From NCBI RefSeq assembly GCF_029392015.1, contig NZ_CP113925.1:62001-126000 (forward strand): 64,000 nt of DNA, read 5' to 3'. The notes under the pieces are model-generated. The model was not told the DNA's origin. It was given only the letters and a program-made list of their open reading frames with translations, and did no database searches. How positions within the stretch are numbered: position 1 is the stretch's first letter; the number at the start of each line of letters is the position of its first letter. Of the stretch, positions 1 to 64,000 are shown piece after piece. Position numbers and translations under genes: made by a program. Source of the DNA: Bifidobacterium sp. ESL0728 (GTDB lineage Bacteria; Actinomycetota; Actinomycetes; Actinomycetales; Bifidobacteriaceae).

Positions 1-10
1 TCTTAGGCTT

Positions 11-125
11 ATACTGCACACTTTCACAGGTATTTTAGGTCTGTTTATGCACACTTTCATGGTACTTTTTGATGGTTTTTGCACACTTTCACTGCTATTT
101 TGGGCGATTGCTTACACATTTTCAC
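11..125. repeat. 32-bp-period array of GCACACTTTCAC words
   Basis: The 12-mer GCACACTTTCAC (or a one-base variant) starts at 16, 49 and 81, and a weaker copy lies at about 112. The spacing is 33, 32 and about 31. On the minus strand the word reads GTGAAAGTGTGC, which shares AAAGTG with other intergenic arrays in the window. The array lies downstream of ppc, outside its terminator. It may continue beyond the left edge of the window. Confidence 0.75.
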
Positions 126-150
126 TGATTTGAGATGGAGACAAGGCATA

Positions 151-211
151 GGAAAACGCCACAGACGAATACCGAATCAATAACGATTCGCAAACGTCTG
201 CGGCGTTTTCC
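151..211 (-). terminator. Long hairpin terminator of ppc
   Basis: Outer arms GGAAAACGCC (151-160) and GGCGTTTTCC (202-211) are perfect complements. Inside lie a second pair, CAGACG and CGTCTG, and a third, CGAATC (173-178) and GATTCG (185-190). The structure begins about 20 bases after the ppc stop codon and its arm ends in a T-rich stretch, as expected for an intrinsic terminator reading leftward. Confidence 0.8.
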
Positions 212-231
212 TAACGGGTCAGCTTATAGAA

Positions 232-3093
232 TCAGCCGGTGTTCTGCAGGCCGGCGGCGACGCCGGAGACCGTGCAGAGGATGAGGTAGGTGAAGCCGCC
301 GCGCTGTTGGTCGCGGGCCAGCTCATCGTTATCTGTCTTCTTGGGAGCGACGGCACCCGCTGCAGGAGCCTCGCCGTTGGCCTTCGCCTTGGCGGCTTCC
401 GCGTCCTGCTTCTTCTGCAGTTCGCGCTGGCTGCGCAGGGCAAGCACCTGGATGACGGAAAGGATATCGACGTACGGTGAACGCACGCGGACAGCCTGGC
501 CGAGCACGTGGCGATGCTGCAGCGGCCACTGGTCGCCGACGATGGCAAGCACCCACTTGCGGGTCAGTTCCATCTCGTTCAAGACCTTGTCGCGCAGGTC
601 ATCGCGGTCGCCCAACGCCAAGTACATCTTGGCGATGCGCTCGTCGGTCTTGGCCAGCGACATCTCGATATTGTCGATGAACGTGGAGAATACCGGCCAT
701 TCCTTGTAGGCGCTGCGTAGCGTCTTGAGGTCGCCGAAATCTTCGCACGCGGTTCCCAAGCCGTACCAGGCGGCGAGGTTGATGCGAGCCTGAGCCCAGG
801 AGAAGACCCAAGGAATCGTACGCAGGTCATCGAGCGACTTGGCGCCGAGGCCGCGCTTGGCCGGGCGGGAGCCGATCGGCAGCAGGCCGATTTCGGTTAG
901 CGGCGTCACCGTGGAGAACCACGGAGCGAAGTCCGGGGCGTTGATCAGATCGAGGAAGCGGTTGTGAGCCGATTCGTCGAGCTTTTCAGCCATGCCCCAA
1001 TACTTTTTGGTCATCTCGGTGTTGGTCTTCTCCATGCTCGGGGCCGACTGCAGCAAAATCGCGGCAGCAACGGACTCGACGTGGCGGATGGCCAGCGCCT
1101 GGTTGCCGTAGCGAGCGAAGATGCTCTCGCCCTGTTCAGTGAGCTTGAAGCGGCAGTTGACAGAACCCTTCGGCTGCGCGAGCACTGCGCGGTTCGCGGG
1201 GCCGCCGCCACGACCGACAGCGCCGCCGCGTCCGTGGAAGAGCGTCAGGTCGATATTGTTCTTCTTGGCCCATTCCGCGATGCGTCCCTGTGCTGAATGC
1301 AGCGCGAGCGTTGCGGTGGTCGGGCCGGCGTCCTTGGAGGAATCCGAGTAGCCGAGCATGACCTCAAGTTTGCCGCCGGTGGCCTTCAGGCGGGCCTGCA
1401 CCTCAGGAATCTTGATCATTTCGTCAAGCACGTCGACGCAGTTCTGCAGGTCCTGCAGCTGCTCGAAGAGCGGAATGACATCGATGGTCGGCACATCCTC
1501 GGGGTTCGAGAACGCCATGCGGTTGAGTTCGTAGACGTCGCGGATGTTCTGCGCGGACTTGGTGAACGAGATGATGTAACGGCGGGCGGCCTTCTGGCCG
1601 TTGCGCTTCTGGATGGCGCCGAGGGCGCGGAAGGTATCGAGCACTTCGTGGGTCATCGGCTGCAGCTCGCCGCGTTCGCCGTGCAGGCCGTGCTCGCGGA
1701 TATCCTCCAAAGCGCGGGTGTGAACGAGCGAATGCTGGCGGAATTCCGTCTCGACGAGGTGGAATCCGAAGGTTTGCGCCTTCCAGATGACGTCCTGAAC
1801 GGGTCCGTAAGCCGCGCGTCTATCGCCGGCATCTGCCAACGAACGCTGCACGATCTTGAGGTCGGCGATGAAATCATCGCAGCTCTTGTACATCAGGTCG
1901 GCGTCGCGCACCACAGTGTAATGCAAACGGTCGGCCATGACCAGCATGACCGCGCGGTGCATCTCGTGCGAGGACGTAGCGGCGGCCTTGTCGGTCAGAC
2001 GCTCGCTCATCTCCTTCTGACGGTTCCAAAGGGTGACAAGTTCGTCGCTCGGAGGCGTGGTGACGGCTTCCATCGTAAGGTTCGTGCCGGCGGTACGGGT
2101 CGCCTTTTCAAGTGCCTCGATGGCGTGATCGCTGAACTTGCGGGCGACGGCGCGGCTGACTTTGGCGGTGACGTTCGGGTTGCCGTCGCGGTCGGTGCCG
2201 ATCCAGGAACCGGGATGGAAGAACGCGGGGCACTGCGGTTCCGCGATTCCGGCCTGGTCGCCGAGGATCCAATCGTCGAAGCGGCGGTAGACCTGGGGAA
2301 TGGTGTCGAACAATGTGTTGTCGAAAATGTCGATGATGGTGTCGGCTTCCTCAACCGGTGTCGGCTTCTTGGCGCCGATCGGTGAGGTGCGGAAAAGCGC
2401 GTCGATCTCGTTATAGAGACGACGGTAGTTTTCCTTCTTGTCGGACCCGCCCAGCAGTTTTCCGGCGCTCAAAAGCGTTGCGATTCTGCGGATCTTGCCT
2501 TCGACGGCCTTGCGGCGGGCCTCGGTGGGGTGCGCGGTGAAGACGGGATGAAACTCGAGTTTGTTCAAAAGCTTCTTGGCCTTCGCCGGGCCCATCTCGT
2601 TGATGAGCTGGTGGTAGGCGCCTGTCAGTTCGTTGACCGGATCGGTGGCAGCGTCCTCGCCCACGTTCGATTCGCGCTTGTGCAGCACGGAGACGCGGTA
2701 GTTCTCCTCGCAGAGATTCGCCAGATGGAAGTAGGTGGTGAGCGCGCGCGCGAGCAGTTGCGCCTGGTGGACGTTCAGGGCGTCGATGACCTTTTCGGCC
2801 TTTTCGAGGTTGTCTTCCTTGGGGTGTTCCTTGCCGATGGTCTCCGCATAGTGTTCGGCGCTCGCCTTGACGGCGTAGTCGCGGACGGTATCGAATGTGG
2901 AGAGCAGATCCTTGTCGTACTCCCCGAGCACGGTGCGCAGAATTTCAAGGCAGAGTGCGAGATCGTCTTTTAGCGTTTGGGGGAGATCACGTTCCTCGGG
3001 GCCCTTGGTCCCTACTCCGGAAGTGAACAGTGCGGCATCAGGCTGCGTGATTGGTTGATTATTGTCTGGCTGATTCTTGGTATTCTTAGCCAT
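232..3093 (-). CDS. ppc: Phosphoenolpyruvate carboxylase
   Basis: Carboxylates phosphoenolpyruvate to oxaloacetate, an anaplerotic step that supplies aspartate-family amino acids; cytosolic. The protein of 953 residues has full family length. Visible signatures are FTAHPTEARRK with the catalytic histidine in the first third, MLGYSDSSKDAG, the glycine-rich loop FHGRGGAVGRGGGPA, and the canonical C-terminus GLQNTG. I chose the ATG at 3093 (MAKNTKNQ) over an upstream TTG because GGAGG stands just before it. The first 40 residues (Asn/Gln-rich) are a loose extension. It is followed by a strong hairpin terminator and appears monocistronic. The divergent neighbour is a ThrE-like exporter. Confidence 0.97.
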   Translation of the reverse strand: MAKNTKNQPDNNQPITQPDAALFTSGVGTKGPEERDLPQTLKDDLALCLEILRTVLGEYDKDLLSTFDTVRDYAVKASAEHYAETIGKEHPKEDNLEKAEKVIDALNVHQAQLLARALTTYFHLANLCEENYRVSVLHKRESNVGEDAATDPVNELTGAYHQLINEMGPAKAKKLLNKLEFHPVFTAHPTEARRKAVEGKIRRIATLLSAGKLLGGSDKKENYRRLYNEIDALFRTSPIGAKKPTPVEEADTIIDIFDNTLFDTIPQVYRRFDDWILGDQAGIAEPQCPAFFHPGSWIGTDRDGNPNVTAKVSRAVARKFSDHAIEALEKATRTAGTNLTMEAVTTPPSDELVTLWNRQKEMSERLTDKAAATSSHEMHRAVMLVMADRLHYTVVRDADLMYKSCDDFIADLKIVQRSLADAGDRRAAYGPVQDVIWKAQTFGFHLVETEFRQHSLVHTRALEDIREHGLHGERGELQPMTHEVLDTFRALGAIQKRNGQKAARRYIISFTKSAQNIRDVYELNRMAFSNPEDVPTIDVIPLFEQLQDLQNCVDVLDEMIKIPEVQARLKATGGKLEVMLGYSDSSKDAGPTTATLALHSAQGRIAEWAKKNNIDLTLFHGRGGAVGRGGGPANRAVLAQPKGSVNCRFKLTEQGESIFARYGNQALAIRHVESVAAAILLQSAPSMEKTNTEMTKKYWGMAEKLDESAHNRFLDLINAPDFAPWFSTVTPLTEIGLLPIGSRPAKRGLGAKSLDDLRTIPWVFSWAQARINLAAWYGLGTACEDFGDLKTLRSAYKEWPVFSTFIDNIEMSLAKTDERIAKMYLALGDRDDLRDKVLNEMELTRKWVLAIVGDQWPLQHRHVLGQAVRVRSPYVDILSVIQVLALRSQRELQKKQDAEAAKAKANGEAPAAGAVAPKKTDNDELARDQQRGGFTYLILCTVSGVAAGLQNTG

Positions 3094-3108
3094 GCAGACC
3101 TCCTTCAA

Positions 3109-3800
3109 ACCAAGCGTCCGGTTGTTCGATCTGTTGGCATTCCGCGGCTCCTCCGCGGTTGTGGTGCCATCTGTTGCGAACCCAAAGCCATTGCTTGGCG
3201 AGTCCTGTTCGATTGTAGGGTGACCTAATCGACATTTACGTAACGAAATTCAGCAATGGCCATATTGCGGACGGATTGGTTGCGTTACGTGGGTACGTGG
3301 TCGAGTTTGGCGATTTCATGACGTGCCGGCAAGAATCGGTTGTTTTCGTTGATATATCAGGATTTCTGGGATTGCATTTCCGTCAGTTGGACCGTTTTCA
3401 TTTCCTGAGTTGGCAGTTTGGGGTTGGCGAGACTCTGTAATGTCTTATCAAACTTGGTGCAAAATGTAATATGAAAACGGTGTAAAATGCACAATCAAAC
3501 TGGTGCAAAATGTAAGATGCGATGATGCAGAGGCATGATTCTGGCTTTAAATCAACGATATTAGGCAAGTTTAATAATTTAGTAATTGCTGATACGAAAT
3601 AAGAATTTAGTTCGTTTACGCAACAATCATTGTGCGGCATTACTGCGAATAATTTAGAGGCAGCGTGCTAGAAATGATGTATCGGATATGCCGGATTTTA
3701 TATGGTTTATCAACATCTCTTAGATTCCAATGAAGCGTGAGTGCAGAGAACTCGGCTTATTGCGGCTTGAGAAATGAGTGACGCTTGAGAAGATGGCGAG
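3109..3800. other. Divergent intergenic region with a 23-bp repeat ladder
   Basis: This 690-bp gap separates divergent ppc and the ThrE-like gene and should hold both promoters. It becomes AT-rich after about 3440. The word GGTGCAAAATGTA, or close variants, starts at 3456, 3479 and 3502, with a weaker copy at 3433, giving a 23-bp period. An 80-codon minus-strand reading frame across the ladder (3398-3640) has no family features and I do not call it. I see no RNA gene here. Confidence 0.6.
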
Positions 3801-6245
3801 ATGACGCCGGAAGGCGATGAGGGGAAGTCGATTATGACGATGAACGATATGGATTCGGCTGACAACAACGTTGGTGCGGATGATGCAATGGGCCGAGAAG
3901 CTGCGGAAAGCGATAGGGGAAACGTGAGTGACCGTGAAAATTTAGGTAAAGTCGCGAAAGAGGAAACCGGCATGGAGGCGGTGGCCGAAGACATCGAGAA
4001 GACGGTGAACAGCAGCGACGACGAGGACGCTGTTGAGGGCGATTCCGGGCTTGAAGACATCTTTGGAGATTTGGATGAATCCGATTCCGAGGAATACCGG
4101 CGCGTGGCCGAAGCGGTGGCTTCGATTGGCGACGGCAGCGGTGGCGGCGATTACGGCGACGGCGGCGATGTGGCCGGTTCCGGCGCTCGCGGTGACCATC
4201 GGGCCAAGGTCCACGACCGATTGACCCATTACATGCCATTGGACACCGCCGATATCGAACGCGATTGGGATACGCCGGTGGTTGATGCGGGCATCGCGGC
4301 GAAAGCCAGCATTATCGCACGAGTCGGGTTGCTGGATTTGCGCGCGGGAACCGGAAGCTTCCGTATTCATGAGCTGATGCATCGTATCGGATATCCGCTT
4401 GGCGTCCACGTTCGCGCGAACATCAATCTTACCGACATGGACGTGTCGTGCAGCGACGGTGTCAGCAGGATCACGCAGGTTGTCGATTTGCCGACAACTG
4501 GAGTCAATACTGAGCGCATTTGGCTGCTTGAGCATTTTGCGGACTGGTTCAGCGTCAATATCGGCGAGCCGGGAACCACCTATCATGCCCAGCCTGCGGT
4601 TTCGGCCGAAATGGTGCAACAGCTCGACAACCCGGATGCCCAGCGTTCTCTACTGTCGGCTACGCAAAAGGCCCACCGTGAGCTTGAAAAGCGTAAACGT
4701 GTCCACGAAAAGGCCGTCAAGCGTGCCAAAAAGCGTGGCTTCCGTCCGCCAAAAGGCCAGTATGCCAAGCATTTCGAGCATATCGGCAAGACGCGCGAGG
4801 ACGTCGCCGCCGAGCAGGCTGCGGCCGCAGAGACTCAAGCCAAGGCCGATGCCGCGCTGGCTCAAAGCCAGGTCGGCGGTCAGTCGCAGGGCGATGCGGC
4901 ACAGGTGCAAGGTCAGGTTGGTAATCAGTCTCACGTTAATACGGCGATTTCGAAGTCGGCGGTTCGAGACGACAAGTTTACGGTGAGTGACGGCAAAAGA
5001 GGCAATTCCGGTCGCGTTTTCAATGATTCCGCGAATGTCAGTAAAACCAAAGTATCCGATAATTCCGCTGGCACTGATGGCGGCAATATCCTCAATGGGA
5101 ATTCCGCTAGTGCTGATGTCGGTAATGGCGAAAATGGAAACGTCGGCTATGTAAGTAATATAAATGTCAACGCTGCAAATCCTCCTGCTGCGACAAAATC
5201 GACGAATTCCCAATCCCAAGCCAAATCGAAAGCCTCTGCTACTGCAAAAGCCAGTCGCGGCATCACCGTCCGGCAAGCACATGAGCGCCTGAGCCTCATT
5301 CAGCACCGCAAGCCGCTATACGCGCCATGGTTCTCGGGCCTCGCGTCGGCTGTGGCGTGCGCGTGCTTCGTTTTCCTGCTTGGTGGCGGCCCGTTCGACA
5401 TGATCGGTGCGTTCGTGGGCGCGGGCATCGGCCACTGGGTTCGTCGGCGGCTTTTCATCTACCATTTGAACCAGTTCTTCGTCACGTTCGTAGCCGTTGC
5501 GGTGGCTGCGTTCGCCTGCATCGGGACGTTGCGTCTGATTGGGTTCTTTGACCCTGTCGCGCTTCGACACGACACGGCCTACATCGGCGCAATGCTCTTC
5601 GTCATCCCCGGATTCCCGCTGATTACCGGCGGCCTTGACATCGCGAAAATGGATCTGCCCAGCGGCATCCAGCGTTTGGTCTACACCATGGCGATCATCC
5701 TGATGGCCACGCTCGCCGGATGGATGGTGGCGGCCATCGTCCACCTCAATCCGCAGGGCTTCGAACCCCTCGGCCTCAATCCGTGGGTCAATACCGCTCT
5801 GCGCGCGCTCTGCGCGTTCGGCGGGGTCTGGGGCTTCTCGGTCCTCTTCAATTCGCCGCAACGCATGTGCTTCACGGCAGCTTTCATCGGCGCCATCACC
5901 GACACCCTGCGCCTGACGATCGTTGATATGGGCATGCCGCCAGAAGCTGCCGCGTTCTTGGGTGCGATGCTCGCCGGCCTGCTCGCTTCGGCTTGGCGCT
6001 CGTCGGTGCGCCACGGCTTTCTCCCGCCCTATCTCGGCTACCCACGCATCTGCCTGACCGTCCCGGCCATCGTCATCATGGTGCCCGGCCTCTATATGTA
6101 CCGCGCGATGTTCTACCTCGGCCAGTTCGACACCCTCAACGCGTTGGACTGGGCCTTCCGCGCTTTCATGGTCATCCTCTGCCTGCCCATCGGCCTGGCG
6201 ATGGCCCGCGTCATCACCGACAAGTCCTGGCGCTACGACGTGTGA
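3801..6245 (+). CDS. ThrE-like threonine/serine exporter family membrane protein
   Basis: Likely an inner-membrane exporter of the ThrE (DUF1212) family. The 814 residues fall into four parts: an acidic, low-complexity N-terminus (about 1-140); the soluble ThrE domain (about 150-310, with ELMHRIGYPLGVH and SRITQVVDLPTTGVNTERIW); a long Ala/Asn/Gln-rich linker (about 310-500); and a C-terminal membrane domain with around nine or ten hydrophobic helices. The long linkers are unusual; typical homologues have roughly 450-500 residues. The start is uncertain: ATG at 3801 or at 3834, where GAGGGGAAG stands upstream. Substrate is inferred from the family only. Confidence 0.8.
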   Translation: MTPEGDEGKSIMTMNDMDSADNNVGADDAMGREAAESDRGNVSDRENLGKVAKEETGMEAVAEDIEKTVNSSDDEDAVEGDSGLEDIFGDLDESDSEEYRRVAEAVASIGDGSGGGDYGDGGDVAGSGARGDHRAKVHDRLTHYMPLDTADIERDWDTPVVDAGIAAKASIIARVGLLDLRAGTGSFRIHELMHRIGYPLGVHVRANINLTDMDVSCSDGVSRITQVVDLPTTGVNTERIWLLEHFADWFSVNIGEPGTTYHAQPAVSAEMVQQLDNPDAQRSLLSATQKAHRELEKRKRVHEKAVKRAKKRGFRPPKGQYAKHFEHIGKTREDVAAEQAAAAETQAKADAALAQSQVGGQSQGDAAQVQGQVGNQSHVNTAISKSAVRDDKFTVSDGKRGNSGRVFNDSANVSKTKVSDNSAGTDGGNILNGNSASADVGNGENGNVGYVSNINVNAANPPAATKSTNSQSQAKSKASATAKASRGITVRQAHERLSLIQHRKPLYAPWFSGLASAVACACFVFLLGGGPFDMIGAFVGAGIGHWVRRRLFIYHLNQFFVTFVAVAVAAFACIGTLRLIGFFDPVALRHDTAYIGAMLFVIPGFPLITGGLDIAKMDLPSGIQRLVYTMAIILMATLAGWMVAAIVHLNPQGFEPLGLNPWVNTALRALCAFGGVWGFSVLFNSPQRMCFTAAFIGAITDTLRLTIVDMGMPPEAAAFLGAMLAGLLASAWRSSVRHGFLPPYLGYPRICLTVPAIVIMVPGLYMYRAMFYLGQFDTLNALDWAFRAFMVILCLPIGLAMARVITDKSWRYDV

Positions 6246-6320
6246 GGCCGGCCGTTGGTTCCGTACAATGGTGAATACAATGATGCTTTGACTCAATGAA
6301 TGAGAGGAGAGTGCGCGGAT

Positions 6321-6824
6321 ATGGGCCCATTGTTATCGCAATCCGGTTGGCTGCTCAGCGGATTCTCGTCTGTTGTCAATGGTTATGTGGCCAATCGTCC
6401 TATGGCCTACGAGGGCCGCGATTCTCCGCCTCCCGGTTCCAATCTCGCTCAGCCGGATTTCTTCCCGATCGACGGCAAGGAATGGGACATGTTTTGGACT
6501 ACCTGGACCGTGATGGTGGTGGTTCTGTTCATCTACATTTGCTGTGAGTGCTATGTGGAGAGAAAGGAAATCCGTCGTCTGCAATATGGCAGGTTTTCGT
6601 TCTTTGCGCAGTTGTTCCGTCGGGCGATGCTGAGTTATGCATACTCGTTTGGTGTGCTGGAGTTTGCGGCAGTGATTATCGTCGGGATGTGGAAGAAGTC
6701 GAGCTCGGGAATGGGCTTCCTTCAAGGGGCGATATATTGCGGCATAACACTTGGTATCGGTTGCTGGATATTCGGCAAAGTGCCGGATACCAGCGGCATA
6801 AAGCCCGGGCGACACAGTTCGTAG
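6321..6824 (+). CDS. Small membrane protein, first of a tandem paralogue pair
   Basis: I do not recognise a named family. The 167-residue product has three predicted membrane helices, around the stretches TVMVVVLFIYICC, GVLEFAAVIIVGMW and IYCGITLGIGCWIFG. The start at 6321 is preceded by GAGAGGAGAG; an upstream ATG at 6300 overlaps that ribosome site. It is clearly paralogous to the next gene: both share the segments PPxGSN, RRAMLxYAxxFGV and the motif GMGFxQGAxYCGITLGIxCWIFGKV. It sits 75 bp after the ThrE-like gene on the same strand. Function unknown. Confidence 0.7.
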   Translation: MGPLLSQSGWLLSGFSSVVNGYVANRPMAYEGRDSPPPGSNLAQPDFFPIDGKEWDMFWTTWTVMVVVLFIYICCECYVERKEIRRLQYGRFSFFAQLFRRAMLSYAYSFGVLEFAAVIIVGMWKKSSSGMGFLQGAIYCGITLGIGCWIFGKVPDTSGIKPGRHSS

Positions 6825-6982
6825 AACGGTGAAACAAGGTTCCGTTGGTGCCGGTTAAAAAGATTGCCGCATTGGCCCTCGGATTCATCAAAAGGTCGGG
6901 CGATACGACGTATGAGGCTGATTGAGTACCATATACAATGAAGTTTAATTTTTATCGGTAATTCATTTGACGAGGAATGGGC

Positions 6983-7825
6983 ATGGCCATGAATCTACTT
7001 GTGTTGGGGCTCGGCAAGTTGCTTTGTGGATTATCCTCTGTTCCCTACGTTTATGCCAAGTTTCTTGCTACCAACATGGCTCCGCCGATAGGTTCTAATT
7101 TCGCCAATTTGGATTTTATCCCGTGGAATATCATAGAGTGGATAGCATCTTGGAACACCGCCATTATCGTGGTGGTGGTTCTCCTCGTTTACATTTATCA
7201 GGAGTGGCGGAGGCAAAAAGACTGGATTCATAGTCTGAAGCCCTCTGATCAATCTGTTTTCTTCGCCAGGATGTGCAGGCAAGCGATGCTGCATTACGCG
7301 CACACTTTCGGTGTTGGGGGAATGGTAGTTGTGATTGGCGTTGGGATGTCCCCGAAGACAAGTCTGGGGATGGGTTTCATTCAAGGAGCGGTATATTGCG
7401 GCATCACCCTTGGCATTGTTTGTTGGATATTCGGCAAAGTGGGAAAAGTTTCGGGTAACGGGAATAACGGGAACAACGTGAATCACCGGAATTATCCTTA
7501 TAACCCGAATGGCTACAATAACAGGAATAATCCGAATTACCCCAATAATGCTAATTATCCGAATAACCCGGGGAATCTGAATTACCCCGATTACCCCATT
7601 AACGCAAACTATCCCAGTCGTTCGTATAATCTCAATTATCCCGATTATCGGAATTATCCGACTACCCCGAATAACTCAGGCAACCCGAATTCCCCTAATT
7701 ATCCGAGCAGCCCGAATTACCCAAGTAGCCCTAACGGCAATAATCCGAATAATCCGAATAATCCCAACAACCCCAACAACCCCAACAACCCGAATACCGG
7801 CCGGGGTAATTCGCAGAATGGCTGA
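6983..7825 (+). CDS. Membrane protein paralogue with Asn/Pro/Tyr-rich repeat tail
   Basis: The membrane part (about residues 1-155) matches the preceding gene, with the same QGAVYCGITLGIVCWIFGK signature. About 120 residues of low-complexity sequence follow, made of short NYPNN, NPNN and NYPSSP units and ending in a run of PNN triplets. The last membrane helix comes just before the tail, so the tail is either cytosolic or surface-exposed depending on topology. The ATG at 6983 is six bases after GAGGA and is preferred over the ATG at 6977, which abuts it. The tail is absent from the first paralogue and probably grew by repeat expansion. Function unknown. Confidence 0.7.
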   Translation: MAMNLLVLGLGKLLCGLSSVPYVYAKFLATNMAPPIGSNFANLDFIPWNIIEWIASWNTAIIVVVVLLVYIYQEWRRQKDWIHSLKPSDQSVFFARMCRQAMLHYAHTFGVGGMVVVIGVGMSPKTSLGMGFIQGAVYCGITLGIVCWIFGKVGKVSGNGNNGNNVNHRNYPYNPNGYNNRNNPNYPNNANYPNNPGNLNYPDYPINANYPSRSYNLNYPDYRNYPTTPNNSGNPNSPNYPSSPNYPSSPNGNNPNNPNNPNNPNNPNNPNTGRGNSQNG

Positions 7826-8218
7826 TTGTCGCGATGGCGACGAGAACGGCGACAGCAACCACAACAATCCTGTTTCTGCGCCGGTGCGGACTTCTGTGTC
7901 TCTTATGGCTAAGTATATGTCGTTAAATTATCGAGTTGAGAAAGCTTCGTTTTGATTTTCGATTCGCGCTCATTCTTATTGTCAAGATGGGTAGAAATGT
8001 GTTTCGTCTTTTTTCAGTGGCAGAACTTCAATAACGTTTATAGAAATTCTAAGAATTCTTAATAAGATTCATAGAATATGCTTTAAAATTCTTAGAATCT
8101 TTGTAAGATTTAAATTCGCAAGAATCGAATTTGATAAAGTACATGTAAAATTTGATAAACTTTTATAAATTTGATAAATTGATAATAAGAATTTGATAAA
8201 TTTGAGCAAAGGATTGTC
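7826..8218. repeat. AT-rich upstream region with TTTGATAAA ladder
   Basis: This AT-rich stretch precedes the AlbA_2 gene. Exact TTGATAAA words start at 8131, 8152, 8171 and 8193 (spacing 21, 19 and 22), with a partial TTGATAAT at 8179. Further upstream (8045-8115) lie several short inverted words of the type TTCTTAGAAT and AAGAATTCTT. The ladder ends just before the ribosome site AAAGGA and could be an operator region for the gene that follows. Confidence 0.65.
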
Positions 8219-9772
8219 GTGATAGAAATCGAATTGCAAAGTTTGGTCAAAAAAATCCAAAAAGCAAAAGCTGAATCATCAACGATTGAGCTTAAAGCCG
8301 CAAGATCTGGCTGTCCGACGCATCTTTATGACACGTTATCGAGTTTTTCAAATCAGGATGCTGGTGGGACTATCGTCTTTGGAATCGATGAGAAGGAAGA
8401 TTATGCGGTCTGTGGTGTCTATGATGCGCAAGATTTGCAAAAACGTGTCACTGAGCAATGCAATCAGATGCGGCCTAAAGTCCGCGCGGTTTTTACCCTT
8501 TGTAATATTGGTGACAAAACAGTTGTCAGTGCTGAAATTCCCTCGCTCGATGTCTCTGAGCGCCCATGTTTTTATGCAAGTAAGGGACGTTACAAAGGTT
8601 CGTATGTCCGTGTAGGCGACGCCGATGAGCCGATGGATGAGAATGAGATTTACGGTTATGAGGCGTTCCGCAAGAAGTATGAAGACGAATTGCGTCCGGT
8701 TGAAAGAGCTGGGATAGAGGATTTTTCGACCGTAAAATTGATGGAATATAAAGCGAAACTGGTTGAAGGCAGACCAAATCTGGCGAAGCTTGATAATTCC
8801 CGAATTCTTGATCTCATGGGGATGACTGAAGATGGGGTGCCGACACTCGCTGGCATGTTGGTATTGGGAGAATACCCTCAGGCTTTCTTACCTCAGCTTG
8901 ACATTATTGCGACTACGTTGCCAGGAACTGAAATTGGAGAGGTTGGGGTTTCTGGCGAACGTTTTGTTGATAATCAGAGGATTGATGGCACGCTTGACCA
9001 GCAACTGCAAGGGGCAATGGATTTTGTGCGGAAAAATATAAAGGTATCCGTCACAATCACCAAAGAAGGACAACGGGTTGATCGGCCACAATATCCGTTG
9101 GATGCTGTTCGTGAGTTGATTCTCAATGCTCTAGTTCATAGGGATTACAGCATCCATACCCAAGGTATGCCAATCCAGTTGCAGATTTTTGCCGATCGTT
9201 TGGTTGTCACTAATCCTGGAGGCTTGTACGGGCGTATGACGGTGGATAAACTCGGAAAAGCGCAACCGGACACCAGAAACCCGGTTATCGCGAATACGAT
9301 GGAAATTATGGGATTAACGGAGAACCGTTATTCCGGAATCCCAGCTGTTCGTTACTTGACCGAAGCTGCCGGTTTGCCGGCTCCGGAATTTGAAAGCAAG
9401 AATGGTGAGTTTCGAGCGATTCTGAGATTGTCGAAGAACGAGGATCTGGCAAGAAACCTTAGTCGTAGAGGAACAGGGGTTTTTGACCTTCCGAAAGGAA
9501 TAGGCACTTCTTCATATTTGGACACTCAGAATGGTGGTTTTATGACCGCAGTGCAGCGATTGCAAGAAAAGGATTCTCATCGTAATCCCGAAGCAATACT
9601 TGAATATTGTCATATACCGCGTACTCGTAAGGAACTTTCGGGATTTGTCGGTTTGGGCAGTGGGTATACCATGCAACGATATGTGAATCCGCTGGTACGC
9701 GAGGGCAAGTTGACGTTGGGGATTCCCGGGAAACCGAACAGTAGCAAGCAGACCTATCGGACTGTCGAATAG
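8219..9772 (+). CDS. AlbA_2 domain / HATPase_c_4 putative DNA-binding regulator
   Basis: The 517-residue protein has an N-terminal AlbA_2 (Schlafen-like) domain, about residues 15-140, with the typical STIELKAA and FSNQDAGGTIVFGI motifs. A GHKL-type ATPase-like domain (HATPase_c_4, as in RecG-related proteins) is marked by ELILNALVHRDYS and VVTNPGGLYGR. A C-terminal region (about 430-517) looks like a winged helix. Such proteins are usually annotated as putative transcriptional regulators or helicase-related; actual activity is unknown. It starts with GTG, with AAAGGA seven bases upstream. The gene and its leader are visibly lower in GC than their neighbours, which suggests transfer. A second member of the family lies at 39398-40879. 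Confidence 0.8.
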   Translation: MIEIELQSLVKKIQKAKAESSTIELKAARSGCPTHLYDTLSSFSNQDAGGTIVFGIDEKEDYAVCGVYDAQDLQKRVTEQCNQMRPKVRAVFTLCNIGDKTVVSAEIPSLDVSERPCFYASKGRYKGSYVRVGDADEPMDENEIYGYEAFRKKYEDELRPVERAGIEDFSTVKLMEYKAKLVEGRPNLAKLDNSRILDLMGMTEDGVPTLAGMLVLGEYPQAFLPQLDIIATTLPGTEIGEVGVSGERFVDNQRIDGTLDQQLQGAMDFVRKNIKVSVTITKEGQRVDRPQYPLDAVRELILNALVHRDYSIHTQGMPIQLQIFADRLVVTNPGGLYGRMTVDKLGKAQPDTRNPVIANTMEIMGLTENRYSGIPAVRYLTEAAGLPAPEFESKNGEFRAILRLSKNEDLARNLSRRGTGVFDLPKGIGTSSYLDTQNGGFMTAVQRLQEKDSHRNPEAILEYCHIPRTRKELSGFVGLGSGYTMQRYVNPLVREGKLTLGIPGKPNSSKQTYRTVE

Positions 9773-9832
9773 CAAAAGCAGGATAAAAGTGGGTGCGAGA
9801 CTCCAAGATTTTATGGCAATGAATCAGGTTTT

Positions 9833-9980
9833 ATTGCGAATGTGACGGTAATCAGCCCAAATTCGTCGCGATTGCAATGAATGATTGCGGATGCGACACA
9901 ATGAGGACTATATCCGTCATATTTGCAAAGTGGGATTGTGTTTGCGACGCGGATGAAGTGCTAGGCGTCGCAAACACAAT
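9833..9980. repeat. 51-bp array whose last unit is the trpS terminator
   Basis: Three units start at 9833 (ATTGCGAATGTGAC), 9884 (ATTGCGGATGCGAC) and 9935 (ATTGTGTTTGCGAC), exactly 51 bp apart. Each unit carries a complementary right arm (for example CGTCGC...GCAAT). The third unit is a perfect 16-bp inverted repeat and makes the hairpin downstream of trpS. The first two are degenerate hairpins of the same layout. Confidence 0.6.
9935..9980 (-). terminator. Perfect 16-bp hairpin downstream of trpS
   Basis: ATTGTGTTTGCGACGC (9935-9950) and GCGTCGCAAACACAAT (9965-9980) are exact complements around a 14-base loop. The hairpin begins five bases after the trpS stop codon. There is no clean T-run on either side, so it may act as a bidirectional or atypical terminator between the convergent genes. 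Confidence 0.65.
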
Positions 9981-9984
9981 GGAC

Positions 9985-11094
9985 TTAGTACTTCATGCCC
10001 ATGGCTTCGCGAACCTGGTCGAGGGTTTCCTCGGCGATTTCGTTGGCGCGGCGGTTGCCGTCGTGGATGATGTCGCGGATGGTTTCCATGTCTTGGGCCA
10101 GCTCGGCGCGGCGCTCGCGGTGCGGGGCCAAGAATTCGTTGACGGACTTGATGACGTACTGTTTCAAGGCTCCGGCCCCGGCGTCGCCGATTTCCTCGGC
10201 GATATCCTTCGGGTCGCGGTTGGTAACCAAACCGGCGGTGGTCAGCAGCGCCGAAACCTGAGGACGGTTGACCGGATCAAATGTAATACGGCGTTCGGAA
10301 TCGGTTGGGCTCTTCTTGATGAGCTTGGCGGTCTCCTCCGCGGTGGCGCCGAGCATGATGGAGTTGCCATAGGACTTGCTCATTTTGCGGCCGTCGAGCC
10401 CCGGAATCTCGGGCGCATCGGAAAGAATGGCCGTCGGCTCGGGGAAGACGGGATTCTTCTTGGCGTAACGTTCGTTGAAGCGGCGTGCGATGGTGCGTGT
10501 GATCTCGACGTGCGGCAGGTTGTCCTTGCCGATCGGCACGACGTTGGCCTTGCAGAAGAGGATGTCGCAGGCCTGATGGACGGGGTAGGTCAGCAAAAGC
10601 CCGGTCAGCGCGTGGCCGCTCGCCTCGGCCTCGGCTTTGACGGTCGGGTTGCGCAGCAATTCGGCTTCGGTGACCAAAGACAAGAACGGCAGCATCAGCT
10701 GGTTTTCGCAGGGAATCGCGGAATGCGCGAAAATCATGGTCTTGTTCGGGTCGATGCCGGCGGCGAGATAGTCCAGAACCATGTTCAGCGTGTTGTCCTG
10801 GATGTGCTCGGTGGTGTCGCGGTCGGTGATGACCTGGTAGTCGGCGATGAGCACGTTGGTGTGCACGCCTTTGTTCTGCATCGCGACACGCTCGCGGATC
10901 GAGCCGAAATAGTGGCCGAGGTGCAGGCGTCCGGTCGGACGGTCGCCGGTGAGCATGGTGAACTTGCCTGGGTTCTTCTCAAGTTTCGCCAAAACCGCGT
11001 CAGAACGCTTCTTCGCCTCGACAAAGCTCGCACTTATCTCGTTGCCTGCCGCAGTGACCTGTTCGTTTTCCGCGCCGTTTTGTATGTCCGCCAT
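9985..11094 (-). CDS. trpS: Tryptophanyl-tRNA synthetase
   Basis: Class I aminoacyl-tRNA synthetase that charges tRNA-Trp. The 369-residue length fits the family, with a short extra N-terminus. The HIGH motif appears as HLGH at residues 58-61 within GDRPTGRLHLGHYFGS, and the second signature as GRKMSKSYGNS near residue 240. The C-terminal part has the expected helical anticodon-binding region. It is monocistronic, followed by a perfect hairpin, and divergent from the DUF3073 gene with a 138-bp spacer for both promoters. No T-box leader is visible upstream. Confidence 0.97.
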   Translation of the reverse strand: MADIQNGAENEQVTAAGNEISASFVEAKKRSDAVLAKLEKNPGKFTMLTGDRPTGRLHLGHYFGSIRERVAMQNKGVHTNVLIADYQVITDRDTTEHIQDNTLNMVLDYLAAGIDPNKTMIFAHSAIPCENQLMLPFLSLVTEAELLRNPTVKAEAEASGHALTGLLLTYPVHQACDILFCKANVVPIGKDNLPHVEITRTIARRFNERYAKKNPVFPEPTAILSDAPEIPGLDGRKMSKSYGNSIMLGATAEETAKLIKKSPTDSERRITFDPVNRPQVSALLTTAGLVTNRDPKDIAEEIGDAGAGALKQYVIKSVNEFLAPHRERRAELAQDMETIRDIIHDGNRRANEIAEETLDQVREAMGMKY

Positions 11095-11232
11095 GACCTG
11101 CCCTTAATGTCTGGAAACGTTGAAAATCTTGTTTTTATGGTAAAAGTCTGAGCCGACAATGAAACGTGACGGATTGGGTGGTATCCTACATATTGATGGA
11201 TTAATGCAAATACAGGATATTCAGGGGGTCAA

Positions 11233-11661
11233 ATGGGCCGCGGACGTCAGAAGGCTAAACAAAAGAAAATGGCCCGTAAGCTGAAGTATTTGACAACCGA
11301 TACCGATTATGACGAGCTGGCAAAGGAGCTTGGCGCGCAGGAACCGGGCAGTGGAGCGGCGGATCCGTTCACTGAGGTTGAGAAGGAATATTCACGGGCT
11401 CATGGCAGGTCCGATGAAGACACGAATACCGACGTTGTAGACGAGCATGAGGATTCGCCGGTCGCCGACGATGATTTGGACGACTATGCCAAGTGGGCCG
11501 CGGAAGCTGCGGCAAAAGCGGCTGGTGGCGACAGCGCAAAGCCCGCGTCCGCTTCCAGCGCTAGCACCAAAAAAGCGCCGATGCCCAAGCCGCATAAGCC
11601 GATTCACATGCCTATTCCCAGCGCCCTGCGCAAGCCCAAGCCTAAAGCCAGCGAGGCCTGA
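11233..11661 (+). CDS. DUF3073 family protein
   Basis: The N-terminus MGRGRQKAKQKKMARKLKY followed by YDELAKEL is the hallmark of the DUF3073 family, small proteins widespread in actinobacteria with no established function. The family domain covers about residues 1-65. The rest is an acidic, then Ala/Lys/Pro-rich tail ending at residue 142. A strong ribosome site, AGGGGG, precedes the ATG. The very basic N-terminus suggests contact with nucleic acid, but that is inference. Confidence 0.9.
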   Translation: MGRGRQKAKQKKMARKLKYLTTDTDYDELAKELGAQEPGSGAADPFTEVEKEYSRAHGRSDEDTNTDVVDEHEDSPVADDDLDDYAKWAAEAAAKAAGGDSAKPASASSASTKKAPMPKPHKPIHMPIPSALRKPKPKASEA

Positions 11662-12210
11662 AAGCAGAGCTGAAACAGCAACAGTAGGCTTGGTATTTCC
11701 GCGTGACCAAATTTTCGTTGGCGCGCGGATCTTTTTGTATTCGAGAGACTTTAGCGACTTCGACGAAATCTGGGACGAGCAATATCGGGAATATCAGGAT
11801 ATCCTCTTATCGGTTTCGTTCAGCCTCTTATTGGCCCTGTAGCATCTCTGCAATTCGCTGATGGCTAAGTGCTGTAACTTCCGTTGCGGGGGCGATTGCA
11901 CGCGGGTTTGACTGTGATTGCAACCATTCGATGAAGCGTCATAAGTATTCACGATATCTTTTGAAATTTTTTTCTTAGATTGACGCAGCCGCAGCGTTTA
12001 GACTTGAACCACAACTGGGGTACGACACCAGTCATTTCTCTCCTGAATCCAGCGAAACCGAGCCAATCCAAGCGAAGTGAAGCACAATGAAATCGAGTTG
12101 ATGACGAACGGGTGGTGGGCGTCGCGCTCTGAAGGGGTATATGTGGCAGATTGGTGTGGATGCGCCGGTTCTGCGACGATAAACGATAAGGAAAGAATCG
12201 AGGAGGGCAC
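11662..12210. other. Intergenic region, little visible
   Basis: About 550 bp between the DUF3073 gene and the amino-acid transporter operon. It must contain the operon promoter, most likely in the AT-rich stretch around 11940-12000. Open frames here are continuations of shadow frames. I see no RNA gene, array or convincing terminator. Confidence 0.5.
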
Positions 12211-13173
12211 ATGGTGCTTTCAAAATCCAGGAAAAAGGTAACGGTTGGCTTGCTGGCAACAGTGGCCGCATTGGGCATCGCGCTTTCGGGCTGCGGTGGC
12301 ACCAGTTCCGTGCCGGCCAATAGCCCGTCAGCGCAGGCCACGGGCAAGCCGCTCGATACCAAGGCCTACGACAAGCTCGTGAATTCCGGCGAGGTGGCGA
12401 GCGGCTCCACCGTCAATGCCAACAAGTGGGCCAAAGCTGTCAAGGAGCAGGGCGTGCTGAAAGTCGGCGGTGTGAAGTCCTCGGCGTTGTTCTCGCTGCA
12501 AAGCCCTGACGACAACAAGGTGCGTGGTTTCGACGCAGGCCTCTCCCAGTTGCTTGCCCGCTACATCCTGGGTGACGCGAAGACCTCGGTGAGTGTGGTT
12601 GACTCCTCCACTCGTGAGGCCGTTTTACAAAACGGCACCGTCAACACGGTTTTCGCCACGTATTCGATCAATCCGGCGCGCCAGCAGAAGATCGATTTCG
12701 CCGGTCCCTATCTCACCAGCCAGCAGGCGATTCTCGTCAAGTCCACCAACAAGACCATCAATTCCGCCTCCGACCTGGCGGGCAAGAAGGTTGGCGTGCA
12801 GGCTGGTTCCACCGGCCCGGCCGTCGTCAAGAAGTTCGCGCCCAAGGCCAACGCGCAGGAGTTCCAGACCGACGCCGAGCTCGTGCAGGCCCTCAAGCAG
12901 GGCCGTATCGACGCCTACGTGGTCGACGAGTCGCTCGTGCTCGGCGACATTGCCAAGGACCCACAGGCCTTGAAGCTCGCCGGCAAGCCCTTCGGCGACA
13001 AGGACGAGTATGGTATCGGCCTGCCCAAGGGATCTGACGGTGCCGAATTCGTCAACGCCTGGCTCAAGAAGATCGAGGCTGATGGCACATGGGCCAAGCT
13101 CTGGAAACTCACCGTTGGCGATCGTACCGGCGTTACCAAGGTGCCGACGCCTCCCGCCATCACCAAGGAGTGA
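12211..13173 (+). CDS. Glutamate-type ABC transporter substrate-binding lipoprotein
   Basis: The extracellular binding protein of a polar amino-acid ABC importer (SBP_bac_3 family). The N-terminus is a lipoprotein signal ending in the lipobox IALSGC, with the cysteine at about residue 28. The mature part shows the family order: GVLKVGGV at the start of lobe 1, RGFDAGLSQLLARYILG, ATYSINPARQQKIDFAGPY, and the hinge segment DLAGKKVGVQAGST. Its 320 residues are normal. GAGGAGG stands four bases before the ATG. It is first in an operon with two permeases. Glutamate or glutamine is the likely ligand by resemblance to corynebacterial GluB, but this is not proven. Confidence 0.9.
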   Translation: MVLSKSRKKVTVGLLATVAALGIALSGCGGTSSVPANSPSAQATGKPLDTKAYDKLVNSGEVASGSTVNANKWAKAVKEQGVLKVGGVKSSALFSLQSPDDNKVRGFDAGLSQLLARYILGDAKTSVSVVDSSTREAVLQNGTVNTVFATYSINPARQQKIDFAGPYLTSQQAILVKSTNKTINSASDLAGKKVGVQAGSTGPAVVKKFAPKANAQEFQTDAELVQALKQGRIDAYVVDESLVLGDIAKDPQALKLAGKPFGDKDEYGIGLPKGSDGAEFVNAWLKKIEADGTWAKLWKLTVGDRTGVTKVPTPPAITKE

Positions 13174-13281
13174 GCAAGGGTTCGTGCGTGCGTAGGCACA
13201 TAATAGGGTAAACGGCTGGATGCGCGAGAGCGTGCGCGCAAACCGACGCATCGTGAACAGGGATGGTGAAGAAGGGCGGAT

Positions 13282-13965
13282 ATGGCCACACATCAATCGT
13301 TATGGGGGTCGCTGGTTTACCTCCTCGCCCACTATGGCTGGCAGTATGTCTCCAGTTACGGGGTCGCGCTGCGCATCGGCGTGCTCTCGTTCCTTGGTGG
13401 CCTGGCGCTCGCGTTCGTGCTCACCATGCTGCGTGTCAGCCCCATTCCCCCGCTGCGCGCCGCAGTCTCGTTCTATGTCGAGGTCTTCCGTAACATCCCG
13501 GTGCTTGCGCTCCTTATTTTCATTGTCTTCGCGTTGCCTGAGGTCGGGCTGGTGATCGACTACGAGCCCAGCGTTATCGTTACGCTCATCCTCGTGGCTT
13601 CGGCGTTCGGCTGCGACGCCCTGCGTAGCGGCATCAACGCCATCGACCCGGGCCAGGTGGAGGCCGCCCGGTCGCTTGGCCTCACGTTCTTCGACATCGT
13701 CAGTTCCATCATCATGCCGCAGGCGCTGCGCACGGTGGTGCAGCCGATGGTTACTCTCTTCATCTCGGTGATTGTCAGCTCCTCGATCGGCGCGATGGTG
13801 CCGCTGGCCCACACCGAGCTCACGGGCCTGGTCAACCAGATCAACACCAAAGACGCGCTCGGCATCCCCACCTTCTTCGTCGCCGCGCTGTTCTATGTGT
13901 GCACGGGCTTGGTGATCGCCGGGTTTGGCCGGTTCCTCGAGAAGAAGGTGGCGCTATGTCGGTGA
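13282..13965 (+). CDS. Amino-acid ABC transporter permease, GluC-like
   Basis: Inner-membrane permease of the polar amino-acid family (HisM/GlnP type), 227 residues with about five helices. The EAA-type loop that contacts the ATPase is seen as IDPGQVEAARSLGLTFFDIV. FYVEVFRNIPVLALLIF is the typical early signature. AAGGGCGG precedes the ATG. The last codons overlap the next permease gene by 10 bp, showing translational coupling. Confidence 0.92.
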   Translation: MATHQSLWGSLVYLLAHYGWQYVSSYGVALRIGVLSFLGGLALAFVLTMLRVSPIPPLRAAVSFYVEVFRNIPVLALLIFIVFALPEVGLVIDYEPSVIVTLILVASAFGCDALRSGINAIDPGQVEAARSLGLTFFDIVSSIIMPQALRTVVQPMVTLFISVIVSSSIGAMVPLAHTELTGLVNQINTKDALGIPTFFVAALFYVCTGLVIAGFGRFLEKKVALCR

Positions 13966-14789
13966 AATCGAGATCGTTAAGTCCCACCGAGGCCGCGCTG
14001 TTTGAGGTTGGCGGGCCGCGTACCAAGCGTCGCATCGCCGTGGGTACCGCCGTGGCCGTCGCCGTGCTGCTGGCGTTGCTCGCGTGGGTGGTTTATCGGT
14101 TGTATATCAATGGGCAATTCGCGCCCATGTATTGGAGCCTTTTCGGCGACCCGAAGGTCTGGGGATTCCTCGGAATGGGCCTCATCGGTACATTGCGTGC
14201 GGCGTTTGGTGCAGGCGCGATCGGGCTGGTGTGCGGCCTGGTGCTGATGTTCGGGCGCATGTCCGGCGTTGCGCCGATTCGCTGGCTTTGCACCGCCGTC
14301 ATCGAGTTCGTGCGCGGAACCCCGACCCTGCTCTTCATTTACTTCTTCTTCCTTGTGCCGGCGCAGTTCGGCATCCATATGAGCACCTACTGGATGGTCG
14401 TCATTCCCGTGGCCAGCTACGCCTCCGCCGTGCTCGCCGAGGTCTTCCGCTCGGGCGTCGAGGCTGTGCCGATCGGGCAGAAGGAGGCCGCACTTTCGCT
14501 GGGCCTCACCCGCTGGCAGATGTACCAGTCCGTCGTCCTGCCGCAGATGTTCCGCATCGTGGTGCCGACCATGGTCGCCCAGCTCGTTGTGGTCGTCAAG
14601 GACACGACCTTCGGCTACGTGGTCACCTACCCCGAGATGATGCAGAACACGAAGGTGCTCATCGCCAACTACAACAGCTTGCTGCCGGTCTATTTGGTGA
14701 CGTCCATTATCTATGTGCTTATCAATTATGCGATTTCGTGGTTCGCGCGCTGGCTTTCCGACCGGCTTGGCCTCGATTTTGAGGTCTGA
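13956..14789 (+). CDS. Amino-acid ABC transporter permease, GluD-like
   Basis: Second permease of the importer, 277 residues. It has a cytosolic N-terminus of about 30 residues, then helices beginning at GTAVAVAVLLALLAWVVY. The signature IEFVRGTPTLLFIYFFFL and the EAA loop VPIGQKEAALSLGLTRWQMY are clear. The start at 13956 lies inside the end of the preceding gene. The operon ends here with no ATP-binding subunit, so the ATPase must come from elsewhere. The downstream gene is convergent, with only 54 bp between stops. Confidence 0.92.
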   Translation: MSVKSRSLSPTEAALFEVGGPRTKRRIAVGTAVAVAVLLALLAWVVYRLYINGQFAPMYWSLFGDPKVWGFLGMGLIGTLRAAFGAGAIGLVCGLVLMFGRMSGVAPIRWLCTAVIEFVRGTPTLLFIYFFFLVPAQFGIHMSTYWMVVIPVASYASAVLAEVFRSGVEAVPIGQKEAALSLGLTRWQMYQSVVLPQMFRIVVPTMVAQLVVVVKDTTFGYVVTYPEMMQNTKVLIANYNSLLPVYLVTSIIYVLINYAISWFARWLSDRLGLDFEV

Positions 14790-14843
14790 TGCTTGAAGTT
14801 GTGGACGCTTTTGGGTTGTAGTCAAAAAATGGACACTCGATTT

Positions 14844-15260
14844 TCAATCTAGTGGTAACAGTGCGGTTAAATCGTCGCGCTCGCCCACCGCAGTGACCCG
14901 GCCGGCGTCCTTCTCTTCGGCCCATGAGGTCAGGCCGCACGCCAAGCGCAACCATACGTCAGGGTCGAGTTCGATGACGTCGGGTGGGGTGAGATTATGC
15001 GGGTCCGAAGCCGGCCCGTCTAGGATTTTCACCGCTCCCCAAGGTGCCACGCGGACTTCGACGCCGGGGCCGGGAGCCTTGTTTTCCAAAAGATAGAGCG
15101 AATACCGCACGGCCATCGCCCAAGTGTTGCGCGGCAGGCCGTCTGGTGAAAACGTGAGTCTCGCCTCAAGCGGTTCTCCGCGATGCGTGTCCGCCGCTTT
15201 GCGCCACTGGTCCAGCGCCGCCATGCCCTTCGAAATATCCTGTTCCCGTATCGCTGCCAT
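14844..15260 (-). CDS. Bacterial sterol-carrier-like protein (SCP_3 type)
   Basis: A small cytosolic protein of 138 residues that looks like the bacterial SCP-ortholog family found in actinobacteria. Recognisable parts are RNTWAMAVRYSLYLLENKAPG and VIELDPDVWLRLACGLTSW, the latter close to the SCP end motif. Ligand and role are unknown. I start at ATG 15260 (MAAIREQ). The open frame runs a further 74 codons upstream, but that part is the translation of an intergenic repeat ladder and is unlikely to be protein. Confidence 0.7.
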   Translation of the reverse strand: MAAIREQDISKGMAALDQWRKAADTHRGEPLEARLTFSPDGLPRNTWAMAVRYSLYLLENKAPGPGVEVRVAPWGAVKILDGPASDPHNLTPPDVIELDPDVWLRLACGLTSWAEEKDAGRVTAVGERDDLTALLPLD

Positions 15261-15282
15261 AGCGTCATCGTCCCTCGCGTTA

Positions 15283-15475
15283 TGGACGGAAGGAAATGAA
15301 AGGCAATGGCAATACTCGGTCGGTCGCTTTTCTCTTGTCCTGCACCTTGTGGACGGAAGAAGATGAAAGGCAATACCTGGTCGGTCGTTTTTCCCGTCCC
15401 CCACCTTGTGGACGGAACGGCGTGAATGGCAATAGCCAGTCAGTTGTTTCCCATGTCTCTTTTTGTGGACGGAGG
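15283..15475. repeat. Four-copy TGGACGGA ladder, about 60 bp apart
   Basis: The word TGGACGGA starts at 15283, 15350 and 15409, and TGGACGGAG at 15466. Between copies the words GAAAGGCAAT, GGTCGGTCG and CCCACCTTGTG recur. Spacing is 67, 59 and 57 bp, and the first interval holds a small extra GGCAAT. The ladder fills the gap between the small membrane-protein gene and the SCP-like gene and creates spurious open frames on the minus strand. Confidence 0.7.
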
Positions 15476-15483
15476 TAGGCATA

Positions 15484-15522
15484 ACAAAACCGCCGCACTA
15501 GCGCCAAGGCAATGCGACGGTT
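15484..15522 (-). terminator. Intrinsic terminator
   Basis: Arms AACCGCCGCA (15488-15497) and TGCGACGGTT (15513-15522) pair over ten positions with one G-U-type mismatch, followed on the minus strand by TTTGTT. It lies 24 bp after the stop of the 71-residue membrane protein gene, which it should terminate. Confidence 0.8.
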
Positions 15523-15545
15523 CTGGATAATAAAATAAATAAAGG

Positions 15546-15761
15546 TCAGTCGGTAGCGGCTTCCGAACCCTCTTCGGGCTTCGAATCGGCTTCCTTATCA
15601 AGACCCAAATCGACTGGCGAAGAGCTGTTTTCCCACGGCTCTTCCCACGGATCATAGTCGGGGTTCTGCTGCTTGTACATATAGAGACCGACGACTGCAG
15701 CGAGCAGACCGCCGAAGAGCAGCGCAAAGAACTTCCAACCGTTAGAAGACTTGTTCTCCAT
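15546..15761 (-). CDS. Small single-pass membrane protein with acidic tail
   Basis: A 71-residue protein: a short positive N-terminus (MENKSSNGWK), one membrane helix FFALLFGGLLAAVVGLYMY, then an acidic tail rich in Glu, Asp, Pro and Ser. The ATG at 15761 has AAGGAG six bases upstream, which fixes the start against a longer frame. It has its own terminator. I do not recognise a family; similar short anchors are common in bifidobacterial genomes. Function unknown. Confidence 0.75.
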   Translation of the reverse strand: MENKSSNGWKFFALLFGGLLAAVVGLYMYKQQNPDYDPWEEPWENSSSPVDLGLDKEADSKPEEGSEAATD

Positions 15762-16092
15762 GACGGCTCCTTTCTTAAGTGCCGGCTTGCGCGTCCAAGC
15801 CAACGTTGCTTCTATCCTAGCCGATGTTCTGTGACAATTGAGTGGAAAGCCTGAAGAAAACCAAAAAGTTCAAGGTTTATTGATATGGGAATCAAGGTTT
15901 TTGAAGGTGTGGCTTTGCGATGGATTATATAAAAGACTGGAAAATAATATATCCTATAAAGACAAAAGCGAGATGGCTGAATCTGCCGTAATGGTTCTGG
16001 AAAAGTATTGAAAGGCGAAAAGCGTTGGAAATACAGGGAAAGTGTAAGACGCCGCAATCGGTTTTGTACCTGTCAATCGATAAAATGCAACA
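15762..16092. other. AT-rich divergent promoter region
   Basis: About 330 bp between divergent genes. It is AT-rich from about 15830 to 16000 and probably holds promoters for both the small membrane protein and the rhomboid gene. There is no clear Shine-Dalgarno sequence before the rhomboid ATG. I see no RNA gene or array. Confidence 0.45.
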
Positions 16093-16860
16093 ATGACCAA
16101 TGAGAACAGCGACCTTCAGCTTGTGTATCGAAAACTACGATACCAATGGAAGTCCAACGGACCGGTGTTTACGTGGACAATCGTTGTCATCTGCGTGGTG
16201 GTGTGGCTTGTAGAAGTGCTCTGTAAACTAGCTTCTACGCAGGATTACAATACCATGCTTTACGATTGGTCGTTCATCCCAGGTTTGGCGCTTTTGAAGC
16301 CTTGGACGTGGCTGACGTCGATGTTCATGCACGCCCCCAATGTGCTGCACGTGCTCTGCAATATGCTCACGTTGATCGCCATAGGGCCGTATTTGGAGGG
16401 GCTGCTCGGGCATTGGTGTTTCCTCGGGGTCTATATGGTTTGCGGGCTTGGCGCGGCCGACGGCATGATTGTATCCAGCTATTTCACCCATGATTGGGCT
16501 ACGGGCGGGTACGGTGCTTCCGGTGGCCTGTTCGGTCTTTTTGCGGTTTTGCTTTTGGTTTTCAGGCGTACGCATACCGACATCCGTGCGATGCTGGTGT
16601 GCATCGCCATCAATTTCGCGATGCCGCTGTTCATCCCGGGTGTGGGGTGGCAGGCTCATGTCGGCGGGTTTGTGGTCGGCCTGGTGCTGGGCTGGTTGCT
16701 GCTTGACGGGATTCCCGCACTGCGTCGCCGTCCGTTGTGGGTGCGCACGCTGGTTTACGGGTTGATTCTTGCGGTGCTGCTGGTGGCTTTGGCGGTGGTG
16801 CTGACGCCGTCGTGGGTGATCAGGCTAGAGCAAGCTGGGCAACAGCTCAACCTGCCGTAA
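16093..16860 (+). CDS. Rhomboid family intramembrane serine protease
   Basis: Integral membrane protease that cleaves transmembrane segments of other proteins. The 255 residues carry six or seven helices. The catalytic serine is Ser143 in GASGGLFGLF, and the histidine of the dyad is His189 in WQAHVGGFVVG. The oxyanion-side motif HVLCNMLTL (His86, Asn90) is also present. The natural substrate is unknown. The ribosome site is weak, so the start is less certain. It is convergent with the ligase gene, with a 51-bp-unit array between them. Confidence 0.92.
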   Translation: MTNENSDLQLVYRKLRYQWKSNGPVFTWTIVVICVVVWLVEVLCKLASTQDYNTMLYDWSFIPGLALLKPWTWLTSMFMHAPNVLHVLCNMLTLIAIGPYLEGLLGHWCFLGVYMVCGLGAADGMIVSSYFTHDWATGGYGASGGLFGLFAVLLLVFRRTHTDIRAMLVCIAINFAMPLFIPGVGWQAHVGGFVVGLVLGWLLLDGIPALRRRPLWVRTLVYGLILAVLLVALAVVLTPSWVIRLEQAGQQLNLP

Positions 16861-16911
16861 ACGCGTACGCCCGGCCTAGCCGGTAGCTGTAGGCGTCAGT
16901 TAGGCGTTTTC

Positions 16912-17235
16912 CTGACGTTGGTGTTGAAAAGTGCACTTTAGCGTGGGTGTGGTGCGCTTTTTGGCGGTGCCGTCAAAAACGTGCGTTTTGGCTGGGGTGT
17001 GGTGCGCTTTTTTGACGGTGGTGTGCAAAAGGTGCGTTTTAGTGTGGATAGGGTGCATTTTTCTGACGGTGCCGTCAAAAACGTGCGTTTGGGCGAAGGT
17101 AAAGTGCACTTTTCCGACAGTGGTGTTGAAAAGGTGCGTTTTGGCTGGGGTAAAGTGCACCTTTTTGACGTAATACACGAAAGGTGCAACCTGAACATGG
17201 CCAGATTGCACCTTGCTGACGCGGGATGGTTGTCG
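16912..17235. repeat. 51-bp palindromic array, seven units (longest copy)
   Basis: The core GACGGTGCCGTC or a variant starts at 16914, 16963, 17014, 17065, 17116, 17167 and 17218; after the first interval (49) the spacing is exactly 51. Each unit reads GTGCACTTTTTT, then the core, then AAAAACGTGC and a G/T-rich linker such as GTTTTGGCTGGGGT. The left and right arms are complementary, so each unit can fold as a hairpin. The array lies between convergent stop codons. The same unit occurs at three other places in the window. As 51 is a multiple of three, it stays open in several frames and yields false genes. Confidence 0.85.
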
Positions 17236-17263
17236 GATAGGGGATTTCCTGTCTGTTTATCCC

Positions 17264-18295
17264 TTACTTATCCGCGCGATGCTGGCGCAGAACGGACTCG
17301 ACCAGCTGCGAGTAGAGGTCGGACAGGCTGTAACCGGCGGCGATGGCGGCCTGCGGGAGTTGCGAGGTCGCGGTCATGCCGGGGGCCACGTTCGATTCGA
17401 GGAACTGCGGGGTGCCGGACTCGTCGACGATGAAGTCGGTGCGGGAGATGTCTCGCAGGCTCAGCGTATTGTGCGCGGTCAAAGCCGCTTCTTGAGCCGC
17501 CTCGAGAACGTCTTCCGGCAGACGCGCGGGGACGTAGAAATCCGTGGGGCCGGGGGTCACGCGGGCTTCGTAATCGTAGTCGCCGTCGGGCGTGGCCACT
17601 TCCAGCGGCGGCAGGACGAGCGGTTCCCCGTCGATTTCCAGCACGGATACGGAAATTTCGGTGCCGGTGACGGCCTGCTCCACCAACGCGACGTCGCTGT
17701 ACGCAAAGCTCTTCACCATCGCTTGCGGCAGCTCTGACGCCTTGTCGACGCGGGTGCAGCCCATCGCGGATCCGCCTTGGGTCGGCTTGACGAAAAGCGG
17801 CAACTTGAGTGAGGAAACCAGCAAATCGACCACTTTCTTCGCACCGAGCTCGCGGAACGTCGATTCGGGCAGCGCGACCGAAACCGGGGTTGAAAGCCCG
17901 CCGAGCTTGCGCACCACGTTCTTGGCGATGGGCTTGCTCCAGGCGGTGCGCGAGGCCTTCGCGCGCGAGCCGATATACGGTAGTCCTTCCATTTCGAGGA
18001 TGTCGCGGATCGAGCCGTCCTCGCCGTTGGCGCCGTGCAGCAGTGGCCAGACGATGTCGGGGCGGGTTTTGGGGTCGCTCAGGTACGGCAGCAGCTCGCT
18101 GTCCATATCGTGCGTGGCGACGTTCCAGCCGGCCTCTTCAAGGTAGCCGCCGACGCGATGACCGCTGGAAAGCGAGACGTCGCGCTCGTGGCTCATGCCG
18201 CCGCAGATGACGAGCACCTTGGTGGCGGCGCGGTCGATGGGAGCGTGGTCTTTTATTGTGGCTGCGTGCTTCGTGGCTTTGATGTGCTTTGCCAT
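17264..18295 (-). CDS. ddl: D-alanine--D-alanine ligase family protein
   Basis: ATP-grasp enzyme expected to join two D-alanines for peptidoglycan precursors. The 343 residues show GGMSHERDVSLSSG near the N-terminus, PLLHGANGEDGSIRDILEMEG (ligase N-domain), the ATP-grasp segment LPLFVKPTQGGSAMGCTRV, and the C-terminal metal/substrate loop FLESNVAPGMTATSQLPQAA, where most Ddl enzymes have EVNTLPGFT. The looser signatures mean that a related dipeptide ligase cannot be excluded. It starts 14 bp after the aminotransferase stop, so both are one operon. Confidence 0.8.
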   Translation of the reverse strand: MAKHIKATKHAATIKDHAPIDRAATKVLVICGGMSHERDVSLSSGHRVGGYLEEAGWNVATHDMDSELLPYLSDPKTRPDIVWPLLHGANGEDGSIRDILEMEGLPYIGSRAKASRTAWSKPIAKNVVRKLGGLSTPVSVALPESTFRELGAKKVVDLLVSSLKLPLFVKPTQGGSAMGCTRVDKASELPQAMVKSFAYSDVALVEQAVTGTEISVSVLEIDGEPLVLPPLEVATPDGDYDYEARVTPGPTDFYVPARLPEDVLEAAQEAALTAHNTLSLRDISRTDFIVDESGTPQFLESNVAPGMTATSQLPQAAIAAGYSLSDLYSQLVESVLRQHRADK

Positions 18296-18309
18296 AATGG
18301 AATGCTCCT

Positions 18310-19839
18310 TCAGTCTTTCTTATCCGTCTTATTTGTGGTGGTGCGACTGTCGTGACGCGCGTCCGCGTCGGCCGATGCGGTGCCGAAGAGTTCGGCGGTC
18401 TTGAGCTCGTTGTTCATCACGCCCGCGAGACGCTTGATGCCCAGCGTGATCTTGTCCGGCGTCGGATAGCAGAACGAAAGGCGCATGTGGTGCGTGCCGC
18501 TGCCGTCGAGATAGAAGCCGGTGCCGGCCACGTAGGCGACTTTCGCGGTGATGGCGCGAGGCAGCATTTCCTTGGAATTCAAGCCCTCAGGAATCTTCAG
18601 CCAGATGTAGAAGCCGCCCTTGGGCTTGTTCCACGAGCAGTACGGCAAGTACTCGCGCAGCGCCGCGTCCATGGTGTCGCAACGTTCCTTGTACATGCCG
18701 CGGTACTGGCTGATCTGATGCTTCCAGTCGAAGTTGTCGAGGTAGGTGGTGATGGTCATCTGGCTCATGTTCGGCGGGCAGAGGATCGACGCCTCGTTGG
18801 CCAGAATGAGCTTCTTGCGGATTCCCGGAGGCGCCACGATCCACGCGATGCGCATGCCCGGCGCGATGATCTTGGAGAAGCTGGAAAGGTAGACCACGTT
18901 CTCGGCGTCCATCGAACGCAGCGCGGGGTAGGTCTGGCCGTCGAAACCGAGCAGGCCGTAAGGATTATCCTCCACGATAAGCACGTGGTATTTGCGCGCG
19001 ATCTCGATGATGCGCGGACGGCGCTCGACACTCATCGTCACGCCGGCGGGGTTGTGGAAATTGGGCACGGTATAGAGGAACTTGACCTTTTTGCCGGACG
19101 CAAGCTGGGCCTTGATGGTCTCCTCGAACGATTCGGGGATGAGCCCGTCCTTGTCGGTCTGCGCGTTGACCACGTCGACCTGGAAGGACGAGAAGACGCC
19201 GAGTGCGCCCACGTAGTTCGGGGCTTCGGCAATCACCACATCCCCCGGGTCGCACATGATGCGTGTGACCAGATCGATGGCGTTCTGCGAACCGTTGGAA
19301 ATCACCACGTCGTCGGGCTGCACGTCCGTGATGCCCTCAAGCTCCATGATTTGCAGCACGTCCTCGCGCAGATGCGGGTCGCCCTGCGCCGAGCCGTACT
19401 GCCAGGCCACATCGCCCTTATCGACGAGCATCTTGGCGATAAGCTGCGAAAGCTCCTTGAACGGCAGGTATTCCAGATACGGCATGCCGCCGGCCAGCGA
19501 AACGACGTCCGGACGCGAGGCGGTGGCGAACAAGGCCCGGATCTCGGAGGCACGCATATTGTCGGCACGGGCCGCGTAGGAGCCGTACCACGGGTCGTTC
19601 TTGAAGACCTTGGACTCCGTGGTTTTCGCGCCCGATGCCGTTGAACCTGTTGCCTTCGTGCCGTTGACTTCCGACGCGCTTGGTATCTGTGCCGTTTTCC
19701 CTGCTTGTTTCCGCGCTTTGGCGTCTTCGGCTTTGGCGGCGGTGGCGTCGTTCCCGGCGTTCGCCGCATTCGCGCTCGCATTCAAACCGCTGCCTTTCCC
19801 CTCGTTCGGTTTTCCGGAAATGTTCTTGGTCTCAGACAT
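18310..19839 (-). CDS. PLP-dependent class I aminotransferase (MocR/2-aminoadipate type)
   Basis: Fold-type I pyridoxal-phosphate aminotransferase of 509 residues. The first 90 are low-complexity (Ala/Lys/Thr-rich). The catalytic domain starts near YGSYAARADNMRASEIR and shows VSLAGGMPYLEYLP, AWQYGSAQGDPHLRE, the tyrosine/asparagine region VIAEAPNYVGAL, and the Schiff-base lysine in VVYLSSFSKIIAPGMRIAW. There is no GntR-type DNA-binding domain, so it is an enzyme rather than a regulator. The ATG at 19839 has AAAGGGA upstream. The co-transcribed ligase suggests a role in amino-acid supply for the cell wall; the substrate is not known. Confidence 0.88.
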   Translation of the reverse strand: MSETKNISGKPNEGKGSGLNASANAANAGNDATAAKAEDAKARKQAGKTAQIPSASEVNGTKATGSTASGAKTTESKVFKNDPWYGSYAARADNMRASEIRALFATASRPDVVSLAGGMPYLEYLPFKELSQLIAKMLVDKGDVAWQYGSAQGDPHLREDVLQIMELEGITDVQPDDVVISNGSQNAIDLVTRIMCDPGDVVIAEAPNYVGALGVFSSFQVDVVNAQTDKDGLIPESFEETIKAQLASGKKVKFLYTVPNFHNPAGVTMSVERRPRIIEIARKYHVLIVEDNPYGLLGFDGQTYPALRSMDAENVVYLSSFSKIIAPGMRIAWIVAPPGIRKKLILANEASILCPPNMSQMTITTYLDNFDWKHQISQYRGMYKERCDTMDAALREYLPYCSWNKPKGGFYIWLKIPEGLNSKEMLPRAITAKVAYVAGTGFYLDGSGTHHMRLSFCYPTPDKITLGIKRLAGVMNNELKTAELFGTASADADARHDSRTTTNKTDKKD

Positions 19840-20151
19840 CAACCATCCCTTTCTTCGGTTGCGGCCCCGCTTCAAACGAGCTCCGCTTTCCAAACAGATT
19901 TCGCGCGTTTAAACAATATAGAAGCAGACTTTAGTCGCCATCGCTCGCCGCGTAAACACCCGCGAAAAACCGGCACCGCTTCAACACGCTTCCGGCGGTT
20001 CGTATAGCGTATCTTTGTTTAGGCGTTAATGAAGATGTTAAGCAAAAAAGGTTGGCGTATCAGCGTAACTACAATCCCTTATTGCAGTGGTACTGGGGGG
20101 AATTGGGTTGTGCCCGTCAATGAGCACGAGACGAATGATTGGATTCGGGTC
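19840..20151. other. Intergenic region, little visible
   Basis: This stretch lies upstream of the aminotransferase gene and downstream of the toxin-antitoxin-like locus. The AT-rich part near 19910 is a likely promoter for the aminotransferase. No RNA gene or array was recognised. Confidence 0.4.
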
Positions 20152-20358
20152 TTAAACTGAACTATGGTCGGCCTTTTGGTTCAGATAAGCCATGGCATCT
20201 GCTGCGTTGGTAAACGTCGGTGAGTCGTCGGGCACTTTCCCGCCGGCTCTTTCCTGTGCGTATCGCATGGCTTTGGTGGTTGCTTGGTTCGGGTTGAACG
20301 ATGCGGAGGGCCGTAGGCAGAAAGCAATCTCCTGGTCTTCGACGAATTTCTGAGTCAT
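20152..20358 (-). CDS. Short RelB/DinJ-like protein, probably N-terminally truncated
   Basis: A 68-residue protein. The segment FNPNQATTKAMRYAQERAGGK, then FTNAADAMAYLNQK, resembles the C-terminal half of RelB/DinJ-type antitoxins, where a PN..T.A...E pattern precedes a short helix. The ribbon-helix-helix half normally found before it is missing. It lies 27 bp behind the antitoxin-like gene, with GGAGG about 11 bases before its ATG. It could be a remnant, or a third component of the locus. The family call is by eye and weak. Confidence 0.45.
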   Translation of the reverse strand: MTQKFVEDQEIAFCLRPSASFNPNQATTKAMRYAQERAGGKVPDDSPTFTNAADAMAYLNQKADHSSV

Positions 20359-20385
20359 GACTGTGGATGCCTCCGTTATTGCTTC

Positions 20386-20715
20386 TCATGCCGTCTGTAT
20401 GCCGGTTGAGCGTGTGCCGTTGAGATATGTGGCTATCGCCTTGCGTATGAAGGCGCTAATGCCTAGGTTCTCGCGTTTGGCCTGCTGCCGTACACTTTTG
20501 TCCAAAGTCTCTGTGAGGTAGGTCTTACGCATGACGGTGGCTTTTTCACGTGGGCTGTCAACCAAAGGGCGACCGGCAAAGATGTCATTGAGGTCGTCCA
20601 TGGTGATTTCCCGGTGGGGATGAAGTACCGGACCGATTGTCTCGGGCGTCGTTTGCGCGTAGCTGTCTGAGATTTCTTCCCATTTGGTCTTATTGTTTTG
20701 TGGGCTCTTAGTCAT
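20386..20715 (-). CDS. Ribbon-helix-helix antitoxin-like protein
   Basis: A 109-residue protein. Its C-terminal third, YLTETLDKSVRQQAKRENLG followed by ISAFIRKAIATYL, fits a ribbon-helix-helix DNA-binding fold of the CopG/Arc kind. The N-terminal part (PHREITMDDLNDIFAGRPLV) is the likely toxin-binding region. It overlaps the upstream gene by 8 bp and has AGAGGAAA before its ATG. The order is toxin first, antitoxin second. Such antitoxins usually repress their own operon. No close named family is certain. Confidence 0.6.
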   Translation of the reverse strand: MTKSPQNNKTKWEEISDSYAQTTPETIGPVLHPHREITMDDLNDIFAGRPLVDSPREKATVMRKTYLTETLDKSVRQQAKRENLGISAFIRKAIATYLNGTRSTGIQTA

Positions 20716-20977
20716 TGTTTCCTCTTTCGTGCTCTGCGAAGCGGCTTATCCATTCCGGACGACAATCCATGGCGTGGAACACCTTTCGTGTTCGCGCGGA
20801 AACCAGAATCTCCACACGACGCTCCTCGGATTCGTCCGGGTAACCGAGCATCGCCATGACCCGATCCCCTGGATTGCGTGAAGACACTTCGAACATGGCG
20901 ACAGGATGGCGGAACACGTAGTCGATTTGCGGCTGTGTGAGCCAGTGCTTGTACGCTGAATCCTCACATTCAATCAT
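20708..20977 (-). CDS. Probable toxin of a type II toxin-antitoxin pair
   Basis: An 89-residue protein beginning IECEDSAYKHWLT, with a core VMAMLGYPDESEERRVEILV and VFHAMDCRPEWISRF. The beta-rich centre followed by a His-Ala-Met segment resembles small actinobacterial BrnT/DUF4258-like toxins, which are usually RNases. This is inference from size, partner and pattern. There is no Shine-Dalgarno sequence; TATATT lies only four bases before the ATG, so the message is probably leaderless. The stop overlaps the antitoxin start. Confidence 0.5.
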   Translation of the reverse strand: MIECEDSAYKHWLTQPQIDYVFRHPVAMFEVSSRNPGDRVMAMLGYPDESEERRVEILVSARTRKVFHAMDCRPEWISRFAEHERGNND

Positions 20978-21053
20978 GATTAATATAGTACCATATTTTG
21001 GGACTTAATTTAAAAATACTGAAATTCAAATGATGTATCACGGATGCGAGCCT

Positions 21054-23606
21054 TTAGAACAGCTGGACGTGGTTGATGTAGAGGGAGTGGTTGGGCAGGG
21101 AGTCCATCGGCACCCAGAGCAGGAAGTCCTGCGACTTGACGGGCTTCTGCAGCTTGACCTCGGTGGTGCCGCTCTGGTCGAACGTGAACTGCGCGACCTG
21201 CTGGCCGGCGTTCGGGTCCTGCGTGGTGTTGGCGATGAGATAGCCCGTGCCGCCGGAAGTGCGGATCTGGACCACGAATCGGGTGACGTCCGCGGGCTGG
21301 CTCACATGCATGTAATACGCTAGGCCGTTCTGTCCGGCTGGCTGGCGGTAGAATTCCTGCTTGTCGATGGTCAGCGGGGTGTTGTTCACCGGGATCGATG
21401 GCGCTGGCACGGCGTTGGCGATCTTGTCGGCGGTTATCAGTTTCGAACCGGAGCCGGAGCCGGCTTCCGACTTGGAAGAAGACCCGCCGGACGCGCCGTT
21501 TGAAGAGTCGGTCGAAGAACCGCCGTTCTGCTTGCCGGAGGTGTCGGAGTTGCCGGAATTACCCGAGCCCTGATCCTCGCTGTTGGCGCCGTTGCCCTGC
21601 GCGCCGAACGGCACCTTGTTGAGGTTCATGTTCGGCCACGGGTCGGAGCTGGATTGCTGGTAGCTGCCGTTGCCTTTGTTGTTGTGGTCGGTCAGCACGT
21701 ACGCGGCGACGCCTGCAGCCGCGAGAATCAGCACGATGACGGCGATGATGGCCACGACTTTGGTGGTGAGCTTGCCGAGCAACGGGGTGTCGGCGATGTC
21801 GTCGCCGGTCGGGTTGGCGGATTGCTGCTGGGTCTGCTGCTGAGGGGTGAAGCTCGGCGGGGTGATGACCGGGTTGGCCGCGTCGATGGCCTCTTGTTCG
21901 GCCTGAAGCGCCTGAGCCGATTCATGCCCTGGTTCGATGAAATTCCCGTTGGCGTCGAGCAGCGGAATGCGGCCCGTCGCCTCGGTGCGGTTGCCGGGAG
22001 TGGTGTCGTGCGGCGCAGCGGGGTTGCCCTTCATGGCGAAGTCGAATTGCATCGTCGGGTTGGTGGTCTGCACCGTGTTCTGGTCGAAATCCGGGAAAAT
22101 GGAATCGTCGGCGGTCGAATCGAAGGATTTGAAAGCGTCCGCCATTTCCGCTGCGGCCAGATCGTGCAGATCCATGCGCGGGGCTGCGGCGTTGGTCAAA
22201 TCGTCGGAAGGCTTGGGCTGATTGCTGCCGGACTTGCCGCGCTGACGCCACCATTTTGAGGATTTGTCTTGAGCGGGTTCGCCCGGATTCGTGCCCTGCG
22301 CCCCGGCGGGGTTGCCCTTGGCGTTATTGGCTGCGGCAGCGCCCGAAGGCATGGGAAGGGCTGAAGCGGTTGACGCGCCTGGCGCGGTGCGTTTGTTCGG
22401 CGACGGTGCCGTACCATGTTGCGACGATGCCGTCTTTGAAGCGGTCGCTGCGTTGCGAGAAGCAGTGTTGCCAGAAGCGGGGTTGGCGTTCGCGGTTCCG
22501 GCAACACCCGCACGTCCGGAGGCTTTCGTTTGGTTCGGGGAACCGGCCTTTACCGGTTTTGCACCAGGCCGGCCTGCAGCGGCGGCGGGAACCGCGGAAG
22601 CCCTGGAAGCCCCGGCATTCGAGGCCGCTGCCCCCGTTTGCTTTTGTGCCGCATTGGCCAGAGCGCCGGCCCCCGCAGCGGTGGCAGCGCCCTTCGCTGC
22701 GGCCGATTCCGCGGCGCTCGCGGCCTGACGCGCACGGAACTGCAGCTGGTTGGTCGAAAGGTTCTGCGGGAAATCAAGCAGATTGCCCGGCCGTGCCCTG
22801 CGCACCGCAAGCCTCAAAACGGAAGCCTCGCCGTCGGAATTCGGCCGTCTCACCTCGCTTGGGGGAAGTTCCGCCAAAGGCTTGACCGCACCGAGCAATG
22901 CGACAAGCTCGGCTAGGGAGACCATCGAAAGGGTCGGGCTTCCGTCCACATCGGTAATGGGCAGCCCGCGTTCGCAGATGATGCGCAGTTCCTCCGGAGT
23001 GTCTTCCGGAATGGCGGAAAGGTCGAAATCCTTGATTTCCGAAGTCCATTCGCCGGTGAGCATGGCGTAAAGCAGCAGGGCAAGTTCGTTGACCGCGAGC
23101 ATTTCCGGCTGCAAATGTTGCGTTTTGGGGTTGCTGACGAACATCGCTTCAAGCGGGGCATCGGCGATCTGAACGCCTTTTGAGGTGATGCGCACGATGT
23201 CGGTGCTCAGGGCCTTCATCTTCAGGTCGTCGCGCAGCAGCGTTTCCATGCCGTCGGCGGCCTCGGCGATGATGGAGCGCATGGCTTCGTAGCCAAGTCT
23301 GCGCGAGCCGTGGCCGATGAAATTATTAAGCGAAAGCCCTTGGTCGAGACGGGTGATGAGCACGGGAATCTCGCCGACGTGCTGCATCTGGATGACCTGC
23401 GTGAAATGCGGGTTGCGCGAGAGGGTGAGCGTCGACGCGATTGCCTCGAAGCTGGGAATCGCGGCCTTGTCGGTGACGATGAAAAGCTGGCAGTCGCGCG
23501 CGAGAATGCGGTCGTTGGCCTTCCACGCCTCAAGCCCGGGTATGCTACGCAGCGGCGACACCAACGTATATCTGCTGATGACGATATCTCCCAGCTGTGG
23601 CTTCAT
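21054..23606 (-). CDS. Membrane pseudokinase with extracellular domain, MviN-associated
   Basis: 850 residues. Residues 1-270 look like a Ser/Thr kinase fold (LGDIVISRYTLVSPL at the start), but the catalytic HRD and DFG motifs are missing; DIVRITSKGVQIADAPLEAMF stands in their place. About 350 residues of Ala/Asn/Pro-rich linker, a single helix (VVAIIAVIVLILAAAGVAAYV) and a secreted domain of about 125 residues follow. In mycobacteria the same modules form the C-terminal part of MviN (Rv3910), where the pseudokinase recruits FhaA when phosphorylated. Here the modules are a separate protein two genes after murJ. By analogy it probably regulates lipid II flipping. GAGGACATT precedes the start. 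Confidence 0.8.
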   Translation of the reverse strand: MKPQLGDIVISRYTLVSPLRSIPGLEAWKANDRILARDCQLFIVTDKAAIPSFEAIASTLTLSRNPHFTQVIQMQHVGEIPVLITRLDQGLSLNNFIGHGSRRLGYEAMRSIIAEAADGMETLLRDDLKMKALSTDIVRITSKGVQIADAPLEAMFVSNPKTQHLQPEMLAVNELALLLYAMLTGEWTSEIKDFDLSAIPEDTPEELRIICERGLPITDVDGSPTLSMVSLAELVALLGAVKPLAELPPSEVRRPNSDGEASVLRLAVRRARPGNLLDFPQNLSTNQLQFRARQAASAAESAAAKGAATAAGAGALANAAQKQTGAAASNAGASRASAVPAAAAGRPGAKPVKAGSPNQTKASGRAGVAGTANANPASGNTASRNAATASKTASSQHGTAPSPNKRTAPGASTASALPMPSGAAAANNAKGNPAGAQGTNPGEPAQDKSSKWWRQRGKSGSNQPKPSDDLTNAAAPRMDLHDLAAAEMADAFKSFDSTADDSIFPDFDQNTVQTTNPTMQFDFAMKGNPAAPHDTTPGNRTEATGRIPLLDANGNFIEPGHESAQALQAEQEAIDAANPVITPPSFTPQQQTQQQSANPTGDDIADTPLLGKLTTKVVAIIAVIVLILAAAGVAAYVLTDHNNKGNGSYQQSSSDPWPNMNLNKVPFGAQGNGANSEDQGSGNSGNSDTSGKQNGGSSTDSSNGASGGSSSKSEAGSGSGSKLITADKIANAVPAPSIPVNNTPLTIDKQEFYRQPAGQNGLAYYMHVSQPADVTRFVVQIRTSGGTGYLIANTTQDPNAGQQVAQFTFDQSGTTEVKLQKPVKSQDFLLWVPMDSLPNHSLYINHVQLF

Positions 23607-23788
23607 AATGTCCTCGACCCTACCCGCAAACGAATGTAAAAAATATCAGGCGACAAATCGCCCCTTTTATTCTATCCATGGCCGTAGCCGGGGTGAAATT
23701 TTTTGTGGCAAGGTTTCGTGTCGATTTGGCGGAAAACTCGCGGTTTGTAGTGCATCGGATTTTTGCGTTATGCCAGATTTCTGCCGGC

Positions 23789-24472
23789 TCAGCGCGCGCG
23801 GTGACGGGCGGTCTTGGAAATTTCCTCTTTCAAGGTTATTTTGTAGTTTTCGGCCATCGACGGCAGACCGAGCGACTCTGCGGTAAGCCAGGCAAATTTA
23901 TCGGCTGAGGCCGAAAGCCTGGTGTCTGATTCGGCGGGGGTTGGGGGTTCGGCGTTGCCGTCTCCGTCTCCGGCTTCGGAGGTTTCGGCTTCGGAGGTTT
24001 CGGCGTCGGCCTTGGCCTCGGCGTGGCGTGCCGGCACGTTCGCGGAGCCGAAAAGCGGCTTGATCTGGGAGGCGGGGCGCTCGTTGTAAGAGCCATCGCC
24101 GGAATTGATGGGTTCGATGGGAAGGGAGGGAAGCTCCGTCCCGTCTGCGTCCCTTGATGTTGAACGTGCGGAAATGGAAGAGAACGTCAGATCGTCCGAT
24201 ATCCTGAAATCCAGCAAGGGGTTTTGGTTTTCGGCTTCCACAGTATCGGCCGAGGCCCCGGCGTTTGGTAACGTTGGCGCAGCTTCGGGAAGACCGCTCG
24301 TTTCCTCGCCGATTGACGGATTGACGCGCAGGATATCGCCATCCGTTGAACCGGTGCTCAACGGATGGTCATCCGACTGGCCAACGCCCAATGAAATGCT
24401 CTTCAAAGGGTTGAAACCTATCGGATTATAATGACGTGCGCGGCCTACGCCGAAAGGAAATTTGTCTTCCAA
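23789..24472 (-). CDS. Hypothetical low-complexity protein between murJ and the pseudokinase
   Basis: 227 residues, no recognised domain. It begins with a TTG codon three bases after the murJ stop, so it is probably co-translated with murJ. The N-terminus EDKFPFGVGRARHYNPIGFN is the most ordered-looking part. The middle is Ser/Ala/Glu-rich and contains the short repeat ETSEAETSEA. The end, SLGLPSMAENYKITLKEEISK, may be helical. There is no signal peptide or membrane helix. Position suggests a cytosolic partner in the MurJ pathway; nothing in the sequence proves it. Confidence 0.55.
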   Translation of the reverse strand: MEDKFPFGVGRARHYNPIGFNPLKSISLGVGQSDDHPLSTGSTDGDILRVNPSIGEETSGLPEAAPTLPNAGASADTVEAENQNPLLDFRISDDLTFSSISARSTSRDADGTELPSLPIEPINSGDGSYNERPASQIKPLFGSANVPARHAEAKADAETSEAETSEAGDGDGNAEPPTPAESDTRLSASADKFAWLTAESLGLPSMAENYKITLKEEISKTARHRAR

Positions 24473-24475
24473 AAT

Positions 24476-26857
24476 CTAGAAGCCCTTCTTTTCGGTATCT
24501 GGGGAATCGACGTTCGTGGTGGGCATACCCCCTACTGTAGCGCCACGGGGCGCAACAGGCGAATCGTTGATCCTTGTTTCTTGCAACATTTCGGGCTTCC
24601 CTGTTTGGTTCGTGCCCCAATTATTCGCATTATTCGTTTGTGATAAGTCGGAATTGTTTGAATTGTTTGAATTGTCTGAATTATCCGAATCGTCGGAATT
24701 GTCTGGATTATCCGAATCGTTCGTTTCGTCCGTTTGCGGCACATCCGGTTCGTCCGGTACGCCGAAATTGCCGGGAATGCCCGCGTCTTCGATTTCCTCC
24801 GTACGCGCGAAGTTGCGCTCGGCCGGCGTGAGGTTGGCTGAGGTGGCGTCGGAGGAGGTGAGGTTGGCTGAGGTGGCGTCGGAGGAGGTGAGGTCGGCCG
24901 AGCCGGCGTCGGAGGAGGTGAGGTTGGCTGGGCCGGCGTCGGATTGGGTGCCGTTGATGATTTGGCTGAAGCCGTCGGCGGTGTGCGCGCTGCTTCGGAC
25001 AGACCGTGTGGTGCCGTTGCCGCTGGCGTTCCGGTTGCCGTTATCGCTGACGTTCCGGTTGGCATTGCCGCTGGTGTTGGTGCCGCCGTTGTCGTTGCTG
25101 TCATTGGCAGTGCTGCCGCTACCGTTATCGTTGCCGTTTCCATTACCATTATCGTTTACGCGACCGCGAGCGTCAGCCCCGCCAGGGAGTTTGATGCCGA
25201 ATTTGCCGGCAAGCGAGCGGGCGATGGGCATCAATTCGTGCGTACGCAGCACCCACAGCGTACCCACGTAAAGCAGGATGATGACGATGGCCAGCACGCA
25301 GCAGACGCCAACGGCCTGGAACCAGTTCATGTGCCCGCCGCGCACGCCCGAGCCCGGCTCGATGTCCGAATGGAACAGCGCGTAGACCGGGTAGCGCAGC
25401 AACAGCCCGCCGGCGATGGCGATCAGCGTGGCGATGATGCCCTTGGTGTAGGTCGCGGTGATGCGCTTGCCGTCGATATTGCCATCGAAACGTTTGCGGA
25501 TCATCACCAGCAGCGTCGGGAACGAGAGAATATAGCCGGCCGCGCTTGAGAACGCGAGCAATGAGGCCCAGTTCGAAGGCGAGATGAAGAGGCAGCCGAC
25601 CAGCAGAATGCCGATTTGTATGACGTTTTGGATGACGACGAACAGGAATGGATGGTAGCCGTCCTCGAAGCCGTAGAACGTGCGCTGGATGAGCAGGTAG
25701 GCCGAGGAAATCGGCAGGCTCAGCGAGAGCAGACTCATCGGTGCTGCCATCAGCACGGCTTCCTTGACGCTGACGCTGGGAAGCAGGGCCAGCGCAATCG
25801 GCGTGGGCATCACGACGAAGGCGACGGTGAAGAAGCACATCATCAGCCATACGTTGCGCAGGGATTCGCTGAGGTCGCCGCGCGCGGCGTCGATGTTGCG
25901 GTCGGCGATGGCCTGCGCGATTTTGGGGAAAACGGCCGTGGCCACGGAGACGGCAATCAGCGAATACGGCAGGATGTAAATGGTGTACGCGTTCTGGTAC
26001 GAGGCGTTGCCGGCGACGTCGAACTGGCTCAAGTGCTGCGCTGCGGCGGCTTTCCCGGGGATGCTGGTGAGCACGCGGGTATTGACGATGTTCGAGATCT
26101 GCCCGGCCACGACGATGCCGAGGCTCCATGCCGCCACGGAACCCATCGAGCGCAGGCCGATGCCGCGTATCCCCCAGCTCGGGCGGTAATGAATGCCGAT
26201 GCGGAAGAGCGGAACGAACAGAATCAGCGCCTGGAAGGCCACGCCGAGCGTCCACGTTCCGGCGGTCAGCGCCATTTTGCCGGCGGTCCAGTAGCCGAGC
26301 GGCTGGTGGCTTGAGCGGCCGAACACGAAGATGAACACCGTGAAACCGATGCAGCTGATGACGTTGGCGCCCACCGAGCTCCACGCGTAGGTGCCGAAAT
26401 GGTCTTTCGCCGCCAAAATCTGGCCGATGACCGTGTAAAGCCCGTAGAAGAAGATCTGCGGGACGCACCAGAAGGTGAAGGAGGTGGAAAGCGCGAGCAT
26501 ATCCGGACCGGCGTGCACGTAAAGCCGCACCAGAAGCGGGGTGAGCGCCGCGACGAGCGCGGTGACCCCGGCGAGCAAAACGATGGCGAAGGTGATGAGC
26601 TTGTTGAGCCGGTCTTCGGCGTCCTTGGCCTTGAGCGTCCGTACGATCTGCGGAACAAGCACGGCGTTGAAGATGCCGCCGGAAACGAGCGTGAAGATGA
26701 CCTGCGGAATGGTTGAGCCGGCCTGATAGGCGTTCGCCGCCAGCCCGGTGGTACCAAGAGCGGCGGCAAGCAAGATGGTGCGAATCTGACCGGTGACGCG
26801 GCTCGCGGCCGTGCCCACGGCCATAACCATCGAATTATGACCTACAGAAGAACTCAT
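24476..26857 (-). CDS. murJ: Lipid II flippase MurJ with long disordered C-terminus
   Basis: Flips the peptidoglycan precursor lipid II across the membrane. Residues 1 to about 530 contain the MOP-superfamily fold with about fourteen helices; typical stretches are MAVGTAASRVTGQIRTILLA, GGIFNAVLVPQIVR and PYSLIAVSVATAVFPKIAQA. The remaining 250 residues are a Asn/Asp/Ser-rich tail with four 10-residue SDA(T/G)SANLTS repeats (30-bp period at about 24830-24950) and a run of DNSDNS. Its ATG overlaps the DUF6049 stop in an ATGA. The Mycobacterium protein instead carries its pseudokinase in this C-terminal position. Confidence 0.93.
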   Translation of the reverse strand: MSSSVGHNSMVMAVGTAASRVTGQIRTILLAAALGTTGLAANAYQAGSTIPQVIFTLVSGGIFNAVLVPQIVRTLKAKDAEDRLNKLITFAIVLLAGVTALVAALTPLLVRLYVHAGPDMLALSTSFTFWCVPQIFFYGLYTVIGQILAAKDHFGTYAWSSVGANVISCIGFTVFIFVFGRSSHQPLGYWTAGKMALTAGTWTLGVAFQALILFVPLFRIGIHYRPSWGIRGIGLRSMGSVAAWSLGIVVAGQISNIVNTRVLTSIPGKAAAAQHLSQFDVAGNASYQNAYTIYILPYSLIAVSVATAVFPKIAQAIADRNIDAARGDLSESLRNVWLMMCFFTVAFVVMPTPIALALLPSVSVKEAVLMAAPMSLLSLSLPISSAYLLIQRTFYGFEDGYHPFLFVVIQNVIQIGILLVGCLFISPSNWASLLAFSSAAGYILSFPTLLVMIRKRFDGNIDGKRITATYTKGIIATLIAIAGGLLLRYPVYALFHSDIEPGSGVRGGHMNWFQAVGVCCVLAIVIILLYVGTLWVLRTHELMPIARSLAGKFGIKLPGGADARGRVNDNGNGNGNDNGSGSTANDSNDNGGTNTSGNANRNVSDNGNRNASGNGTTRSVRSSAHTADGFSQIINGTQSDAGPANLTSSDAGSADLTSSDATSANLTSSDATSANLTPAERNFARTEEIEDAGIPGNFGVPDEPDVPQTDETNDSDNPDNSDDSDNSDNSNNSNNSDLSQTNNANNWGTNQTGKPEMLQETRINDSPVAPRGATVGGMPTTNVDSPDTEKKGF

Positions 26858-29811
26858 TCGTCAGGATCTTTCTTACGGTTAAATTGGCGCCACAGGCCGA
26901 GCGCGCCGAGGACCAGCGCGATGGCAATGAAAATCATGCCGCTCATGTCGCTCAAACGCAAGGTGCTGGTGATGCGTGTCGATTGCGGGGTGGAGAAGTC
27001 GTCTCCCCTGCGGTCGGTGAGCGCGAGGTGCGCGGTGGCCGTGCCGGAGGTCGAAACGCGCACATTGAACGTGGTCTGGGCTTCGCTGCGGGCGGGGATG
27101 GAAAGCGTCACGAAACGTGTCGTAACAATTTCCATCGAATCGGAAAGCGAAGAGACTTTCACCGTGACCGGGTAAGGGTGGTTGTTGCTCACCGTCACCG
27201 GCATTTTCGCCGACTCGCTTAAGACGGTGATGGATTCCGAAGGGGTGATTTTGATGCCGTCCATCAGTTGGGCGGCGAGGTTCTGGGCGCTCGCGCCCAT
27301 GCGTTTGGCAACGGTGTTGTTGCTGGAAAGCGCGTGCAGGGCGATGGAGTTTTGCATCGAGGCGATGGCGGCGATCCAGTCGCAGCCGTTCTTCGAGCGT
27401 TTCGCCGTGGTGTCGGCATCTTGGCGGGCGAGGGATTGCGCGTCGCCGGTGTCTGTTTTGCCGCCGTTGGCATCGTTGGAGTTGCCGGTGAGTGGGTTGT
27501 TGCCGTTGTTTCCGTTGCCGCCGTTGGTATTCGAAGACGAGGAGGAAGAAGTGTTTCCGGAATTATTTGTATTACTTGATTTGTCGGAACCGCTGGTTTT
27601 GGAGGAGTTTCCGGACTGGCCTGAAGCCGAGGCGCTTCCTGCGCTCGAGCTTGACCCTGACCCTGACCCTGAACCTGTGGCCGAGCCGGAACTGGAACTG
27701 GCTCCCGCCCCCGATTTGGCGCTCGATGAGCCGTTTTGCCCGCCTTGCGTTTTCGATGCTCCGGAATTACTTGAATCGCTGGAATTCCCCGACGAGGACG
27801 AATTGGAGGATGAATCGGACGGTGAATTGGAAGACGAATCGGAAGAAGATTCATCGAGAATAGATGATTTGAACCGGTCGATGTCGTTTTTGCTTGCCGT
27901 GAGCGTGGCAAGCGTCTGCCGGATATTCTTCAACGTGGAAGCGCGGATGTTGGGCGAATCGGGAACCAGCGTGGTGGCCTTTTCCGCGGAAAGATAGGCT
28001 TTGGCCTGGTCGAGATCGCCCATATTGCTCAGCTTGAGCCACGGCGCCTGCTCCACAGTCTGCATCAAAGTATCCGCGTCCATCGCGTTGCTTTCGGAAT
28101 TCGCGGTTTCGTTGTCGAAGCAGATCAGCAGGTTGCGCGTGGCGTAGGGGCTTTCCATCTGGTAGAAGGCGCTTTGGGCCATGAAGCGCGCGAGCCGGCC
28201 GGCGGGGCTTGATTCCCCGTCCACGGTTTTGTCGGTCGCCTTGCCTTGCGCCAGGCGGCTCAGCTCGTCCTGCCCGGTGAGCACGGTGACGTCGCCGGCC
28301 GGAGTGTGCACGATGTATTTGCCGGTGCGGATGGTGGAATTGGTGTTGCTGTCGCCAGCGCCCGTCGCATCCGGCGCGATGACGGTGGAATACCCCTGTG
28401 CTCTGGCCGTTTCCAGCGAGGCCATTGTCCACTGCCCGCGCCCCGGCCAGGCGTAAGCCGGCGCATTGGCGTTGCCGTCGCCCAAGGCGTCGCGGTATTC
28501 CTTGAGCCCCGTTTCCGCGTTCCAGTCTTTGGCTGCAATCCCGGCTTTTTCGTAAGCGCTGCCGTCGTTGATGGCGGAATACGCGGTGATATCGAAATCG
28601 CCGGACTGCATGATTCCGCTGGATTTCGGCGGTACGGGAAGGCTTTGCGCCAGCGTCGGATCGGTGATCACCTGCAGGCCGGGATGCTTGTTGACCAGCT
28701 GCTCGGCGGCCTGCGAAAGCCTGTGGGTATTGACGATTTTGCTGGTATCGTTCTCCCCCGCGGTCATGAATTGTGCGAGTTTTTCGCCGTCAATCTGCCA
28801 GCCGTCGCTCGTGAGCGGCAGGGCGATGGTGATATCCATCGGCGGTGTGCCTGCCGTTTTGAGGCCGTCGGTGGAACGCGTCAGGAAGGTGTGGGTGGTA
28901 TTGAAATAGTTGTTCCCCGATTTTGAGGAAGTGTTGCCGTTGCCCGTCGTATCCCGAACGAACGAATAATCGATACGCACCGGTTTCGGCCCCCACGAAA
29001 GCATGTTTTTCAGGCTCGGCTGGTCCGGGTTCGCGTCGATGGTGACGCTGGTTTTCTCGCCTTTTGCGATTGTCGGGACGCTGGCCTGCCCGATTTGGTT
29101 GGGCACCTGGATCCGCGAATTTCCCTGCGCCCACTGCTGCAGGTCCGAACGCGAGGCGAAGGTGTAATAATCGTTGACGGCCACGCTCAATGTGCCCGCC
29201 GGCAGCGCGTCGTCACTCAGGTTTTTGATGGCCACGCTCAGGTGGTAGCCGGAATTCGAGGTGACCACAGGGGTTGAGGCGGCAACGGTGACTTCGGCTT
29301 CTTTTTCCGCGCCGTCGGTGTCCTGCACGCTGGGGGCCGAGTTGTCTTGGGAACTGTTGCCGGTGCTGTTTTGCGTTGAACGCCTTGAGGAAGATGATGA
29401 ATTATTTGAGGAGCGCGGCGTCGTGGTCGTCTGCAGGTTCGGTGTTTGCCCTTTTAATGTTCCGTTTGGCTGCGATGGAGCCGGTTGGCTTGGAACGGCT
29501 GGTTTTGCCGGTTCCGTATTGGTATCGTCGTTTGGCGTGGAAGGCGAGGCGGGGGTTTGCGACGTGCCGGTATCGCCGGGTTCCGAAGTGCTGCCGGAAG
29601 GTGGGGTCGTTTCTGCCGGGTCTGCGGCGAATGCGGTATTCGGCGAGAAAACGAGGGCGGACGCGCAAAGCAAGGCTATGGCGGACGAAACAATCGCCGA
29701 AATCCGATTGCGGATCAGCGATTGCCTGTGTTGCGCATCGGCGCGTGCGACGCAGGTGTGCGAGCGTTTCAACCTTCTGCCTGCCTGTTCAGTTTCTTGG
29801 CGTAAAGCCAC
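26854..29811 (-). CDS. DUF6049 family secreted/membrane protein
   Basis: 985 residues, homologous by layout and position to mycobacterial Rv3909, the conserved neighbour of mviN. There is a signal-anchor helix (SAIVSSAIALLCASALVFS) and a Pro/Thr/Ser-rich region to about residue 150. A large extracellular part follows, with a low-complexity Ser/Gly/Asn stretch at about 640-790. Then come a beta-rich domain (ITVLSESAKMPVTVSNNHPYPVTVKV), one C-terminal helix (MSGMIFIAIALVLGALGLW) and a basic end. It begins with GTG inside the Nudix gene (43-bp overlap) and ends in ATGA with murJ. Function unknown, probably in the cell envelope. Confidence 0.85.
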   Translation of the reverse strand: MALRQETEQAGRRLKRSHTCVARADAQHRQSLIRNRISAIVSSAIALLCASALVFSPNTAFAADPAETTPPSGSTSEPGDTGTSQTPASPSTPNDDTNTEPAKPAVPSQPAPSQPNGTLKGQTPNLQTTTTPRSSNNSSSSSRRSTQNSTGNSSQDNSAPSVQDTDGAEKEAEVTVAASTPVVTSNSGYHLSVAIKNLSDDALPAGTLSVAVNDYYTFASRSDLQQWAQGNSRIQVPNQIGQASVPTIAKGEKTSVTIDANPDQPSLKNMLSWGPKPVRIDYSFVRDTTGNGNTSSKSGNNYFNTTHTFLTRSTDGLKTAGTPPMDITIALPLTSDGWQIDGEKLAQFMTAGENDTSKIVNTHRLSQAAEQLVNKHPGLQVITDPTLAQSLPVPPKSSGIMQSGDFDITAYSAINDGSAYEKAGIAAKDWNAETGLKEYRDALGDGNANAPAYAWPGRGQWTMASLETARAQGYSTVIAPDATGAGDSNTNSTIRTGKYIVHTPAGDVTVLTGQDELSRLAQGKATDKTVDGESSPAGRLARFMAQSAFYQMESPYATRNLLICFDNETANSESNAMDADTLMQTVEQAPWLKLSNMGDLDQAKAYLSAEKATTLVPDSPNIRASTLKNIRQTLATLTASKNDIDRFKSSILDESSSDSSSNSPSDSSSNSSSSGNSSDSSNSGASKTQGGQNGSSSAKSGAGASSSSGSATGSGSGSGSSSSAGSASASGQSGNSSKTSGSDKSSNTNNSGNTSSSSSSNTNGGNGNNGNNPLTGNSNDANGGKTDTGDAQSLARQDADTTAKRSKNGCDWIAAIASMQNSIALHALSSNNTVAKRMGASAQNLAAQLMDGIKITPSESITVLSESAKMPVTVSNNHPYPVTVKVSSLSDSMEIVTTRFVTLSIPARSEAQTTFNVRVSTSGTATAHLALTDRRGDDFSTPQSTRITSTLRLSDMSGMIFIAIALVLGALGLWRQFNRKKDPDE

Positions 29812-30425
29812 GCGATTTTACGTTCGTTAGGATAGCTCAGCACGCGGTCAAGGTCATCGAAATCCACCCAGATTGCGTCTTCCGCTTCATGGTCGGGGTC
29901 GCCTTCCACGGTCAGGCTGCCGCCGATTTGACGTAATGCAAAGTGATGGACCAGCTTGTGGACGCGCTCGGACTGGCCGGTGAACCAATAGTCGATGGTG
30001 GCGATGGAATCGATGACTTCGCCCAAAATCCCGGTTTCCTCGTGTACCTCGCGTACGGCGGTCTCTTCCGGCGTCTCCCCTTTTTCGATATGACCTTTCG
30101 GCAGGCACCATTCGAGGTGTCCGCTGCGGGAATGGCGTGCGATCAGCGCGACACGGTTATGGGTATCGAAAATCAAGCCGCCGGCTGAATATTCGCGTGC
30201 CACGGGCAGTTCCTGGGCGTCGAGCGTCGCGAATTTCATCGGCCCGTGGGTGGCGCGATGGTGCGGCATCATCTTCGGTGTCGGTGCCCCGTCCGGCTCG
30301 ATGAAGCGGACGATATGCCCTTCGGACTCGGAAGTATAAAGGAGTTTGTCTTGCCTGTCCTCGTTTTGGGCATGGTCGCCCGAGGCGTTGGCCATCATGC
30401 GGGCCAGGTCTGCGGGCGTAATCAT
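29769..30425 (-). CDS. Nudix hydrolase (MutT4-like)
   Basis: 218 residues. The Nudix box is complete at residues 111-133: GHIEKGETPEETAVREVHEE followed by TGI, matching GX5EX7REUXEEXGU. It hydrolyses a nucleoside-diphosphate-linked substrate that cannot be named from sequence. The first 60 residues form a loose extension. The gene opens the leftward envelope operon, as Rv3908 does in mycobacteria. GGAGGT lies only one base before the ATG at 30425, which is unusually close. The upstream region carries one copy of a 51-bp direct repeat. Confidence 0.92.
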   Translation of the reverse strand: MITPADLARMMANASGDHAQNEDRQDKLLYTSESEGHIVRFIEPDGAPTPKMMPHHRATHGPMKFATLDAQELPVAREYSAGGLIFDTHNRVALIARHSRSGHLEWCLPKGHIEKGETPEETAVREVHEETGILGEVIDSIATIDYWFTGQSERVHKLVHHFALRQIGGSLTVEGDPDHEAEDAIWVDFDDLDRVLSYPNERKIAWLYAKKLNRQAEG

Positions 30426-30449
30426 ACCTCCAGCTTACTCAGAAGGATG

Positions 30450-30500
30450 TGCAGGTAGGGTAACGGGATAGCAAACGGCACAAAACCGGCCGGAATCGGG
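30450..30500. repeat. 51-bp direct repeat, copy A
   Basis: Begins TGCAGGTAGGGTAACGGGAT and ends CCGGCCGGAATCGGG. Copy B at 33081-33131 differs at only two of 51 positions. Together they bracket the restriction-modification genes. Copy A lies 25 bp upstream of the Nudix start and probably contains its promoter. Downstream (30501-30628) nothing else is evident. Confidence 0.85.
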
Positions 30501-30628
30501 TTCAGGAGACCTAGCGCTTTGAATTGGCATTTTCACTCGTTAATACTTTTGGTCCGGCTTATCTGATTCGTGAACAAGTTACGGGATAGCCTAGGAACGC
30601 TAAAATTCTTGCATCTGCAATTTCGCCA

Positions 30629-31330
30629 TTACGCACAGCGAATATCGTTGGAAGCCTTCAAAGTCGCGATAAATTTTTCATAGGTCAAATCCTTCGAAGG
30701 CTCTTCTACCGTTCCCTTTTCAGGGTTCACAAATGCCAGCCATACCGCATTGTACATGTTCTTTTGGCGAAGTCTGGTGCAAAGAATCTGGAATCGATCG
30801 AGATAAGACTTATTATTAAAAACTTGATCAATGGAATAAAACTTGCTTTTGGGCTTTGTAATTTTTCGGCTATCCTCGCAATCGCGGACAAGCATGACGT
30901 AGCCCAAAGCAGGCGGAACTGCGCTGTTGCCTAAAAGATTTTCGGAGCTGGCGGTTTGAGCGTCCACAGCTGAACCGAGCGATTCTTCCACGCGGTTATT
31001 CGCGTTGTTGCCAAAGGAGCTGTTGATGGTTTTCAATTCAACGGCTGCAACGAGTTCATTCTCGTGGAAAGCAACAATATCCCAGGCTTTTGTGGGGCGG
31101 AACCAACCGGGTATGGACAGTTCCCCGCGTTTTATATGTATCCCGTCTTTATCAAAGCCCTTTTTGACGAGATCATCTGCAATCAACTCAGCGAGCTTAT
31201 CGAGATGCTTTCCAGAAGTGATACCTTCGCGATTGCCTTGGTCGGCTTGCCCGTGTGTTTCCTGTTGTTCTTTCGCTTCGTCGATGGCGGTATAGACTCC
31301 GAGGACCGCAGCCTTTACGTCGTCACGCAT
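30629..31330 (-). CDS. Type II restriction endonuclease, PaeR7I/XhoI family
   Basis: 233 residues, family-typical. It should cleave CTCGAG, the sequence recognised by PaeR7I and XhoI. Family landmarks are SIPGWFRPTKAWDIVAF, VAAVELKTINSSFGNNANNR and GYVMLVRDCEDS. The PD-(D/E)XK active site reads as Asp84 and Glu98-X-Lys100. Start at ATG 31330, where ATGCGTGA overlaps the methyltransferase stop codon; translational coupling would make the nuclease depend on prior methylase synthesis. Base composition is lower in GC than the surroundings, consistent with transfer. Confidence 0.88.
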   Translation of the reverse strand: MRDDVKAAVLGVYTAIDEAKEQQETHGQADQGNREGITSGKHLDKLAELIADDLVKKGFDKDGIHIKRGELSIPGWFRPTKAWDIVAFHENELVAAVELKTINSSFGNNANNRVEESLGSAVDAQTASSENLLGNSAVPPALGYVMLVRDCEDSRKITKPKSKFYSIDQVFNNKSYLDRFQILCTRLRQKNMYNAVWLAFVNPEKGTVEEPSKDLTYEKFIATLKASNDIRCA

Positions 31331-32951
31331 GATGTTTCTCGTTTCTTGTTGCCTTGTATGCGGCTTGGGTGTAAGTAGAAGCCTTGTCGCGGTTGCGCTC
31401 GCGGAAAGCGAGACGTAGGCCGTTCCGTATTTCTGGCGAGAGGTCGTCATATTCCGGTATGTGAAGCAGCTTCAGATATTGGGCTTGGAAACGCAGCGTA
31501 TTTCCCCTCATTTTCACGCCCAACGTGTCAATGAACATCTGTGTTTGCCGGCTCATCAGCAAGCCGCCCAACACTTCCAAATCCCAGATATCCGAGTCTA
31601 TCCAATAGCAATTGTGGTGAGGATATTTGCCTTCGGAAAGAATGGGATCCGGGTGGGCTGCGAGATCAGGCAGCAGAAGCAGTGGGCGAGAGAGCAAATC
31701 GAATTTCGGTTTGTCGATGGTGCGATACCATTCAGCCTCATTCTTTCGTGCTATGTGCCTGCGTTCGAGACGAGTGCGGTGCGCTTCGTAATACGCTTTC
31801 AGTCTCGGGTATTTGCTCAACGTAACGAGGTCGCCGTTTTTACTCCATGGATTGATGAGCCAACGTTGTCTGTCGCTTTGGCCGCGCCGGTAGTCTCGCA
31901 TATAAAACAGTGGCAAAAGGCGTGACGGCTCAACGATATTTGGGTTTTCGGTCAGGAAGATGTCGTCGCAGCCGGTTGCAATCCCGATGCCGATGCCAGC
32001 AGCTTCGACCAGTTGCGGATACCGGTCGACGGCTTCATGCACGAAAGCGACATCTTCGGCATTCCCCAAAGAGAAAACCCTATCGCCCGACGGTTTTTCC
32101 AACACAGCACCCGAGCAATGTGGAGCCGGTTTATCGGCTGAAGGGTGTTCGAGCCAAGCGTGCAAAGAAGGGATGTCCGCATATGAGAAATCGCTCTCGC
32201 AAGAGACATATGCAAAGGAATCGTTTCGGCGCTGCTTGGTGATGGTTGTAATGGCAGGGTAGGCGTCGACTTCGGAGGCAAAGGCGTCGACACCGTACAT
32301 CCGAATATGGCGGGTCAGGTTGAAAGCGGAGCCAAACAGGTCATTGTCTCGGTTGAGTTCGGCGCGCAGCTTGCGTCCGTAGGCGTTTTGCATCCAATGA
32401 TCCGAGCAGATGAAGCCCAATGTGCCGCCGTCGTTGAGTAATGAAAGCCCCTTGTCGAAGAAGCCGATATAGAGGTCGCATCCGGCGCTCATACAGGGCA
32501 ATGCCTTTACGTAGGCTTCGCGCTTTTGGCGGTTGATTGATACGGATCTGATATAGGGAGGGTTGCCTACCACCCAGTCGCATGCTGGAGCGTCGGTCAG
32601 CAGGAAATCCGCGCAGATGAACCAAGAATTTATAAGGTTGGTTGCGACGGAAGCTGGGCAGCCGTGCTCGGCCAGAATCTTTGCCGCTCCTTCTTGGGCT
32701 TTTTTGAGGGCAACCGGGTCGAGATCATAGGCTCTGAGGCAACGCGAAAGCTGCTGCCAAGAGAGGGAACCTTTTTGTTGTTCCGTCGCATTACATAGTC
32801 GATCGATGATCTGTGAAGTAAATGAGCCTTCTCCGCAGGAGGGTTCCACAATACATTTGGATAGGATGTCATGTTTGTCGTCATAGCCAACCAAATCCAA
32901 AATAAAGTCGACGACCCATGGTTTGGTATAGATTTTGCTGCCTTGAGCCAT
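31323..32951 (-). CDS. Adenine-specific DNA methyltransferase of the PaeR7I type
   Basis: 542 residues. N6-adenine methyltransferase that should protect CTCGAG sites from the partner nuclease. The AdoMet-binding motif I is VEPSCGEGSF (about 35-44) and the catalytic motif IV is NPPY (about 130-133) in DWVVGNPPYIRS. Gamma-type motif order with a C-terminal recognition domain matches M.PaeR7I. I start at ATG 32951 (MAQGSKIYTK), which has AAAGGCGG upstream. The frame extends 41 codons further up but without a ribosome site. It is first in the two-gene operon. Confidence 0.9.
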   Translation of the reverse strand: MAQGSKIYTKPWVVDFILDLVGYDDKHDILSKCIVEPSCGEGSFTSQIIDRLCNATEQQKGSLSWQQLSRCLRAYDLDPVALKKAQEGAAKILAEHGCPASVATNLINSWFICADFLLTDAPACDWVVGNPPYIRSVSINRQKREAYVKALPCMSAGCDLYIGFFDKGLSLLNDGGTLGFICSDHWMQNAYGRKLRAELNRDNDLFGSAFNLTRHIRMYGVDAFASEVDAYPAITTITKQRRNDSFAYVSCESDFSYADIPSLHAWLEHPSADKPAPHCSGAVLEKPSGDRVFSLGNAEDVAFVHEAVDRYPQLVEAAGIGIGIATGCDDIFLTENPNIVEPSRLLPLFYMRDYRRGQSDRQRWLINPWSKNGDLVTLSKYPRLKAYYEAHRTRLERRHIARKNEAEWYRTIDKPKFDLLSRPLLLLPDLAAHPDPILSEGKYPHHNCYWIDSDIWDLEVLGGLLMSRQTQMFIDTLGVKMRGNTLRFQAQYLKLLHIPEYDDLSPEIRNGLRLAFRERNRDKASTYTQAAYKATRNEKHHA

Positions 32952-33080
32952 GAGCCACCGCCTTTCATTGCAATCCGTTTCAACTATAGGTCTCAGGTAG
33001 GAATCAAGGCAAGACGTAGAGAAAACTTGAGTATGAATTGCCATACTTATGGAACCCAGCAGATCTAAGTGCAAAAGAAC

Positions 33081-33131
33081 TGCAGGTAGGGTAACGGCAT
33101 AACAAACGGCACAAAACCGGCCGGAATCGGG
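33081..33131. repeat. 51-bp direct repeat, copy B
   Basis: Second copy of the repeat at 30450-30500, in the same orientation, with two substitutions (in GGGATAGC versus GGCATAAC). It lies between the end of the BspA-like gene and the methyltransferase, where it may supply the promoter for the restriction-modification operon. Confidence 0.85.
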
Positions 33132-33146
33132 CTGACATCACTTAGC

Positions 33147-36100
33147 TCAGGAACGGTTCCTGTACCTATTGCGGTTGAGGAAGACGGAGGTGGCGCACGC
33201 CCCGATGATGCCGAAGATGATGAGCACAATCGGGAAGTTCTGCCCATGCCCGCCTGTAAACGGAACGCTGGAGACTGTGTCGGGAGTCGCCGGGTCTTTG
33301 ATAGTGATGCTTACGGCTGTGCTGACATTGCCGTCCAGATCCTTGGCAGTAATGGACGCGCTTCCCGTGCCGTGCGTGGAGCTTGCCGATTTCCTGAATG
33401 ACCATGTGCCGTCTGCGTCGCTCGTCACTTTGCTGGTCATGCCATTGGGCCAAGTGATGGTGATGATGTCGTATGCTTCGGCAGGGCCGCCCTCATGTTC
33501 GTAAACAGTTCCAGAAATAGCCTCATCAGTACGGAATGTATTTTTACTCATTGCAATAAATGGTGGGACGCCATCATTTGACCAGCGTGCATAGAGAACA
33601 GTCGTGCCATCCGCGGGATACATCCTGTCCCCCATGTGATATGTAATACCGTTGCCGTCCCTTCTGGTATTCCACGAAAGGAATGTGCAACCGGGTTTTG
33701 CAACGAGTGCATTGCCGGTGGGAATGATTATGCTATTGCCTATTCCGGTTCCCGTAGTCCCGGTTATATTTGGAATGGTTCCGCTGCCTCCATTGGCATC
33801 AAATAGCACAGTGAATGGCATGCTTAACGTCGTGACATATGTACCTGCCGCGCCTCCTGGGTTTTGCGAAGCCGCGATAAGATTAGGAGAAGTATAAGAG
33901 GGGGCTGTTGCTTGGTTGCCGTTTCCAGAAAGCCTGTACCATGTCGCGTTGTACAAAGAAACATTATTGTTTGTTGCATTACTTAATTTTGTTTTTGCTC
34001 CGATGCTAATGCGTTTCAAGTTGTTCGTCGTGTAGAACATTTGATCCATGTTGGTGACGTTGCCGGTGTCCCAGCCAGATAAGTCAAGCGTTTTAAGGTT
34101 GCTTACATAGCTGAACATATTTTGCATGTTTTGAACGTTGCTGGTGTCCCAGCTTGATAAATCAAGAGTGGAGAGGTTTGGTGAGCTGTAAAACATGTCA
34201 TTCATAGCGATGACGCTGCTGGTGTCGAATCCAGATAGGTCAAGGACGGAGAGCGTCTGCAAGTTTTTGAACATACAGCTCATGTCGGTGACTTTGCTGG
34301 TGTCCCAGCCTGTGAGATTGAGCTTAGTCAGCATTCTCATGTTGTAGAACATGCTGTTCATAGTGCTGACGCTGCCGGTGTCCCACTCGGACAGATCGAG
34401 CGTAGCAAGAGGTATGCCGGCAAACATATAGCTCATGTCGGTGACTTTGCTGGTGTCCCAGCCTGTGAGATCGAGGGTAGTCAGTGTTCTCATGTTGTAG
34501 AACATACTGCTCATGTCGGTGACTTTGCTGGTATCGAACTTGGAGAGGTCGAGGCTGGTGAGGCTGCTGCACATGGAGAACATGTTGCTCATGTTGGTGA
34601 CGTTGCTGGTGTCGAACTTGGAGAGGTTGAGGCTGGTGAGACTGGTGCAGCTGGAGAACATGCTGCTCATGTTGGTGACGTTGGTGGTGTTGAGGTTGCT
34701 GAGGTTGAGGCTGGTGAGTCTGTTGCAGTTGTAGAACATGCTGCTCATGTTGGTGACGTTGGTGGTGTTGAGGTTGCTGAGGTCGAGATTGGTGAGGCTG
34801 CGGCAGAAGTAGAACATGTAAGCTGCGGCTTGGTCTTGCAGAGAAAGAGTTGCGCTGGGGGCGAGCGAGAACTGTCCCAGATTGCTCATTGAGGCGAAAA
34901 GGCCGGTGTAGTAGTCGTTAGGGGCTGAACCCTGAGGTTTTGCTTCTTTTGTTGCTTTGACGGTTAGGTTGCCTTCGATGATGACTTTGGCGATTTCGCT
35001 TCGGTAGGTGTCGTTGGTTACCCAGGGGATGTCGGTGATGTCGGTGTTGGTTACCTCGTCATGTCGCCTGATGTCGGGCGAGGTGCCACCGGAGATGTGG
35101 AGGGTGCAGCCGGCGTCGATCGACCAGCGGACGTCGCTGTCGCCCCACGGCGTGCTTCCGACGGGCGTGCAGCTGTGCACCCATTTCACGTAGAGTGTGG
35201 TATAGCCTGCGGCCGGGTAGAAGGTGCTGCCGGCCTGGTAGTCGGATCCGTTGCCGTCGGGTTGGGTGTTCCATGACGTTGCCGCGTAGCCGTTTCTGCT
35301 GATTCCGGTGAATTGGGGGAGGGTGACCGTGCTTCCCGTGGTGCCGGACAGGACTTGAGGCGTGGTACCGCTTCCCCCGTTGAGGTTGAATCTAAGCGTG
35401 TAGGATGCAGAACTCAGCCCGCCGTTGACCACGTAGGTGCCTTGTGCATGCCCTTGCTGTGTCTCCGTGTAAAGCTGATCGGTTGTGATGCCGGTTTTTG
35501 CCGGGTTCGGGCTCCCATACATGCGTGTCCAATTAGCGTCGCGAAGACGAGTATCAGAGTCTATTTTCGTTTTCAACCCCAGAACAAGGGTGGCGAGTCT
35601 GTCGCAGCCTCTGAACATGTTGCTCATGTTGGTGGTGTTGGTGGTGTTGAAGTTGGTGAGGTTGAGGTTGGTGAGTCCGGTGCAGCCGTAGAACATGCTG
35701 TTCATGTTGGTGACGTTGCTGGTGTTGAAGTTGCTGAGGTTGAGGCTGGTGAGGTTGCTGCAGAAGCTGAACATGCGGCTCATGTCGGTGGTGTTGGTGG
35801 TGTTGAAGTTGGTGAGGTTGAGGCTGGTGAGGTTGCTGCAGCCGTTGAACATGCCGTGCATGTCGGCGACCTTGGTGGTGTTGAAGTTGGTGAGGTTGAG
35901 GCTGGTGAGGTTGCTGCAGTTTTCGAACATGCCGCTCATGTCGGTGACGTTGCTGGTATCGAAGTTGCTGAGGTTGAGGCTGCTGAGGGCGTAGTTGCCG
36001 AACATGTCGCTCATGTTGGTGACGTTGCTGGTGTCGAAGTTGCTGAGGTTGAGGCTGCTGAGGGAAAGGCAGACGGCGAACATGCCGCTCATGTCGGTGA

Positions 36101-37142
36101 CGTTGCTGGTGTCGAAGTTGCTGAGGTTGAGGCCGGTGAGACTGCTGCAGTAGTAGAACATGTAGCTCATGTTGGTGACTTTGCTGGTGTTGAAGTTGGT
36201 GAGGTTGAGGCCGGTGAGACTGCCGCATTTGGAGAACATGTAAGCTGCGGCTGAGTCTTTCAGGGTAAGGGCCGCACCTGTGGTAATCGAAAACTGGCTT
36301 AGTTTGTTCACTGAAAAAAGGCCCGTGCAGTAGTCGTTAGGGTACGTGCCCAGATATTGTGCTTCTTTTGTGGCAGTAACGGTCAGGTTGCCTTCGATGC
36401 TGACGGCGGTTATTTGGGTTCTGTACGAGACATAGGTTGAATTGGAGTCATCTTTGATCCATGGGATGTGTGTTGTACCATCCTCTGGCCGGATGTCCGG
36501 CGACGTGCCTCCGGAGATGTGGAGGGTGCAGCTGGCGTCGATTGACCACGTAACGTCGCTGTCTCCCCATCGCTGACTTGGAACGGGAGCACAGCTACTC
36601 TGTGGCCCCACAGTTGCTTGCTGTTTGGGGTTTTCTTCTGGGCTCGTTGTTACAGCGGTGTCGTTTTGTTTGTCTTGTGTTTGGCTGTCGCTAGCTGATT
36701 CGTCTGCATTCTTGCGTTGTGCAGATGACGCAGCATCTGCAGCTTCCCCATTTTGGTTCGGTTTAGTTTTCGATGGAACGGTGCCGCTTTCCAGATGATT
36801 TGACTCAGTGCTGCTTGGTTTGGATGCGATGGATGGAGATTGACTGGATGAGGTTGCGTTTGGTTTAGCTTCGCTTGGTGAGGTTTGGTCGGCTGCAGTT
36901 TGGCTTGGCGGATTCTGGCCAGGGGTTTTCGAAGGATCGTCCGCAGAAGTCTGAGCCGGATCCGCGGCGTCGGTGCTTTCTGCATTGGGCGTTGACGGTG
37001 CTGGGTTGGCTTTCTGTTGCTCGGAACTCGGCTGCGTCAAGGCGGCGGGCAGGGTGTTGGCCATAGCCGTCTGGGTCAGCGCGGGGCTGAAGGAAAGAGC
37101 GCAAACGAGGGCCGCCCCTATCGCCTTGAATGCATTGCGCAT
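33147..37142 (-). CDS. BspA-type leucine-rich repeat surface protein with sortase signal
   Basis: 1331 residues, secreted and cell-wall anchored. A signal peptide (AIGAALVCALSFSPALTQTAMA) is followed by a Ser/Pro/Thr/Gln-rich stretch to about 190. Then come DUF285 repeats of the form LTSLNLSNFDTSNVTNMSSMF, a Listeria-Bacteroides (InlB B) repeat, a second DUF285 block and a second InlB-type repeat. An Ig-like domain (about 1180-1280) and the sorting signal VPFTG, hydrophobic helix and basic tail NRNRYRNRS close the protein. VPFTG is a variant of LPXTG. Such proteins often bind host or bacterial surfaces. AAGGGAG precedes the ATG at 37142. The repeats are also near-identical at DNA level (34080-36240), so copy-number change is likely. 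Confidence 0.92.
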   Translation of the reverse strand: MRNAFKAIGAALVCALSFSPALTQTAMANTLPAALTQPSSEQQKANPAPSTPNAESTDAADPAQTSADDPSKTPGQNPPSQTAADQTSPSEAKPNATSSSQSPSIASKPSSTESNHLESGTVPSKTKPNQNGEAADAASSAQRKNADESASDSQTQDKQNDTAVTTSPEENPKQQATVGPQSSCAPVPSQRWGDSDVTWSIDASCTLHISGGTSPDIRPEDGTTHIPWIKDDSNSTYVSYRTQITAVSIEGNLTVTATKEAQYLGTYPNDYCTGLFSVNKLSQFSITTGAALTLKDSAAAYMFSKCGSLTGLNLTNFNTSKVTNMSYMFYYCSSLTGLNLSNFDTSNVTDMSGMFAVCLSLSSLNLSNFDTSNVTNMSDMFGNYALSSLNLSNFDTSNVTDMSGMFENCSNLTSLNLTNFNTTKVADMHGMFNGCSNLTSLNLTNFNTTNTTDMSRMFSFCSNLTSLNLSNFNTSNVTNMNSMFYGCTGLTNLNLTNFNTTNTTNMSNMFRGCDRLATLVLGLKTKIDSDTRLRDANWTRMYGSPNPAKTGITTDQLYTETQQGHAQGTYVVNGGLSSASYTLRFNLNGGSGTTPQVLSGTTGSTVTLPQFTGISRNGYAATSWNTQPDGNGSDYQAGSTFYPAAGYTTLYVKWVHSCTPVGSTPWGDSDVRWSIDAGCTLHISGGTSPDIRRHDEVTNTDITDIPWVTNDTYRSEIAKVIIEGNLTVKATKEAKPQGSAPNDYYTGLFASMSNLGQFSLAPSATLSLQDQAAAYMFYFCRSLTNLDLSNLNTTNVTNMSSMFYNCNRLTSLNLSNLNTTNVTNMSSMFSSCTSLTSLNLSKFDTSNVTNMSNMFSMCSSLTSLDLSKFDTSKVTDMSSMFYNMRTLTTLDLTGWDTSKVTDMSYMFAGIPLATLDLSEWDTGSVSTMNSMFYNMRMLTKLNLTGWDTSKVTDMSCMFKNLQTLSVLDLSGFDTSSVIAMNDMFYSSPNLSTLDLSSWDTSNVQNMQNMFSYVSNLKTLDLSGWDTGNVTNMDQMFYTTNNLKRISIGAKTKLSNATNNNVSLYNATWYRLSGNGNQATAPSYTSPNLIAASQNPGGAAGTYVTTLSMPFTVLFDANGGSGTIPNITGTTGTGIGNSIIIPTGNALVAKPGCTFLSWNTRRDGNGITYHMGDRMYPADGTTVLYARWSNDGVPPFIAMSKNTFRTDEAISGTVYEHEGGPAEAYDIITITWPNGMTSKVTSDADGTWSFRKSASSTHGTGSASITAKDLDGNVSTAVSITIKDPATPDTVSSVPFTGGHGQNFPIVLIIFGIIGACATSVFLNRNRYRNRS

Positions 37143-37202
37143 CGTTTTGCTCCCTTCTTCCTTCTTTGGTCTCGTGCCCGTTTCATGCGTCATCGCGAGC
37201 AC

Positions 37203-37492
37203 TTTTGCCCTCGCCGTTCGTCGGCCGGCATACTTCTTTCCAGTAAATTAGATAATCAATATGCGCCTTTTATATTACCTTGTTTGTGGGATAATAAATG
37301 CGGTGGATTCGGCGTTTTATGGCCGGTAATTGGTCAACTTACGTAATGCTACGTAATTCCAAGGAAGTAATACGAAATATTATCGGTTCAACCGGTTGCC
37401 TTGGTGTGTCATTCGCGGCTATCGGGTATGGCGACGGCCGGTCGGGCGCGGGGAACTTGCGGGGGCAACGGTGACGGTATGCTGGAAGGCGC
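37203..37492. promoter_or_regulatory. Divergent promoter region of the surface protein and pcnA
   Basis: AT-rich gap between divergent genes. The 7-mer ACGTAAT occurs twice exactly 10 bp apart (37341 and 37351) inside the near-palindrome TTACGTAATGCTACGTAATT, a plausible operator. No RNA gene is seen. Confidence 0.45.
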
Positions 37493-38944
37493 GTGAAATT
37501 CGAACGTTGGAGGCAAATCGTGGAGTTTGAGGTGTGGCCTGAGGCCATTGAGCTGGGGCACATGTTCGCAGATCAAGGATACGAGCTTTCGCTGGTGGGC
37601 GGGCCCGTGCGCGACCTGCTGTTGCACCGCAAAAGCCACGACCTTGACTTCTGCTCCTCCGCACGACCCGAGCAGTTCGAGCCGATCCTGAAGCGTTTCG
37701 GACACGATGGCTTCTGGGATATGGGCCGCAAATTCGGCACGTTGGGTGCGATGCGGCGTCGCAAGGACGGCACCGAAGTCAAGGTCGAAGTCACTACGTA
37801 CCGTTCTGATAAATACGACCCCGATTCCCGCAAGCCGGAAGTAAGCTATGGGGATTCGCTGGAAGGTGACCTTTCGCGGCGCGATTTCACTGTCAACGCG
37901 ATGGCTCTGCGCGTCCCCGACCTTGAGTTTGTGGACCCGTTCGGCGGGGCCAGCGATTTGGCTAAGGGCGTATTACGCACGCCGGTCGACCCGCGGCAAT
38001 CCTTCGAGGATGACCCGCTGCGCATGATGCGTGCGGTGCGTTTCGTTGCCCAGCTCGGCTTCCGCATCGAGCCGGACACCGCCGAGGCTATCACCGACAT
38101 GGTCGACCGCATCTCCATCGTCTCCGCCGAGCGCGTGCGTGACGAAATCACCAAGCTGCTGCTTTCCGGGCGCCCGCACGAGGGCATCGAGGCGTTGGTC
38201 GATTCCGGCTTGGCTGATATCGTATTGCCTGAGATTCCGGCGCTGAAGCTGGAGATCGACGAGCATCATCGTCACAAGGACGTTTTCGAGCACACGCTGA
38301 TGGTGCTCGACCGTGCGATCGCACTGGAAACCGGGCCCGACGGGCCTGTGCCGGCACCTGATTTGACCTTGCGCCTTGCCGCATTGCTGCACGACATCGG
38401 CAAGCCCGCCACCCGCCGCTTCGAACCGCACGGCAAGGTGAGCTTCCATCATCACGACGTGGTAGGGGCGAAGCTGGTGCGCAAACGCCTGAAAGCGTTG
38501 CGTTTCGACCACCATATCGTCTCCGACGTCAGTGAGCTGGTGAACCTGCATCTGCGCTTCCACGGCTACGTCGACGAGCCGTGGACGGACTCTGCCGTTC
38601 GCCGGTATGTCAAGGATTCCGGGCATCTTTACGAGCGTCTGAACCGCCTGACCCGCGCCGACGCCACCACGCAGAACAAGCGCAAGGCGCTGATGTTCTC
38701 CGATGCGATGGACGAGCTGGAGGCCCGTGTTCGCGACCTGAAGAAGAAAGAGGACTTCGACGCGATTCGCCCGGACGTCAACGGTAACGAGATCATCGAA
38801 ATCCTCGGTATCAAGCCCGGCCCGGAGGTCGGCCGCGCCTACAAGCACATGCTCGACTACCGCCTCGATCACGGCCCCGCCGACCACGACACGGCGGTCG
38901 CCGAGCTCAAGCGTTGGGCCACTGATGAGGGCTTGGTCAGCTAA
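37493..38944 (+). CDS. pcnA: CCA-adding tRNA nucleotidyltransferase / poly(A) polymerase family
   Basis: Adds or repairs the 3' CCA of tRNAs. 483 residues. The nucleotidyltransferase core shows LVGGPVRDLLL (GG motif at 36-41) and the metal-binding DLDF at 50-53; RRDFTVNAMA and DPLRMMRAVRF follow. The C-terminal half has an HD domain with HRHKDVFEHTL and HDIGKPATRR. It starts with GTG, with GGAAGG upstream. In actinobacteria this gene is normally divergent from the Nudix gene of the MurJ operon; here about 7 kb separates them. Confidence 0.95.
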   Translation: MKFERWRQIVEFEVWPEAIELGHMFADQGYELSLVGGPVRDLLLHRKSHDLDFCSSARPEQFEPILKRFGHDGFWDMGRKFGTLGAMRRRKDGTEVKVEVTTYRSDKYDPDSRKPEVSYGDSLEGDLSRRDFTVNAMALRVPDLEFVDPFGGASDLAKGVLRTPVDPRQSFEDDPLRMMRAVRFVAQLGFRIEPDTAEAITDMVDRISIVSAERVRDEITKLLLSGRPHEGIEALVDSGLADIVLPEIPALKLEIDEHHRHKDVFEHTLMVLDRAIALETGPDGPVPAPDLTLRLAALLHDIGKPATRRFEPHGKVSFHHHDVVGAKLVRKRLKALRFDHHIVSDVSELVNLHLRFHGYVDEPWTDSAVRRYVKDSGHLYERLNRLTRADATTQNKRKALMFSDAMDELEARVRDLKKKEDFDAIRPDVNGNEIIEILGIKPGPEVGRAYKHMLDYRLDHGPADHDTAVAELKRWATDEGLVS

Positions 38945-38984
38945 TTCGACTGTGACTGTCGACAGCACGTTTGATATCGGCAAT

Positions 38985-39170
38985 GTACGCGAATGCGCGA
39001 AAACGTACGCGAATGTACGCGAGATTGTACGAGATACTCCGAAATAGTACGAGTTACCGCGAGTTACCGCGAAATAGTACGAGATAGTACGAGATTGTGT
39101 ACGCGAATGTACGCGAATACGCGAAAACGTACGCGAATGTACGCGAAAATGTACGCGAAAATGTGGGCGA
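38985..39170. repeat. Degenerate TACGCGAATG / TACGAGATAG ladder
   Basis: Directly after pcnA the words GTACGCGAATGTACGCGA, GTACGAGATAGTACGAGA and GTTACCGCGA alternate many times with loose 10-12 bp spacing. It merges into the regular 10-bp array that follows and looks like its degenerate edge. Confidence 0.8.
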
Positions 39171-39350
39171 GATAACGCGAGTTACCGCGAGTTACCGCGA
39201 GTTACCGCGAGTTACCGCGAGTTACCGCGAGATAACGCGAGATAACGCGAGATAACGCGAGATAACGCGAGATAACGCGAGATAACGCGAGATAACGCGA
39301 GATAACGCGAGATAACGCGAGATAACGCGAGATAACGCGAGATAACGCGA
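39171..39350. repeat. Perfect 10-bp tandem array, 18 units
   Basis: One GATAACGCGA, five GTTACCGCGA (39181-39230) and twelve GATAACGCGA (39231-39350) follow each other with no interruption, 180 bp in all. The unit equals about one helical turn. The perfect identity points to recent expansion, and the number of units is likely to vary between strains. The array ends at a hairpin between convergent pcnA and the AlbA_2 gene. Confidence 0.95.
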
Positions 39351-39391
39351 GGCCCGCCAAAATACTATGGCGGGCCTCGCGTTTTCGGTTT
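39349..39391 (+). terminator. Hairpin terminator between convergent genes
   Basis: GAGGCCCGCC (39349-39358) and GGCGGGCCTC (39369-39378) pair perfectly around AAAATACTAT and are followed on the plus strand by GCGTTTTCGGTTTGTTT. It can end transcripts from pcnA through the array, and may also act on the minus-strand gene that stops at 39398. Confidence 0.75.
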
Positions 39392-39397
39392 GTTTAG

Positions 39398-40879
39398 TTA
39401 TTTGTGGACTGTATAGTGTGCACCTCTTGTAACCCCATCACGGCTAACCATCCCTCTCGCCTCAAGGGATCTCAACTGTTGGCTTGTCCAAGAAATGCTT
39501 AAGCCGAGCTGTTGCGCTACTTCGCTTGTCTTCATTGGTTGGGGGGATTCTGTCAAGAGGTCAACTATGCGGCGTTCATTATTGGAAAGCCCCGAGTTCG
39601 CTTGTTCGGATTGTTGATTTTCCGCTTCCGATACATCTGTCGCTCGCTTCTTAACGTTCTTTATCGGCACGGTCAGCGTCGTGCGGTTCGGGAACGACTG
39701 GGTGGTGGTGAGGGTGGCGTCTTCGGCGCCGATGTCTGCAGCGCCCTGGCGCATCACATCGAACCCGCTGCCCATGCGTTCCCCGCCGCCGACGAGGTTG
39801 AACATCGCAAGCAGCGTGGGGTTGCGTGAATCCGAGATGCCGCCTTGTAATACTTCATCTTTGGTGAGCCTGAGCCCGCCGGGGTTGGTGAATTCGAGGC
39901 AGTCGAGCTCGCGAATGACAACGGTTCCGCGTCGGCCGTAGTAATCCGCGTGGACGAGGGTGTTGGTCAGCGCCTCGCGTACGGCCTTGTCCATCGGGCC
40001 TTCGTCGATCCGCTGCATGTTCGGGGCGAGCCGGAAGGGGTGCGGAATGGCGGCGATGAGTTTCGTGGTGACTTTTAGCCAGAAGTCGTAAAGATTGCCG
40101 CTCCATGTGCCTTCGGTTGAAATGATGCGGTCGTCCCAGCGGTTCTGCCCGAGTTTTTCGTGATAATCGAGGAAATAGTCGGGGAATTCCCGCGTGATTG
40201 CCTGATTGTCGCAGAACATCAGCAGGCCGGCGCGGGTCGGATAAAGCGTGGAATCCTTCGCGAAATCCACGGCGTTGAGTTTCAGGAGGAAATCCTTGTC
40301 TGGCAGGCTGTTCCACGGGTGGTCGGGACGCCGGAACGCAAGGTTCTTGCGGTAGGTGTCGAGCGTGTCCTTGCTGATGGCGTCGAGACTCACCTCTTCT
40401 ACGATTTTGCGGTCGAGAGGGGCAAGGCTGCTGTCGCGTAGCATCGCACGGCTTTCATCGGCCGTGCAATGGTAGTCGCCGTCCGCGTTCCGGCGGTATG
40501 CGCCGGTGAGCGGGTTGGGCCCGAGATAGACGGGCTTGTTTTCCCGTCTGGCTGCGGGGACGTTGATGACGACAATGTCTTTGCCGTTTTCGGACTGGAC
40601 GCTTATGTCCTCGTCTGTGAGGATATTGATGCTGACCTTTTCACGGTCGTTGAGAGTGCTCCAGAAATCTCTGATGAGTTTTTCGGCGTTGTCCACGCCG
40701 GAGATGGACAGTTTGCGCGTTGCTTTGTCTTCGGCGACGCCCAACAGGATTTTTCCGCCCTCGCTGTTCGCGAAGGAGGAATAGGTCTCCCAAATGCTAT
40801 GTGGAAGGCCGTGTTTGGCGAGTTTGGCCTCTATCTGGTTGGTCTCGCACAGCTTCGAAATGTCAAGTCGATCAGCCAT
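39398..40879 (-). CDS. AlbA_2 / HATPase_c_4 putative DNA-binding regulator (second copy)
   Basis: 493 residues of the same class as the protein at 8219-9772 but only distantly similar. The AlbA_2 domain has NQIEAKLA and SFANSEGGKILLGV (about 14-50). The ATPase-like domain has REALTNTLVHADYYGRRG, EFTNPGGLRL and GGERMGSGFDVMRQG. The C-terminus is a winged helix, NNERRIVDLLTESPQPMKTS followed by EVAQQLGLS. It lies beside the 10-bp array, which is on its downstream side. Function is not established; transcription control or defence roles have been proposed for relatives. The GC content is near average. Confidence 0.8.
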   Translation of the reverse strand: MADRLDISKLCETNQIEAKLAKHGLPHSIWETYSSFANSEGGKILLGVAEDKATRKLSISGVDNAEKLIRDFWSTLNDREKVSINILTDEDISVQSENGKDIVVINVPAARRENKPVYLGPNPLTGAYRRNADGDYHCTADESRAMLRDSSLAPLDRKIVEEVSLDAISKDTLDTYRKNLAFRRPDHPWNSLPDKDFLLKLNAVDFAKDSTLYPTRAGLLMFCDNQAITREFPDYFLDYHEKLGQNRWDDRIISTEGTWSGNLYDFWLKVTTKLIAAIPHPFRLAPNMQRIDEGPMDKAVREALTNTLVHADYYGRRGTVVIRELDCLEFTNPGGLRLTKDEVLQGGISDSRNPTLLAMFNLVGGGERMGSGFDVMRQGAADIGAEDATLTTTQSFPNRTTLTVPIKNVKKRATDVSEAENQQSEQANSGLSNNERRIVDLLTESPQPMKTSEVAQQLGLSISWTSQQLRSLEARGMVSRDGVTRGAHYTVHK

Positions 40880-41083
40880 GATTCAACCTTTCCGAAAGCG
40901 GCTCCATGCCTATTGGTATTCCTTTATTCGATGATAACCCAGAATAGAGAAGGCTTTGATCGGTCGCAAATCCCGCCGGCCACGATACCGCTGTCGCTGA
41001 GTTGAAGCGTTGGACTGCGAAAGTTGGGTTATAGGCCAGAAGGTGGCTTAATCGCCGAGTAAGCGTGGGTTATAGGCGCAATC
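40880..41083. other. Upstream region of the AlbA_2 gene
   Basis: About 200 bp that should hold the promoter of the minus-strand AlbA_2 gene. A GGGTTATAGGC word occurs twice (about 41025 and 41066). I see no other structure until the RNA locus that starts at 41084. Confidence 0.4.
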
Positions 41084-41240
41084 AAAAAACTCGTGCGGGC
41101 CGCCAGCCGAAGCCAGCGACCCGCACAAATCATCTACATAAGTAAGGACGATAATAGACAACGCCCTATCGGTGAAGTCCAACGGAGCGAAGCTTTGAAG
41201 ACCCGGGCTGATGCCCCGAGGTGAGACGACTCCAACCGAC
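41084..41240 (-). ncRNA. Putative structured small RNA with own promoter and terminator
   Basis: On the minus strand a promoter-like TTGAGA (41275-41270), a 17-base spacer and TATGTT (41252-41247) predict a start near 41240. A strong terminator, GTGCGGG (41126-41120) pairing with CCCGCAC (41099-41093) and then TTTTTT, ends it near 41084. The intervening 115 bases have hairpins such as CGGGGC/GCCCGG. A 75-codon frame (41048-41275) crosses it but has no ribosome site and runs through the terminator, so I read this as an RNA of about 157 nt. It does not fit tmRNA, RNase P or 6S patterns that I know. Confidence 0.5.
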
Positions 41241-41363
41241 GTTTCGAACATATCACAACGGTGTTTGGTTCTCAAATTTTCTCAAGGTTTCTTGATTTTT
41301 CCTTGATTTTGCTGTTTTAATTTGCAATTCGTCTCTCAATGTGTCACGTTGGATATGCCGCAC

Positions 41364-41436
41364 GCACGTGGCACGGTAATCCCGTGAGACGGAGAACCGG
41401 AAACGTGCGGGCGACCGGCCGGGACCATAAGGCCGG
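41364..41436 (+). promoter_or_regulatory. Structured leader RNA upstream of the 49-residue peptide
   Basis: A compact three-way junction can be drawn. Closing stem GCACGT (41364-41369) pairs with ACGTGC (41403-41408). Inside are CACGG/CCGTG (41372-41376 with 41382-41386) and CGG/CCG (41390-41392 with 41397-41399). A second hairpin, CCGGCC (41415-41420) with GGCCGG (41431-41436), follows. No known riboswitch class was recognised. It precedes the small gene by 30 bp. Confidence 0.5.
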
Positions 41437-41465
41437 CTGAATCCACATAAGTTTGGAGGCCTGAA

Positions 41466-41615
41466 ATGGCGTCTAGAAATAGAAAGCCCGGGGACTCCGG
41501 GCTCTGCCGGCTCGCGGCGGTGGTGTTGCTCGCGATGGTGTCCAGGGTTGATCCCCTCTGGGAGGCTGCGATTCTTGCAGGTTGCCTGTTGTTGGTGGTC
41601 TGGAAGCTAGAGTAG
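41466..41615 (+). CDS. 49-residue hydrophobic membrane peptide
   Basis: The reading frame codes for a basic N-terminus (MASRNRKPGDSG) and two short hydrophobic stretches, LAAVVLLAMV and AAILAGCLLLVVW, ending KLE. GGAGG lies eight bases before the ATG, a good ribosome site. A stable hairpin (AGCCCGG...CCGGGCT) lies within the first codons and would reduce translation. It has its own structured leader and terminator. Size and hydrophobicity resemble type I toxins and other small membrane peptides. Not recognised as a known family. Confidence 0.6.
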   Translation: MASRNRKPGDSGLCRLAAVVLLAMVSRVDPLWEAAILAGCLLLVVWKLE

Positions 41616-41655
41616 CGCCGGTACCGAACTACCTTTGCAGGTAGCGAGGCGGGTT

Positions 41656-41685
41656 TCGGCGGCGGAGTAATCTGCCGCCGATTTT
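41656..41685 (+). terminator. Intrinsic terminator of the small peptide gene
   Basis: TCGGCGGC (41656-41663) pairs with GCCGCCGA (41674-41681) around a ten-base loop and is followed by TTTT. It is 40 bp after the peptide stop codon. Confidence 0.8.
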
Positions 41686-41721
41686 AAAAGCTAATATTTC
41701 TAAATCGCTAATTGCGAGTAA

Positions 41722-42351
41722 TTACTGCTTGGGCTGGCGGAAATCCCGGGGAAGCTTGTTGACGTCGACTTTGCTCGGCGGGATGCAGCCCTCGATGTTT
41801 TTGATTGCGGTGCCGGAGGCGGGCACCGATTCCTTTGCGGCCAGATCGGTGAACGTCGAGCCGATGACCACGCTCACCACCGCGTCCTGCCGCTGATCCA
41901 TCACCATTTTCGCGTCGGTCAAATTGCTGTAGACCGTATAAGCCTGCGCAATATTGTTGCGTCCGTAGTAAATAGTGGTCCGTTCGACTTTTCGCGAACT
42001 GAAATCACCCACGGTGGAGACGTTGAAATGACGGTTTTGCAGCGCGTCGCCGACCGCTTTGGCAAGGCCGACCGCTTTCGTCCCGTTCAATACGTTGACC
42101 TCAACGTTGCCGTTTGCCTGATACGCGGCCGGACTTTTAACGGGGTCGTCGGATGCGCAGACAAGCGGCGCCCCGAAATTGGTTTGCGCCTGTGGCACGC
42201 CGGCGTTGCTTTTGCCGATGGTGTGGAAGAAGACGAAGAACGAAATCACGAGCGCGACAACGAGAACGGCCGCAATCGTTGAAAACACGCGCACCTGACG
42301 GTGGTGCACATACTGCTTGCGTGCCTGGCGTTCGTCGCTAAATTGCTGCAT
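41722..42351 (-). CDS. LytR C-terminal domain (LytR_C) membrane protein
   Basis: 209 residues. A short cytosolic N-terminus, one helix (VFSTIAAVLVVALVISFFVFF) and an extracellular LytR_C domain, recognisable by VEVNVLNGTKAVGLAKAVGD and FNVSTVGDFSS. Stand-alone LytR_C proteins are common in actinobacteria and are linked to cell-wall assembly beside LytR-CpsA-Psr enzymes; the domain itself has no known catalytic role. It stands alone on the minus strand, downstream of rsmA with a 250-bp gap. Confidence 0.88.
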   Translation of the reverse strand: MQQFSDERQARKQYVHHRQVRVFSTIAAVLVVALVISFFVFFHTIGKSNAGVPQAQTNFGAPLVCASDDPVKSPAAYQANGNVEVNVLNGTKAVGLAKAVGDALQNRHFNVSTVGDFSSRKVERTTIYYGRNNIAQAYTVYSNLTDAKMVMDQRQDAVVSVVIGSTFTDLAAKESVPASGTAIKNIEGCIPPSKVDVNKLPRDFRQPKQ

Positions 42352-42600
42352 TGTTCGTTCCTGTCAACCCGTGTCTGGGCCATTCCCCGCAAGTTCGTGG
42401 ACTTACCCGACGTGCAGGGGATTTGGCGAAATATCGACGTTTTCACTCTACCGTGAGAGTGTGACGCGAGGACGGGTATTCGCGTTCGGCGGCGACAAGG
42501 CTAACAAAACCTATTCATAATATATTGTATTGAAATTCATTGGATTATAGTTACTTTTCGAATGAGCCAGAAGCTGCGAGAATAGGGCGAACAAAGAGAG

Positions 42601-44121
42601 TCAGCTTTCGGCCGCGACGGCCGCCAGTGACGCGAATTCTTCGATGGTCAGGGTCTCGCCGCGTCTGGTCGGGTCGATGCCGGCTTTTGCGTATGCCTCT
42701 GCCGGTACCAGCTTTTTCAGTGCCGCGTGCAAGGTCTTGCGGCGCTGGCCGAAAGCAGCGTCAATCAGCTGGAACACCTTCTCGCGACTGGCTTGTGCTC
42801 TAATGGGTGAGGTGGGCCGATTCGTGGTATCTGTGGATTGCGAATTTTGAAGGGCGGACTTCTTGTCGGCGTTCTGGCCGGGTTTTGTGTCGGCGTCGCT
42901 CGTCGTCTCATTTTTGCTGTTGGCGTTTTCGTCGTAGCGCGTGAACGAAACCAGCGCGGAATCGACGTTCGGCGCTGGCCAGAAGACGTTGCGACCAACG
43001 AGTCCGACGCGCTCTGCTTGCCCGTACCATGCCAGTTTCACGCTCGGAGTGCCGTAGATCTTGGAGCCGGGCTTGGCTGCAAGCCGGTCGGCCACTTCCT
43101 TCTGCACCATGACGAGGAAATGGTCGAGGTTTTCGAAGCGTTCCAGCAAAGTCAGCAATATCGGCGTCGCCACGTTATAAGGCAAATTGGAGACGAGGGT
43201 AAAGGGGTTGCCGATACTGCCACTTGTAGTGTCTGGGCAGCTGGCGGATGATTTGGCACTGCCAATATTGTAACCAGTCGTTGAAGTCTCAGATTCTGAC
43301 GCATCTTTGCTGGTAGCGTCGTTTCCCTTAACGTTCGCTAGAGAGTTGCCATTGTTGTTGCTGGAATCCGAATTTGTCTCAGTATTTATGGCCGAATGCC
43401 TACGGCCAGGTTGGCAAACATTGTTCGGCGCAAAATCTGGTAGCGTCTCGGGACTCAGGCTCATCGCGTCGGCGGTGACGATGGTAAGTCGGTCGGTCGC
43501 TTCCGGCATGAATTCGGCGACGGTTTCCGGCAGACGTTTCGCCAGCGCAGGGTCGATTTCCACCGCCGTGACGGATGCGCCGCTTTCCAGCAATGCCAAC
43601 GTAAGCGAGCCCAGGCCGGGCCCGACTTCGAGCACTTTGGTATCGGCGGAAACCCCGGCTTCGCGCACGATTCGCCGTACGGTCCCGGGGTCAATCACAA
43701 AGTTCTGCCCGAATTTCTTGGTCGGGCTGATCCCCGCTTCGCTAGCGATCCGCCGAATATCCCCCGCCCCCAGCAGGTGGCCGGTATGAGACTGTCCGTT
43801 GGCGTGAGTGGCCGAAGCGTCCCCATTTTCTGCGTCTTTCGTTCCCGATAAATGGCAGGTATGTGACCGACCGTCTGTGTGAGTGGCTGAAGCGTCGTTA
43901 TTTTCTGTTTCTTGCGTTTCCGATAAACGGTCCGATAAGTGGTCCGATAAGTGGCCGGTGTGCGACCGGTCATCTATCCGACTAGGCGGCGTCGCCTCAT
44001 TTCTCGTTTCTGCTGTGCGTTTGTTGCCGCCGGACGGAACCGTTCCAGATTGCCCCATCATGTCCCTCGTTGCTCGCTCGTTCATGCAGTCCAAATTACT
44101 CGTAGGCGTGGCGCGGCTCAT
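42601..44121 (-). CDS. rsmA: 16S rRNA dimethyladenosine transferase with large extra segments
   Basis: RsmA/KsgA dimethylates two adenines near the 3' end of 16S rRNA. The family is about 270-300 residues; this frame has 506. Core motifs are intact: KFGQNF (136-141), [10 protein letters not shown] with the AdoMet loop (164-173), [15 protein letters not shown] (312-315) and the [13 protein letters not shown] region. Extra parts are an N-terminus of about 110 residues made of three tandem repeats ([19 protein letters not shown]), a 75-residue Asn/Ser/Thr-rich insertion at 230-303, and a 40-residue insertion after FTRYDE. The start overlaps the ATPase stop in ATGA; internal ATGs at 44061 and 44058 after GAGGGA are alternatives. 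Confidence 0.9.
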
Positions 44122-45380
44122 TGCTTTGCAGTCAGCCAGTCGATGATATTGACGATATTGATGCCGTCTTCGGTGGTCCCGGTGGAGAAATGGTCCAGCG
44201 TCAGCACCGTCTTTGGGAACGAGTCGCGCAGAGCTTGCAACGGCGCGAGCTCACGGGCGCGAACGTCAGCACCGAGCATGGTTTCCGTAACTTGGAAATA
44301 TTCTATTTTCGCGTATTTTCGTGCCACAAAATCGACTTCCGCCTTGCCGTCTGTGCCGACCTCCACCTTCCAGCCGCGGCGCAGCAGCTCGTTGCATACC
44401 ACGTTTTCGAGTTGGAAACCGAGGTCTCGGCTGGCTGAAAAGTCGTTCGCCATGTTGCGCAAGCCGGTGTCGACCGGATAGAACTTGCGAAGAGGCGTGA
44501 GCGCTTTTTTGCCCCGAAGCCCGGTTTGTGCCACGCCGTTGATGATGAACGCCTGACTCAACGCGGCGATGTAGTTTTCCACCGTTTCCGCCGAGGTCTT
44601 CCTGCCGGAGCTCACCAGTGCGCCGACGATTTTACGTGTGGAGAAAAGGTTGCCGGATGTGGAGAACAGGTACGAGACCAGGCGGTTGAGCAGAGCGATG
44701 TCGCGGATATCGAGTCGTTCGGCCACGTCGCGCAGGATGACCGTGTTGTAAATCGAGTCCAATTCACGCGCGATGATTTCCGGATTCCAGGATTGGAGTG
44801 AGAAAAGGCTTGGCATGCCGCCGAAACGCAGGTATTCCAAGAATAGATCATCGGTTGATTTTTTGGCAAGCACTTTGGCGCTGGTTTCTTTGAAATGGTC
44901 GATGAAATCGAGGTATTCGGCGAACGAAAGCGGGTAAATGTTGAAAGTGATGGTACGTCCCGCAAGCAGCGTCGCGAGATCGCTCGAAAGCAGGGCCGCG
45001 TTGGAACCGGTGATATAGACGTCGGTGTTTTCGCGTGTGTGCAGGCCGCGCACGACCTTTTCCCATTGGTCGACTTCCTGAATCTCGTCGAGGAAGACGT
45101 ACATCATCTTGCTGGGGTCGCTGCGTTCGAAGGCTTTCGAGAGTTCCCGGGTCAGTTCATCCCCGGTCTTGCGCATAGGCAGGCCGAATTCGTCGAAGCG
45201 CTTGTAGTAAATGTTGCTTTTTGGCACGCCAGTGGCTGCCAGTTCGTCGCAGATCATGCGGAGGATGGTGGATTTGCCGCAGCGGCGGACGCCTTGAAGC
45301 ACCTTGACCTGTTCCGTGCCGATGAAGGGCTTGAGTTCGGCAAGATATTGCGGTCGGAGGACGGCGGTTTTATGGTTCAT
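44118..45380 (-). CDS. DUF4143 family AAA+ ATPase, first copy
   Basis: 420 residues. N-terminal ATPase with Walker [10 protein letters not shown] (30-38) and Walker [16 protein letters not shown], followed by [19 protein letters not shown]. The C-terminal DUF4143 region ends in a PD-(D/E)XK-like part with [20 protein letters not shown]. Such ATPases are common accessory genes of unknown function. GGAG precedes the ATG at 45380. The gene separates the rpf-like gene from rsmA, which are usually adjacent in actinobacteria, so it is probably an insertion. Its upstream region carries six palindromes. Confidence 0.85.
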
Positions 45381-45394
45381 AGTGATGCTCCAAA

Positions 45395-45616
45395 GTGTCA
45401 GTTGTAACTTACACTTTAGCATAAAATTGTAAAAGTGTAAGTTATACCTGACACTTTCATAATAAAATGTAAGAGTGTCAGTTGTAACTGATATTTCGAG
45501 GTTTGTATGCTGGAAGTTTCAGTTACGCCTGAAAGTTGATGGTGAAAACGGCAAAAGCGTCAGGTATAACTTACGTTTTACGGGATAAATATGAGAGCGT
45601 CAGGTATAACTTACAC
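45395..45616. promoter_or_regulatory. Six palindromic operators at 40-41 bp spacing
   Basis: Twenty-base imperfect palindromes of the form GTGTCAGTTGTAACTTACAC start at 45395, 45435 (GTGTAAGTTATACCTGACAC), 45475, 45516, 45557 (GCGTCAGGTATAACTTACGT) and 45597 (GCGTCAGGTATAACTTACAC). Spacing is 40, 40, 41, 41 and 40. The better copies extend to AAAGTGT...ACACTTT. The first copy lies 15 bp before the ATPase start codon. Regular phasing near four helical turns suggests cooperative protein binding on one face of the DNA. Confidence 0.85.
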
Positions 45617-45707
45617 TCTCATATTCAGGAAGACGAAGACTTACAAGTCAGATTAAGGACCTGGAATCGCGGAATGCTACCGCTATCGCTACCATCCACC
45701 ACGCGTA

Positions 45708-47240
45708 TCAGTAGCTGCCGGTTTGCAGCCAGTGGTTCCAAGCCGCTGTCGGGCTGCCGTACCTGTTGTGGATATAGCTCAAGCCCCAATCAATCTGGGT
45801 GGCGGAGTTGTCCAACCAGTCGCTGCCGAAGTCGGCCATTTTGCGACCGGGATACGACTGGGGAATGCCATAGGCGTTATTGTATGGATCATTGCGACCA
45901 TTATTGTAATACTGTGCGTTCCATCTCCAGCCGGATTCCTTGTTCCACATGTTGATGAGCGGCTGGCAATCCCCCTGGCCCCAGCCCCATCCGCTGTGTT
46001 GCATCACCATTGCGCAGGCGTAGGTCTGTGCCACCGTTCCGGAAGCATGCCACAAGCCGCCTTGGTTGGGTGTCGAAGGTGCGGGTGCCGGAGCCGGCGC
46101 AGGACTTGGTGCCGGTGCCGGCTGTGAGGGCTTGCTCGGCTGCTGTGGCTGTTGAGGTTGCTGCGGCTGTTGAGCCGGCGCGGAAGGTGTACTCGGTTGG
46201 CTGGGCTGATTTGGCTGTTGTGACGGAGCAGAAGGTGAAGGCGCGGACGGGCTCGAATTGCTCGAATTGTCATTGCCCTTGTTCGCGTCACTACTGCTGT
46301 TTGATCCGCTATCAGAGTCGGTTCCGGTTCCAGTGCTACTTCCATTGCTGCTGCTATCGCCGCCGGTTGAAGGCGCCGGAGCAGGCGCTGCCGGGCCCAC
46401 GGCCACAATCTGGTCGACCGGCACTTGCGTGACGGCTTCGGATTTGAGCGTCGAGCTTTCGGCCTGTCCGTCGACGTAGGTGACGTCGTAGACCTGCTGT
46501 TTGTTGCCGTTTTGGCCGGCCTGGCGAATCTCGGTCTGGCCGGGCTGGAGGTTCGGGTCGACCACGGTGCGCGTGGAGAACGGCAGGCTGACGTCCTTCG
46601 TCTCCTCGCCATGGGTGACGCGCTGGACGCGCAGAATGGTCTGCCCATTTTCCTCGCTGACGCTCACCCGGTCGTCTTTGCCGATGGTGATGTTTTTGGA
46701 ATCGAGAATCGAGGCGGCCGTAAGCTTGCCGTTGGGTGCCACTGAGGTCTTGCCGTCGGCGATCACCGTCACCGGGCCGGCCTTGTTGATGACGAACCCG
46801 CCGGTGAGCTGGTTATAGACGTTGCCGACGTTGACCGACACCTTTGCGGCGTTCTGATCATTGGCCTTGAAGAAGCCGAGCAGCTGGTCGGCACTCGTCG
46901 CGTAGGTCCAGAAGGGCACTTCCTGGCCCTCGATATTGATGGTGGTTTGGTAGGCGCTGCGCACGGTGACCACATCGTTATTGGTAAGCCCCGCCTGCTC
47001 GTTGGTGGAATCGATGAAATCGTGGGTTTTTGTCTTGACGCCCTGCGATTCAAGGAATCTGGGAACGCTCGCCGAATAAGTAGTGACGTTTTTGGTTTCG
47101 CCATTGACCGTCAGGGCCACGGTTTTGCGCGCGGTGATGGCGAAGAAAATGATGCTGGCCAGCAGCACCACGCCCACGCAAACCGCCACGCGAATCCTGC
47201 GCAACGTGACGAAGCGCCGCGGAGTCCATCGACGTGCCAT
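45708..47240 (-). CDS. G5-domain Rpf/transglycosylase-like cell-wall protein
   Basis: 510 residues, exported by an N-terminal signal anchor (VAVCVGVVLLASIIFFAI). DUF348-type domains (TVNGETKNVTTYSASVPRFL and the following repeat) fill residues 40-200. A G5 domain lies at about 205-285, then a Ser/Pro/Gln-rich linker to about 400. The C-terminal lysozyme-like domain includes NMWNKESGWRWNAQYYNN, with the catalytic glutamate, and NAYGIPQSYPG. This layout matches actinobacterial RpfB-like proteins, with a transglycosylase domain of the aggregation-promoting-factor type. It should cleave peptidoglycan glycan strands. The neighbour rsmA agrees with the rpfB-ksgA order of other actinobacteria. Confidence 0.88.
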   Translation of the reverse strand: MARRWTPRRFVTLRRIRVAVCVGVVLLASIIFFAITARKTVALTVNGETKNVTTYSASVPRFLESQGVKTKTHDFIDSTNEQAGLTNNDVVTVRSAYQTTINIEGQEVPFWTYATSADQLLGFFKANDQNAAKVSVNVGNVYNQLTGGFVINKAGPVTVIADGKTSVAPNGKLTAASILDSKNITIGKDDRVSVSEENGQTILRVQRVTHGEETKDVSLPFSTRTVVDPNLQPGQTEIRQAGQNGNKQQVYDVTYVDGQAESSTLKSEAVTQVPVDQIVAVGPAAPAPAPSTGGDSSSNGSSTGTGTDSDSGSNSSSDANKGNDNSSNSSPSAPSPSAPSQQPNQPSQPSTPSAPAQQPQQPQQPQQPSKPSQPAPAPSPAPAPAPAPSTPNQGGLWHASGTVAQTYACAMVMQHSGWGWGQGDCQPLINMWNKESGWRWNAQYYNNGRNDPYNNAYGIPQSYPGRKMADFGSDWLDNSATQIDWGLSYIHNRYGSPTAAWNHWLQTGSY

Positions 47241-47410
47241 CCAAACCCCCTGAAGAAATTGCCGGATATGCCGCGCATATCCATAGTCCTATCCATTCTA
47301 CAGTCTATCGGTTTCACGCTGGGGGTTGCATGCCTATCCGGGTTATGAGGTCAAGGTTTTGCAAAGAAAGCATGGCTACAGACGGCGTACTCAATGGCGC
47401 TGTCCGAAAA

Positions 47411-47690
47411 GGTGCTTTTCTCCTCACGTGGGTTATGAAGCAGTGGGAAAAGCACTAAAACGGCCTCGAAATGGTGCTTTTTCCACGGGAAGCCTGTCAA
47501 TCAGTGGGAAAAGCACTAAAACGGCCGTGGAATGGTGCTTTTCTCCTCGGTTGGGTTGTGAATCAGTGGGAAAAGCACTAAAACGGCCTCGAAAAGGTGC
47601 TTTTCTCCTCGGTTGGGTTGTGGGGCAGTGGGAAAAGCACCAAATCGGCGTTGAAATGGTGCTTTTCCCACTGGAATCCCAAAGTGCTAG
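47411..47690. repeat. 62-bp palindromic array, five units
   Basis: GGTGCTTTT starts at 47411, 47473, 47534, 47596 and 47658 (62, 61, 62, 62). The complementary arm GTGGGAAAAGCAC follows about 32 bp later in each of the first four (47443, 47504, 47566, 47628). Linker words ACTAAAACGGCCTCGAAA and CTCCTCGGTTGGGTTGTG recur. Each unit can form a hairpin GTGCTTTT/AAAAGCAC. The array lies upstream of the Rpf-like gene, whose promoter must lie within or before it. Confidence 0.9.
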
Positions 47691-47700
47691 GCACTTTTAA

Positions 47701-47777
47701 AAAGGGAAAAGGGGCGGGAGAGAAGGGGATATTCCCGCCCCTAAAGGGCGAAGCAAATTGGGGGAAGTTTCGCCCTT
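47701..47777 (-). terminator. Hairpins downstream of tRNA-Thr
   Basis: On the minus strand AAGGGCGAA/TTCGCCCTT (47777-47769 with 47752-47744) is followed by a stronger stem, GGGGCGGGAA/TCCCGCCCC (47741-47711), and a T-rich tail, TTTTCCCTTTTT. The position fits the end of the tRNA-Thr transcript. Confidence 0.6.
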
Positions 47778-48052
47778 GGACGTTGCCCCCGTATGGAAGA
47801 GGAACAACGCTTACTTACTCGAGCACGAGTAATACCGTCGGCGCCTCCTTCACGCCGGGATCGCTGTGACGTGAGGTTTACGAACCGCCACAACGCACAC
47901 AACCCACTCTCGTGGGCTTACAACAAAATCCGTTACTGCTTTAATTGAAGCGCACCGCTTGCCTCAACCGCGAACAACTACAACACACAACTCAACTGCA
48001 CACATCTACAACACAAACAACCCTTGTCTCTCACCGCAACATCGCACCGGTG
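47778..48052. other. Spacer downstream of tRNA-Thr
   Basis: About 275 bp between the terminator-like hairpins and the tRNA. It is rich in ACAAC and CACAA words on the plus strand. It contains one CTCGAG (47818). No gene or second tRNA was found. Confidence 0.4.
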
Positions 48053-48126
48053 AGCCTCCTGTCGGGATCGAACCGACGACCTGCCGCTTACAAGGCGGCC
48101 GCTCTGGCCATCTGAGCTAAGGAGGC
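48053..48126 (-). tRNA. tRNA-Thr (anticodon TGT)
   Basis: A full cloverleaf reads on the minus strand. The acceptor stem is GCCTCCT with AGGAGGC. The D arm is GCTC..GAGC. The anticodon stem GCCGC/GCGGC holds the loop CTTGTAA, anticodon TGT for ACA threonine codons. The T arm is GTCGG TTCGATC CCGAC and the discriminator base is U. CCA is not encoded, so it must be added by the CCA-adding enzyme. Confidence 0.95.
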
Positions 48127-48666
48127 GTTGGCTTCGATCGTATCCGACAAAACCAGACAGACCATTACTGTAACAGCAAGGCTCGATTACCTTGAGGCGT
48201 TCGTTTGGCTTTCGTAGTACGCGGAAATTTGAACTAAAAAATTTCATCATTCCAAACGTAATTCAAACGTTTGTGATAAGTGTTACTTAAAACGAAGTAT
48301 GACTACATTCAGGCTTGACATAAAACGTTCCACGTTTATTTTTAGTTCCGGTTTTCTATGGGTGTTAAAAAGTGATAATTACTGATATAAATGGATTTCT
48401 GGCCTCTTTTATCATTCTACGTCATATAAAATGGAGTTGCGTTTTGCGCAAAACGACTTCGCTAGACGAGACATGATTCGGCGGGTTTTGACTCGTGTTA
48501 TATTGTAAGAATGCTGCTTCTTGCACATCGTATTTGGTATTGCATTTTCGTAAATGCCACATAGCTTGTTGGGGGGTAGGAATGTTAGGACATGATCGGC
48601 CGGTATCCCGCAAGGGTCCGGCAAAGTGGACAACGTTGCTAGCGCAAAGAGTATAGAGGACAGGGC
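48127..48666. promoter_or_regulatory. Regulatory region upstream of the first DsbA-like gene
   Basis: This 540-bp AT-rich gap has the palindrome CAAACGTTTG (48264-48273). A promoter-like TTGACA (48315-48320) has a 16-17 base spacer to TATTTT, and that spacer contains the inverted repeat AAACGT/ACGTTT (48323-48337). The palindrome GTTTTGCGCAAAAC lies at 48441-48454. The two ACGTTT sites resemble LacI-family operators. The promoter would give a leader of about 300 nt before the gene at 48667. Confidence 0.45.
48582..48656 (+). CDS. Possible 24-residue leader peptide
   Basis: ATG at 48582 follows GGGGGGTAGGA and opens a 24-codon frame (MLGHDRPVSRKGPAKWTTLL...) that stops 10 bp before the next start codon. 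It is basic and has no hydrophobic stretch. It may be a translated leader that couples to the DsbA-like gene, or merely chance next to a purine run. Confidence 0.25.
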   Translation: MLGHDRPVSRKGPAKWTTLLAQRV

Positions 48667-49662
48667 ATGGCTCGGCATACACGCAATAGCTACGCACGGT
48701 CGACAGCTAATACCTCTTGGTATGGTGCCGCCGACGCTGGAGATTTGCTGATTCAGGCCCGTCGGGCGCAGGAAATCAAAGAACGTAAGCAGCGTCGTGT
48801 CGTCGGATTCATTGCTTTTGTCATTGTCGTCATTTTCGTGGCCGTTATCGGACTTGTCAGTTACCGTTCCATTGCCAAGCGCAATGCCGCACAAAATATT
48901 ACCGAGGATCAGGCTTACTCCGCGTTGCAGAGCGTAAAACTGAAGCCGAGATATACCAACGACAAAGGTGGCATACTCTTTTCGCACGAGGGATACGGTA
49001 AAAAGGCCGCCAACGCCCCGACGCTCGAAATCTACACCGATCCGATGTGCCCGGGATGCGCCGTCCTCCATCAGCAGATGGATGCGACGTTCCGTGCGTT
49101 GCTCGATGCCGGTCAGATCAATCTTGAAGTTCACCCGGTGACGTTCCTGGACAACATGTCAACCGATCATTATTCATCGCGTGCCGATAACGGCGTGGCC
49201 TATATTTCGTCCAACGACCCCGACCCCGACCATCTGCTTGACTTCCTCACCAATATCCACGCCGATGCCTTCCAGCCCGAAGAGGCGGCCAATTACAAGC
49301 CCGTGAGCAACGAACAGCTGCAGCAGCAGGCCGTGGCGTCCGGTGTTCCGGCGGATATTGCCGCCAAGGCTTTCGGCAACGAATACGAGCCGTGGCTTTC
49401 CGCAGCTGCGCAATACACATTGCGTCGGCCTGAGCTCAAGGACATCACCGGCCAGTTCAAGGGCAAGCTCACCACGCCCGTGGTGGTCATCAACGGCAAG
49501 ATGCTTGATATTTCGGGAATTTCCGACATCGGCCTCACCTATAAGGTGGCCATTCTGCAGTCCATCGGCCTTGCCAATGAAGACATCGGTATGCCCGGCA
49601 GGCAGCCGGCCATCGGCAGCAACGGCAGTCCAGCGTTCCCCAAGACCGAGCCTTCTGCGTGA
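48667..49662 (+). CDS. Membrane-anchored DsbA-like thiol-disulfide protein
   Basis: 331 residues. A cytosolic N-terminus of about 45 residues, one helix (VVGFIAFVIVVIFVAVIGLV) and an extracytoplasmic thioredoxin-like domain (Thioredoxin_4) with the redox motif CPGC at 128-131 in IYTDPMCPGCAVLHQQMD. The cis-proline region is TTPVVVINGKMLDI. It probably forms disulfides in exported proteins. AGGACAGG precedes the ATG. A close paralogue lies convergently at 50300-51256. Confidence 0.88.
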   Translation: MARHTRNSYARSTANTSWYGAADAGDLLIQARRAQEIKERKQRRVVGFIAFVIVVIFVAVIGLVSYRSIAKRNAAQNITEDQAYSALQSVKLKPRYTNDKGGILFSHEGYGKKAANAPTLEIYTDPMCPGCAVLHQQMDATFRALLDAGQINLEVHPVTFLDNMSTDHYSSRADNGVAYISSNDPDPDHLLDFLTNIHADAFQPEEAANYKPVSNEQLQQQAVASGVPADIAAKAFGNEYEPWLSAAAQYTLRRPELKDITGQFKGKLTTPVVVINGKMLDISGISDIGLTYKVAILQSIGLANEDIGMPGRQPAIGSNGSPAFPKTEPSA

Positions 49663-50223
49663 ACTTGCTGCGGTTTTGCCGGTGGGGGCGGCTTCGGCGG
49701 TAGTGGCGGTAGTGCTGGCTTTGTAATCTTGCCTGTTTTATTGCGGTTTTGTAGTTTTGTAGTTTTGTAGTCTTGCTGACGGCGAGCTGTAGGTTCTATG
49801 CGCCGCGTTGATTCGGGTTTCCGCTCCTGCTCGTTTGCTGCGGAGCTATACAGGATGGCTGATGTCGGCTGACGGATACAGTAAACAAGCCAAGTGGTTT
49901 CGCGCCGGGATACGGATACAGCAAACACGTTAAATGGTTTCGCACCGGGATGCGGATATAGAGAGATACGGTTGCCGCAAAGTTGTCAGTCAAGCGGTGA
50001 GGCCGGGACGATGGGCCTTCTGCGATGAAGCGATGAAGCCGTGAAACAGTGAAGCAGTGAAACAGTGAAGCAATAAGTCTGTTAGTAATAAAGCAATGAA
50101 GCAACAAAGTGGCAAGGCAATAAAACAACAAGTCTGTCAGTAATAAAGTAGTAAAACCTGTTAACGCTGAAACGGAGTAATCATAAAGTTGTCAATCGCA
50201 GCGATGAATCGTGCCGATAACCG
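49663..50223. repeat. Intergenic region with three kinds of short repeat
   Basis: Three TTTTGTAG words run at about 49743-49770. CGGATACAG/CGGATATAG words start at 49873, 49913 and 49953, 40 bp apart, with GTGGTTTCGCGCCGGGAT between. Seven 8-bp units of the kind GCGATGAA, ACAGTGAA and GCAGTGAA run without gaps from 50022 to 50077. AGTCTGTTAGTAATAAAG recurs at 50076 and 50131. No gene is seen between the convergent DsbA-like genes. Confidence 0.75.
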
Positions 50224-50276
50224 ACAAAACCGGCGGCAGACTGCACGCAAAAGCGTGAATCTACCGCCGGCTTTGT
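50224..50276 (-). terminator. Terminator downstream of the second DsbA-like gene
   Basis: ACAAAACCGGCGG (50224-50236) pairs with CCGCCGG and CTTTGT (50264-50276), with an inner hairpin CACGC/GCGTG. On the minus strand it is followed by TTTTGTCGG. It begins 24 bp after the gene's stop codon. Confidence 0.8.
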
Positions 50277-50299
50277 GAAGCGGGATGGTGAGAATCTTG

Positions 50300-51256
50300 T
50301 CAGCTCAAGGATTCAGGCGCCCCGGTGCCGATTTTCGGCTTGACGCCTTCCTTGCCGACTTGTGCCTCTTTGATGCCAAGCGACTTCAGCAGAGCCTGCT
50401 GCTGGGTGATGCCCAGCTGCGAGATCTCGGACATGTCCATGAGCTTGCCGTTGATGGTGACGGCCGGGGTACTCATCTGCCCGGAGCTGTTGAGCAGGTC
50501 CTTGCGCCGGACCGTGTAATCGTATGACGCCTTGAGCCACTTGTTGTACGTGCCGTCGAACGCCTTGTTCATCACGTCGCGGGAAATGCCGGCGGACACG
50601 GCCTGCGCCTGAATCTGCGCATTGCTGGTCGGCTTGTAATCCGGGCCTTCGGCGGGCTGGTAGTCCTTCTTGTAAAGGTTGCTGACGAAATCGAGCAGAT
50701 GCTGGGAATCCGCATCGTGGCTGGCGACGTAAAGCAAGGCGCCGGCGGCGCGGGTGGAATACTGGTCGGTTGAATCCGGGTCCAGGAAATTCATGAAATG
50801 GTAGACGAGATTGATCTGGCCGGAATCCACCAATTTATCGAGGTCGGTGTCGATTTGGCGGTGCAGCGAACCGCAGCCGGGGCAAAGCGGGTCCATGTAG
50901 ATCTCGACGGTCGGTACTTTGGCGATCTTCTTGTCGTAACCGTCCTTGGAGATGAGGATACCGCCCTTGCTGTCGATGTGCTTCGGCTTGGTCTTCACTT
51001 TTTGCAGGGCGGAATATGAAGCATCCGGGGTGATCTTGTTCGCCTCGTGTTTCTTGTGGATGGATTGCAAGGAAACCACGGCGATAATGATGGCGAGAAT
51101 GAGGATGATGGCAACGACGAGGGCGCCGATGATGGTCTGCTGCTTGCGTTCCTTGGCAGCGGCCTCTTCTAGCGCTTTCTGCCGTGCCTCTTCCTCGGCT
51201 TTGCGTCTGGCTCTTGTCTGGCGTTTTTGCGCTTTTTTATTGCCCTGCTGTGCCAT
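50300..51256 (-). CDS. Membrane-anchored DsbA-like thiol-disulfide protein (paralogue)
   Basis: 318 residues. A highly charged, probably helical N-terminus (KRQTRARRKAEEEARQKALE), one helix (IIGALVVAIILILAIIIAVV) and an external thioredoxin-like domain with CPGC at 125-128 in IYMDPLCPGCGSLHRQID. Cis-proline region MSTPAVTINGKLMDM. The alignment with the protein at 48667-49662 runs over the whole length outside the N-terminus, so they come from a duplication. AAGGAC precedes the ATG. The 220-bp gap upstream, to the kinase gene, shows nothing else. Confidence 0.88.
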   Translation of the reverse strand: MAQQGNKKAQKRQTRARRKAEEEARQKALEEAAAKERKQQTIIGALVVAIILILAIIIAVVSLQSIHKKHEANKITPDASYSALQKVKTKPKHIDSKGGILISKDGYDKKIAKVPTVEIYMDPLCPGCGSLHRQIDTDLDKLVDSGQINLVYHFMNFLDPDSTDQYSTRAAGALLYVASHDADSQHLLDFVSNLYKKDYQPAEGPDYKPTSNAQIQAQAVSAGISRDVMNKAFDGTYNKWLKASYDYTVRRKDLLNSSGQMSTPAVTINGKLMDMSEISQLGITQQQALLKSLGIKEAQVGKEGVKPKIGTGAPESLS

Positions 51257-51477
51257 ATGTCCTTCTTTATATTTACAGAAATGCTGCCAATCGCGGGTTC
51301 ATCGACCGTTAAAACGACTCAAGCAACAAATGTACTCAAATAGACTCAGTGTTCTCTTATTTTGCACGTATGGGTGGATGAATAGCCCTACAGCTGAGTG
51401 CGTTGGCGGTTTCTTGCAGATATTGCCACTTTGTCTAAATTGTACGATTTCGGTTTGCCTACGACATTGATAGTGTA

Positions 51478-53886
51478 TCACAATTGGGGATTGGGGAGTG
51501 GAATCCAGTTGATCTGATGATTGGTGAGGGCCAATGCGAGCGCCGCAAGCGTTGCTATCGCCCAAATCGCCAAAAGCATCCAGCGTCGAGTCGAATGGTG
51601 TTTGAGGGTTTTCGCGCTTTCCGTGTCTGTTTCGTCGTCTTCGCCGTCATCTATATCGTCGATATCGTCTGCGTTGCCATCGATATCGCCCATCGCGCTT
51701 TCCTGATTCGATGCGTTTCCGTATCCGTCTGCTGCAGGATACGGGGAAAGTGGTTGTGCCGCAACGTCTGGCTTGGGATAAGCGGGGCCGCGCAGACGGC
51801 CGGCGCCGATACGCAGCAACGTGGTCTTCGGGCCGAAAACGGTGACCAGCCAGGCGACGGCCATGAATATCGCCAGCGATGCACTCGAATAGGAAAGCGA
51901 AAGGTCGGCAGGCAAGGGGAGCGGGAGGTGCCAGGAACCAATCTGCAGAGCCGCCATGTGCGTGGGAAGTCCCGAAACCAGATTCACCACCACCGGGCCC
52001 ACACCGGCGATGATGAAAAGGATAAGCGCTCGCGGAATGGTGAAAATCAGGGCTTTGAGGATATGCCAGGGAAGACCGACGGTGCGCAGCGCCGGGTCCC
52101 CTCCCTTGCGGATGCCGCCGCGGCGACCTTCGCGCTCAAGCTGGCCCTCTTCGCTGTAGCCCAGTGTCAGAAGGAACCAAAGCAGGGCCGTCGCGCAGCA
52201 TATCGAAATTGTCGGCATGCTTGCCGAAAGCAGCGCGAACGGAATCGCCAGAAGCCACAGCGGCAGAATGGAGCGCGAAATGAGCTTGCCGCGCCTGACG
52301 TCCGCGGGGTTCGCCGCCGGCTGTGGTTCCAGCGATTGAATCATGGGCTGGGGCTGGGCCTGCTGGGGTATGTAGCCGGGTTGCTGCGGTTGCGGCGTAT
52401 AGCCGGGTTGCGCGTTCGGCTGACCATATATATATGGTGCCGGGGCCACCGTGAGCGGCATCGTGGCGTCTTCGGTTTGTTGTGGTGTCGCCTGCGTGTT
52501 CGCAGCGCAAAGAGGCGACGTCTGCTCCAGGCTTTGTGTCATCCCTGCGCTGAGTGGCATTGTCCCGGTAGCTGGGGCAAGTGGAACCGTTGCGGCCACA
52601 TCGCCGTTGCTTTTGCCCTGTGCCATTGCCTGTGTGGAACCGCGTATTTGACGTTGCGGGGAATTGATCGGCTGCGTAACCGATATAGATGGGTCGTCAG
52701 TCCAATTGGCTCGGGGATTGTTCGGCGCCTTGTCCAAGGAATCCGAATCAGGCCGAGGCGTTTGGCCAAAAGGGGGCACCACCCCTTCAGCGCTGTTGTC
52801 GCTCTTGCCGGTGGCGTTTTCAATGCCGCTATTATCGTCATCGTCCAGCTCGCCGTTTTCGAACGGATTCAAGGCGTCGAGTGTGATGGCTTGCAACAGT
52901 TGGTCGGGGCTGCAACGTTTCGTCGGATCGGGGTTGAGCGCGCTGCGCAAGGCGTTAAGCGTATTGGGCGGCAGGCCGGCGAGATTCGCGTTGCCGCTCG
53001 CCTCGCGTTCGAGCACGGCCATCATCGGCTTGCTGCCGAAAACCGGCCGGCCGGTGGCGGCGAAGGCGATGACGCTGGCGAGCGACCACCAGTCGGTGGC
53101 CTCGTTGCTTTCCGCGCCGTCGATGATTTCCGGGGCGATGAAGCCGGGTGTGCCCATCACCAGTCCGGTTCGCGTGACGTGGCTTTCGCCTGCGGTCATG
53201 GCAATGCCGAAATCCACCAGAACCGGGCCCGCGGCCGAGACCATGACGTTGGTCGGCTTGATGTCACGGTGGATAATGCCTTGCGCGTGCACCGCGCGCA
53301 CGGCATCGATAAGTTTGGAGGCAAGACGCTGCAGGTCGTCTCCGACGTAGCGCCCGTTTGCCGCCACGTCGTCGCGCAGGTTCTTGCCCTCAATCAGCTC
53401 CGTGACGATGAAAGCCAGCGAATCGTCAAGCTCCATGTCGACGATGGCGCAGACGCCGGGATGGTTGACCTTGCGCATGGCCACCGCCTCGCGCCGCATG
53501 CGCTCGCGGGCCGTGACGTGCGGGTCGTGGCTGTGGTGATGGTGCTGTGTGTTACTTGCGTCGGTGCCGTATCTATTGCCGGCAGCGTTGCCGTTTGCTG
53601 AATCGTAACCTGCGGTGCCGGAACCCACAGACCCGTTGCTGTCGGCTGCGTTTCCATAACTCCCAGAATCGCCTTCTGATGACATATCGTCGTTTTGATA
53701 GCTGTCACTACCGGTTTCGCCATCGTCCTTGAGCGAATCCCGCAGGATTTTCATGGCGTAGACCTGCCCGCCGTCGTCGCGCACGCGCCAGACCGAGCCC
53801 ATCGCGCCGCCGCCCAGCCGCGAGATCAGCGTGTATCCGCCGACGATCTCCCCAGGTTCCAAGTCCAACGCGTTCAAGTCGCTCAT
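51478..53886 (-). CDS. Membrane Ser/Thr protein kinase (PknB-like)
   Basis: 802 residues. The N-terminal kinase domain (about 14-330) has the glycine loop LGGGAMGSVW, catalytic Lys46 in YAMKIL, IIHRDIKPTN, VLVDFGIAM and GTPGFIAPEI, so it should be active. An insertion of about 70 residues rich in Gly, Ser, Asn and His follows the lysine strand, a site where kinases are usually compact. A Pro/Gln-rich linker (to about 530) and five or six hydrophobic helices follow, ending with an acidic loop and a final helix. No PASTA domains, so it differs from the cell-wall-sensing PknB. The substrate is unknown. Confidence 0.9.
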   Translation of the reverse strand: MSDLNALDLEPGEIVGGYTLISRLGGGAMGSVWRVRDDGGQVYAMKILRDSLKDDGETGSDSYQNDDMSSEGDSGSYGNAADSNGSVGSGTAGYDSANGNAAGNRYGTDASNTQHHHHSHDPHVTARERMRREAVAMRKVNHPGVCAIVDMELDDSLAFIVTELIEGKNLRDDVAANGRYVGDDLQRLASKLIDAVRAVHAQGIIHRDIKPTNVMVSAAGPVLVDFGIAMTAGESHVTRTGLVMGTPGFIAPEIIDGAESNEATDWWSLASVIAFAATGRPVFGSKPMMAVLEREASGNANLAGLPPNTLNALRSALNPDPTKRCSPDQLLQAITLDALNPFENGELDDDDNSGIENATGKSDNSAEGVVPPFGQTPRPDSDSLDKAPNNPRANWTDDPSISVTQPINSPQRQIRGSTQAMAQGKSNGDVAATVPLAPATGTMPLSAGMTQSLEQTSPLCAANTQATPQQTEDATMPLTVAPAPYIYGQPNAQPGYTPQPQQPGYIPQQAQPQPMIQSLEPQPAANPADVRRGKLISRSILPLWLLAIPFALLSASMPTISICCATALLWFLLTLGYSEEGQLEREGRRGGIRKGGDPALRTVGLPWHILKALIFTIPRALILFIIAGVGPVVVNLVSGLPTHMAALQIGSWHLPLPLPADLSLSYSSASLAIFMAVAWLVTVFGPKTTLLRIGAGRLRGPAYPKPDVAAQPLSPYPAADGYGNASNQESAMGDIDGNADDIDDIDDGEDDETDTESAKTLKHHSTRRWMLLAIWAIATLAALALALTNHQINWIPLPNPQL

Positions 53887-53956
53887 ACCCCTAATACTAC
53901 CGAGGTGGCTGCATCGTTACTGTTTGGATGCCAATGCTGTTTGTTTCTGAGTCATA

Positions 53957-54165
53957 GGGTGCATGTTTTCGGTACTGGTGTGAAAAACGTGCAAGTTGCT
54001 TCAGGTAAGGTGCATGTTTTTGACGGTGCTGTCAAGAATGTGCGGGTTGGCTCGTGTGGGGTGCATATTTTTCGCATTGGTGTCAGGAAAGTGCGCTTTG
54101 CCTCGCGCAAGGTGCACTTTTTACACAGCACCGTTGCAAAAGTGCACCCTGAAAAGGGTAGGCGC
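53957..54165. repeat. 51-bp palindromic array, four units
   Basis: GTGCA words start at 53958, 54009, 54060 and 54111, all 51 bp apart. Units carry GTGCATGTTTTTGACGGTGC, then TGTCAAGAATGTGC and a G/T-rich linker, the same unit as at 16912-17235 and in the same orientation. It lies upstream of the kinase gene and downstream of the second DUF4143 gene. Confidence 0.85.
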
Positions 54166-54172
54166 GAGGCCG

Positions 54173-55558
54173 TTAATCCTGCAATGCCCATTGCCAGGCC
54201 GGAATGACCTCGATGTTGCGTCCGTCGAGATTTGACGCCAAGCTGTCCTTTTGCCGCAATGTGATAATGGTGCCTTTGATGTTTTTCATACGTTTCATCG
54301 CAGCGTTGAGGCTTCTGGTTTCTCGCATCTTTGTTTTCTCGTTGCTCATATTTGCCGTGACTTGTATGGCTTGATAAGGTTCTGCGCCCAGTGCGTCGCC
54401 GACGACGAAATCGACCTTTTCTCCTTGTACATCGGGCAAAGTCAAGGAAGTGATGAAGTCCGTCCTTCTGCCGGATTGGCGCCTTCGCAATTCCAGATAG
54501 ACTGCGGTCTCAAGCCGTTTGCCGATGTCCTGCTGGTTTGCGCGTGAGACGGCATAGACCAGTCCCGGGTCCACCGCATAGATCTTGGGGGTTGTCGACT
54601 TGGGTTTGAGCGTTGTGGTGTATTCGCCGACTTCAAAGCAGAGAAACGCCTGTTCGAGAAGGTCGAGGATGCCGCGTGCCTTGGTCCAGTACATTCGGTA
54701 GCCGAGCTGGTCAAGCTGCGCGGCCAAATTGTTTACGGAAAGCTCGCAGGCGGTGTTACGCAAGGCGAAAAGCGCAATCTGGTTGGCTGCGGCAATATCG
54801 CTGTTGCCCATTCGCTCAGCGACGTCACGTGCCACTACGTCGCGCATATAGCTTTGCAGCATGTCGGTTTTGGCTTCTGCGGGCATGCTTTGAATGCCAG
54901 GAAAGCCGCCGTCGATGAGATACCGGTCGAACGCCGATTCCATGGCGGTTGCGGTCTGCGGGGAGAAGGAATCCGCGCCGACTTCCGGTGTCTCGATGTC
55001 GTGGAACTTGCAATATTCGCGGAACGAAAGGGGCAGTACCTCGTGTGAGTATGAACGCCCGCGGAAGTTTGTCGCGATTTCCTGGCTGGAAAGTTTTGAA
55101 GACGAACCGGTGACTACCATGGTGACGTTTTCGTGTTCTGCAATGCGCTGGCAGAATCCTTGCCAATGATTCGCTTCCTGGATTTCGTCGAAGAAGACAT
55201 ATGCGCCCTGTTTGCGTGCCGCTGGAACCTGACGCCAAAATTCGTCGAGGACCTGTTGAAGCACGTCGTCAGGCATGGGTTGCAGGCGTTCGTCTGAAAA
55301 ATTGAAATAGAAGATATTCTCCCGCGGAGTTCCTGCTTTCAGCAAATCCTGTATGAGCTGGAAGAGGTGAAAAGTCTTGCCGCTGCGACGCATGCCGACG
55401 AGGATATGCACCAGATTGAACATGGCCGGTTTGGGCAGTCCGTCGGCGATGACTGGTTTGCGTCGAATCGGCATGGGGAACTGGTACTCGCGCATTTCGC
55501 GAACCAGAGTCGGGTAATCCGGTGTTGCCAATGACGTTGCTGGTGTCGTTGTGGACAT
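54173..55558 (-). CDS. DUF4143 family AAA+ ATPase, second copy
   Basis: 461 residues. Walker A GMRRSGKT at 55-62, Walker B AYVFFDEIQEANHW and sensor MVVTGSSSKLSSQEIATNFR. The C-terminal DUF4143 part carries KVDFVVGDALGAEPYQAIQV, consistent with a PD-(D/E)XK-like fold. It belongs to the same broad class as the gene at 44118-45380 but to a different subgroup. The message probably starts near the palindromes at 55595-55648. The far end of the gene abuts a 51-bp array. Function is unknown. Confidence 0.85.
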   Translation of the reverse strand: MSTTTPATSLATPDYPTLVREMREYQFPMPIRRKPVIADGLPKPAMFNLVHILVGMRRSGKTFHLFQLIQDLLKAGTPRENIFYFNFSDERLQPMPDDVLQQVLDEFWRQVPAARKQGAYVFFDEIQEANHWQGFCQRIAEHENVTMVVTGSSSKLSSQEIATNFRGRSYSHEVLPLSFREYCKFHDIETPEVGADSFSPQTATAMESAFDRYLIDGGFPGIQSMPAEAKTDMLQSYMRDVVARDVAERMGNSDIAAANQIALFALRNTACELSVNNLAAQLDQLGYRMYWTKARGILDLLEQAFLCFEVGEYTTTLKPKSTTPKIYAVDPGLVYAVSRANQQDIGKRLETAVYLELRRRQSGRRTDFITSLTLPDVQGEKVDFVVGDALGAEPYQAIQVTANMSNEKTKMRETRSLNAAMKRMKNIKGTIITLRQKDSLASNLDGRNIEVIPAWQWALQD

Positions 55559-55579
55559 AGAGCCTCGATTGATAAACTG

Positions 55580-55650
55580 AAGTCGACAAGTATACTTCTA
55601 AATTATTTTAAGAAGATTATAGCATAATTTCTTAATTATTTTTAGAAGCT
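55580..55650. promoter_or_regulatory. Two AT-rich palindromes upstream of the second DUF4143 gene
   Basis: CTTCTAAATTATTTTAAGAA (from 55595, to 55615) and TTTCTTAATTATTTTTAGAA (from 55628, to 55648) are near-palindromes 33 bp apart. A weaker GAAGT...ACTTC pair precedes them (about 55580-55597). They resemble the operator array of the other DUF4143 gene in layout but not in sequence. Confidence 0.55.
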
Positions 55651-55813
55651 TGAGCATGGCTGTATATCAATCTTATTATGTGTTATGTGCGCCAACCGGG
55701 CAACTGCATGGCAATGATGAAGTCAGCCTTCTTCACTGTCCGTTCTACTGGATTCGCAGGGATGTTGGAATATTGCGCACGTCAATTCTTCTGGGATTGA
55801 CGTGCGCAATCCG

Positions 55814-56650
55814 TTACGCGGCCTTCTTGCCGGCGTCGTAATACTGCAGGCTGCCGATGTCGCCGACCAGCGTGAACTTGCCGTTCTTGTAGGTGAGCTT
55901 GGTGACCGAGTCGTTCTTCAGCGGGCCCACGTTGTTGGGGATCTTTTGAGCTTCCAGGAACAGACCGATCGACATTCCGGAGCTTACCACGAGGACGTTG
56001 CCGCCCTTGTCCTGCTTCTTGGCGATTTGGGTCAGGGCCTCGCTCATTCGGTTTTCAACGGTTTCGGGCTTCTCGGCGCGGTATTGCGCCGGTAGGTCGG
56101 TTTTGAGGGTGTTCGCCTGGTCGAGTTCGTAATATCCTTCCTGCATCTTGCTCATCAGCTCGTTGCCCGCACCCTTCATGAAGTCTTGGGCGTTCGCATA
56201 GCCGAAATGCTGTGCGATGGCGGGTATGGCCTGACCCTGGTCCGGCATGCCTTCGTAGCTGCCATAGTTGCATTCCCTCAGGCGTGGGTCTATCTTCAGC
56301 TTGACGTTTTTGTTGCCTGAAGCTTCCAGCGCGCCGTCGGCGGTCTTTTCCTGTCTTGTCAGATCGCCGGAATAAGCGGCTGCGAATTTGACGTCTTTCA
56401 GACCCTTGCCGAGGTATTTGGCTCCATCGACACCGTTTTGGGTCAGCGTGAAGTCGCTCCAACCTTGCGCGCGATGCATTACGTTTGCAGTGGTTTCGCC
56501 ATGGCGGACCAAGTAGATGGTGGTGGTTTGGGTTGCGGCGGAAGTCTCGGCCGGAGCGCTCGCCTTCGTGTTGGAACCGCATGCGCCGGCAAGGCAGATC
56601 AGCGCTATTGCCGCCGGCATCGCGATTGCTTTCGCTAGGATTTTCTTCAT
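55814..56650 (-). CDS. Histidine-phosphatase-superfamily lipoprotein lacking the second catalytic His
   Basis: 278 residues. Lipoprotein signal with lipobox LAGAC (Cys24), so the domain is outside the membrane. The phosphatase motif RHG stands at 49-51 in IYLVRHGETTANV, with LRECNYGSYEGM and SGDLTRQEKTA as usual. The C-terminal VSHG motif reads VVSSGMS: Ser224 replaces the second catalytic histidine. The enzyme may be inactive or altered. The ATG at 56650 has AGGAAGAG upstream. The open frame continues 162 codons further but only because it runs through the 51-bp array. Confidence 0.82.
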   Translation of the reverse strand: MKKILAKAIAMPAAIALICLAGACGSNTKASAPAETSAATQTTTIYLVRHGETTANVMHRAQGWSDFTLTQNGVDGAKYLGKGLKDVKFAAAYSGDLTRQEKTADGALEASGNKNVKLKIDPRLRECNYGSYEGMPDQGQAIPAIAQHFGYANAQDFMKGAGNELMSKMQEGYYELDQANTLKTDLPAQYRAEKPETVENRMSEALTQIAKKQDKGGNVLVVSSGMSIGLFLEAQKIPNNVGPLKNDSVTKLTYKNGKFTLVGDIGSLQYYDAGKKAA

Positions 56651-56863
56651 GGTGTCTCTTCCTTCTTTTGAGTTCCCGGCGTTACTTCTTTGTGAATGGC
56701 GCAGGTCGGTGATTGGGGTGTGAATGCAGCGTGGGAAACTATCGTCCATGCGTCCTACGATGGATTGGTATGCGTTTCGCGGTAAAGACGTATAGTTGCC
56801 CAGTTTTATTCTTTTTAAATTATAATTATCGTAAAATAATATCATGCGATTGAAGTGCGACAA

Positions 56864-57115
56864 TTTGCGCGTTTGGGGCGTTGGCGTCAGAAGGGGTGAC
56901 TGTGCTGGTGCAGGGTGCATGTTTCTGACGGTGCCGTCAAAAACGTGCGGGTTGGTTGATGTAGGGTGCGGTTTTTCTGCATCAGTGTGTGAAAGGTGCA
57001 ACTTGGAGTGCGCAAGGTGCATGTTTAGGACAGTAGCGTCAGAAAAGTGCAACTTGGGGTGTGCGAGGTGCGTGTTTGGGGCGTTGGCGTCAGAAAAGTG
57101 CACGTTTTGATGCAA
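56864..57115. repeat. 51-bp palindromic array, four to five units
   Basis: GTGC words start at 56915, 56966, 57017 and 57068, exactly 51 bp apart, with a weaker unit from about 56864. The unit is GTGCATGTTTCTGACGGTGC, then CGTCAAAAACGTGC and a G/T-rich linker, as at 16912-17235. It lies directly downstream of the AbiEi/DUF559-like gene and upstream of the phosphatase gene. Confidence 0.85.
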
Positions 57116-57178
57116 AAAGCAGACGAACGGCCTCAAAGATGGTAGTTCTGAAGCCTCATGGCAATTGTAGGCGATGGG

Positions 57179-58144
57179 TTATCGGGGGTTGTGGCTCATT
57201 GGGACTCCGCTGTTGATGAGTTTTTGAATGAGCGATCTTGGCTGCATGACCTCTTCGTAATCCGTCCGCAAAATGCTGGTCACGCCTGCGCGCCGTAGCG
57301 CTTCCTCGCGCTTTCGTTCCTTGTAAACCACCTGTCGGGTGTCATGTCCATTTGTCATATGTTGGTCTGTGTATTTTTGCATGCCGTCATATTCCAGAAC
57401 CACGACTTTGCGGTTACAGACCCATAAAAAATCAGTGCGGAAAGTGTGTCTCAGATTAGCAGGATCTCGGAATTCGTGTTGCAGCTCAGGTCGCGCAAAC
57501 CCTGCTTCAAGAATTACCGAACGGCACAATGATTCACCTCCGTTCTCGCTTTTCCCGTCAACGTCATGTAGAAGTTTCTGCACTGGAGAACAGTCTCTGT
57601 GCAAGCTGGAACAGGTTTCGGCTATTTTTTGCTTATTTACTATTCCGGCGCGCAATGCGGAATCGAAGACTCCCAAGGATTGGTTATAGGAGTACCGCAA
57701 AGCGCAATCCACCAGTGTCCGTTCAGGAGGGGTGACGCGGATTCCGTCATGGACGACGAACGTTAACGGATGTACGTATATTTTCTCGATGACTCCTTGC
57801 ATGTGCTTTGGTATCGATTCTTCCGTTGCGATTTGCGCGTGTTCCAACGCAGCGTTGTACCAAGGGCATTCGAGCCCAAGCACCAGTGCGGCGCTCATTG
57901 CGCCAAATACTTTTTGAGGAAATTTAGTAGCCAGCGTGCGTATCAGGTGCATGGCGCGTTCCTGTGGGTTGAGCGTTTGGTAATACTCGTTTTTCGTGTA
58001 GATGTTCGGATGTAGGCGAACATACTCGTGGGCAAGCCAGCGTTTGCGCATTGCCCTCTTCTGATTTGGGGTCGCGCCGAAGAAGTAGCGGTGCCGTTGT
58101 TGGGCATCGTCGGATATTCGCTCGATTTCCGGATTGCGTTTCAT
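57179..58144 (-). CDS. AbiEi-like protein with DUF559/Vsr-type nuclease-like C-terminus
   Basis: 321 residues. The N-terminal 120 residues look like the AbiEi winged-helix antitoxin family (RWLAHEYVRLHPNIYTKNEY and FGAMSAALVLGLECPW). The middle has VVHDGIRVTPPERTLVDCAL, also typical. The C-terminal 90 residues (FRTDFLWVCNRKVVVLEYDG ... REEALRRAGVTSILRTDYEE) resemble the DUF559 / very-short-patch-repair nuclease fold with a D-(x)n-ExD pattern. Nothing resembling the AbiEii nucleotidyltransferase partner is adjacent. Arrays of the same 51-bp unit flank the gene on both sides. Confidence 0.65.
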   Translation of the reverse strand: MKRNPEIERISDDAQQRHRYFFGATPNQKRAMRKRWLAHEYVRLHPNIYTKNEYYQTLNPQERAMHLIRTLATKFPQKVFGAMSAALVLGLECPWYNAALEHAQIATEESIPKHMQGVIEKIYVHPLTFVVHDGIRVTPPERTLVDCALRYSYNQSLGVFDSALRAGIVNKQKIAETCSSLHRDCSPVQKLLHDVDGKSENGGESLCRSVILEAGFARPELQHEFRDPANLRHTFRTDFLWVCNRKVVVLEYDGMQKYTDQHMTNGHDTRQVVYKERKREEALRRAGVTSILRTDYEEVMQPRSLIQKLINSGVPMSHNPR

Positions 58145-58686
58145 GGAATCGACGCTAGACTAACGAGGCCTGGCGAGGCAAGCTGCGCGGGCGACTGTGG
58201 TCGAATGATTAGGGTTATGCACAAATCCGGGCGTGTCGCGGCTGACTTATCCACAGGTTTGGATATGAGAATGATGACTTATCCACAGCCTCATGGGCCC
58301 ATACTGCCGTCAGAAAAGTGCAACTTAGCGCATGCAAAGTGCATGTTTTTTATATCACCGTCAGAAAAGTGCATTTAGCAAGCTGTAAAGTGCGCTTTTT
58401 CAGCATTGCCGTCTAGAAAGTGCATTTTGGATATTGTAAAGTGCACTTTTTTAACATGAGCGATGACAGGTTCGTGGGTTTATCGCAAAATATGCGCGAA
58501 AAATGACAGGCTAAGTGCAACGGTGGAAAGTGCCGGAATCTGTAGGCACAATGAAAATGACATGAATAGACATGATTAGTGCGCGATTCGCTGATGGGCA
58601 ACACCGCCCGCAAATTGCGTATATGGTTTTAGCAGAGCTGTTGAAGCCGAGATTCATGTGTGAGCAAATAAAGGAGAAGACTCATC
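58145..58686. repeat. Divergent intergenic region with a 51-bp array (58317-58455)
   Basis: GTGC words start at 58339, 58390 and 58441, 51 bp apart, preceded by a half unit (GCCGTCAGAAAAGTGCAAC from 58306). Arms GTGCATGTTTTTT and CCGTCAGAAAAGTGC pair as in the other arrays. Before it, GACTTATCCACAG occurs at about 58230-58289 twice; TTATCCACA is the DnaA-box consensus, found here at about 58247 and 58279. The remaining sequence to 58686 should hold the GH3 gene promoter. GGAGAAG precedes that gene's start. Confidence 0.8.
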
Positions 58687-61611
58687 GTGCTGAAAATCAA
58701 CATGGATGATGTTGTCGCAGTGCTGCATTCGCTGGTGCCTTATTTCATAGGCATGGCCGTGCTGCTTCTGCTGGCACTTATCATCACGTTTGCCGTTAAC
58801 AAGAAGACGGTGCAAAATACCGCGAATCGTAAGCTGATTCATTCCGAGTCCTGGATTGTCGTCCTGATCGGCATGGTCGTGGCCGTTTCGATGATGGTCT
58901 CCGGGCCGCTGTCGACGCTGCTCAACAACACTGCTTCCACCAAGCACGAGCTTACCAGCGAGACCAAGGACAGGGCCAAGCATCTTGCCGAGCAGGTGCA
59001 GTCCGAGGCCATTACGATGCTGCAGAACAAGGACTCGAATCTGCCGTTGAGCGGCAAGAAGGTCAACGTGTTCGGTTGGGCTTCGTCCAACCCGATTTAC
59101 AGCGGGTCTGGTTCAGGCGCCATGTCGACGCAATACAAGACCGTATCCATTATGGACGGCTTGAAGCAGGCCGGCCTGCAAGCCAACCCCGAACTGTCGC
59201 AGATGTATACCGCATACCGCAAGGACCGCCCCGAAATCGGCATGTGGAAGGCTGATTGGACTCTTCCCGAGCCCACTGCCGATCACTATACCGAATCGCT
59301 GATGAACAATGCGAAGAAGTATTCGGGCCAGGCCGTGGTGGTCATCGCCCGTGGCGGCGGAGAGCACGCCGATCTACCGACGAACATGAAGGCCAAGAAC
59401 GTCCTGTATCAGGACAATTCCAAGAGCTATCAGGACTTCGCCAACGGTGAGAGCTACCTGCAGCTGAGCAAGACCGAGCAGGATATGCTTGACGTCGTCG
59501 CCAAGAATTTCAAGAACGTCACGCTCGTCTACAACGGCGCGAACACCCTGCAATTCGATTTCCTGAGCAAGTATCCGCAGATCAAGTCCGTGCTGTGGTG
59601 CCCGCCTGCAGGCCAGACCGGGTTCTCGGCTCTGGGCAAGGTCCTCGCGGGATCGGTCAATCCTTCCGGCAGGACTTCGGATACGTTCCTGAAGAACGCG
59701 AAGCAGTCGAACACGTTCAATAATTATGGTGATTTCGCCTATACGAACGCAGACGAATTCGCTATCGACGGCAAGAGCCCTGTAGGGCAACCGTTGCACA
59801 CTTTGCCGCATTTCATCAACTACACCGAAGGCATCTACGTCGGCTACAAGTTCTATGAGACCGCTGCCAAGGAAGGCCTCATCAAATACGACGATGTGGT
59901 GCAATATCCGTTCGGTTACGGCCTGAGCTATACGAAGTTCAAGCAGTCGATGGGCAAGATCAACTATGCGAATGGCAAGATTTCCTTCGATGTCACAGTG
60001 ACGAACACCGGCAACAAGCCCGGCAAGGACGTTGTCGAGACGTATTACAACCCTCCGTACACCAACGGCGGCATCGAAAAGGCATCCACGAATCTGGTGG
60101 GCTTCGAGAAGACCGGAGTGCTGAAACCCGGCGCCTCGCAGACGGTGAATGTTTCCTTCAACGATGCCGACATGGCTTCCTACGATTCCAAGAAGGCCAA
60201 GTCCTACGTTCTGGAAAAGGGCGACTACGACATCTCGATTCAGTCCGATTCCCACCACGTCACCGACCATCAGTCGTTGAAGATCGGGCAGACCATCAAG
60301 TACAACTCCAAGTCCAATACGCATGATGGCGACAAGACGCCGGCCACGAATCGTTTCGATTACACCGCTGGAGACGTGCAGTATCTTTCGCGTGCCAACC
60401 ATTTCGCGAATTATGCCCAGACCTCCGCTGCGCCCACCGATTTCAAGATGAGCGACAAGGCGAAGTCCGAGTTCATCAACAACAAGAACTATAAGGTCGC
60501 CGACCACAACAAGGCCAGCGACAAGATGCCGACGATGGGTGCCAAGAACAACGTGAAGCTGGCCGATTTGCGCGGCAAGTCCTTCAACGACCCGAAGTGG
60601 AACCACCTGCTCGACGAGCTGACGTTCGATGACATGGACGGCCTGATCGCCACCGGCGGCTACGGCACCAAGCCCATCAAGTCCATCGGCAAGGTCCAGA
60701 CCACGTTCGTTGACGGCCCAACAGCTCTCAACAACAACTTCACCAAGGTCGGTTCCATCGGTTTCCCGGCGGCCACCGCAGTGGCATGCACGTGGAACAA
60801 GGGACTCGCCCGTCAGTTCGGCGAGATGATCGGCGAAATGGCTCGCGATATGCATGTCGTCGGCTGGTATGCGCCGGCCATGAACATTCATCGTGGGCCG
60901 TTCGAAGGCCGTAACTTCGAGTACTTCTCGGAAGACAGCCTGCTTTCCGGTGCCATCGCCTCCAGCGAGATCGCCGGAGCCAAGTCCAAGGGTGTCTACG
61001 CTTTCATGAAGCATTTCGTCCTGAGCGAGCAGGAGATCGACCGTACGAGCATGCTGACCACGTGGATCAACGAGCAGTCGCTGCGTGAGCTCTACCTCAA
61101 GCCGTTCGAGATGTCGGTGAAGACCGGCGGCGCACAGGCCGTGATGAGCTCCGACAACTTCCTCGGCCCGGTTTACGCCGGTGCCTCGGCTCCTCTGCTG
61201 CAGAAGGTGCTCCGTGACGAATGGGGCTTCCACGGCATGGTTTCCACCGATTACTTCGGTAATTTCGGATTCCTGAACGCCGACCAGATCATCCGCGGCG
61301 GCGGAGACGTCATGCTGGCCACCACCACGGTCACCAACCACATCACCGACAAATCCGCGACCTCCGTCATCGCGATGCGTAGGGCCACGAAGAACATCCT
61401 CTATGCCACGGTGAATGGCTGGACTTATGAGAGCGCCGACAAGGCCAAGAGCGACAACCCGTACTGGGAGAAGATCATGTACGTGGTCTGGGGCGTGACG
61501 GCCGTGCTGGCGATCGGGCTCGAAGTCTTGGCTATCATACGGTTCATGCGTCGTCGTAATGGCGCAGATGCTGTGGCCGTCGTAGAAGCGGATACCGACA
61601 GCAAGGAATAA
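58687..61611 (+). CDS. Membrane-anchored GH3 glycosidase-like protein, circularly permuted
   Basis: 974 residues. Two N-terminal helices (about 16-38 and 55-77), then a domain matching the C-terminal GH3 domain (VNVFGWASSNPIYSGSGSGA, PPAGQTGFSALGKVLAGSVN, PFGYGLSYTKF), and a fibronectin-like domain (FDVTVTNTGNKPGKDVVETY). Only after that comes the GH3 N-terminal TIM-barrel domain (FVDGPTALNNN ... GPFEGRNFEYFSEDSLLSG, MKHFVLSEQEIDR). The nucleophile position reads GMVSTDYFG in place of the usual GFVVSDWGG. One C-terminal helix follows. Domain order is permuted relative to typical GH3 enzymes. It starts with GTG; AAAGGAGAAG lies upstream. Probably acts on extracellular glycans. Confidence 0.85.
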   Translation: MLKINMDDVVAVLHSLVPYFIGMAVLLLLALIITFAVNKKTVQNTANRKLIHSESWIVVLIGMVVAVSMMVSGPLSTLLNNTASTKHELTSETKDRAKHLAEQVQSEAITMLQNKDSNLPLSGKKVNVFGWASSNPIYSGSGSGAMSTQYKTVSIMDGLKQAGLQANPELSQMYTAYRKDRPEIGMWKADWTLPEPTADHYTESLMNNAKKYSGQAVVVIARGGGEHADLPTNMKAKNVLYQDNSKSYQDFANGESYLQLSKTEQDMLDVVAKNFKNVTLVYNGANTLQFDFLSKYPQIKSVLWCPPAGQTGFSALGKVLAGSVNPSGRTSDTFLKNAKQSNTFNNYGDFAYTNADEFAIDGKSPVGQPLHTLPHFINYTEGIYVGYKFYETAAKEGLIKYDDVVQYPFGYGLSYTKFKQSMGKINYANGKISFDVTVTNTGNKPGKDVVETYYNPPYTNGGIEKASTNLVGFEKTGVLKPGASQTVNVSFNDADMASYDSKKAKSYVLEKGDYDISIQSDSHHVTDHQSLKIGQTIKYNSKSNTHDGDKTPATNRFDYTAGDVQYLSRANHFANYAQTSAAPTDFKMSDKAKSEFINNKNYKVADHNKASDKMPTMGAKNNVKLADLRGKSFNDPKWNHLLDELTFDDMDGLIATGGYGTKPIKSIGKVQTTFVDGPTALNNNFTKVGSIGFPAATAVACTWNKGLARQFGEMIGEMARDMHVVGWYAPAMNIHRGPFEGRNFEYFSEDSLLSGAIASSEIAGAKSKGVYAFMKHFVLSEQEIDRTSMLTTWINEQSLRELYLKPFEMSVKTGGAQAVMSSDNFLGPVYAGASAPLLQKVLRDEWGFHGMVSTDYFGNFGFLNADQIIRGGGDVMLATTTVTNHITDKSATSVIAMRRATKNILYATVNGWTYESADKAKSDNPYWEKIMYVVWGVTAVLAIGLEVLAIIRFMRRRNGADAVAVVEADTDSKE

Positions 61612-61892
61612 GAATAAGCAAGCTTCGTGGAATCTTTATTGATGATTCCTGAGGTTTGCAGATTGGCTGGTGACGGGTTCGGTTTTGCCGAATTCGTCAC
61701 CAGCATCCTTGGCTGGTTTGTGTTACAAGGCTTGGGAATTTAGATAGCAAAGTAAATTTACTGGTAGTGGATTGTATGCGATGTGGCAGTAATCGTGCAG
61801 CACGGCATATATGTGCGACTGGTTTCACTGGAAGTTGTTGCAGTTGGTCCCGGCAGGGGCGCTGAGCGGCAAAATTTGCATAAGGAGAAGTC
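61612..61892. other. Spacer with a long hairpin between GH3 genes
   Basis: GCTGGTGACGGGTTCGG (61666-61682) and CCGAATTCGTCACCAGC (61688-61704) form a 17-bp stem with one mismatch. It follows the first GH3 gene by about 55 bp and probably terminates its message, though no long T-run follows. The next gene would then have its own promoter in 61730-61880. Confidence 0.55.
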
Positions 61893-64000
61893 ATGAAGCT
61901 TGAGGAGCTTTCGGTTACCGAGAAGGCGGCGTTGCTCTCTGGCGCGTCCGAGTGGGATTCTCGGGGTAATGAGCGAGCGAGGATTCCGAGCTTCGTGATG
62001 AGCGATGGGCCCAACGGCGTACGTCGTCAGCTCGGGGTGGGCGACCACTTGGGTATCGGCGCGTCCAAGCCCGCGACCTGCTTCCCGACTTCCGGCACCG
62101 TGGCCAATTCCTGGGATCCGGCGCTCGCCGAGGAATTGGGCAAGGCGCTGGGGCGCGAGGCGCACGACCTCGATGTCAACGTGCTGCTTGGACCGGGTTT
62201 GAACATCAAGCGCAGCCCGCTTTGTGGCAGGAATTTCGAGTATTATTCCGAGGATCCGCAGGTCGCCGGGCGTATGGCTGCCGGTCTGGTCAAAGGCATC
62301 CAGAGCAATGGCGTTGCTTCCTGCCCCAAGCATTTCGCGGTCAACAGCCAGGAGCTGCGTCGGCAGGCATCCAATTCCGTGGTTGACGAACGCACGTTGC
62401 GCGAACTGTATCTCACCGGTTTCGAGATTATGATCCGCGAGGCCCGTCCATGGGCCATCATGTCTTCCTACAACCAAATCAATGGCACGTATACCAACGA
62501 AAACAAGCATCTACTGACTGAGATTTTGCGCCAGGAGTGGGGCTTCGACGGTGCTGTCATCTCCGATTGGGGCGGCTCGAATTCCGCCGTCGCCGCGGTG
62601 AAAGCCGGCGGAACGCTTGAGATGCCTTCTCCTGGCTACACTTCCGTGCGTGAGCTGGTAGGCGCGGTGAAGGCTGGAACACTATCCGAAGCTGATATCA
62701 ACGTGCGGGCTGGCGAAGTCGCCAAACTTGCGGAACGCACGCGTTTCGAAGGCGTCGGCCGTGACGATTTGCTGAGCGATGACATCGCGAAAAAGCATCA
62801 CAAGATTGCGCGTCACGTAGCCGAAAATACCGCTGTGCTGCTCAAGAACGATGTTATAGCAGCTACGCAAGTCGGCAAGAGCGGAGGCACTGCGGATTCC
62901 GTATCAAATTCCGATAATCGCGCAAAGCCGATTTCCGCCAATGGGACTGCGGCTACGGCTACGGATGCTGCGATAACAAACAAGTCGCGTAATACGTCTG
63001 TAGCAAATTCCCAAGAGTCCGGCACCCGCGTCTTGCCTCTCAAGCCCGGTACGCGCGTCGCGGTTATCGGCGACATGGCGAAAACCGCGCGTTATCAGGG
63101 TTCCGGTTCCTCCAAGGTCAACGCGACGCAGGAGGAAAACCTGCTTGACGAACTCAAAAAGATCGATGGCATCGAAGTCGCGGGCTATCAGCAGGGTTAC
63201 GAGCGCCACGGCGGCAAGAACAGCGTCTTGATTGAGGACGCCGTCGCGCTGGCCGCTGCCGACACCACCGATGTGGTCGTCGCCGTTGTGGGCCTTGACG
63301 AACGCAGCGAGTCCGAGGGTCTTGACCGTTCCACCATGGCCATTCCCGAAGGTCAAAACGAGCTGGTGAAGGCGTTGGCGGCCACCGGCAAGCCCGTGGT
63401 CATCGTTCTTGTGGCAGGCTCCCCCGTCGAGCTTCCTTGGTTCGACGATATTTCCGCACTCCTATACATAGGTCTTTCCGGTCAGGCCGGCGCCTCGGCC
63501 GCGGCTCGCGTGCTTACCGGCGCGGTCAATCCTTCCGGTCATCTCGCCGAAACCTGGCCACTCAAATACGAGGACTCCCCCAGCTCCAGCTGGTACCCGG
63601 CCATTGGCCGCGACGCCATCTACCGTGAAGGTCCGTTCGTCGGCTATCGCTATTACGAAACCGCCGGCGTGCCCGTGCGCTTCCCGTTCGGTTACGGACT
63701 GAGCTACAGCGCGTTCACATATTCTGGCCTGGCCAGCGACGAGAAGGGCGTTGCGTTCACGGTGACCAACGATTCCGACATTCCCGGTGCTACCGTCGCG
63801 CAGATGTACGTCCGCGGGCCGGTGGGCGGTGCGATGCGTCCCGACCGCGAGCTCAAAGGCTTCAGGAAGGTCTTCCTTGACGCTCACGAGACCAAGACGA
63901 TTACGATCCCATTCGACCGCTATACGTTCCGTCACTACGACGTCGTGCCCGGCACTTGGAAGACCGAGACCGGCGAACGCGAGATTCTGGTCGGCGACAG
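61893..64000 (+). CDS. GH3 family beta-glucosidase, 3' end outside the window
   Basis: The frame is open from the ATG at 61893, with AAGGAG seven bases before it, to the window edge, giving at least 702 residues. N-terminal GH3 domain: SDGPNGVRRQL, CFPTSGTVANSWDPAL, GPGLNIKRSPLCGRNFEYYS, CPKHFAVNSQE, and the nucleophile in GFDGAVISDWGG. The C-terminal GH3 domain begins near LLKNDVIAATQVGK with an insertion of about 45 Ala/Ser/Thr-rich residues and has PSGHLAETWP and FPFGYGLSYSAF. A fibronectin-like end follows. There is no signal peptide, so it is cytosolic and should release glucose or related sugars from imported oligosaccharides. Confidence 0.92.
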   Translation, partial: MKLEELSVTEKAALLSGASEWDSRGNERARIPSFVMSDGPNGVRRQLGVGDHLGIGASKPATCFPTSGTVANSWDPALAEELGKALGREAHDLDVNVLLGPGLNIKRSPLCGRNFEYYSEDPQVAGRMAAGLVKGIQSNGVASCPKHFAVNSQELRRQASNSVVDERTLRELYLTGFEIMIREARPWAIMSSYNQINGTYTNENKHLLTEILRQEWGFDGAVISDWGGSNSAVAAVKAGGTLEMPSPGYTSVRELVGAVKAGTLSEADINVRAGEVAKLAERTRFEGVGRDDLLSDDIAKKHHKIARHVAENTAVLLKNDVIAATQVGKSGGTADSVSNSDNRAKPISANGTAATATDAAITNKSRNTSVANSQESGTRVLPLKPGTRVAVIGDMAKTARYQGSGSSKVNATQEENLLDELKKIDGIEVAGYQQGYERHGGKNSVLIEDAVALAAADTTDVVVAVVGLDERSESEGLDRSTMAIPEGQNELVKALAATGKPVVIVLVAGSPVELPWFDDISALLYIGLSGQAGASAAARVLTGAVNPSGHLAETWPLKYEDSPSSSWYPAIGRDAIYREGPFVGYRYYETAGVPVRFPFGYGLSYSAFTYSGLASDEKGVAFTVTNDSDIPGATVAQMYVRGPVGGAMRPDRELKGFRKVFLDAHETKTITIPFDRYTFRHYDVVPGTWKTETGEREILVGD

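Follow-up and report, generated by a model that had tools for sequence, protein, structure and literature searches.

Intergenic strips of a 51-bp palindrome lattice in Bifidobacterium: putative protein-binding sites with a possible role in chromosome organisation

Four intergenic arrays in a 64,000-nucleotide stretch of the chromosome of Bifidobacterium sp. ESL0728 (the window) consist of a 51-bp repeat that is itself made of two alternating steps, 30 and 21 bp, of RTGCAY dyads flanked by A/T tracts. We read these arrays as strips of putative sites for a sequence-specific dimeric protein that would act in chromosome organisation, marking the origin domain or serving in a manner resembling nucleoid occlusion, and we give this reading close to an even chance of being right. 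A sequence-only reading of the window had described four arrays of a 51-bp palindromic unit, and all four lie where it had placed them. The arrays and the unit used as a model are as follows.

Array 1, 16908-17224, no strand assigned: 11 RTGCAY dyads in a 21/30-bp lattice with 1-bp deletions, in a convergent gap flanked by genes for a rhomboid protein and a D-Ala-D-Ala ligase; orthologous arrays in genomes G004, G055 and G058, deleted in G048
Array 2, 53955-54165, no strand assigned: 8 dyads alternating perfectly at 30/21, flanked by genes for a Ser/Thr kinase and an AAA_14/DUF4143 protein
Array 3, 56864-57115, no strand assigned: 8 dyads that alternate perfectly from 56915 onwards, preceded by degenerate half-units, between a histidine-phosphatase gene and an uncharacterised gene (57179-58144)
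Array 4, 58311-58455, no strand assigned: 6 dyads in 21/30 alternation, in a divergent gap ahead of a GH3 glycosidase gene; the matching gap carries arrays in G048, G055 and G058
Model unit, 17053-17107, + strand: RTGCAY, TTTTyTGACG-N4-CGTCArAAA and RTGCAY (30-bp step), then TTTR-N7-YAAA and the next RTGCAY (21-bp step)

Anatomy of the lattice

The array consensus reads AAARTGCAYTTTTyTGACG-N4-CGTCArAAARTGCAYTTTR-N7-YAAA, with a second dyad, TGACG-N4-CGTCA, centred within each 30-bp step. A strict unit pattern, which fixes seven A/T letters and requires three GTGC at 30/21 spacing, had nine exact matches in the window, all on the + strand and all within the four arrays, against 0.00 expected from shuffles. 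Strictly alternating 21/30 chains of GTGC/GCAC sites reached a length of 8 sites, compared with at most 3 in 100 Markov controls. Among 86 sequences from nine genomes, the pairwise distances between GTGC/GCAC sites peaked at 21, 30, 51, 72, 81 and 102 bp (306, 295, 427, 203, 200 and 246 counts, respectively; median 60), with no peak at 22, 31 or 52 bp. Chains with 30/21 alternation held 4 to 17 dyads each, a few of the short ones listed being chance occurrences. Chain detection demanded GC in the dyad core, so conservation of the core is inflated, while the A/T tracts and the TGACG dyad are unaffected.

The spacing had been described as exactly 51 bp throughout. The 1-bp deletions in array 1 and shoulders at 29, 50 and 71 bp in the distance spectrum are exceptions to this, and they show that the lattice spacing tolerates one-base deletions, not insertions. 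The further observation that copies drift in sequence at fixed spacing, from which selection on geometry had been suggested, is supported. We also agree that the arrays are not CRISPRs: a CRISPR array requires identical repeats and unique spacers, whereas here the whole 51-bp unit is similar, the repeats drift and unique spacers are absent.

Distribution, placement and orientation

A 55-column profile of the unit (R1) detected at least 17 arrays, with about 100 dyads in total, in the 2.59-Mb chromosome that contains the window (G000). For each genome the best 150 first-look candidates were scored, and weak arrays were missed; genome-wide statements rest on profile searches, the sequence analysed comprised the stretches around arrays, and genes were called with a simple custom gene caller. 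R1 matched 11 of 112 Bifidobacterium genomes (E <= 1e-4), and among 119 relatives in 31 genera its matches were confined to Bifidobacterium. The search of the whole genome and genus that had been proposed has thus been run, and it places the same family in ten further Bifidobacterium species. When 84,980 species were scanned with a 19-base pattern, one Bifidobacterium MAG (sp. B-bin1, JAGGHK010000003.1) was found together with eight isolated hits outside any array, and a viral scan with this pattern gave one isolated hit with no array around the match. An Rfam search of the window returned only a tRNA, with no match to the arrays at the gathering score, and no description of a 51-bp palindrome lattice was found in the literature searched. 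As the species are related, array-level counts are not independent, and group-level figures are used where possible.

The window spans 62-126 kb of its contig and dnaA lies at 2.590 Mb, which therefore places the origin at the contig ends. Over 34 locus groups, the mean relative distance of arrays from the origin was 0.25, compared with 0.5 expected (KS p = 8e-6); a single group lay beyond 0.75, and arrays are depleted towards the terminus. This bias could instead arise if origin-proximal gaps are more stable. The 62-bp repeat family described below, our single control, argues against this, as it is uniform along the same chromosomes (MWU p = 0.029, 1e-4 and 0.003).

The gaps that carry arrays are also a biased set. 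Convergent and divergent gaps stand at 25:9 with arrays and at 22:49 among array-free gaps (Fisher p = 5.5e-5). We considered whether the arrays could be operators of a local transcription factor controlling the flanking genes. Regulators do bind helically spaced, dyad-symmetric sites of this kind, and the gap of array 4 is divergent. We regard operators as highly improbable, however, because divergent gaps are avoided overall (9 of 86 gaps with arrays, compared with 49 of 208 array-free gaps), arrays lie closer to stop codons than to start codons (medians of 62 and 168 bp), and the flanking genes share no theme, encoding proteins as unrelated as a rhomboid protein, Ddl, a kinase, a GH3 enzyme, adenylosuccinate synthetase, glutamate dehydrogenase and a nitroreductase.

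In G000, eleven arrays are on the + strand (18 kb to 981 kb), five on the - strand (2.32-2.49 Mb) and one is ambiguous (1.93 Mb). The same layout is seen in G149, which is outside the model-building set, with + arrays at 14-757 kb and - arrays at 1.80-2.38 Mb (contig coordinates, origin not located). The common orientation noted earlier is real as a fact of sequence scores within the window, but as a property of the unit it is not supported: with dnaA located, it tracks the replication arm and is mainly mutation skew. When arrays were turned to the leading strand, the purine fractions of each conserved position and its mirror agreed within a few per cent at most positions, while within the purine and pyrimidine classes the leading strand favoured G over A and T over C relative to the mirror. 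A leave-group-out profile using all four letters assigned 76 of 82 arrays to the correct replication arm, a success equalled on the G/T versus A/C axis alone; on the skew-neutral purine/pyrimidine (R/Y) axis, the correct calls fell to 53 of 82 and the margin was tenfold smaller (0.38 versus 3.66 nats per step). Leading-strand skew is present outside the arrays as well, in intergenic DNA (GC skew 0.11, TA skew 0.06) and at four-fold sites (TA skew 0.26). Because R/Y recoding removes most of the arm signal and the skew extends beyond the arrays, we conclude that the lattice is nearly dyad-symmetric and that its orientation is chiefly an imprint of replication-skewed mutation. A weak intrinsic direction may exist, given that the R/Y calls slightly exceed half. 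A KOPS-like direction-encoding motif was considered in view of the near-perfect arm correlation and was rejected on the R/Y result. More generally, repeats that seem to share an orientation can be symmetric elements imprinted by strand-biased mutation during replication, and purine/pyrimidine recoding tells such an imprint from a genuine direction.

In a separate observation, dnaA is on the opposite contig strand in G029 and G004 relative to G055, G048 and G058, and the origin-proximal array groups are on the opposite arm. This suggests inversions around the origin or reversed contig orientation.

A second lattice and other repeats

A second palindrome lattice, unrelated to the 51-bp family, occupies 47405-47667 of the window, where GTGCTTTT half-sites alternate at 26 and 36 bp in a 62-bp unit. 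This 62-bp family has about 19 loci in G000, distributed along the entire chromosome with the terminus half included, and occurs in 12 of 112 Bifidobacterium genomes, ten of which also have the 51-bp family. Its 36-bp step pairs unlike half-sites, CnCACTG and CnCCTCA. Within the 26-bp step, A-runs can stand in for T-runs and vice versa (W 91-100%, R near 50%), which is a signature of DNA shape, not of pairing. One could extend our reading to at least two independent lattices, the origin-weighted TGCA dyads at 21/30 bp and the chromosome-wide GTGCTTTT half-sites at 26/36 bp, each with its own putative assembling DNA-binding protein and together forming a system of zonal addresses, of a sort not known in Actinobacteria, that would serve to organise the chromosome or to control division; we consider this broader proposal doubtful.

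Several other repeats were seen in the window. Adjoining array 4, at 58215-58287, three DnaA-box-like 9-mers (TTATGCACA, TTATCCACA and TTATCCACA) lie on the + strand at a spacing of exactly 32 bp, about 120 kb from the origin. Such 9-mers number only 13 across the 563 kb of DNA examined; near the matching gap there are two in G048, three in G058 and none in G055. The trio could be a datA/DARS-like DnaA-binding cluster. At 45392-45491, a tandem, near-perfect 26-bp palindrome, AAAGTGTCAGTTGTAACTGACACTTT, is spaced at about 40 bp over the start of a - strand AAA_14/DUF4143 ATPase gene and is operator-like. A run of 18.5 near-identical copies of GCGAGATAAC (39167-39351; 10-bp period, 97% matches) is likely a hypervariable tract, 78-bp tandem repeats at 34269-36218 within the long - strand ORF 33147-37202 fit a repeat-rich protein, and a 59-bp tandem repeat at 15305-15441 lies at the 5' end of the short - strand ORF 14844-15482.

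Conservation, pairing and possible function

About 20 orthologous gap groups carry arrays, each common to 2-6 species, and most of their flanking proteins are 70-99% identical. Across six species pairs, the A/T tracts beside the dyads of orthologous arrays were 0.76-0.85 identical, compared with 0.63-0.78 at four-fold sites of the flanking genes and 0.50-0.71 in the 21-step spacers. Identity of the TGACG dyad was 0.60-0.73, which in most pairs does not exceed that of four-fold sites, so the constraint on this dyad is weaker or older. The dyad cores were 79-86% identical, a figure partly fixed by site detection and unused as evidence. These comparisons bear on the earlier suggestion that the arrays arose by slippage from one ancestor. 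Amplification within arrays is supported by certain tandem units that match each other exactly (e.g., G055 117203-117403, judged by score), but slippage cannot explain everything, because the A/T tracts are conserved above four-fold sites and the spacers of the same arrays are not.

Whole arrays can be lost at shared loci. G048 has no array beside the D-Ala ligase gene, where its relatives carry one, and about 10 bp separate the two genes there; it also lacks the arrays next to the glutamate dehydrogenase gene and at the locus that lies at 858 kb in G058. No target-site duplications are evident at the empty sites, where the arrays are simply absent, although the right-hand flanks are too diverged for certainty.

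Mirrored positions of the palindromes were compared with partners shifted on purpose, and compensatory change was no commoner among the mirrored positions. In the 21-bp step, the two members of a mirrored pair vary independently of each other. Those of the 30-bp step do change together, yet to an equal degree when the partners are shifted, a pattern that indicates whole units decaying instead of pairing. The sole strong paired change, at position 10 of the 30-bp step (16 versus 3.9 expected), is an unexplained exception. We reject an RNA hairpin or a cruciform for lack of compensation above shifted controls. That lack also weighs against bidirectional transcription terminators or 3'-boundary elements, whose RNA hairpins would end or stabilise the flanking transcripts. 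Such elements would suit the preference for convergent and tandem gaps, the T runs adjoining the palindromes and the canonical terminator hairpin that one array adjoins. We nonetheless find them improbable: array regions show no excess of terminator-like sites, with a GC-rich hairpin followed by a T run, above chance (4 versus 7.2 expected and 2 versus 1.3 expected), an array-less locus still has its own terminator, and Rfam offers no match.

The best rival to our reading is a selfish repeat resembling BIMEs or minisatellites, which a transposase (e.g., RAYT) or recombination would have spread, slippage would have amplified and the host would tolerate at gene 3' ends; conservation would then reflect recognition by the amplifying enzyme and not a host function. 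The arrays have much in common with such repeats, being dispersed, intergenic and close to gene 3' ends, with variable numbers of regularly arranged palindromic units as in BIME-2, tandem units that are identical in places, and presence or absence at one locus differing between close species; a second palindromic family also inhabits the same genomes. Still, we think this rival unlikely, though it is the one most to be reckoned with. The consensus of 246 and 231 steps lacks a GTAG/GGAG-type REP head, and the 51-bp palindrome is not maintained by complementary mutations, whereas REP palindromes reportedly retain their pairing (PMC2817692). In addition, the family has two dyad types sharing half-sites at 21 and 30 bp, its positions are conserved across species in the shared gap groups instead of being scattered, its distribution is origin-biased, and its A/T tracts are conserved above four-fold sites. 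BIMEs, for their part, bind IHF and gyrase (PMC2817692).

We therefore return to strips of binding sites. Each strip would present a helically spaced lattice of AAARTGCAYTTT dyads, with 21 bp corresponding to about 2 turns and 30 bp to about 2.9 turns, and the TGACG-N4-CGTCA dyad inside each 30-bp step would allow several dimers to bind side by side. A role at the level of the chromosome fits arrays that avoid promoter gaps, have unrelated neighbouring genes and lie nearer the origin. Protein bound along the strips would provide a chromosome-level mark for which no single array is essential, and arrays could expand or shrink through unequal exchange or slippage or be lost whole. Plasmid centromere iterons are likewise helically spaced repeated sites on which dimers assemble side by side, at one locus beside a par operon, whereas the 51-bp family forms about 20 chromosomal strips with no linked par gene. 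The mycobacterial MIRU/VNTR loci are actinobacterial intergenic tandem repeats of about 50-100 bp, present at many loci in variable copy number; they are direct repeats lacking a dyad lattice, whereas conservation in the 51-bp family sits in recognition-like dyads.

Nucleoid-occlusion sites appear to be the nearest known example of such a role. There are about 70 Noc sites in Bacillus subtilis and 24-52 SlmA sites in Escherichia coli, and like the arrays they are palindromic, chromosomal, scattered, tens per genome and under-represented towards the terminus (PMC4726725). The analogy has limits, in that Noc and SlmA are known proteins with scattered sites, whereas the 51-bp family has a different sequence and forms rigid strips of 5-17 dyads in two alternating steps.

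If our reading is true, a whole class of chromosome-marking strips has gone unnoticed in Bifidobacterium, a genus of relevance to the gut and to health in which, to our knowledge, no nucleoid-occlusion factor is known. An array could then serve as ready-made bait for the putative binding protein, which would give a direct biochemical handle on the system.
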